From an uncultured Erysipelotrichaceae bacterium (GTDB lineage Bacteria > Bacillota_I > Bacilli_A > Erysipelotrichales > Erysipelotrichaceae), in the NCBI GenBank assembly GCA_902766675.1, contig CACXEN010000226.1:1-29091 (forward strand): DNA of 29,091 nucleotides, given 5' to 3'. Every line of letters starts with the position of its first letter. Position 1 is the stretch's first letter. The translations under genes were made by a program, and so were the position numbers. Below are positions 1 to 29,091 of this stretch, in pieces. The notes beneath the pieces are model-generated. The model was not told the DNA's origin and did no database searches. It saw only the letters and a list, made by a program, of their open reading frames with translations.

Positions 1-438
1 CTTCTTTATGCGGCTAGTCGTAGACAACATTTAACAGATAAAGTTTTACCTGCGATTAATGAAGGTATCACAATTGTGTCTGATCGCTTCGTAGATAGCT
101 CATTGGCTTATCAAGGATGTGGCAGACAAATTGGAATTGATGAAGTATATAGTATCAATCAGTTTGCGATAGACAATAATAAGCCATATAAGACATTATT
201 TTTAGATGTGGATGCTGAAGTTGGTTTACAAAGAATTCAAAAAGGCAGAGAACATCTTGATCGATTGGACCAAGAAGAGCTTGGTTTTCATGAAAGAGTT
301 TATGAAGGTTACCAACAAATTATTGAAAAATATAAAGATCGCATGATTGTGATTGATGCGAATCGTGACTTAGATGTAGTCATTGAAGATGCATATACTA
401 TATTAAAAGGAATATTAGATGAGCAAAGAGACGCTTAA
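1..438 (+). CDS. tmk: Thymidylate kinase, 5' end missing
   Basis: The reading frame is open from the first base, so the N-terminus and P-loop lie upstream of the window. The visible 145 residues begin LLYAASRRQHL, the segment before the DRF motif, and continue with SDRFVDSSLAYQGCGR, the thymidylate kinase signature (DR[FYW]xxSxxAYQG). A kinase lid-type segment follows (LQRIQKGREHLDRLDQE). The enzyme phosphorylates dTMP to dTDP in the cytoplasm. A GTG at 76 lies inside the conserved SDRF region and is not the start. The gene overlaps holB by 20 bp. In Bacillus tmk is also near holB, but yaaQ and yaaR, which lie between them there, are absent here. Identity is confident; only the 5' extent is unknown. 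Confidence 0.95.
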   Translation, partial: LLYAASRRQHLTDKVLPAINEGITIVSDRFVDSSLAYQGCGRQIGIDEVYSINQFAIDNNKPYKTLFLDVDAEVGLQRIQKGREHLDRLDQEELGFHERVYEGYQQIIEKYKDRMIVIDANRDLDVVIEDAYTILKGILDEQRDA

Positions 439-1429
439 AAAACAAGAACCGATTGTATATCACGCATTAGAAAATGCATGTAAAGAATCACGCATTAGTA
501 ATGCGTATCTTTTTTATGGACCAAAAGGAACACCGAAAATGGATGCCGCAATTCTTTTGGCACAAAGTATTCTTTGCGAAAAAGGAGATGCTTTAGCATG
601 CGAAGAATGTGAGACATGCAGAAGAGTAAAAGAAGGTCAATATGGAGATTTAATCATATTGGATGGGTCGCAAGATTCTATTTCTAAAAATGATGTAGAT
701 GCTATCCAATCCCAATTTTCTAAAACAGCATTAGAAGAAGGAAAAGGACAAAAAATATATATCATTCAAAATATAGAAAATGCGACAATTTCTGCCCAAA
801 ACAGCATGTTAAAGTTTTTGGAAGAACCATCCGCTGGTGTAACAGCTATTCTTATTACAGATAATATGAATCGCATATTACCAACGATTGTGTCGAGATG
901 TACATGTATACCTTTTTTACCATGTAGTAAAGATGTGTATTATGATTCAGCACTTTCACTTGGAATCAATGAAGAAGATGCATACTTTTTAGCAAATATT
1001 GCCAAAGATGAAAACAGTATGCAAGAGCTATATGAAAGTGCTGCATACCAAAGCGCAATCAATATGTTAAAACAGTTTTTAAATGTGGATGGTTTAATCA
1101 GAGAAGAATTATTGATTGATTATGATATTTCTTGGCGAAATAAAGAAAGTAGTAAAAAAGGGAAAAATGAGAACCAAATGATTCTAAAGACATTTTTTGA
1201 TTTACTTGCATTATATTGCCATGATGTCATTTTGAAAAATGACGCAAAAGGACCAAAATGGTATTATGAAGCAGTAAGAAATGCGAATAATACAAATACA
1301 TACTATGCTAAGATAATTATGATTGTGAACGAAGAAAAAGATAAAGTAAATAAGTTTAACGATCTCAATCTAGTTTTTGCGAAAGCATTTTATCGATTGG
1401 AGGAATTAAAGAATGAGCGAAGCTTATAA
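419..1429 (+). CDS. holB: DNA polymerase III delta' subunit
   Basis: This is the delta' clamp-loader subunit, an AAA+ protein of the replisome that helps load the beta clamp. The N-terminus shows SNAYLFYGPKGTPK (a degenerate P-loop at about residues 34–40), four zinc-ligand-type cysteines at C53, C61, C64 and C67, and a VSRCTCIPF segment corresponding to the conserved SRC motif. NSMLKFLEEP is the conserved helix before it. Length (336 aa) is normal. An AAGGA ribosome binding site lies inside the end of tmk, and the start overlaps tmk by 20 bp. The 3' end overlaps ricT by 17 bp, so translational coupling within the operon is likely. The degenerate P-loop fits delta', which does not hydrolyse ATP in well-studied species. 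Confidence 0.93.
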   Translation: MSKETLKKQEPIVYHALENACKESRISNAYLFYGPKGTPKMDAAILLAQSILCEKGDALACEECETCRRVKEGQYGDLIILDGSQDSISKNDVDAIQSQFSKTALEEGKGQKIYIIQNIENATISAQNSMLKFLEEPSAGVTAILITDNMNRILPTIVSRCTCIPFLPCSKDVYYDSALSLGINEEDAYFLANIAKDENSMQELYESAAYQSAINMLKQFLNVDGLIREELLIDYDISWRNKESSKKGKNENQMILKTFFDLLALYCHDVILKNDAKGPKWYYEAVRNANNTNTYYAKIIMIVNEEKDKVNKFNDLNLVFAKAFYRLEELKNERSL

Positions 1430-2564
1430 TGATAACAATAAAGAAGAAAATCAAGAACAAGAAGCTGTTGTGGAATATCCTTATTCAGTCGCTGTGAAAT
1501 TCCGTGACTCCAATAAACCATATTCATTTGGGGCATTTGACTCAAATTATAAAAAAGGTGATTGGGTAGTTGTGGAAACAGCACAAGGTATTGAAATGGG
1601 GTATGTCGAAGCAGATGCTCTGAGTATAGAAAAATACAAATTGGCTATGCCAACAAAAAGAGTTATTCGTATTGCGACAGAAGATGACCATCAAGACTAT
1701 TTAGAAAATGATGAATTAGAACAAATAGCATATAAAGTATGCGTGGAAGAAATCGAAAGTCTTGGACTAGATATGAACCTTTTAAGTGCACAATATACAT
1801 TAGATCGAACAAAAGTTCTATTTGTGTATTTAGCTGAACAAAGAGTTGATTTTAGAGAGCTCTTAAAACGTTTAGGATCTCGTTTACATTGTCGAATTGA
1901 ATTAAGACAAATTGGTGAAAGAGATAAAGCAAAGATGGTTGGTGGAATCGGTATGTGCGGCATGGAATGTTGTTGTAGAAGATTCAAAAACCATTTTGAT
2001 GTAATCTCAATCAATATGGCAAAGAATCAATTGTTAGCACTAAATACAGAAAAATTATCTGGTATGTGTGGAAAGCTCATGTGCTGTTTAAAATATGAGG
2101 ATGATTTATATAAAGAATTGATTGATGGCTTACCAAAAATGGGTTCGCAAGTGGAATATGAAGGAGAAGTATATCGTATTACTTCTATGAATGTAATGAA
2201 TAAAGAAGCGAAGTTAGAAAACTATGATGCTGTAATATTCCTTACATTAGATGAATTAAGAGAAAAAGCAATTCCAAGAAAAGGCGTTGTAATGCAAAGA
2301 AAGAATGATGGCGAAGAAAAGAAAGTCATTGTTAGAACACCACAGCAAAATAACGATGTTGATGTTGTAAGACATGTATCGATGGAACTGCCAACGATGC
2401 AATTAAATACTGTAAAAGAGCCAGAAAGAAGAACAGACAACAACAATAAACGTGGCCAAAACAATCGTAAGAATTTGCATAGCAGACGTAGAAATATCAA
2501 TAACGATAAAAAAGAGAATAAGAATATTACAGTTCGTACATTTGGGAAGAAAAAGGAGAACTAA
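1413..2564 (+). CDS. ricT: RicT/YaaT-type PSP1-domain protein with long basic tail
   Basis: This belongs to the PSP1/YaaT (RicT) family, whose Bacillus member joins the Fe–S-containing Y-complex (RicA/F/T) that modulates RNase Y. The two cysteine clusters are clear: MCGMECCCRRF (C182, C186–C188) and MCGKLMCCLKYE (C219, C224, C225). An upstream GGAGGA at about 1400 supports the ATG at 1413. The position immediately after holB is the conserved Bacillota arrangement. At 383 aa it is about 100 residues longer than the roughly 275-aa Bacillus protein as I recall it. The extra C-terminal part (about residues 335–383) is rich in Asn, Lys and Arg and looks disordered and possibly RNA-binding, which is inference. 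It overlaps rsmI by 1 bp. Confidence 0.9.
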   Translation: MSEAYNDNNKEENQEQEAVVEYPYSVAVKFRDSNKPYSFGAFDSNYKKGDWVVVETAQGIEMGYVEADALSIEKYKLAMPTKRVIRIATEDDHQDYLENDELEQIAYKVCVEEIESLGLDMNLLSAQYTLDRTKVLFVYLAEQRVDFRELLKRLGSRLHCRIELRQIGERDKAKMVGGIGMCGMECCCRRFKNHFDVISINMAKNQLLALNTEKLSGMCGKLMCCLKYEDDLYKELIDGLPKMGSQVEYEGEVYRITSMNVMNKEAKLENYDAVIFLTLDELREKAIPRKGVVMQRKNDGEEKKVIVRTPQQNNDVDVVRHVSMELPTMQLNTVKEPERRTDNNNKRGQNNRKNLHSRRRNINNDKKENKNITVRTFGKKKEN

Positions 2565-3424
2565 TGAAGCGTCAAAAGTCGTTTGAAAATGAAAAGCCAA
2601 CGTTATTTCTTGTGCCAACACCAATTGGCAACTTAAAAGAAATGACGCCTAGAGCGATTGAAGTGCTCAATGAAGTCGATGTGATTGCGTGTGAAGATAC
2701 ACGTGTTACTGGACAATTATTGAAACACTTTGATATTTCAAAACGACTAATTACTTATCAAAACTACAACGAAGAAAATAGTAGTAAAGGAATCATTAAT
2801 CTATTACAACAAGGAAATAATGTGGCGCTTGTGTCAGATGCTGGTTATCCTTTGATTAGTGATCCTGGACAAAGAATAGTAAGTGAAGCAGTTGGGGCTG
2901 GATTTAATGTAGTACCTATATCAGGTTCTAGTGCAATATTAAATGCAGTAGTCGCTTCTGGACTAATTGCACAACCATTTATCTTTGTGGGTTTTTTACC
3001 ATCCTCAACAAATGATTGTGTAAAAAAATTAGCGGAATATAAACCATATCCAATGACACTTGTCTTTTATGAAGCTCCACATCGCATTGAGAAGATGTTG
3101 AAGAATTGTTTGGAAGTGTTAGGGGATAGAAAATGTTGTTTGGCTAGAGAAATGACAAAGATGCACGAAGAGTTTATTCGTGGCACCATTTCTGAAGTAC
3201 TAGCAGAATGCGATGGACTAAAAGGAGAAATGGTAGTCATCATTGCTGGAAATAGTGATGATTATGAAAAAGATATTGATATGAGCCATCTATTACAAAT
3301 GGTGAATGATAAGATGGATTTAGGAATGTCAAAAAGTGATGCAGTAAAAGAAACTGCAGCAGCTACTGGTATTTCTAAGAATTTCATTTATGATTTAGTA
3401 CACGGAAAGGATAGAGTTTCATGA
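2564..3424 (+). CDS. rsmI: 16S rRNA 2'-O-ribose C1402 methyltransferase RsmI
   Basis: RsmI methylates the ribose of C1402 in the 16S rRNA decoding centre using SAM. It is a tetrapyrrole-methylase-fold enzyme with the family pattern VPTPIGNLKEMTPRAIEVL near the N-terminus, then ACEDTRVTGQLLKHF and SDAGYPLISDPG, followed by PISGSSAILNAVVASGL. Length (286 aa) is typical. AAAGGAG at about 2552 is the ribosome binding site, and the ATG overlaps the ricT stop by one base. The downstream gene begins in the ATGA overlap at 3421. In Bacillus, yabA, yabB and yazA separate ricT from rsmI; here the two are directly fused in the operon. Assignment is confident. Confidence 0.95.
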   Translation: MKRQKSFENEKPTLFLVPTPIGNLKEMTPRAIEVLNEVDVIACEDTRVTGQLLKHFDISKRLITYQNYNEENSSKGIINLLQQGNNVALVSDAGYPLISDPGQRIVSEAVGAGFNVVPISGSSAILNAVVASGLIAQPFIFVGFLPSSTNDCVKKLAEYKPYPMTLVFYEAPHRIEKMLKNCLEVLGDRKCCLAREMTKMHEEFIRGTISEVLAECDGLKGEMVVIIAGNSDDYEKDIDMSHLLQMVNDKMDLGMSKSDAVKETAAATGISKNFIYDLVHGKDRVS

Positions 3425-4251
3425 TTGATCTGTTTACAGTATTTACGAAAACAAATCTTTTCACAACACTGATATCAATTGTGGTTGCAGTAGCACCTGC
3501 AATCTTTTGGCTTGTATATATTTATAAAAAAGATAGACATGAAAAAGAGCCAATTGCATTATTACTCTTATTAATATTTGGTGGGTTGTTGGCTACTGTA
3601 ACATCATTTGTGTTAGAAACGATATCTTCTTTTGGTGAAGCGTATTTAGCAGTGATGATGCCAAATGCTGTCATTTTAACTACAACAATTAGTGCAATGC
3701 TTGTAGGAATTATCGAAGAAAGTAGTAAATATTTCTTTTTGAAGAAATTCTCTTTTAATAGAAAAGCATTTGATTATACATTTGATGGTTTGGTGTATGC
3801 AGTGTATGTATCACTAGGTTTTGCCCTAGCAGAAAACTTATTATATGTGTTTAGCTATGGCATTAGTGTCGCATTGCCAAGAGCGCTTCTTACTATTCCA
3901 GCGCACATGAGTTTTGGGGTATATATGGGCGCTTTCTATGGATTAGCAAAAGTATATGATGCTATGGGAGATAGTGACGCATCCAAAAGATATGCAAGAA
4001 TTGGCTTAATTGTGGCAATGGTATTACATGGTGTATATGATGCACTTGCGATGTTATCACATCTTTCATTCTTCTATATCGCATTCTATGTATTTGTGGT
4101 TGTATTAGATATTCTTGTATATATCACAATCATGAATAGACAAAAAGATGATAGAAGAATCCAAGAAATCATCCAAGAAAGATTAAACTATAAAGTGCCA
4201 TCAAGTATTGGTAGCGATAGAAATCAAAGCGAAAAAAGTGTAGAATATTAA
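3421..4251 (+). CDS. PrsW-family intramembrane glutamic protease
   Basis: This is a multi-pass membrane protein of the PrsW/CPBP-related glutamic intramembrane protease family. The family motifs are in order: KKDRHEKEP after the first membrane span, EESSK at E99–K103, AENLLY at E138–N139, AHMSFG at H162 and LHGVYDAL at H203. I see about seven to eight hydrophobic segments. Bacillus PrsW cleaves the anti-sigma factor RsiW; the substrate here is unknown and no sigma/anti-sigma pair is in the window. It begins in a 4-bp ATGA overlap with rsmI and is followed 25 bp later by an FHA-domain membrane protein. Family assignment is strong; whether it is an orthologue of PrsW is not, so I give no symbol. 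Confidence 0.85.
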   Translation: MIDLFTVFTKTNLFTTLISIVVAVAPAIFWLVYIYKKDRHEKEPIALLLLLIFGGLLATVTSFVLETISSFGEAYLAVMMPNAVILTTTISAMLVGIIEESSKYFFLKKFSFNRKAFDYTFDGLVYAVYVSLGFALAENLLYVFSYGISVALPRALLTIPAHMSFGVYMGAFYGLAKVYDAMGDSDASKRYARIGLIVAMVLHGVYDALAMLSHLSFFYIAFYVFVVVLDILVYITIMNRQKDDRRIQEIIQERLNYKVPSSIGSDRNQSEKSVEY

Positions 4252-4276
4252 GTTGTAGTGAAAGGATAAGAAACAT

Positions 4277-5026
4277 ATGTTAAATGATCCAGAAATTGAT
4301 AAGCTGATTATCTATGGACTAGCTGGCGCATGCGCAGTACTGCTTTTAGCTGTACTTATTTTAGCGTTTAAGCGAAATGTTTACTATGTCAATGATAAAG
4401 GGCAAGAAATACCAAAGCCAAAGAAAAGCAAAAAACAAAAAGCTCCAACAGAAGCAGTTGAACCAGAAGTAAAAACAGAAGTTCAAACTCCTGCTATAGA
4501 GCCAGAAGTACCTGTTGTAGAAGCTCCAACTCCTGCACCAACACCAGTAGTTGAGCCTCTTGATTTACCTGAGGCTGAAGCAGAGGTGGTAGCTGAGCCA
4601 CAACCAACGACTGTTGTGCCAACGATAAAAGATATACCAGAAGCACAACCTGTAGAAGAAGTTGAACAAAAAGGAGGTACATTAGAAGTACCTTTGGCAA
4701 AACCTACAACTTCTCCAATAAAAGGAGCATTAGTAAATTTAACAGTAAATGGGAAAAGCGAAGAAAGAGCAATTGATCGCTTACCTTGCTTAATCGGTAG
4801 AGAATCCGCAAGCTGTGACTTTGTGATTCTAGAACCAGCAGTTAGTAGAAGACATGCTCGTGTATTAATTGCAAATGATGAATTATGTATCGAAGATGTT
4901 TCTGAACACAATGGAACATTTGTGAATGGCACGAAACTACCTTCACTTGGTAGAATTGCAATCCATGAAGGTGATGTAATATCTTTAGGTCGTGCAACTA
5001 TTACAATTGAAAAGTTATTGTATTAG
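4277..5026 (+). CDS. Membrane-anchored FHA-domain protein
   Basis: The protein has an N-terminal membrane helix (about residues 10–31), a Lys-rich stretch, a long Pro/Glu/Val-rich linker (about 45–145) and a C-terminal forkhead-associated domain (about 151–249). The FHA signature residues are present: IGRES at 173–177, SRRH at 190–193 and HNGTFVNG at 211–218. FHA domains bind phosphothreonine peptides. With the first segment short and basic residues after the helix, the FHA domain is probably cytoplasmic. AAAGGA at about 4261 is the ribosome binding site. It is the last gene of the tmk operon before the terminator at 5050. No Ser/Thr kinase or phosphatase gene is visible here, so the partner is unknown. 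Confidence 0.85.
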   Translation: MLNDPEIDKLIIYGLAGACAVLLLAVLILAFKRNVYYVNDKGQEIPKPKKSKKQKAPTEAVEPEVKTEVQTPAIEPEVPVVEAPTPAPTPVVEPLDLPEAEAEVVAEPQPTTVVPTIKDIPEAQPVEEVEQKGGTLEVPLAKPTTSPIKGALVNLTVNGKSEERAIDRLPCLIGRESASCDFVILEPAVSRRHARVLIANDELCIEDVSEHNGTFVNGTKLPSLGRIAIHEGDVISLGRATITIEKLLY

Positions 5027-5049
5027 AAATAAAGATACTAAATACCATG

Positions 5050-5078
5050 AAGTGGAAATCATATGATTTCCACTTTTT
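5050..5078 (+). terminator. Rho-independent terminator after the FHA gene
   Basis: The sequence from 5052 to 5073 is a perfect 22-base palindrome (GTGGAAATCAT and its complement), extended by A/T pairs at both ends and followed by five T residues. It closes the tmk–FHA operon. The same palindrome could terminate on the other strand, but no convergent gene is present. Confidence 0.88.
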
Positions 5079-5172
5079 AATTCGCTATGTGATGAATGGA
5101 TGCATAAAATTAGATGATATATGCATTTAGAAAAATATATTGAATTTGCATAATACTTCATCAAAAGTAGAA

Positions 5173-5178
5173 TATAAT
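5173..5178 (+). promoter_or_regulatory. Probable -10 element for the zinc-ribbon gene
   Basis: A consensus TATAAT sits 33 bp before the ATG at 5211. I see no good -35 hexamer at 16–18 bp upstream; TTGCAT at 5146–5151 is 21 bp away. The assignment rests on the -10 and on position after a terminator. Confidence 0.45.
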
Positions 5179-5210
5179 AGTTGTAAATAACGCAATATAG
5201 ATAGAGAAAT

Positions 5211-5807
5211 ATGATTTGTTGGAAATGTCAAAATGAATGTGGTGATGGCGAGAAGTTTTGTGCGCATTGTGGTGCTGCACTAACACCAAAAATAACAGAA
5301 ACACCCATACCACAAAAAAAGAATACAAATAGATTGCCGATAATACTTATTGGAATTGGAGCTTTGGTATGCCTATTTTTAATAGGAGCATTAATATTAG
5401 GCAATCAAAAAAAAGAAGTCATGCATTGTCAATCTAGTGCAACAGATAGTTTATATAGAGAATATATAGCATATGGTAGCGAAGATAAAATTTCAAAAAT
5501 CGTTATTAAAGTAGTTGAAAGAGATGACAGTGGTTTATTAACAGAAGCTGATTTAGAAGATATTAAGTCATTGTTAGATATAGAAAAGAATAATATCGCA
5601 TCAGAAAAAGGAGTTAGCTTTGATTATTCTGCTAATATGAAGGATAATATTTTAGTAATTGAAGCGACATCAACAATTGATTTAAACAAAGTATCAGATG
5701 ATTATGTAGGATCATATTTCGTGCCATTTGATGTAACATGGAAAGACATGAGTGCAGAAGAGTTTGAATCATATGTTGAATATTGGGAAAATATTACTTG
5801 TGGATAG
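5211..5807 (+). CDS. Zinc-ribbon membrane protein, function unknown
   Basis: Residues 3–20 form a zinc-ribbon (CWKC at 3–6, CAHC at 17–20). A short linker follows, then one membrane helix at about 43–64 and a roughly 130-residue domain that should be extracytoplasmic. That domain (from about MHCQSSATDSLY) has the size and feel of YehR-like DUF1307 lipoproteins, with alternating short strands, but this is a weak resemblance. The ribosome binding site is poor (AGAGAA at about 5202). The next gene, a lipoprotein, starts 13 bp after the stop, so the two are probably cotranscribed. Zinc-ribbon plus single-helix architecture is common in Bacillota proteins of unknown role. Confidence 0.75.
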   Translation: MICWKCQNECGDGEKFCAHCGAALTPKITETPIPQKKNTNRLPIILIGIGALVCLFLIGALILGNQKKEVMHCQSSATDSLYREYIAYGSEDKISKIVIKVVERDDSGLLTEADLEDIKSLLDIEKNNIASEKGVSFDYSANMKDNILVIEATSTIDLNKVSDDYVGSYFVPFDVTWKDMSAEEFESYVEYWENITCG

Positions 5808-5820
5808 AGGGGAAATAACG

Positions 5821-6348
5821 ATGAAAAAATTAATGAAAATCCTTTTAGTTAGTATTCTATCAATTGGTTTCTTTGCGTGTTCGCAAAAGGAAGAAGAAAA
5901 AGTATTGGATGGAGTACAAGGTGATGTATTAAAAACGATGTTTTATTCTTATGGCATCAATGATGCATACTTTCAAGAACAAATCGGAGACACTATTACA
6001 ACAGAAGGTAAACAATTCTTAATCGTTGATGTAACAGTAATAAATGAGAAAGAAGAAAGTGTATTGATGGCAGATACAGATTTCTATTTAACATATGGCG
6101 AAGATGAAAGAGCAGAACCATTATCAGTATATGGCGGAGATCCATTATTAGAAGATGAACTACCAAGAGAATATACTGTTGAAGCCGCAAGTGATAAAAC
6201 TGGAAAATTATTATTCGTTGTGCCATTAGAAGAAACAACATTCTATCTAAAAGCGCAAGATCACTATAAAACAAGTGAAAGCGAAGAGATTGTGGATGGA
6301 GATACATATTCACTCTCATTTACAGTTGAAAAGAAAGAAAGCGAATAA
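5821..6348 (+). CDS. Lipoprotein, DUF4352-like
   Basis: The start at 5821 is chosen because AGAGGGGA lies 8–15 bp upstream and the product then begins with a lipoprotein signal peptide: basic MKKLMK, a hydrophobic core and a lipobox ending at Cys20 (IGFFAC). An in-frame ATG at 5752 would add 23 residues that overlap the previous gene and destroy the signal peptide. The mature 155 residues include QFLIVDVTVIN and a later KLLFVVP segment, resembling DUF4352-type immunoglobulin-like lipoprotein domains, in which a conserved strand reads xFxVVxVxVxN. It probably sits on the outer face of the membrane near the product of the upstream zinc-ribbon gene. The function is unknown. Confidence 0.78.
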   Translation: MKKLMKILLVSILSIGFFACSQKEEEKVLDGVQGDVLKTMFYSYGINDAYFQEQIGDTITTEGKQFLIVDVTVINEKEESVLMADTDFYLTYGEDERAEPLSVYGGDPLLEDELPREYTVEAASDKTGKLLFVVPLEETTFYLKAQDHYKTSESEEIVDGDTYSLSFTVEKKESE

Positions 6349-6354
6349 TCATAT

Positions 6355-6382
6355 AAGCATTACCAAAATGGTAATGCTTTTT
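6355..6382 (+). terminator. Rho-independent terminator after the lipoprotein gene
   Basis: AAGCATTACCA and its complement TGGTAATGCTT form an 11-bp stem around a 3-base loop, followed by a short T run (6378–6382). It ends the 5211–6348 pair. Confidence 0.85.
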
Positions 6383-6395
6383 AAATGTAAATAAG

Positions 6396-6423
6396 TAGAC
6401 AAAAGATAATTGATAGATATAAT
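6396..6423 (+). promoter_or_regulatory. Promoter of the 57-codon gene
   Basis: TAGACA (6396–6401, five of six consensus positions) and TATAAT (6418–6423, perfect) are separated by 16 bp. It lies just after the preceding terminator and about 35 bp before the ATG at 6459, giving a predicted transcription start near 6430. Confidence 0.7.
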
Positions 6424-6458
6424 ATATTCAACCTACATTTTTTGAAAGGAAATTTAAT

Positions 6459-6632
6459 ATGAAAAAGAAAACAGATTTTTTGTCTACTTTTTTAGTGGAC
6501 TATGAAGCTGGTGACTCTTTGATACATGAGTTCATGGATGTGGACACATATTTAAAACTTTTAGAAAAAGAGGAATATGGAGAGGTTAAAATTCTGAACC
6601 ATGTTGATATAGTATCTGGCTTGAAGGCGTAG
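6459..6632 (+). CDS. Small protein of 57 aa, unknown function
   Basis: A short reading frame starts at ATG 6459 after a good ribosome binding site (GAAAGGA at 6444–6450) and a strong promoter at 6396–6423. The product begins MKKKTDFLSTFLVDYEAGDS and ends VDIVSGLKA; it is mildly acidic, has no membrane segment or cysteine, and matches no family I recognise. The stop codon TAG (6630–6632) lies in the loop of the terminator hairpin at 6623–6644. The gene is therefore a compact unit of promoter, SD, small protein and terminator. It could be a free-standing small protein or a leader peptide affecting the M16 peptidase gene downstream. The gene signals are good; the role is unknown. Confidence 0.65.
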   Translation: MKKKTDFLSTFLVDYEAGDSLIHEFMDVDTYLKLLEKEEYGEVKILNHVDIVSGLKA

Positions 6633-6649
6633 GCCTTCTTTTTTAAAAT
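6621..6649 (+). promoter_or_regulatory. Possible promoter of the M16 peptidase gene
   Basis: TTGAAG (6621–6626, four of six) and TAAAAT (6644–6649, five of six) are spaced by exactly 17 bp. They overlap the terminator hairpin. This would let the peptidase gene be transcribed independently of the small gene. Confidence 0.4.
6623..6644 (+). terminator. Terminator overlapping the end of the 57-codon gene
   Basis: GAAGGC (6623–6628) pairs with GCCTTC (6633–6638) around the loop GTAG, followed by six T residues (6639–6644). The 5' arm is made from the last codons of the small gene. Confidence 0.8.
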
Positions 6650-6680
6650 GGAATAGTGGTAGAAAGCGGCAGGTGAGTAT

Positions 6681-9545
6681 ATGCAAGTAAAAGAAAAAAT
6701 ACACGGCTTTGAAATTACAAGAGTAAGAGATATAAAAGATTGTGGTGGCACACTATATGAAATGGTGCATGAAAAGACAAATGCGCAATTGTGTTACTTA
6801 AAAAGAGATGATCAAAATAAGACATTCTCAATTACATTTAAGACATTACCTAGTGATGATACAGGTGTGTTTCATATCTTAGAACATAGTGTATTAAATG
6901 GTTCAGAAAAATATCCAGTGAAAGAACCATTTGTGGAATTGTTGAAGGGGAGTATGCAAACATTTTTAAATGCATTTACATCTCCTGATAGAACAACATA
7001 TCCAGTATCTTCTCGAAATGATAAAGACTTTATGAACTTGATGTCTGTTTATATGGATGCTGTATTTTGCCCATTGATTTATAAAAATCCAAATATTTTT
7101 TATCAAGAAGGATGGCATTATGAAATAAATGACGCAAATGATGAACCAACTTTTAATGGTGTTGTGTTAAATGAAATGAAAGGTGCGTATTCATCTGTGG
7201 ATGAAACACTTGTGCGTAAATTAAACCAAGTGTTATTCCCTGACAATTGTTATAAATATGAATCTGGTGGAGAACCAAGCAGTATTACTGATTTAACATA
7301 TGAAAAATTTATTGAAACACATAAGAGGTTTTATCATCCTAGTAATGCAAGAGTCTTTTTAGATGGCAATATCGAAAATATCGATGAAGTATTAGCGTTT
7401 ATCAATGATGAATATTTTAGTAAATATGAAAAAGCAGATGAAATATTCGAAGTTGAAAAACAAGAAATCAAAGAAGCACAACATGTGGAATATGAATATG
7501 AAATTGCGCCAGAAGAAAGCCTAGATAATCGTACTCAAATCGCATTTTCAAAAATCATTTCTGATTTTGATGATGTAGAAAAGAATTTGGCATGGCATGT
7601 ACTATGTTCTATCCTCGTGGCGAATAATGAATCGAAATTTAAAAAGGCAATTTTAGAAAACCATTTAGCAGAAGATGTGGAACTAGATATCATGGATAGT
7701 TCTTTACAACCATGGGTAGTTTTAAATTTAAGAAATTCAAATTTAAATAACTATGATGAAGCACGTAAAGTTTTAAGAGATACCGCAAAGGAAATCGTAG
7801 CGGAAGGGCTAGATAAAGGGTTAATAAAAGCTGCTTTGAATCAAATGGAATTTAGATATAAAGAAAAGAAAGAGTTAGCTGGTTTAACATATATTCTTTT
7901 GGCAATGCATAGCTGGGTGTATGGTGGTGATCCTGCACTGTACTTATCAAGAGGTGAAATATATGAAACACTTCGTGAAAAAGCGGATGAAGGATATTTT
8001 GAAAAATTAGTGGAAGATTTCTTTTTGGATGAAGAACATTTAAATACTGTAATTGCAAAACCTAGCAATACACTTGCACAAGAAAGATTGCAAAAGGAAA
8101 AAGAAAAACTAGAGGCTGCGAAGAAATCTTGGGATGATGTTCAGACATATATTGATTTGAATAAAGACTTATTAGCATACCAACAAGAAGAAAATTCAAA
8201 AGAAGCTCTTGCGACACTACCTAGACTTGAACTATCAGATATTAATGAGAAACCAGAAGATTACCCATGGACTTTCGAAAGAAGAAATGGCGTAGATATT
8301 TTGACATATCCTAGTGATTCATCAGGCATTGTATATATGAATGCATATTTTTCAATTGCCGGAATTACAGTAAAGGATTTACCTAAAGTTGCTTTATATA
8401 CAGATCTATTAACGAATTTACCTACAAGTAAACATACTACAGAAGATTTGCAAAAAGAGATTCGCGCAAATTGTGGCACTTTATCATTTACTTTAGAATC
8501 ATTTTCCAATGTGAATAATGCAACTGCAACAAAACCGATGATTGTTTGTCATATTTCAGCACTAAAGAAAAATTTGGATACTGCAATATCTTTAGCGATT
8601 GAAATAATGAAAGAAACAATATTTACACGTGATAATGTATTACCACATATAAAACAAGAAGTAGAAGACTTTAGACAAGCAACAATTTCTTCAGGTCATT
8701 CCGTGGCCCTAACAAGAGTGCTTGCGCATTATAATGCGGATTCTGTATTCAAAGAATATACTGCAGGACAAAGTAGTGGTCTATATATCAAAAACTTTTT
8801 AGAAAATTATGATGAAGAAATTGACGAGTTTTTGAATCAAACAGAGATGATGAAAGAAATCATCTATGCAAAAGATAGAGTCACAATTTCTTTAAATGAA
8901 GATGCTAGTGTTGTGGATGAATTTGTTGGGCAATTAAATACAATAGAAGCGCAAAAGGCAATGGTGCATTATCCACTTCTAAAAGAAAAAAGGGAAAAGG
9001 TTGTGATTCCTGGTGGCGTATCATTTGTGGGTATGGGAGGTAACTTTACAACATTCGATGCTGGATATGAAGCCAAATTACAAGTTCTTGCCCAAGCACT
9101 AACATTTGATTATTTGTGGAATGAAGTACGTGTTAAAAATGGCGCATATGGTTGTGGATTTGTGGTAGGACTAACAGGAAATTATGGCGTATATTCTTAT
9201 AGTGATCCAAATCCTGCTAATACAATTCAAATCATAGAAAATATACATACGTATTTGAAAAACTTAGGTGAACAAGTGGATATTACGCAACTGATTATTG
9301 GTACACTTGCGGCAGCTGAACCACTTAGAACACCATCCAATATGATTCGTACTGCCGATTCACGTTATTTTAAAAATATTACTTATGAAGATAGAGTAAG
9401 AAATAGAAAAGATATTTTACATACAACATTAGAGGACTTAAAGAATTACAGTACTCTATTGGAAAAAGCATTTAATGATTGTGCATTATGTGTGGTAGGT
9501 AATAGTGAAGCTTTATCTAATATAAAAGATTTAAAAGATATTTAA
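6681..9545 (+). CDS. M16C zinc peptidase, presequence-protease/insulinase type
   Basis: This is a large (954 aa) M16C-family protease that degrades peptides inside an enclosed chamber. The inverted zinc motif HxxEH is HILEH at H65–H69. The third ligand is E165 in LNEMKGAYSS, about 97 residues after E68, as in PreP. The C-terminal half carries the RVKNGAYGCGF segment that completes the active site in this family. There is no signal peptide, so it is probably cytoplasmic. The start at 6681 follows CAGGTGAG at 6669–6676. Length agrees with PreP-like enzymes (about 970 aa). It follows the small gene and terminator at 6459–6644. Bacterial members are thought to clear short peptides; the substrate here is unknown. 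Confidence 0.92.
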   Translation: MQVKEKIHGFEITRVRDIKDCGGTLYEMVHEKTNAQLCYLKRDDQNKTFSITFKTLPSDDTGVFHILEHSVLNGSEKYPVKEPFVELLKGSMQTFLNAFTSPDRTTYPVSSRNDKDFMNLMSVYMDAVFCPLIYKNPNIFYQEGWHYEINDANDEPTFNGVVLNEMKGAYSSVDETLVRKLNQVLFPDNCYKYESGGEPSSITDLTYEKFIETHKRFYHPSNARVFLDGNIENIDEVLAFINDEYFSKYEKADEIFEVEKQEIKEAQHVEYEYEIAPEESLDNRTQIAFSKIISDFDDVEKNLAWHVLCSILVANNESKFKKAILENHLAEDVELDIMDSSLQPWVVLNLRNSNLNNYDEARKVLRDTAKEIVAEGLDKGLIKAALNQMEFRYKEKKELAGLTYILLAMHSWVYGGDPALYLSRGEIYETLREKADEGYFEKLVEDFFLDEEHLNTVIAKPSNTLAQERLQKEKEKLEAAKKSWDDVQTYIDLNKDLLAYQQEENSKEALATLPRLELSDINEKPEDYPWTFERRNGVDILTYPSDSSGIVYMNAYFSIAGITVKDLPKVALYTDLLTNLPTSKHTTEDLQKEIRANCGTLSFTLESFSNVNNATATKPMIVCHISALKKNLDTAISLAIEIMKETIFTRDNVLPHIKQEVEDFRQATISSGHSVALTRVLAHYNADSVFKEYTAGQSSGLYIKNFLENYDEEIDEFLNQTEMMKEIIYAKDRVTISLNEDASVVDEFVGQLNTIEAQKAMVHYPLLKEKREKVVIPGGVSFVGMGGNFTTFDAGYEAKLQVLAQALTFDYLWNEVRVKNGAYGCGFVVGLTGNYGVYSYSDPNPANTIQIIENIHTYLKNLGEQVDITQLIIGTLAAAEPLRTPSNMIRTADSRYFKNITYEDRVRNRKDILHTTLEDLKNYSTLLEKAFNDCALCVVGNSEALSNIKDLKDI

Positions 9546-9564
9546 AATTTTGTAAACATATCAT

Positions 9565-9592
9565 TTGACAGGAATAATCTTTTTGGTAAACT
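9565..9592 (+). promoter_or_regulatory. Promoter of the structured RNA
   Basis: A perfect TTGACA (9565–9570) is followed after 16 bp by TAAACT (9587–9592, four of six; TGG precedes it as an extended -10). The predicted start, about 9599, coincides with the base of the 5' hairpin. No open reading frame with a ribosome binding site begins nearby. Confidence 0.65.
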
Positions 9593-9598
9593 ATAGTT

Positions 9599-9781
9599 AG
9601 ACGTGGCTAACTGTTAATATCCATCACACACCGAACAGTAGCTATGTAGCTGAAATTATGAATCCTTATGGGCAAAGGAAAACATAAAGTCAGGCAATCT
9701 AAGCGCAAGCTTGTGTCCTCCTCAATTTCACTAGTTAGCGCAACAAAGAGTGCAACAAGAAACGTTGTAACTCTTTTTTTT
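9599..9781 (+). ncRNA. Structured RNA of about 180 nt, family not recognised
   Basis: The RNA has its own promoter (9565–9592) and terminator (9745–9781). A 5' hairpin pairs 9601–9615 with 9634–9647: 14 pairs including two G·U, with A9609 bulged and an 18-nt C/A-rich loop containing CACACACC. A second hairpin pairs 9665–9670 with 9683–9689. A third is AAGC-GCAA-GCTT (9701–9712), with a GNRA tetraloop. An alternative long-range helix, GCTAACT (9606–9612) with AGTTAGC (9733–9739), competes with the first. CCTCCTC at 9717–9723 is unpaired in these models. I compared it from memory with 6S, SRP, tmRNA, RNase P and common riboswitches and saw no match. It could be an sRNA or a leader of the following lipoprotein gene. 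Confidence 0.6.
9745..9781 (+). terminator. Rho-independent terminator of the structured RNA
   Basis: AAAGAGT pairs with ACTCTTT and CAAC with GTTG, with one unpaired base on one side and two on the other, around the loop AAGAAAC. A run of eight or more T residues follows (9773–9781). The stem is strong enough to end the transcript before the lipoprotein gene. Confidence 0.82.
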
Positions 9782-9808
9782 ATATGGTATTTTACTTATA
9801 TGATGGTA

Positions 9809-10561
9809 ATGAAAAAAATAAAAAGAATAGGGGTTATGTTTTTTGCGACACTTTTATTTGTTGGATGTGGAGCAGAAAAGCATATTATATCGAATACACC
9901 GGAATATTATTACTTGCCAGAGTTGTCAATGATGAATGCGAAAAAGACAAAGCAGATATCAACGCTATTTGTCGCAAGTGATGAATCTGATTATGAAACG
10001 GTAGAAGAATTAAAAAATAGTGTACAAGCAAATGCGGATAGATCAGTCATTGAATGTGATTTTAAAAATAGAGCATGTGAAGAATATACATTAGATGCAT
10101 CTGATAATAAGACGGGTAGTGTACCTTATACATATCGTTTTGATCAAAATGAAAAATATATTATTTCAAAAGTTGGCGATAATATATTTAGAGAATTTAT
10201 ATTTGGAAATGGAAAACTTGCAAGTATCAATGATTATGTAGGTGTTGAAAAAACAGCTGACTCTGTAGCATTTGCGAAAAGATCTTTCCACTATGCATCA
10301 AATGGAACGTGTATTAGCAATATTGTAGATACTATCGATAACACAGGAACACCGATTCAATATCGCTACAATTTCCAATATACCGATACGGGAGACTTAT
10401 CTAGAATCAATACAATTGGATTTGATGCAGAAGGAAAAGAGATTATCGTAGGACACATTGACTTCACATTTGAAAATGGATTGATGACTACCGCAACCTA
10501 TTATGCGACAGTAGGAGAAGAAGAAAGAATTGTGTCACACCACGAATATACATACGAATAG
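9809..10561 (+). CDS. Lipoprotein, function unknown
   Basis: Starting at ATG 9809 the product is 250 aa with a typical lipoprotein signal: MKKIKR, a hydrophobic stretch and a lipobox ending at Cys20 (LLFVGCG). ATG at 9800 or 9803 would add only a few residues and cannot be excluded; the ribosome binding site is weak (GATGG at about 9802). A much earlier in-frame ATG at 9668 lies inside the RNA gene and is rejected. The mature part has repeated short Tyr/Phe-rich segments such as PYTYRFDQNEKY, YRYNFQYTDTGDL and DFTFENGLM, which resemble YD-type or MORN-like beta repeats. It should be anchored outside the cell membrane. The gene stands alone between two terminators. Confidence 0.72.
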   Translation: MKKIKRIGVMFFATLLFVGCGAEKHIISNTPEYYYLPELSMMNAKKTKQISTLFVASDESDYETVEELKNSVQANADRSVIECDFKNRACEEYTLDASDNKTGSVPYTYRFDQNEKYIISKVGDNIFREFIFGNGKLASINDYVGVEKTADSVAFAKRSFHYASNGTCISNIVDTIDNTGTPIQYRYNFQYTDTGDLSRINTIGFDAEGKEIIVGHIDFTFENGLMTTATYYATVGEEERIVSHHEYTYE

Positions 10562-10586
10562 AAATCGACATGATTTCTATTTTTTT
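10558..10586 (+). terminator. Terminator after the lipoprotein gene
   Basis: ATAGAAATC (10558–10566) pairs with GATTTCTAT (10572–10580) around a 5-base loop, followed by T residues to 10586. The stem includes the stop codon of the lipoprotein gene. Confidence 0.85.
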
Positions 10587-10593
10587 ATATAAT
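10565..10593 (+). promoter_or_regulatory. Promoter of the thiT riboswitch transcript
   Basis: TCGACA (10565–10570, five of six) and a perfect TATAAT (10588–10593) are 17 bp apart. Transcription would begin near 10600, two bases before the aptamer P1 stem. The -35 box lies in the loop of the preceding terminator hairpin. Confidence 0.75.
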
Positions 10594-10601
10594 ACTTTTG
10601 T

Positions 10602-10705
10602 GAACAGGGGTGCAAACGCTGAGAAATACCCTTATCACCTGATCTAGTTAATACTAGCGTAGGGAGTTCTTATGTTCCTTACGCCTTCAAGTGGAGGTGT
10701 TTTTT
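10602..10705 (+). promoter_or_regulatory. TPP riboswitch with antiterminator/terminator switch
   Basis: The conserved THI-box core is present: AGGGGTGC (10606–10613), GCTGAGAAATACCCTT, ACCTGATCTAGTTAATACTA and GCGTAGGGA. P1 is GAAC (10602–10605) with GTTC (10666–10669). The expression platform can be read directly. GCGTAGGGA (10657–10665), part of the aptamer, can pair over 9 bp with TCCTTACGC (10676–10684) as an antiterminator. When TPP stabilises the aptamer, ACGC is released and the terminator at 10681–10705 forms. That hairpin also contains the GGAGGTG ribosome binding site. TPP should therefore switch thiT off. Aptamer identity is certain; the switch is an inference from pairing. Confidence 0.96.
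10681..10705 (+). terminator. Riboswitch-controlled terminator covering the thiT SD
   Basis: ACGCCTTC (10681–10688) pairs with GGAGGTGT (10693–10700), with two G·U pairs, followed by T residues to 10705 directly before the ATG at 10706. The 3' arm is the Shine–Dalgarno sequence of thiT. Confidence 0.8.
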
Positions 10706-11407
10706 ATGAAAAGTAACAAGATTCAGAACATGGCATATATAGCTTTATATATTGCGCTATATATTGTCCTAAAATTTGTGGGGAATTTTATTCCTTTCCT
10801 CAATATGCCAAATGGTGGTTCTATCCAAATTGAATTAATTGCATTATTTATTGCGTCTTATCATTTGGGTTGGAAACAAGGTGCCTTTATTGGTGTATTA
10901 GCAAGAATGATTGCGATTGTATTAGGTATGCAAATGTATTATGTACATCCTATACAAATCTTATTAGATTATGTTCTACCATTAATGGCATGTGGAGTAG
11001 CTTCCCTATTTTGGCCATTTAAAGAAAGTAATAAAATATTCAAATATTTATTTGGGATTGGTCTTGGTCTAGCGACATATTTCGGTTTATATTTAGCAGT
11101 TGGAGAAAATACAAAAATCATCGGTATTATTTTAGGAGTCATAGTATGTGCTACAGCGATTGTATTCCTAAAAGAAAAAGAGAGTTTTGGAGTTGTTGTG
11201 GCGATGATTATTAGTTATATATGTACAGTACTATCTGGTGTATATTTTTGGGCAGATGGTGTTGCGGCAGGTAGTGCACCAGCTTGGATATTCTCCTTGC
11301 AATATAATTTAGGATATACATTAGTCACAATGATAGTTTGTGCAATCGCTACGCCAACGATTACGCATGCACTAAAAAAGGCCGGTGTGAAATTTGAGAT
11401 TGAATAA
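10706..11407 (+). CDS. thiT: Thiamine transporter substrate-binding subunit ThiT
   Basis: ThiT is the S-component of an energy-coupling factor (ECF) transporter and binds thiamine in the membrane; the shared EcfAA'T module is not in this window. The family pattern is visible: FLNMPNGGSIQIELI in the N-terminal third, HPIQILLDYVLP in the middle, and near the C-terminus GVYFWADG, PAWIFSLQYNLGYTLV. Five to six hydrophobic segments are present. Length is 233 aa, longer than the roughly 190-aa Bacillus protein because of an extra hydrophobic segment around residues 100–150. The start is ATG 10706, after GGAGGTG; an in-frame GTG at 10691 lies in the terminator hairpin and is rejected. The TPP riboswitch upstream confirms the role. 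Confidence 0.92.
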   Translation: MKSNKIQNMAYIALYIALYIVLKFVGNFIPFLNMPNGGSIQIELIALFIASYHLGWKQGAFIGVLARMIAIVLGMQMYYVHPIQILLDYVLPLMACGVASLFWPFKESNKIFKYLFGIGLGLATYFGLYLAVGENTKIIGIILGVIVCATAIVFLKEKESFGVVVAMIISYICTVLSGVYFWADGVAAGSAPAWIFSLQYNLGYTLVTMIVCAIATPTITHALKKAGVKFEIE

Positions 11408-11408
11408 G

Positions 11409-11437
11409 AAAAGTTCTCTTATATAAGAGAACTTTTT
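11409..11437. terminator. Bidirectional terminator between thiT and the DegV gene
   Basis: AAGTTCTCTTAT (11411–11422) and its perfect complement form a 12-bp arm palindrome to 11434, flanked by A residues on the left and T residues on the right. It can therefore end both the thiT transcript and the convergent − strand gene, whose stop codon is at 11436–11438. Confidence 0.88.
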
Positions 11438-12275
11438 ATTCTATTGCTAAATCATCAAAGCCGATAATCATACCACCGCGCTCAGCATAGTAACTATTAA
11501 GTCCACCAAGCTTTTCAATTTCAACTTTTGCGGTAGGTAGTTTTTCTAAAACCATCGTTTTTAATTTCTCGGCAGCTTTTACATTAAGTGCATGGCCGAT
11601 ATACATCTTTCCACCTTGATATCCTAGTTTGAATATTTCGTTTAAAAGATATGCGATAGTTTTCTTTTCACCACGTGCAACGCCTAAGCGTGTGAATTTT
11701 CCATCATCGCTTGCTTTACCAATAAAGCGAACACTTAAGAAACCAGCTAATTTCGCAAGAGCCATTGGGATACGACCATTTTTCGCTAAGTTTTGAAGTG
11801 ACTCTAAAGAGAATAATAAATGCGTATGTTTTTGATAAGCTAGAATATTTTCTTTGATTTCTTCAAAAGATAACCCTTGTTGGATAAGAGACACAAGTTT
11901 ATCAACAATCAGATGCATACCAGCGCCTGTCATCAATGAGTCGATCACATAAACTTTTGCGCCAGGGTTTTCTTCCATATATTCATTCGCCGCAATCATA
12001 CATGAATTGTATGATCCGGATAATTGAGAAGTGATAGTGAGTGCGAATATCTCATTTGCGCCTGAAAAAGCTTCTTTCCACTCGAATACATTTGGACAAG
12101 AAGAGCTATTTACAGCACTATTTTCCATATGTTCAATCATTTTTTCTGTATCCAAGTTCTCATCATCAGCATATTCGTGATCATCGACACGTATTTTTAA
12201 TGGTACAGTACAATAATCTACTTGGTTTATCTTAAAAATATTTGAACATGAATCTGACACTATTCGACAAGTCAT
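11436..12275 (-). CDS. DegV-family fatty-acid-binding protein
   Basis: DegV proteins (FakB-type) hold a fatty acid and, in known systems, present it to the kinase FakA for phosphorylation. The 279-aa product starts CRIVSDSCSN, the DegV N-terminal strand with the SDS motif. It has ITSQLSGSYNSCMIAA (the lipid/carboxylate-binding TSxLSGTY-type motif), and a C-terminal EKLGGLNSYYAERGGMIIGF corresponding to the family's GxxxxxHxGPG region. At that last position the usual HxGP is replaced by YAERGG, a noticeable difference. A GGGAGA ribosome binding site precedes the start on the − strand (about 12280–12285). It is convergent with thiT and the only − strand gene. No fakA homologue is in the window. 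Confidence 0.88.
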   Translation of the reverse strand: MTCRIVSDSCSNIFKINQVDYCTVPLKIRVDDHEYADDENLDTEKMIEHMENSAVNSSSCPNVFEWKEAFSGANEIFALTITSQLSGSYNSCMIAANEYMEENPGAKVYVIDSLMTGAGMHLIVDKLVSLIQQGLSFEEIKENILAYQKHTHLLFSLESLQNLAKNGRIPMALAKLAGFLSVRFIGKASDDGKFTRLGVARGEKKTIAYLLNEIFKLGYQGGKMYIGHALNVKAAEKLKTMVLEKLPTAKVEIEKLGGLNSYYAERGGMIIGFDDLAIE

Positions 12276-12336
12276 ACTATAATCTCCCGTTTACTATTAA
12301 TAATCATACTACTTAAATTGAAAAAAAAGAAAAAAA

Positions 12337-12380
12337 TTGAAAAATAGCGCAAAAAATATGGTTTTTTTATGCATTTTCAA
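12337..12380. repeat. Imperfect A/T-rich inverted repeat
   Basis: TTGAAAA (12337–12343) is complementary to TTTTCAA (12374–12380), with inner A6/T6 arms and a GC pair between them. It lies between the divergent DegV and surface-protein genes. No T run follows it, so it is not a typical terminator. It may be a regulator site or just a consequence of A/T richness. Confidence 0.35.
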
Positions 12381-12436
12381 GTGATTTTCTAAAATCTCTA
12401 GTTTTTATATAAAAGCAAGATAAAATATATTTGTAT

Positions 12437-12449
12437 AAGACCGGGTCTT
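12437..12449. promoter_or_regulatory. Small palindrome upstream of the surface-protein gene
   Basis: AAGACC (12437–12442), one central G and GGTCTT (12444–12449) form a perfect inverted repeat 25 bp before the ATG. The loop is too short for a good RNA hairpin, so a protein-binding operator is more likely. It is a GC island in very A/T-rich DNA. No known regulator is recognised. Confidence 0.35.
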
Positions 12450-12473
12450 TCGTATGCAGAGAAATGGTATGTT

Positions 12474-13712
12474 ATGAAAAAGATTAGTAGATTAATGACA
12501 TTGATGATTTCAATTCTGCTAATTCTGCCATTATTCACAGTTACTATAAAGGCAGAAGAAGGGAAGTTCACGTTTGATGGCCAAATCGTTTGGATCAACG
12601 ACAAAGAAGAATACAGACCTTCAGAAGTAGCGATTGATATCTACAGAAATGACGAATACCTACAACAATATGTCACAAACGCTGAGCTAGATTGGACATA
12701 TCATTTTGAAGATACAATGCCAGAAGATTCAAGCGATATACAATATAAATTTGTTTTAACAACAAATGGAAAATATGATATTTCCATTGATAATCATAAT
12801 TTTGTATTAACAAGACGACCAGAGAAAATTACACTCCATATGTTAGATATGGGTGCAGAAAGCTTTGTTGGTGCAAATGCATATATCACAAATGAATTAG
12901 GTGAAGTGGTATATGATTTTGTGAGCGATGAAGGTGAAGGAATCCAAATGGAATTATTACCTGGAGCATATGAATTCCATTTAAGAGAAGTTCCAGAGGG
13001 ATTTATACCTGTAAATGATTTTGGATTCGTAGTAAATGGTGATGGCCAAGTAGAAGTGCAAGACGCAAATGGAAATGTGACTGCGATAGAAGGTAACTAC
13101 CTAGGTATTGTGGTAAAACCAGTAATTGCTGATGAGCCTGAACCAGAACCAGAGCCAACACCTGAACCAACTCCAGAACCTACACCTGATCCAGAACCAG
13201 AGCCAACTCCTACACCTACACCAAAACCTAGCGATACAACAAAGCCAAGTCGTGATGATGTTGTAACACCATATTGCAAAGACACAGATGAGCAAGTAGC
13301 TGCACAAACTCCTACTGTAAATACACAAGAAACAACACCAGCGCCATATGTACAACCTACTGTAGATATGGCACCAGCAATTCTTTCAACAAACCAAACA
13401 AATGGGGAAGCTGCTAGAGACTTAATTCGTAGCAGTGAAACGAAAGAAAGTGAAGGAACTGGCAATAAAAAAGAAGTTGAAGAAAAGAAAGAAGAAAGAG
13501 AAGTCACACCTGAAACATATGATGTCGCTGAAGGGGCAGTAGATAGTGATGTCAACACAAATGAATTATTAGGGGAAGGCGGACTAGGTTCTGCAGATCT
13601 CAATAAAGTTGATATGATTATCGTGATACCTATGGCTTTGGGTATGTTAGCGATATTGGTATATGGTGTGGTAGTATTACTACAATTAAGAAAAAATCCA
13701 TTTGAAATGTAG
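12474..13712 (+). CDS. Secreted Cna-B-like surface protein with C-terminal membrane anchor
   Basis: The 412-aa product has a Sec signal peptide (about residues 1–27, cleavage after TIKA). Two beta-rich domains follow. The first, about 30–113, resembles Cna protein B-type repeats (GQIVWINDKEEYRP and WTYHFEDTMPE). The second, about 116–205, resembles SpaA-type prealbumin domains (GANAYITNELGEV and LLPGAYEFHLREVPEG). Then come a Pro/Glu/Thr stalk at about 219–250, a charged low-complexity region and a membrane helix at about 379–404 with the tail RKNPFEM. There is no LPXTG before the helix, so the anchor is the helix itself rather than sortase. It should extend from the membrane through the wall. 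The ligand is unknown. It is a single-gene unit ended by the terminator at 13734. Confidence 0.8.
   Translation: MKKISRLMTLMISILLILPLFTVTIKAEEGKFTFDGQIVWINDKEEYRPSEVAIDIYRNDEYLQQYVTNAELDWTYHFEDTMPEDSSDIQYKFVLTTNGKYDISIDNHNFVLTRRPEKITLHMLDMGAESFVGANAYITNELGEVVYDFVSDEGEGIQMELLPGAYEFHLREVPEGFIPVNDFGFVVNGDGQVEVQDANGNVTAIEGNYLGIVVKPVIADEPEPEPEPTPEPTPEPTPDPEPEPTPTPTPKPSDTTKPSRDDVVTPYCKDTDEQVAAQTPTVNTQETTPAPYVQPTVDMAPAILSTNQTNGEAARDLIRSSETKESEGTGNKKEVEEKKEEREVTPETYDVAEGAVDSDVNTNELLGEGGLGSADLNKVDMIIVIPMALGMLAILVYGVVVLLQLRKNPFEM
13128..13232 (+). repeat. Degenerate short repeat encoding a Pro/Glu/Thr stalk
   Basis: Imperfect repeats of about 6–12 bp (CCAGAACC, CCAACTCC, CCTACACC and variants) encode EPEPEP and TPEPTP runs. 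Such tracts can change copy number by slippage in whole codons, altering stalk length. Confidence 0.7.
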
Positions 13713-13733
13713 GATTTAAAATAATACAGATAG

Positions 13734-13761
13734 ATACCTCTCATATTTGGGAGGTATTTTT
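13734..13761 (+). terminator. Rho-independent terminator after the surface-protein gene
   Basis: ATACCTC (13734–13740) pairs with GAGGTAT (13751–13757), extended by a T·G and a C–G pair, followed by five T residues (13757–13761). Confidence 0.85.
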
Positions 13762-13764
13762 GTA

Positions 13765-13773
13765 TGGTATAAT
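13765..13773 (+). promoter_or_regulatory. Extended -10 promoter of mutS
   Basis: TGGTATAAT (13765–13773 counting the preceding T) is an extended -10 element 22 bp before the mutS start. No clear -35 box is visible; that region falls inside the preceding terminator hairpin. Confidence 0.65.
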
Positions 13774-13794
13774 AACAAGGCTTTAAGAGGGTAT

Positions 13795-16320
13795 ATGAGC
13801 GAAAAATATTCACCAATGATACAGCAGTATTTAGAAGTAAAAAAGACGTATTCCGATGCGTTGCTTTTTTATCGTGTAGGTGACTTCTATGAAATGTTTT
13901 TTGATGACGCAAAATGTGCATCGAAAGAATTAGATTTAGTATTAACCGGAAAGAATGCTGGTGTAAAAGATCGTATACCAATGTGTGGTGTACCACATCA
14001 TGCAGCATCAAGTTATATCCAAAGACTTGTGAATCGTGGTTATAAAGTCGCAATATGCGAACAGATTACAGATCCAAAAGAATCACAAGGTTTAGTAGAA
14101 AGAGATGTTATTCGTGTGATTACACCAGGTACTGTAATGGATGAAGTGGTGGATGATAAAACATCGGTTTATTTAGCATCTATCACAGATTATATTTATG
14201 GATATGCACTATCACTGGTGGAAATGAGCACTGGTGAAAATTTAATTGAGAATATAGAACATAAAGATTCTATATTGATTCAAACATTATTAAGATCCAA
14301 TGTAAAAGAAGTTGTAGTAAATAAAGATTTCAAAGAAAGAGTAATTCGTCTTTTTAGAGAACAAGGTCTAGCAATTTCATATTGTGATTTGACGAATGTA
14401 AAAGATGAATATATTCCATTATGTGAAGGAATCACAAAAGAATATGACATGGAAGCATATGGCAGAATGTTGAACTATTTAGAAAGTACACAAAAGCATA
14501 TGCTTGCCCACTTACAAGTAGTTCAAATAGAAAAAGAAGAAGATTATCTCTTGATGGATTATTCCACGAGAATGAATTTAGAATTAGTAAAACCATTGCA
14601 TGATACAGATAGAGCTATTACACTTTGGTCATTCTTAGATGAATGTAAATCCGCAATGGGTTCAAGAGAATTGAAGAAATGGATAGAAAAACCATTGTTA
14701 AATAAAGATGCGATAGAGAATAGATATAGCAAAGTAGAATATTTGATGAAGAGCTTTATGGACAGACAAGCCCTAAGAGACCACTTTTCAAATATTTATG
14801 ATTTGCAAAGATTAATCGCTAGATGTGCAATGAATACTGCCAATGCAGTAGATACACAAAGACTAGTGAAAACACTAAAAGAAGTGCCAGGTATTTTATC
14901 TTTGGTAAATACAGAAGAATTTAAAGAATATCAAAAAGTAGATTCTTTAGAAGAGTTATATCAAAAACTAAAAGATGCATTTGTGGAGAATCCACCAATT
15001 ACCATGAGTGATGGTGGGATGTTTCAAGATGGCTACAACAAAGAATTAGATGAAGCAAGAAGTATTCAAAGAAATGGGAAAGCTTATATTGCGGAATTAG
15101 AAAATAAAGAAAGAGAAAGAACTGGTATTAAAACATTAAAAATTGGTTTTAATAAAGTTTTCGGATATTATATTGAAATTTCAAAAGCTGCAGCTGCACA
15201 AGTAAAAGAAGAGTGGGGATATGAACGTAAACAAACTCTAACAAATAACGAACGTTTTACTTCACCAGAATTAAAAGAAAAAGAAGACGCAATATTACAT
15301 GCAGAAGAAAATGCGATTCGATTAGAAAAACAACTATTCCAAGAAATATTAGATGAAATAAAAACATATTTACCACGCTTACAAAAATTAAGTAAAGTAT
15401 TAGCTGAAATTGATGTGTATACTTCACTAGCAGAAGTATCTTCTAATCAAGGTTGGACGCGTCCAATTATTGGTAAAGAAAGTTTGAATATCGAAAATGG
15501 AAAGCATCCAATTTTAGATGCGATTATGAAAGATCCAAAATATGTCGCAAATAGTATTCATTTAGAAAAAGATAAAAATATACTTTTGATTACAGGTCCA
15601 AACATGGGCGGTAAATCAACCTACATGCGTCAAACTGCATTAATTATTATATTGGCGCAAATGGGATGCTATGTACCAGCGAAGTCATGTGAGATGCCAC
15701 TATTCGATAAAATATTTACTCGAATTGGGGCAAGCGATGATATATTGTCAGGACAATCTACATTTATGGTAGAGATGTCAGAAGCAAATAATGCCCTACA
15801 AGCCGCAACAGAAAAATCACTCATCCTATTTGATGAAATTGGAAGAGGAACTAGTACATATGATGGTATGGCACTAGCGCAAGCAATTATTGAATATATC
15901 GCAAGTTGTCTACATTCTTATACGATGTTTAGCACACACTATCATGAGCTAACGACACTTTCTGATAGTGTGCCTGAAATACGTAATGTGCATGTAGTAG
16001 TAAAAGAAGAGGAAGACAACGTAACATTTTTATATAAAGTCAAAGATGGTGCGGCAGGACATTCATATGGTATCAATGTCGCAAAATTAGCTGGTCTACC
16101 AGAATCTCTTTTAGAAAGAGCGAAAGTCTTACAAAATGAATTAGAAAGTAAGAAGAGAGTTGTTCAACAAAGTTATCAATTGGTTGAAATGAAAAAAGAA
16201 GATGCGAATATGAATCGCATTGCGGAAACATTAAAGAATATTGATACAGATGAAATTAGTCCAAAAGAAGCTTTGATGATTCTTTCGGATTTGGTTGAGG
16301 ATATAAATAAGGAGAAATAA
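13795..16320 (+). CDS. mutS: DNA mismatch repair protein MutS
   Basis: MutS recognises mismatches and small loops and signals repair. The mismatch-wedge motif GDFYEMFF is at residues 29–36. It has a conserved connector domain, a lever/clamp region and the ATPase domain with Walker A GPNMGGKST (601–609), then DEIGRGTSTYDG and FSTHYHEL. The C-terminal helix-turn-helix reads ISPKEALMILSDL. Length, 841 aa, is normal. ATG 13795 is preceded by AAGAGGG (13784–13790); an in-frame upstream start at 13747 lies inside the terminator/promoter and is rejected. I do not see a clear QLSFF-type beta-clamp-binding motif before the end. It overlaps uvrA by 1 bp; mutL, the usual neighbour, is absent. Confidence 0.97.
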   Translation: MSEKYSPMIQQYLEVKKTYSDALLFYRVGDFYEMFFDDAKCASKELDLVLTGKNAGVKDRIPMCGVPHHAASSYIQRLVNRGYKVAICEQITDPKESQGLVERDVIRVITPGTVMDEVVDDKTSVYLASITDYIYGYALSLVEMSTGENLIENIEHKDSILIQTLLRSNVKEVVVNKDFKERVIRLFREQGLAISYCDLTNVKDEYIPLCEGITKEYDMEAYGRMLNYLESTQKHMLAHLQVVQIEKEEDYLLMDYSTRMNLELVKPLHDTDRAITLWSFLDECKSAMGSRELKKWIEKPLLNKDAIENRYSKVEYLMKSFMDRQALRDHFSNIYDLQRLIARCAMNTANAVDTQRLVKTLKEVPGILSLVNTEEFKEYQKVDSLEELYQKLKDAFVENPPITMSDGGMFQDGYNKELDEARSIQRNGKAYIAELENKERERTGIKTLKIGFNKVFGYYIEISKAAAAQVKEEWGYERKQTLTNNERFTSPELKEKEDAILHAEENAIRLEKQLFQEILDEIKTYLPRLQKLSKVLAEIDVYTSLAEVSSNQGWTRPIIGKESLNIENGKHPILDAIMKDPKYVANSIHLEKDKNILLITGPNMGGKSTYMRQTALIIILAQMGCYVPAKSCEMPLFDKIFTRIGASDDILSGQSTFMVEMSEANNALQAATEKSLILFDEIGRGTSTYDGMALAQAIIEYIASCLHSYTMFSTHYHELTTLSDSVPEIRNVHVVVKEEEDNVTFLYKVKDGAAGHSYGINVAKLAGLPESLLERAKVLQNELESKKRVVQQSYQLVEMKKEDANMNRIAETLKNIDTDEISPKEALMILSDLVEDINKEK

Positions 16321-19157
16321 TGGAAAAAGATAAGTTGGTAATACGTGGAGCAAAAGAAAATAATCTAAAGAATATTTCTCTTGATATCCCAAAAAATAAA
16401 ATGGTTGTTATGACGGGGTTGTCTGGCAGTGGTAAAACATCTTTGGCATTCGATACGATCTATGCTGAAGGACAACGCAGATATGTGGAATCACTATCTG
16501 CCTATGCCAGAATGTTTTTGGGTGGTGTAGATAAACCAGATGTAGAATTAATTGAAGGTTTATCACCAGCAATTTCTATCGATCAAAAAACTACTTCAAA
16601 TAACCCAAGATCGACAGTTGGAACAGTTACGGAAATATATGATTATTTACGTCTGTTATATGCAAGAACAGGTACGCCATATTGTCCAAATCACAATATA
16701 CCTATCACTGGTCAAACAATTACAGAGATGGTTGATGTGGTAATGTCTTATCCTGATAAAACAAGAATCACAATTATGGCACCAATGGTTTCTAATAAAA
16801 AAGGAACTTTTAAAGATACATTCCAAAAACTATTAAAAGATGGATATGTTAGAGCTAGAGTAGATGGAGAGATTCATTTATTAGAAGATGATATTGATTT
16901 AGAAAAGAATAAAAGACATGACATTGATGTAGTTATCGATCGTATTGTAAAAAGTGATGACAATAAATCAAGAATTCATGATTCTTTAGAAACAGCAATC
17001 AATCTTTCAGATGGTAAAGCAATTGCTTTATTAGATGAAGAGGAAGTCGTATTCTCTTCTCATTTTGCATGTAAGATTTGTGGATTCTCTATTCCATCTT
17101 TAGAACCTAGACTATTTTCATTTAATGCCCCAATTGGTGCATGTGAAACATGTCATGGTTTAGGTATAACAGAAGAAGTAGATGTGGATAATTTAATTCC
17201 AGATCGAAATCTATCTATTCGTGAGGGTGGAATTCGTTATTATAAAAATATCGTTGATACAGAAAATATTGAATGGCAAACATTTGAAGTTTTATTGAAG
17301 CACTACAAAATCGATTTAGATACACCAATTAAAAAATTAACCAAGAAACAATTAGATGCCATCCTATATGGTAGTGATAAACCAATTAAATATTCCATTA
17401 CATCATCAGGAGGTAATCAATACACAAGAAATGATTATATTGAAGGTGTAAAAAATTTAATTGAAAGAAGATATGTGGAAACAACTTCTTCTATGTCCAA
17501 AGATTGGTATCATAGCTACATGGTGGAATCACCATGTCCAACTTGTGGTGGAAAACGATTGAATGCACAAGCATTATCTGTACGAGTTGGAGATAAAAAT
17601 ATTAATCAATTTACGAAGCTGTCAGTTTTAAAAGCTCTACAATGGGTAGAAAAGTTAAAACTTTCAAAAGAGAAAGCGAAGATAGCAGATCTTGTATTAA
17701 AGGAAATCACAAATCGTTTACAGTTCTTAAAAGATGTTGGTTTAGAATATTTAACATTAGATCGACTAGCTGGAACTTTATCTGGTGGTGAAGCACAAAG
17801 AATTCGTTTGGCTACACAAATCGGATCTAAGTTAAGTGGTGTTTTATATGTATTGGATGAGCCAAGTATTGGTTTACACCAAAGAGATAATTCTAAGTTG
17901 ATTGCGACATTAAAGAATATGCGTGATTTAGGAAATTCTTTAATTATTGTAGAACACGATGAAGAAACGATGCTTAGTGCAGATTGGATAGTGGATATTG
18001 GACCTGGCGCTGGTATTCATGGTGGTGAAGTTATCGCTAATGGTACACCAGAAGAAGTAATGAAGAATAAGAATTCGATTACTGGCCAATACCTAAGTGG
18101 TAAAAAGATAATTGAAGTACCTGAAAAAAGAAGAAAAGGTAATGGTCAATTTGTGGAAATCAAAGGTGCTTCTCAACACAATCTAAAAGATTTAAATATC
18201 AAAATACCTTTAGGTAAATTGGTATTAGTTACAGGTGTATCAGGTTCAGGTAAAAGTACGCTAGTAAATGAAGTATTTATGAAAGCTGTACTTGTTGCAC
18301 TGGGAAGACAAAAAATAAAACCAGGTAAACATAAGTCAATCAAAGGTTTAGAGAATATTGATAAACTTGTACAAATTGATCAAGATCCAATTGGAAGAAC
18401 ACCTAGATCAAATCCTGCAACATATACAGGTGTATTTGACGAAATCCGTGAAGTATTTGCGAAAACACCAGAAGCTAGAATGCGCGGATATAGTAAAGGG
18501 AGATTCTCTTTCAATGTAAAAGGTGGAAGATGTGAAGCTTGTTGTGGAGATGGTGTAAAAACTATCTCGATGAATTTCTTGCCAGATGTATATGTACCAT
18601 GTGAGGTATGTCATGGAAAACGATATAACGAAGAAACTTTGCAATGTACATATAAAGGAAAGAATATCTATGACGTATTAGAAATGGATGTAGAAGAAGC
18701 TTTGAAATTCTTTGCGAATCATCCAAAGATCAAAAACAAACTACAAACACTATATGATGTTGGCTTAGGTTATATAAAACTTGGACAATCTTCTACAACA
18801 TTATCTGGTGGTGAAGCACAACGTGTAAAACTTGCTTCAGAGCTCCAAAAGAAAGCTACGGGAAAAACTGTATATATACTCGATGAGCCAACAACTGGTT
18901 TACATACAGACGATGTAAAACGATTGATCGAAGTACTACAAAGAATTGTGGATAATGGAGATACAGTTGTGGTAATAGAACATAATTTAGATGTGATAAA
19001 AAGCGCAGACTGGATTATTGATCTAGGACCAGATGGTGGAGACTTTGGTGGCGAAGTTGTCGCACAGGGAACACCAGAAGATATAGCGAAAGATAAACGT
19101 AGCTATACAGGAGAATATTTAAAGAAAGCATTAGCGTGGTCTAAGAAAAAGAAATAA
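16320..19157 (+). CDS. uvrA: UvrABC excinuclease subunit A
   Basis: UvrA is the damage-sensing ATPase of nucleotide excision repair and loads UvrB on damaged DNA. Both ABC modules are intact: Walker A GLSGSGKT (33–40) and GVSGSGKST in the second half, with ABC signatures LSGGEAQRI and LSGGEAQRV. Zinc-binding cysteines are visible as CKIC and CETC in the first half and CEACCGDG to CEVCHG in the second. Length (945 aa) matches the family. The ATG shares its A with the mutS stop codon, and GGAG lies at about 16311, so expression is coupled to mutS. In most Bacillota uvrA follows uvrB; here uvrB is not adjacent. A terminator follows at 19185. Confidence 0.97.
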   Translation: MEKDKLVIRGAKENNLKNISLDIPKNKMVVMTGLSGSGKTSLAFDTIYAEGQRRYVESLSAYARMFLGGVDKPDVELIEGLSPAISIDQKTTSNNPRSTVGTVTEIYDYLRLLYARTGTPYCPNHNIPITGQTITEMVDVVMSYPDKTRITIMAPMVSNKKGTFKDTFQKLLKDGYVRARVDGEIHLLEDDIDLEKNKRHDIDVVIDRIVKSDDNKSRIHDSLETAINLSDGKAIALLDEEEVVFSSHFACKICGFSIPSLEPRLFSFNAPIGACETCHGLGITEEVDVDNLIPDRNLSIREGGIRYYKNIVDTENIEWQTFEVLLKHYKIDLDTPIKKLTKKQLDAILYGSDKPIKYSITSSGGNQYTRNDYIEGVKNLIERRYVETTSSMSKDWYHSYMVESPCPTCGGKRLNAQALSVRVGDKNINQFTKLSVLKALQWVEKLKLSKEKAKIADLVLKEITNRLQFLKDVGLEYLTLDRLAGTLSGGEAQRIRLATQIGSKLSGVLYVLDEPSIGLHQRDNSKLIATLKNMRDLGNSLIIVEHDEETMLSADWIVDIGPGAGIHGGEVIANGTPEEVMKNKNSITGQYLSGKKIIEVPEKRRKGNGQFVEIKGASQHNLKDLNIKIPLGKLVLVTGVSGSGKSTLVNEVFMKAVLVALGRQKIKPGKHKSIKGLENIDKLVQIDQDPIGRTPRSNPATYTGVFDEIREVFAKTPEARMRGYSKGRFSFNVKGGRCEACCGDGVKTISMNFLPDVYVPCEVCHGKRYNEETLQCTYKGKNIYDVLEMDVEEALKFFANHPKIKNKLQTLYDVGLGYIKLGQSSTTLSGGEAQRVKLASELQKKATGKTVYILDEPTTGLHTDDVKRLIEVLQRIVDNGDTVVVIEHNLDVIKSADWIIDLGPDGGDFGGEVVAQGTPEDIAKDKRSYTGEYLKKALAWSKKKK

Positions 19158-19184
19158 GACAAATTAAGTATTTAAAAGTTTATT

Positions 19185-19213
19185 AGGTTTAACTTCTTAG
19201 GGTTAAACCTTTT
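19185..19213 (+). terminator. Rho-independent terminator after uvrA
   Basis: AGGTTTAAC (19185–19193) pairs with GTTAAACCT (19202–19210) around an 8-base loop, followed by a short T run. The T run is brief, so termination may be partial. Confidence 0.75.
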
Positions 19214-19261
19214 ATATTGTTGGGATAGGCAATTCTATTTTTATATAGGATGAAGTTGAAT

Positions 19262-19267
19262 TATAAT
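19262..19267 (+). promoter_or_regulatory. Probable -10 element of the ggt–chrA operon
   Basis: A perfect TATAAT lies 22 bp before ATG 19290. The -35 region (TTTTAT at 17 bp spacing) is poor. If this is the promoter, the ATG at 19266 would be part of the -10 box and untranscribed, which supports the start at 19290. Confidence 0.45.
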
Positions 19268-19289
19268 GATAAGGAAACGGGGAATGAAG

Positions 19290-20903
19290 ATGAATTATGA
19301 TGCTTTAAATCAACCATATGCGTCAAATAGGTATTGTGTTACCGCAAAAAATGGAATGGTAGCGACAGGAAATGCACTAGCAAGTTCTGCGGGTTTATCT
19401 ATCTTACAAAAAGGTGGTAATGCGGTAGATGCAGCAGTAGCGACTGCGGCAGCTTTAACAGTGGTTGAACCAACTGCCAATGGAATTGGTTCAGATGCCT
19501 TTGCGATTGTATGGATTAATAACGAACTACATGGAATCAATGGTTCAGGATATTCTCCAAAACACATGACACTAAATCGTGTGAAACCATTAGTGGATAA
19601 TAAAGAAATGCCAAAACATGGTTGGCTTCCTATTATGGTTCCAGGAGCACCAAAGACTTGGGCAAGACTGATTGAAAGATTTGGAAATCTTTCATTAGAA
19701 GAAGTATTACAACCAGCAATTGAGTATGCAGAAAATGGTTTTCCACTTTCCCCAAGTATTGCAAGCTCTTGGCAAAAAGCAGTAGAGAAATACAAAGAAT
19801 TATTCAAAGATAAATTGGAATATAGAGAATTCTTTAAAACATTTACGAAAGATAATGAACCATATGCCTTTGGAGATATTGTGAAATTAGAAAATCATGC
19901 AAAGACATTACGTTTAATCGCTCAAACAAATGGAGATGCTTTTTATAAAGGAGAAATCGCAGATCAATTTATCAAACAGTCTTTACGTGATGGAGGATTC
20001 TTCTGTAAAGAAGATTTAGCATCCTATGATGTGGAATGGGTTGATCCAATATCAGTGAATTATAGAGGATATGACATTTTTGAATTACCACCAAATGGAC
20101 AAGGTATAACAGCATTAATGGCATTGAATATCTTAAAAGAGTTCCAATTTGAAGAAAGAGAAACTGGAGATACGTATCACAAACAATTAGAAGCGATGAA
20201 AATTGCTTTTGCGGATAGTAAGCATTACGTTAGTGATCCAACAACAATGAAGATGGATTATAAAAGATTCTTAACAGATGAATATGGCGCAATGCGCGCA
20301 AAAGAAATTACAGATATGGCATTTGAACCAAGATTCTGTATTCCTCCAAAAAGTGGAACAGTATATCTTTGTACAGCAGATAAATTTGGTAATATGGTTT
20401 CCATGATTCAATCAAACTATATGGGATTTGGATCAGGTGTTGTATTAGAAGGATATGGCGTTTCCTTACAAAATAGAGGATGCGAATTTTCATTGGATGA
20501 AGATGATGTAAATGTATTAGCACCACATAAGCGTAGTTATCATACAATTATTCCTGGTTTTATGATGAAAGACGGTAAAGCAATTGGACCATTTGGCGTA
20601 ATGGGTGGATATATGCAGCCACAAGGTCATGTACAAGTGGTGATGAATATGATAGATTTCAATCTCAATCCACAGATGGCATTAGATGCGCCACGTTGGC
20701 AATGGATAGAAAAGAGAAAAGTTGAAGTTGAAAAAACAGTGAGCCAAGAAATCTTTGATGATTTATATGATAGAGGACATGATATTTCCTATAGCGAGAA
20801 TACGAGTTCTTTTGGCAGAGGGCAAATCATTCAACGATTAGAAAATGGAACACTTGTTGGTGCATGTGAATCACGTACTGATTCAAATATTGCATGTTAT
20901 TAG
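19290..20903 (+). CDS. Gamma-glutamyltransferase-family protein, YwrD-like
   Basis: The 537-aa product belongs to the Ntn-hydrolase gamma-glutamyltranspeptidase family, which self-cleaves before a threonine and transfers or hydrolyses gamma-glutamyl groups. The N-terminal part has the family segment MVATGNALASSAGLSILQKG, then GGNAVDAAVATAA. The nucleophile is probably Thr357 in SGTVYLCTADKFGNMVSMIQS; PFGVMGGYMQPQGHVQV and ALDAPRWQW follow. There is no signal peptide, unlike secreted Ggt, so it should act in the cytoplasm like the YwrD type. ATG 19290 has ACGGGG 7 bp upstream; ATG codons at 19266 and 19284 are less well placed. It is followed 8 bp later by a ChrA half. The substrate is unknown. 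Confidence 0.88.
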   Translation: MNYDALNQPYASNRYCVTAKNGMVATGNALASSAGLSILQKGGNAVDAAVATAAALTVVEPTANGIGSDAFAIVWINNELHGINGSGYSPKHMTLNRVKPLVDNKEMPKHGWLPIMVPGAPKTWARLIERFGNLSLEEVLQPAIEYAENGFPLSPSIASSWQKAVEKYKELFKDKLEYREFFKTFTKDNEPYAFGDIVKLENHAKTLRLIAQTNGDAFYKGEIADQFIKQSLRDGGFFCKEDLASYDVEWVDPISVNYRGYDIFELPPNGQGITALMALNILKEFQFEERETGDTYHKQLEAMKIAFADSKHYVSDPTTMKMDYKRFLTDEYGAMRAKEITDMAFEPRFCIPPKSGTVYLCTADKFGNMVSMIQSNYMGFGSGVVLEGYGVSLQNRGCEFSLDEDDVNVLAPHKRSYHTIIPGFMMKDGKAIGPFGVMGGYMQPQGHVQVVMNMIDFNLNPQMALDAPRWQWIEKRKVEVEKTVSQEIFDDLYDRGHDISYSENTSSFGRGQIIQRLENGTLVGACESRTDSNIACY

Positions 20904-20911
20904 GAGGATTC

Positions 20912-21463
20912 GTGAAAGAATTATTACAGATATATACAGCATGGTTTAAAATGGGGCTATTTACCTTTGGTGGTGGATATGCCATGTTGCCAATGATTCA
21001 AAAAGAAGCGATAGAAAAACATCATTGGGCTACAGAAGATGAAATCCTGGATTACTATGCTGTTGGACAATGTACACCAGGAATCATTGCGGTAAATACC
21101 GCAACTTTTGTTGGTTATAAAATAAAAGGTATACTTGGTAGTATCTTTGCGACATTAGGTGTAATCAGTCCTTCACTAATTATTATCTTTTTGATTAGTA
21201 CACTAATTAAAAACTTTGCGGAGCTAGAAGTTGTGCAGCATGCTTTGCAAGGAATACAAGTAGCTGTATGTGCACTGATGGTCAATGCAATTATGAATTT
21301 GTTTAAAAAAGGAGTCAAAGATATTCCAACTGCATTGATATTTGTTGGATCATTTTTATTGGCACACTTCACTAGTATCCCAACAATATTCATTGTTTTA
21401 TTGGCTGGTGTATGTGGATATGTTTTGCATTTTGCAAAGAATAGGAAAGAAGGTGTAGCATGA
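20912..21463 (+). CDS. Chromate-transporter family protein, half 1
   Basis: This is one half of a split ChrA-type transporter: a single CHR domain of 183 aa with about five to six hydrophobic segments. The family motifs are FTFGGGYAMLPMI near the N-terminus and CTPGIIAVNTATFVGY, plus ISPSLIIIFLIS. I chose GTG 20912 because AGGAGG (20902–20907) is correctly placed for it and the product then starts MKELLQIYTAWFKMG, the usual family start. ATG 20894 lies in the end of the upstream gene and lacks a ribosome binding site. It overlaps half 2 by 4 bp. CHR proteins exist as short pairs in Bacillota; chromate is the named substrate, but the native one may be another anion. Confidence 0.88.
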   Translation: MKELLQIYTAWFKMGLFTFGGGYAMLPMIQKEAIEKHHWATEDEILDYYAVGQCTPGIIAVNTATFVGYKIKGILGSIFATLGVISPSLIIIFLISTLIKNFAELEVVQHALQGIQVAVCALMVNAIMNLFKKGVKDIPTALIFVGSFLLAHFTSIPTIFIVLLAGVCGYVLHFAKNRKEGVA

Positions 21464-22029
21464 GTGGATTATTGTTGATGTGCTATGAATTCTTTATGAC
21501 TGGCTTATTCGCAATTGGAGGAGGACTTGCCACAATTCCATTTTTAAAAGAAATGGCTGTGAAATATAATTGGTTTACCCTAAATGATTTAACAACGATG
21601 ATTGCAGTAAGTGAAAGTACACCTGGCCCAATTGGTGTAAATATGTCCACATATGTAGGGAACTCCATGTATGGATTTATTGGAGGTATTTTAGCTACTT
21701 TATCATTAGTTGCGCCATCCATTATTGTGATTTGTATTATTGCAAAAATGTTAAAAAAGTTTAAAGATTCAAAAATAGTAAAAAGTGTTTTTGAAGGATT
21801 AAGACCAGCAGTAGTAGGATTGGTATTATCCGCAATGGTTTCTATTTTTGCTGGAGCACTACTATATGTGGATAAATATACAACAAGTGGAAATTTGATG
21901 GATTTATGGAATATAAAAGCAATTATACTATTTGTTTGCTTGTTGGTATTTTACCAATGGAAAAATAAGATTCATCCAATATTTATTATTTTGATTGCGG
22001 CTTCGATGGGGGTTGTATTTGGTTTCTAA
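21460..22029 (+). CDS. Chromate-transporter family protein, half 2
   Basis: This is the second CHR half, 189 aa, started by the ATGA overlap with half 1. FAIGGGLATIPFL and STPGPIGVNMSTYVG mirror the motifs in half 1, with PGP matching the family consensus better. VAPSIIVICIIA is followed by further membrane segments. Paired short CHR proteins are thought to insert with opposite orientation and act as a heterodimer (family knowledge). The unit of Ggt-like enzyme plus two CHR halves lies between uvrA and hprK, where many Bacillota have none of these. No terminator is visible before the hprK promoter. The transported ion is unknown. Confidence 0.88.
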   Translation: MSGLLLMCYEFFMTGLFAIGGGLATIPFLKEMAVKYNWFTLNDLTTMIAVSESTPGPIGVNMSTYVGNSMYGFIGGILATLSLVAPSIIVICIIAKMLKKFKDSKIVKSVFEGLRPAVVGLVLSAMVSIFAGALLYVDKYTTSGNLMDLWNIKAIILFVCLLVFYQWKNKIHPIFIILIAASMGVVFGF

Positions 22030-22048
22030 AGAGAAATTAGTAAAGTCG

Positions 22049-22057
22049 TGGTATAAT
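22049..22057 (+). promoter_or_regulatory. Extended -10 promoter of hprK
   Basis: TGGTATAAT at 22049–22057 is a perfect -10 with the TGN extension. No -35 match is seen. Transcription would start near 22064, leaving a leader of only about 17 nt. Confidence 0.65.
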
Positions 22058-22080
22058 CATACTACCGCAAAAAAAAGATT

Positions 22081-23016
22081 ATGAAATACAGTAAACAAGT
22101 AAAAGTTAAAGAGATTGTAGAACAGTTTCGCCTAGAACAATTAACAGGAGATGAAAAGGCATTAGAGAGATGGACAGTTGTGCCTGATATGAATCGTCCT
22201 GGTTTTGAACTATGTGGTTTTTTTAGACCAACAGACCCAAGAAGAATTGTGATTATTGGGAATAAAGAAACTGAATTTATTAATGAGATGAGCGAAAAAG
22301 ACCAGAGGGAAAGATTTCCATTATTAACCGATGGTTTAACGCCAGCAATTATTATCACAAAAGGAAATGATCTTCCTCCAATTCTAGAGGAAGTTGCCAA
22401 TGAGAATAACTTTCCTATATTACGTACAAAATTACCAACATATCGTTTTACAGTTGACCTAATTGCTTATTTAGATGAGCGCTTAGCTGCTGAAACAACA
22501 ATGTCTGGTGTATTGATGAATGTTTATGGTAAAGGCGTTCTACTCATGGGTGAAAGCGGTATGGGTAAATCAGAAACTGCCCTAGAACTAATCAACAAAA
22601 AACATGTATTGATTGCGGATGACCGCGTTGATGTACAACATGTTCATAATAATGTCTATGGACATGCACCAGATATCATCAAAGGATTATTAGAAATCCG
22701 TGGTATTGGCATCATTGATGTAGAGAAGATGTTTGGAACATCTGCTCTAGGTGATAGAGCACAAATTGATTTGATTATTAAGCTTGAGACATTTGATGCA
22801 GCGGAAGAATATAACCGTATTGGAGATGAATTAGAACGTTATACAGAAATACTTGGTGTACTTGTACCAACAATCACTTTACCAATTAGTGCTGGTAGAA
22901 ATGTTGGAGTATTAGTAGAATCTGCAGTAACGAATTTCCAACTCCAAGAAAAGGGATTTAGTAGTGCGAATTTAATTCGTCACCGTTTTAGAAATGTAAA
23001 CCAGGAGGAAGAATAA
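22081..23016 (+). CDS. hprK: HPr kinase/phosphorylase
   Basis: HprK phosphorylates and dephosphorylates HPr at Ser46, linking glycolytic state to carbon catabolite control. The 311-aa product has the N-terminal domain, Walker A GESGMGKS (157–164), ADDRVDV at about 180 and the HprK signature LEIRGIGIIDVEKMFG (about 204–219). Three positions differ from the usual Bacillota sequence as I recall it: the P-loop is GES rather than GDS; the HGVLVD segment before it reads SGVLMN at 142–147, so the conserved histidine is absent; and the later PGRN is AGRN. The start ATG 22081 lacks a recognisable ribosome binding site (A-rich leader). It overlaps the fusion gene by 1 bp. Identity is strong. Confidence 0.93.
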   Translation: MKYSKQVKVKEIVEQFRLEQLTGDEKALERWTVVPDMNRPGFELCGFFRPTDPRRIVIIGNKETEFINEMSEKDQRERFPLLTDGLTPAIIITKGNDLPPILEEVANENNFPILRTKLPTYRFTVDLIAYLDERLAAETTMSGVLMNVYGKGVLLMGESGMGKSETALELINKKHVLIADDRVDVQHVHNNVYGHAPDIIKGLLEIRGIGIIDVEKMFGTSALGDRAQIDLIIKLETFDAAEEYNRIGDELERYTEILGVLVPTITLPISAGRNVGVLVESAVTNFQLQEKGFSSANLIRHRFRNVNQEEE

Positions 23017-24362
23017 TGACTTTTTTTCCGAGTGATAGCGTATTATTAACCATCGGTGGATTTTCCTTACATTGGTATGCAGTAACATTGATTGTAGGAA
23101 TTGTGTTGGCATATCTCTATATGGGTACCATTTTAAAAACACATGGATACGAAACAGATGTTGCGGATGAAATATTAATTATGTGTTTGATTGGTGGTTT
23201 AATAGGTGGCCGACTAGTTTGGGTGATTACGCATTTTGAACAATATCAGAGATATTTACCATATATCTTTGCGATAGGAGATGGTGGATATGACATATTG
23301 GGATGCATGCTAGGAATTATCGTAATGGTTCGCTTCTATGTACATCGCAGAAATATGACATTCTTACGTACATTAGATGTTGTATTACCTGCAACAGTAT
23401 TGTTTGCGGCGATTACTAGAATTGGTCGAGCAATTGGAACTACAACTGTATGGTATACAGTATTAATTGATTTGATAGGATTTGGATTATTACACTTTGC
23501 GATTCGTCCATATCATGATGGAGATCGTCGTGGAGATTTAGCTGTTATTTCCGTATTATGGATGGGCTTAAGTAGATTATTAGCACTGATATTCCATTGG
23601 GATACATATGCAGATAAAGTATTACTTGTATGCATATTGGTAGAACTATTAGCAATTGGTGCATATGTAATGATTCATAGACAACGTCCAAAAAAGCCAA
23701 TTATTCTATTCGACTTAGATGGAACAATTATGGATAGTAAAGAAATGGTCATTCATTGTTTCAGTTACTTATTCAAAAAATATAGTGATATTTCTTTATT
23801 TACACCAGAGGTACAACAAGAAGTATTTGGTCCGGAATTAAAAGTTGCTATGGCTAAATTATTTCCAGAACAAGATCCAGATCAATTGGTGGAAGAATAT
23901 CGTAAATACCAATCATCATTTTCTTGGAGTGATGAAGTATCATTATTCCCAAATGTGAAATCAACGTTAGATACGCTTTGGAAATCTGGATATATATTAG
24001 GTATTGTGTCTAGTAGAATGACAGCATCGTGTGAATCATGGATGCGACAATTAGATTTATCTTATTGTTTCCAAACAATATTAGGAAGAGACTTATATGG
24101 AAGTCCAAAACCTAAACCAGATGGAATTATATATGCAGGTGTTCGTTTAAAGAAGGGACATGATTCTTGCATATATATAGGAGATAATGCATCGGATATT
24201 GAAGCGGCCAAAGCTGCAGGTGTATATGCAATTGCATATATGTCAGACATTAAGAAAAAAGATGCATTAATCAAAGCAGAACCAAACAAAATTATCACTG
24301 ACATGGCCGACTTGTTAGAAATAGTACAAGAAGACCATGACTGGTCATACGAAAAGAAGTAG
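23016..24362 (+). CDS. Degenerate Lgt-like membrane domain fused to a PpaX-type HAD phosphatase
   Basis: Residues 1–225 align by eye with prolipoprotein diacylglyceryl transferase: HWYAV (19–23), GGRLVWVI (64–71), RIGRAIG (135–141) and RRGDLAVISVLWMGLSRLL (171–189), with about seven membrane segments. Catalytic positions are altered: the HGG motif is GGYDILG (90–96), GRxGNFxNxE reads TRIGRAIGTTT so the essential Asn and Glu are missing, and the Glu after the late Arg is Ala. Residues 228–448 are a complete HAD phosphatase: DLDGT (233–237), VSSR, a conserved Lys in GSPKPKPDG and IGDNASDIEAAKAAG. In Bacillus, lgt and the pyrophosphatase gene ppaX are separate genes after hprK; here they are one. 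The phosphatase should work; the transferase probably does not. Confidence 0.88.
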   Translation: MTFFPSDSVLLTIGGFSLHWYAVTLIVGIVLAYLYMGTILKTHGYETDVADEILIMCLIGGLIGGRLVWVITHFEQYQRYLPYIFAIGDGGYDILGCMLGIIVMVRFYVHRRNMTFLRTLDVVLPATVLFAAITRIGRAIGTTTVWYTVLIDLIGFGLLHFAIRPYHDGDRRGDLAVISVLWMGLSRLLALIFHWDTYADKVLLVCILVELLAIGAYVMIHRQRPKKPIILFDLDGTIMDSKEMVIHCFSYLFKKYSDISLFTPEVQQEVFGPELKVAMAKLFPEQDPDQLVEEYRKYQSSFSWSDEVSLFPNVKSTLDTLWKSGYILGIVSSRMTASCESWMRQLDLSYCFQTILGRDLYGSPKPKPDGIIYAGVRLKKGHDSCIYIGDNASDIEAAKAAGVYAIAYMSDIKKKDALIKAEPNKIITDMADLLEIVQEDHDWSYEKK

Positions 24363-24382
24363 CTCATGAAAGCTGCTTTTTT
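24357..24382 (+). terminator. Terminator overlapping the end of the fusion gene
   Basis: AAGTAGCT (24357–24364) pairs with AGCTGCTT (24371–24378), including one T·G pair, around a 6-base loop, followed by T residues to 24382. The stop codon is in the stem. Confidence 0.78.
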
Positions 24383-24384
24383 AA

Positions 24385-24393
24385 TGATATACT
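24385..24393 (+). promoter_or_regulatory. Possible extended -10 promoter of rapZ
   Basis: TGATATACT (TGN plus TATACT) lies just after the terminator and 20 bp before the rapZ start. No -35 match is seen. Confidence 0.4.
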
Positions 24394-24413
24394 TATAGTA
24401 CTGGAGATAGCAT

Positions 24414-25280
24414 ATGACAAAAGATAAGAAGATTGTATTAGTCAGTGGAATGAGTGGTGCTGGAAAAAGTACTGCAACAAGATTTCTAGAAGACATGGGA
24501 TATCGAGTAATTGATAATTATCCTGTGCAATTAGTAAGTTTTTTGGTTGATATGATTGCGACAACAATCGAGCCACGATACCAATATGTTGCATTATCAA
24601 CAACTGCACAAGACTTCCCAGATTTCGTGCAAGCTTTAAAAGGTGCGGATGTGCAAGTAATTACAGTATTCTTAGACGCAAATGATAGTGTTTTATTATC
24701 TAGATATAAGAGTACAAGAAGATTACATCCATTACTATTAAGTAATGCGGCTAATACTTTAGAAGAAGCTATTGCAGTAGAAAGACAAATGTTCGCAAGA
24801 AATATCAACAGCACATTTGTTACGATCGATACATCTACTTTAACGGAAAAAGAATTCCGCAAAAAAATGGAAACATATTTTGCGATATCTGATACACCTA
24901 CATTTACATTATCATTCATTTCATTTGGATATAAATTTGGTGTACCAATGGATGCCGACTTGATGATTGATGTACGCTTTTTACCAAACCCATATTGGGA
25001 AGAGGACTTAAAGAAATTCACAGGAAATGATGACAATGTATATCACTATGTAATTGATAAACCAGAGACGCAAGAGTTTTTAGAAAGGTTTATTAATTTC
25101 ACAGACTATGCGTTTGCGGAATATGAAAAAGAAGGTAAGAATCACTTTACTGTCGCAATTGGATGTACAGGTGGACAACACCGTTCTGTAGCGATTGCAA
25201 ATTATTTATATGATTACTACAAAACAAAATACCATTGTTATAAGGAACACCGAGAAGAGAAGGAATGGATTAATGAATAA
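24414..25280 (+). CDS. rapZ: RapZ/YvcJ nucleotide-binding protein
   Basis: The 288-aa product has Walker A GMSGAGKS (12–19), the following DMGYRVIDNYP segment and the C-terminal family signature VAIGCTGGQHRSVAIA. RapZ in enterics binds glmZ/glmY RNAs to control glucosamine-6-phosphate synthesis. YvcJ in Bacillus binds nucleotides and has a less defined role, and no GlmY/GlmZ system is expected in Bacillota. GGAGA at about 24402 is the ribosome binding site. Together with yvcK and whiA it makes the conserved three-gene block of Bacillota and Actinobacteria. It overlaps yvcK by 8 bp. Family assignment is confident. Confidence 0.95.
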   Translation: MTKDKKIVLVSGMSGAGKSTATRFLEDMGYRVIDNYPVQLVSFLVDMIATTIEPRYQYVALSTTAQDFPDFVQALKGADVQVITVFLDANDSVLLSRYKSTRRLHPLLLSNAANTLEEAIAVERQMFARNINSTFVTIDTSTLTEKEFRKKMETYFAISDTPTFTLSFISFGYKFGVPMDADLMIDVRFLPNPYWEEDLKKFTGNDDNVYHYVIDKPETQEFLERFINFTDYAFAEYEKEGKNHFTVAIGCTGGQHRSVAIANYLYDYYKTKYHCYKEHREEKEWINE

Positions 25281-26217
25281 AAAAGTCGTTGTGATAGGTG
25301 GGGGACACGGCCAAGCAGCGATATGTAGAGGAATAAAAAGAATTGAGAATATTGATATCTGTGCAATTGTCACTGTTGCGGATGATGGTGGAAGTACAGG
25401 TAGATTGAGAAGACAATTTCATATCCCAGCAATGGGAGATATCAGAAATGTCATGATTTCCTTAGCTGAAAGTGAAACCATTATGTCTACTTTGATGGAT
25501 TATCGCTTTGAAGATAAAAGTGGAAGTGGACAAGATGTGGCCGGACATAATCTAGGTAACTTAGTATTAACTGCCATGACCCAAGCAAGTGGATCATTTT
25601 TAGAAGCAATCCAAACGATTGGGAAAGTTTTAAACGTGAAAGGGAAAATCATTCCAGCAACTACGCAAGTCATTACGCTATTTGCGCGGATGAAAGATGG
25701 TGTAGTTGTAAAAGGGGAAGCGAATATTCCAACAAAGAATAATCAAATTGATGAAGTCTTTTATGATGTTGATGTAAAAGCTACACCAAGTGCAATTAAT
25801 GCAATTTTAGAAGCAGATCTTGTTCTATATGGAATTGGATCAGTATATACCAGTATTCTTCCAAATATTATTATTCCAGAGATTAAACAAGCACTATCTC
25901 AAACAAAAGCGAAATGCATTTATGTTTGTAATGCAATGACACAGCCAGGTGAAACAGATGGATATTGTGTAGAAGATCATGTGGAAGCACTATTAAAACA
26001 TGGTTGTAAATTAGATGGTGTATTAATCGCAAAGGATAAAGTTCCATTAGAATCTATCCAAAAGTATAAAAAAGAAGGAAGCACAGTAGTAGAATTAAAA
26101 GATAAAGAACATGCATATACTGTTTATCAAGAAGAACTATTGATGTTTGATGATGGACTTGTTCGTCATGATTCTATGAAAATAGAAAAAGCAGTTAGAA
26201 AGTTGTTGAGTGAGTAA
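25273..26217 (+). CDS. yvcK: YvcK/GlmR/CuvA family protein
   Basis: YvcK-family proteins bind UDP-GlcNAc or related sugars and are needed for cell-wall homeostasis during gluconeogenic growth (known for Bacillus and Listeria). The 314-aa product has VVVIGGGHGQAA (5–16), then VTVADDGGSTGRL and MGDIRN, then AGHNLGNLVL, all in family order. The glycine loop reads GGGHGQ where most members have GGGTGL. ATG 25273 is chosen because the product then begins MNKKVVVIGGG; a more upstream ATG at 25195 lies in the coding part of rapZ. It overlaps rapZ by 8 bp and directly abuts whiA (no gap), indicating one operon. Confidence 0.93.
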   Translation: MNKKVVVIGGGHGQAAICRGIKRIENIDICAIVTVADDGGSTGRLRRQFHIPAMGDIRNVMISLAESETIMSTLMDYRFEDKSGSGQDVAGHNLGNLVLTAMTQASGSFLEAIQTIGKVLNVKGKIIPATTQVITLFARMKDGVVVKGEANIPTKNNQIDEVFYDVDVKATPSAINAILEADLVLYGIGSVYTSILPNIIIPEIKQALSQTKAKCIYVCNAMTQPGETDGYCVEDHVEALLKHGCKLDGVLIAKDKVPLESIQKYKKEGSTVVELKDKEHAYTVYQEELLMFDDGLVRHDSMKIEKAVRKLLSE

Positions 26218-27165
26218 ATGTCATTTGCGCAAGAAGTAAAACAAGAAGTTGCACAAAAGATAATGAGTGGAAATGATGCTAGGGCAGAATTATCTGCACT
26301 AATTCAATTATGTTCCTCTCTTTCATTGTCCTCACGAGGTATGTCACTAGTTGTGAATTCTGAAAATGCGGCAGTCACAAGAAGAATATATACATTGGTA
26401 AAAGATAGATATCATCCTGAAATAGAAATGTTTGTGAAGAAAAAGATGAATCTAAAAAAGAATCGCATTTATGGAATGAGAATTATGACAAATGCTCAAG
26501 AAATATTAAGAGATTTAGGCATCTATTCTTCTAGAGGATTATTGGATAAGCCCCTACAAAAAATAGTACAAACAGATAATAATGCTAGAGCATATCTAGC
26601 TGGTGCTTTTTTGGCATGTGGCTCAGTGAATTCACCAGAAAAGACAAATTATCATTTGGAATTATCATTAAATTCAGAAGAACATGCCAATTTCATAATC
26701 AACTTATTAAATCGATTTAATATTGGCGCAAAAGTAATTACTAGAAGAAGTAAATATATTACATATGTAAAATCAGCAGAGAAGATTGCGGACTTTTTGC
26801 GATGCATTGAAGCTGATCAAGCATTGTTAGACTTTGAAAATATCCGTATTGAAAGAGACTTCACGAATTCTATAACAAGATTAAATAATATGGATGTTGC
26901 GAATGAAATGAAAACACAAAAAGCCGCAAGCAACCAATTAGAAGATATTCTCTTCTTAGAAAAAGAAGGATACTTTGAAAAGTTAGATAAGCGCCTTCAA
27001 GAAGTTGCTGAGCTAAGAAAAGAATTCCCAGAATCTTCTTTAAACGAACTTGCTTTAACATATGAAAAAAGAACTGGCACTACAGTATCTAAATCAGGTA
27101 TGAAGCATCGTTTTAATCGAATCCATGAATTTGTGGAGAAACTACAGAAAAATAAACGGACATAA
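26218..27165 (+). CDS. whiA: Sporulation-regulator WhiA family DNA-binding protein
   Basis: WhiA has an N-terminal LAGLIDADG homing-endonuclease-like fold without nuclease activity and a C-terminal helix-turn-helix. The first part shows AYLAGAFLACGSVNSPEKTNYHLEL (about residues 122–146), the WhiA version of the LAGLIDADG motif. The C-terminus has SLNELALTYEKRTG and SKSGMKHRFNRIHEF, typical of the family HTH. In Actinobacteria it controls sporulation septation; in Bacillus it affects division and chromosome segregation by an unclear route. The ATG follows the yvcK stop with no gap; the 315-aa length is typical. No terminator is visible after it. Confidence 0.95.
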   Translation: MSFAQEVKQEVAQKIMSGNDARAELSALIQLCSSLSLSSRGMSLVVNSENAAVTRRIYTLVKDRYHPEIEMFVKKKMNLKKNRIYGMRIMTNAQEILRDLGIYSSRGLLDKPLQKIVQTDNNARAYLAGAFLACGSVNSPEKTNYHLELSLNSEEHANFIINLLNRFNIGAKVITRRSKYITYVKSAEKIADFLRCIEADQALLDFENIRIERDFTNSITRLNNMDVANEMKTQKAASNQLEDILFLEKEGYFEKLDKRLQEVAELRKEFPESSLNELALTYEKRTGTTVSKSGMKHRFNRIHEFVEKLQKNKRT

Positions 27166-27176
27166 AAAACACAAGA

Positions 27177-27185
27177 TGGTATGAT
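27177..27185 (+). promoter_or_regulatory. Extended -10 promoter of the GNAT gene
   Basis: TGGTATGAT (27177–27185) lies 17 bp before ATG 27203 and matches the extended -10 pattern seen before mutS and hprK. No -35 match is seen. Confidence 0.55.
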
Positions 27186-27202
27186 ATATAAAGGTAATTA
27201 TT

Positions 27203-28117
27203 ATGATAGATAAGGCAACGGTTGAACAAACAAACGAGATTAAACAAATCTGGAGAATGTGTTTTCCTAAGGAAGATCCACGATATACAGAATTCTTTTT
27301 TAAGAATGTTTATAAACCAGAGAATTGTTATGTGAATATCGTCGATGGAAAAATCGTATCTACATTAGTAAGAAATCCACATGAGTTAATGTTCAATGGT
27401 AGAGTCATTGCGACATCTATGTTAATGGGAGTTGCGACAGTACCAAAAGAGCAAAATAACGGATATATGAAACAATTAATGGAATCTGTTTTAGATGCAT
27501 GTGAACACTCTGAACTGATTACACTAATTCAAACGGAAACACCAGAATTGTATGAACCATATGGCTTCAAAACAATTTATAAAAGAAGAGATTATACTTT
27601 AGAAAGAAAAGATGTAAATAGAATTACTAATTTTGGTTGTGCATATGAACCATCACCAATTGATTTATTGAAGGTTTATTCTGCATTTATTAAAAGATTC
27701 AATGGATTCTATCCAAGAGATTTAGAATACTTTGTGCAATATCGTAAACAAGTCATTGCATTGGGTGGAAAAATAGTTGCTTACTACGATAGTAAAGACC
27801 AAATACGTGGGTATGCGGTTATGATTCCACAAGGAAATGAATTAAGAGTAGAAGAAATTATATATTTAGATTCAATGTCATTAACGAAGTTATGCAATGC
27901 AGCTTTACAAGAAAGAAGAATTATTCACTTATTAGTATCTGAAGCAGAAGATTTATCCATATTATTTCCAGAAGCACCATCGAAAGAATATCCATCTACG
28001 ATGGTACGCTTAAATGATCCAATTCTCTTTTCTAGAGTATTTAATAAAAAGATTACAAATGTCCAAGAAGCATTTGGAATCACAAATAAACCATTAAATT
28101 TAAATGAATGGGAATAG
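27203..28117 (+). CDS. GNAT-family acetyltransferase, Eis-like
   Basis: The N-terminal part is a GNAT fold: SMLMGVATVPKEQNNGYMKQLMES (about residues 70–93) is the acetyl-CoA-binding strand and loop, similar to the Eis-type pattern GVATxPexRgxGyM, although the usual Arg is replaced by Gln/Asn (EQNNGYM). ETPELYEPYGFKTIY is the conserved strand that follows. A second, degenerate GNAT half and a short C-terminal region complete 304 aa. Eis proteins are about 400 aa with a sterol-carrier-like domain; that domain appears to be shortened or missing. AAGGT at 27191 is the ribosome binding site. It is a single-gene unit closed by a terminator. The acceptor substrate is unknown. Confidence 0.82.
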   Translation: MIDKATVEQTNEIKQIWRMCFPKEDPRYTEFFFKNVYKPENCYVNIVDGKIVSTLVRNPHELMFNGRVIATSMLMGVATVPKEQNNGYMKQLMESVLDACEHSELITLIQTETPELYEPYGFKTIYKRRDYTLERKDVNRITNFGCAYEPSPIDLLKVYSAFIKRFNGFYPRDLEYFVQYRKQVIALGGKIVAYYDSKDQIRGYAVMIPQGNELRVEEIIYLDSMSLTKLCNAALQERRIIHLLVSEAEDLSILFPEAPSKEYPSTMVRLNDPILFSRVFNKKITNVQEAFGITNKPLNLNEWE

Positions 28118-28143
28118 CACCGTCTCTAATAGACGGTGTTTTT
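28118..28143 (+). terminator. Rho-independent terminator after the GNAT gene
   Basis: CACCGTCT (28118–28125) pairs perfectly with AGACGGTG (28131–28138) around a 5-base loop, followed by five T residues. Confidence 0.9.
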
Positions 28144-28163
28144 AATTCTTGAATAGTGTGCGC

Positions 28164-28169
28164 TATAAT
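28164..28169 (+). promoter_or_regulatory. -10 element of the M48 peptidase gene
   Basis: A perfect TATAAT lies 22 bp before the start. A weak -35 (TTTAAT, 28141–28146) is 17 bp upstream, just inside the terminator T run. Confidence 0.5.
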
Positions 28170-28191
28170 AATTTCATAGGAGGTTTGATCT

Positions 28192-29091
28192 ATGGCTATA
28201 GACTCAAAGTATTATCTTCATCCTTCAGACGAAAAAGCACTGGAAGCTTTAAAAAACATTCCAGGTTTTGCGACATTGATGAAATCATTTATGAAAGACT
28301 GGAGCGAAAGACAAGCAAAGCTACGATCAATGTCTTCATTTATTCGAATCAATGAAAATCAACTATCAAAATACTATGATATGTTGCCACCAATATGTGA
28401 GAAGTTAGGGATTGATATTCCTGAATTATATTTAATGATGGATGTGCGACCAAATGCGTATACAACTGGGGAAACGAATCCACAAATTGTTTTGACATCA
28501 GGCCTATTAGACACAATGCCAGAAGAATTGATACCAACAATTCTTGCACATGAATGTGGACATATCGCATGTCATCACGTTTTATATCGTACAGTTGGTA
28601 GTGTATTAATTGGTGGAGCAGCAACTTCTATTAGTCGTTTACCATTTGGTGGTTTAATTTCATTACCATTACAAATGGCATTCTTTTACTGGATGCGTTG
28701 TAGTGAATATTCTGCAGATAGAGCAGCAGTGATATGTGATGGAAGCAGTGAGAAAATGATAGAAGTTTGTATGCGACTATCAGGCTACGATAAAAACATT
28801 GCGAATCATTTAAACAAAGAAGAATATTTAAAACAAGCAAAAGAATATCGTGAATTAGTAAGTGATAGTAAATGGGATAAAACATTAGAATTCTATATGT
28901 TATCAGGCACAACCCATCCATTTACTGCAATACGTGCTTTAGAATCACAAGAATGGGAAGGTAGTGAAATGTTCCATCATATTCAAGATGGTACATATTC
29001 ACAACATGAACCTGAAAAAGAAGTAGTAGAAGATGAAGGCTCTCCAATCTTCCCTGACATTGGTGAATTCTTGAAAAAATCATTAAATCTA
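28192..29091 (+). CDS. M48-family metallopeptidase, 3' end missing
   Basis: The frame is open to the last base, giving at least 300 residues. The ATG is preceded by a strong AGGAGG (28178–28183). The zinc motif HECGH is at H120–H124 in LAHECGHIACHH. A hydrophobic stretch follows at about 139–165, then the third ligand E172 in SEYSADRAAV, the M48 arrangement. There is no N-terminal signal peptide or membrane segment, unlike HtpX, so it resembles the compact cytoplasmic or peripheral M48 type (YhfN/Ste24-related only in the core). Family assignment is clear; the substrate is unknown and the C-terminus is not visible. Confidence 0.9.
   Translation, partial: MAIDSKYYLHPSDEKALEALKNIPGFATLMKSFMKDWSERQAKLRSMSSFIRINENQLSKYYDMLPPICEKLGIDIPELYLMMDVRPNAYTTGETNPQIVLTSGLLDTMPEELIPTILAHECGHIACHHVLYRTVGSVLIGGAATSISRLPFGGLISLPLQMAFFYWMRCSEYSADRAAVICDGSSEKMIEVCMRLSGYDKNIANHLNKEEYLKQAKEYRELVSDSKWDKTLEFYMLSGTTHPFTAIRALESQEWEGSEMFHHIQDGTYSQHEPEKEVVEDEGSPIFPDIGEFLKKSLNL

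Follow-up and report, generated by a model that had tools for sequence, protein, structure and literature searches.

A degenerate Lgt-like membrane domain fused to a PpaX-like phosphatase in the hprK cluster of Erysipelotrichaceae, a candidate membrane anchor

Introduction

What keeps an Lgt-fold membrane domain in place when most of its active-site residues are gone and it is joined to a phosphatase encoded right behind hprK? The question is raised by one gene in the window, the whole stretch of 29,091 nucleotides from an uncultured Erysipelotrichaceae bacterium that was analysed here. The answer that we favour, and hold to be reasonably probable, is that the domain is a pseudo-Lgt, retained to anchor a PpaX-like phosphatase, which works for HprK, in the membrane, and that the protein goes back to a fusion of the Lgt-PpaX type. 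Of the two activities that this fusion apparently had, one has probably been lost. The anatomy and history of the fusion are well supported, and transferase activity has very likely disappeared. No published account of an Lgt-HAD fusion or of such a pseudo-Lgt was found in searches of the open-licence PMC literature.

Results

The fusion gene and its locus

The fusion gene (23016..24362, forward strand) is an open reading frame with an ATG start and zero internal stops, and encodes 448 residues. Its Lgt-like membrane domain comprises residues 9–223 (23040..23684, forward), of which residues 9–197 match Pfam LGT (PF01790) with 81.4 bits (cut-off 24.9); its HAD-IA phosphatase domain comprises residues 229–437 (23700..24326, forward), of which residues 230–407 match HAD_2 (PF13419) with 143.4 bits (cut-off 23.8). 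Upstream lies hprK, for HPr kinase/phosphorylase (22081..23016, forward; Pfam Hpr_kinase_N and Hpr_kinase_C), whose stop codon has one base in common with the ATG of the fusion (junction TAATG). Downstream lies rapZ (24414..25280, forward; Pfam matches to both RapZ domains, N and C). Within the portion of the window examined, the genes uvrA, ggt-like, two chrA-like, hprK, fusion, rapZ, yvcK-like and whiA-like form a co-directional run; hprK and rapZ were named from Pfam matches and the others from their translations.

The same architecture was present in 26 of the 60 genomes surveyed for the genus, in one of them (G023) divided between two contigs; of the 25 unsplit loci, 24 are not the window's own, and hprK was upstream in all 24. 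A preliminary description of the window had proposed a single 448-residue Lgt-fold plus HAD protein in the hprK operon and a survey of related genomes for the same fusion; the reading frame, the Pfam matches and the 26 genomes bear it out. The window genome (G000) is a 92% complete assembly, in which no HPr gene (PF00381) was found. Since 58 of the 60 genus genomes have an HPr gene, we read this as assembly incompleteness.

The Lgt half has lost a loop and most active-site residues

Seven membrane helices are predicted for the fusion (residues 20–42, 47–72, 94–112, 116–139, 145–163, 174–192 and 203–222). A VIA structure comparison of the whole-protein model listed HAD chains alone, so the Lgt domain was modelled separately; its predicted structure has the seven-helix Lgt fold that had been suspected for the N-terminal part. 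In an alignment with E. coli Lgt, the HWY motif (Y26 = Y21), R143 (= R135) and R239 (= R187) are kept. H103 is replaced by Leu, N146 by Arg138, Y235 by Met, E243 by Leu and R246 by His, and E151 and G154 are deleted. The GRxGNFxNxE signature is thus broken at N146 = Arg138, and its remainder and the head domain are missing; a five-residue turn (residues 140–144; 23433..23447, forward) joins helices 4 and 5 at this site. Compared with E. coli Lgt (PDB 5azb), the fusion therefore lacks the end of the signature motif, the head domain, N146, E151, Y235, E243 and R246, and has a C-terminal HAD domain in addition. The alignment confirms the calls made earlier by eye (HWY and two arginines kept; the HGG histidine, the Asn and Glu of the signature and the late Glu gone), which had missed that the absence of Asn and Glu reflects a deletion and not substitution alone. 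The TIGR00544 Lgt equivalog model gave 62.6 bits for the fusion, below its cut-off of 118.9; two fusions with an intact Lgt half scored 203.9 and 214.0, and the free-standing Lgt of the window genome 105.3, also below the cut-off.

For a residue census, Lgt domains of 82 intact fusions, 52 free cysteine-type Lgts and 27 window-type fusions (26 of the window's genus plus L127 of a different one) were aligned to E. coli Lgt. The partial proteins L098, L142 and L150 were counted for their Lgt part; set aside were L002 and L003 (duplicates of L034 and L035), L174, and L054 and L060–L063 (no Lgt part), and the two halves in G023 are not among the 27. All 82 intact fusions keep Y26, R73, R143, N146, N149, E151, G154, R239, E243 and R246, and the H103 column holds H in 39, Q in 38 and Y in 5. 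In the window-type proteins N146 is replaced in 27/27 (by R in 21), the E151 and G154 columns are empty in 26/27, Y235 and E243 are lost in 27/27, and R246 is kept in 3/27. Retention is 25/27 for R143 and 19/27 for both Y26 and R239; R73 and D129 are retained in 27/27 and G99 in 26/27. The interval separating the R143 column from that of E202 spans 11–13 residues in the 27 window-type proteins, versus 43–46 in the 82 intact fusions and 39–42 in the 52 free Lgts.

Which of these losses are informative can be judged from work on E. coli Lgt. According to Legood et al. (PMC13251419), Y26, H103, R143, N146, G154 and R239 are essential, and the mutants R73A, G98A, G104A, D129A, E151A and E243A are functional in a strain without Lpp; inactive mutants at Y26, H103, R143 and E151 are reported by Mao et al. 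(PMC4728403), to whom the weight given to Y235 and R246 also goes back (as cited in PMC13251419). The residues that persist in the degenerate clade (R73, D129) thus include ones dispensable to E. coli Lgt. When five Firmicutes Lgts were tried in E. coli, growth was not rescued by any of them (PMC13251419). The missing histidine, taken before as a sign of a dead enzyme, proved uninformative, because H103 varies among the intact fusions and is a tyrosine in Firmicutes Lgts (PMC13251419). The losses of E151 and E243 prove little, since E. coli without Lpp tolerates either substitution on its own. The case for inactivity therefore rests on the lost loop, N146, G154, Y235 and R246. We consider it very improbable that the fused Lgt half works as a transferase; the retention of Y26, R143 and R239 in the window protein speaks against loss of activity.

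Intact fusions are widespread in the family

The family was sampled with 96 genomes, each at least 90% complete. An intact-Lgt fusion was found in 82, a window-type fusion in 5, a free cysteine-type Lgt only in 5 (G062, G093, G112, G133, G149) and no confident Lgt in 4. The last four (G073, G107, G134 and G150, >90% complete) also had no hprK match, a possible dual loss or missing sequence. All intact loci checked (30/30) lie after uvrA-hprK. The family-wide fusion (Erysipelothrix sp. HDW6A, Longicatena sp., Erysipelotrichaceae bacterium) shares domain order and place with that of the window, and differs in its complete Lgt active site (82/82) and in that most of these genomes have no second Lgt. 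Because the version with an intact active site is widespread, the fusion was probably not built from an already dead scaffold; the preliminary description had not taken this spread into account. In a sample of 59 genomes from the order, the one other family drawn had a free-standing Lgt in 30/30 genomes (open frame 265–274 residues), following hprK in 8/8 examined; as far as sampled, the Lgt-HAD fusion therefore looks specific to the window's family.

Degenerate fusions occur together with a second Lgt. A free Lgt was present in 26/26 fusion-bearing genus genomes and was of the cysteine type in all 15 that were fetched, the typing leaving out the other 11; further LGT matches outside the typing were a 221-residue one in G083, weak ones in G075 and G151, and extra ones in G002, G004, G012, G040 and G048. 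In the family sample, a free cysteine-type Lgt of the window's kind was found in 5/5 genomes with a window-type fusion versus 4/82 with an intact fusion (Fisher p 3.4e-6), an association that represents two events at most because a single genus contributes four of the five genomes. The four intact genomes (G109, G110, G135, G151) look like the stage preceding loss. Five further intact genomes carry a different cysteine-type homologue (L129–L133). An LGT control list that omits B. subtilis was not relied on.

The fifth window-type genome, G105, belongs to another genus and also has a free cysteine-type Lgt (L125). Its fusion (L127) looks independently inactivated: it has degenerated in its own way, and it sits among the intact fusions on both the Lgt and the HprK tree. 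A separate origin is likely from these sequences, rather than certain, because both trees flag a long branch.

Among genus genomes without the fusion, extra divergent LGT-family matches were seen at G012:C60:32276-32923, G040:C25:35465-36058 and G004:C96:30243-30860, in open frames of 298, 233 and 232 residues, respectively.

The free Lgt is of a cysteine type

The only other LGT (PF01790) match in the window genome is G000:C216:9661-10374 (L001), of the cysteine type (GRIGCYFAGCCYG); the gene just before it is presumably truA-like. The positions of H103, N146 and E151 are Y, C and C, which rules out a canonical Lgt. The same holds for all free Lgts analysed, with N146C and E151C in 52/52 and H103 in none, and they keep Y26, R143, Y235, R239, E243 and R246 in 52/52, as does, unlike the fused domain, the free Lgt of the window genome. 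It had been argued that a real lgt must exist elsewhere. A second PF01790 gene does exist, but it is altered at the same His, Asn and Glu positions on which the fused domain had been judged, so by that reasoning it would count as dead too.

Replacements N146C and E151C/D are known in distant Lgts (PMC13251419), a pattern that the free Lgt of the window genome shares with its N146C and E151C. The MSMEG_5408 protein of M. smegmatis combines Y26H with N146C, and its activity is called presumed low in the same paper; the free Lgt of the window genome differs in keeping Y26.

Lipoprotein-like signals were located in the window by a regular-expression scan, in line with the two noticed before: one in the open frame 5752-6346 (...SIGFFAC; the protein carries DUF4352) and one in 9662-10559 (...TLLFVGC; no Pfam match for the protein). 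An lspA match is also present in the genome. In the window genome and in G058 and G085, each of the latter two assembled in one contig, a cysteine-type Lgt (N146C, E151C) is the sole Lgt match besides the fusion. Should these bacteria modify their lipoproteins, the cysteine-type Lgt would have to be a working enzyme.

The HAD half and its link with HprK

All four HAD motifs are present, as had been noted: motif I DLDGT (residues 233–237; 23712..23726), motif II SSR (332–334; 24009..24017), motif III KPKP (365–368; 24108..24119) and motif IV GDNASD (389–394; 24180..24197), all on the forward strand. Among the window-type proteins DxDGT is found in 27/27, [KR]PxP in 26/27 and GDxxxD in 27/27. 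Among the 82 intact-Lgt fusions, the strict patterns for motifs III and IV were matched in 62 and 77, and the DxDGT pattern was unmatched in six, of which three have DFDQT, one has DLDGV and two, from genus g32, are truly ruined.

The top NCBIfam HAD model for the fusion is PpaX (NF009804), with 127.5 bits and thus below the cut-off of 218. PpaX was likewise the top, sub-cut-off HAD model in 7/7 proteins scanned across architectures. In a control search the cut-off was passed in 0/14 genomes, B. subtilis included, so failure to reach it is weak evidence. We use the label PpaX-like rather than PpaX because the equivalog cut-off was not reached, and in this form the earlier claim of an intact PpaX-type phosphatase in the hprK cluster is supported. 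B. subtilis PpaX, which we take to be YvoE, shares with the window's HAD domain the HAD family, the hprK cluster and the best NCBIfam match; the window's domain differs in being fused to an Lgt-fold domain and in scoring below the PpaX cut-off. The order in B. subtilis is hprK-lgt-yvoD-yvoE-yvoF (PMC12345273); the phosphorylase activity of HprK yields pyrophosphate, and YvoE has been proposed to be a pyrophosphatase and to favour HPr-Ser-P dephosphorylation (PMC2937029, citing Mijakovic 2002).

The phosphatase stays with HprK once the Lgt part is absent. Among the 34 fusion-less genus genomes, hprK was found in 30, and in 28 of these a HAD homologue without Lgt follows directly; the exceptions are L196, where the fetched stretch stops 141 bases past the hprK match, and L190, with another gene at that place. 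In G026, G029 and G036 (L204, L203 and L205), HprK and the PpaX-like HAD form one open frame of 572–581 codons, that of L205 scoring 317 bits with TIGR00679 and 169 bits with PpaX. These HprK-HAD fusions point to a coupling of HPr-Ser-P dephosphorylation with pyrophosphate removal. Among the loci with a free Lgt only, the fetched stretch of L210–L212 (G093, G149, G133) gave no match to a HAD or Lgt homologue behind hprK, where the gene in L211 and L212 is, we presume, thioredoxin-reductase-like; in L213 and L214 (G112, G062) a HAD homologue lies downstream of hprK. A family-II pyrophosphatase might moreover be encoded in the window genome, by a gene with a DHHA2 domain, which counts against the preferred reading.

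The reading that the HAD half acts on another substrate (phosphoglycolate or a sugar phosphate, for example), unrelated to HprK, draws on the difficulty of reading HAD specificity from sequence, on the missed PpaX cut-off and on the many non-PpaX phosphatases among the Foldseek and VIA matches of the model. We regard it as unlikely given PpaX as top model in all seven proteins, the persistent position after hprK and the HprK fusion in three genomes.

Descent and selection of the degenerate domain

In a tree of Lgt domains (48 of 167 rows), the degenerate domains cluster with the intact fusions (SH-aLRT 95) and not with the free Lgts. In a tree of HprK, which included 10 of the 30 intact loci and in which the outgroup is not one clean side of a branch, the 26 degenerate-Lgt rows of the genus fall in one group, with four HAD-only rows (L176–L179) nested inside (supports around them mostly 81–92); other HAD-only loci lie outside this group, and the HprK-HAD rows form one clade.

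The degenerate Lgt domain is under purifying selection, which is relaxed. In the seven pairs nearest by HAD synonymous difference, dN/dS was 0.06–0.14 for the Lgt part (dS 0.55–1.28) and 0.03–0.10 for the HAD part; at these values the domain is being maintained. In distant window-type pairs the Lgt part gave 0.2–0.7, with dS close to saturation. The median dN(Lgt)/dN(HAD) was 1.57 over 351 window-type pairs versus 0.76 over 3320 intact pairs, the pairs being non-independent; relative to the HAD part, the degenerate Lgt thus evolves about twice as fast as the Lgt of intact fusions. Set A1 combined the window protein with 34 database proteins out of the 70 found. Residues R66, W69, D121, R172 and G173 are invariant in 25 aligned domains that are 25–54% identical to that of the window. 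Sites new in the degenerate clade (26 rows, listed without L127) include R138 in the N146 column and D152 in the E206 column, both with a frequency of 81%, as well as W69, Y80, Y83, F85 and D89 in arm-2.

Discussion

We propose the following course of events. The ancestor would be the family-wide Lgt-PpaX-type fusion, with a probably active transferase in the membrane and a C-terminal cytoplasmic pyrophosphatase. In the window genome, lipoprotein modification is, or could be, in the hands of a separate cysteine-type Lgt. Gone from the fused Lgt are the catalytic loop, the head domain and most residues of the active site, and its seven-helix body persists under purifying selection. This body probably serves to keep the HAD phosphatase on the inner side of the membrane, a side that we assume from the topology of E. 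coli Lgt, and the anchored phosphatase would remove the pyrophosphate made by the HprK of the same cluster. For a conserved seven-helix domain without active site, anchoring is the simplest role to propose, and the tethering suggested in the preliminary description is compatible with the seven-helix model. Against an anchor speak the relaxed constraint on the Lgt domain and its dispensability, as HAD-only loci nest inside the degenerate group on the HprK tree and others lie outside it.

The same nesting, together with the faster evolution of the Lgt part (1.57 vs 0.76), would be expected if the Lgt half were a functionless, decaying relic, kept because the start codon of the HAD lies upstream and heading for deletion, as has happened in L176–L179. 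Slow decay accounts for part of the data, and the rival explanations are partly compatible with each other. As a full account it is doubtful in view of the low dN/dS in the nearest pairs, the persistence of seven hydrophobic helices, the five invariant residues, and the clade-specific conservation of R138, D152, W69 and D89.

The newly conserved residues hint at something beyond a plain anchor. The membrane domain might bind a lipid or other ligand and regulate the phosphatase, so that the state of the membrane would bear on HprK control, a function compatible with anchoring. Arm-2 is conserved at W69, Y77, Y80, Y83, F85, D89, G90 and G91, partly new in the degenerate clade, and Y26 and arm-2 touch the first phosphatidylglycerol site of E. 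coli Lgt (PMC4728403). A lipid-binding regulatory platform, with a new arm-2, an R138-D152 pair replacing Asn146/Glu206, control over the pyrophosphatase and a link from membrane state to the carbon-source control driven by HprK, is a rather improbable extension; ligand binding and domain coupling would both have to be assumed, and sister species live without the domain. Regulation in general is given an equally small share.

Our preferred reading takes the transferase to be lost. Continued lipid transfer by the fused domain, through an altered mechanism or with another substrate, has in its favour R135 (= R143) and R187 (= R239), which the window protein retains, as do 25 and 19, respectively, of the 27 window-type proteins, the tolerance of E151A and E243A in E. 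coli without Lpp, and the different substrates or mechanisms proposed, in PMC13251419, for homologues without even R143 and R239. Given the deletion of the head domain and of the end of the signature motif, the loss of N146, Y235 and E243 throughout, the retention of Y26 and R239 in only 19/27 each, and a free Lgt in all 26 fusion-bearing genus genomes, we give it little credence. An assembly error or chimera, for which the 251 contigs of the window assembly might be cited, is ruled out for practical purposes by the recurrence in 26/60 genus genomes, including the one-contig G058, by the one-contig G085, and by 64 of 70 database proteins with both Pfam domains.

Enzyme displacement with a retained pseudoenzyme is not a new kind of system; the present case is a clean and testable one. 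At one locus an evolutionary series can be followed, from the intact Lgt-phosphatase fusion via the degenerate-Lgt fusion to the phosphatase alone and the phosphatase fused to HprK. The series has a mirror case, an intact Lgt with a ruined phosphatase, in genus g32 (G091, G127; L207:2440-3534 and L206), the only two of the 82 intact fusions with a ruined HAD. Here the Lgt active-site residues are kept (with G145A), and the Lgt is followed by a HAD remnant of about 100 residues without DxDGT; in L207, Pfam sees LGT only.
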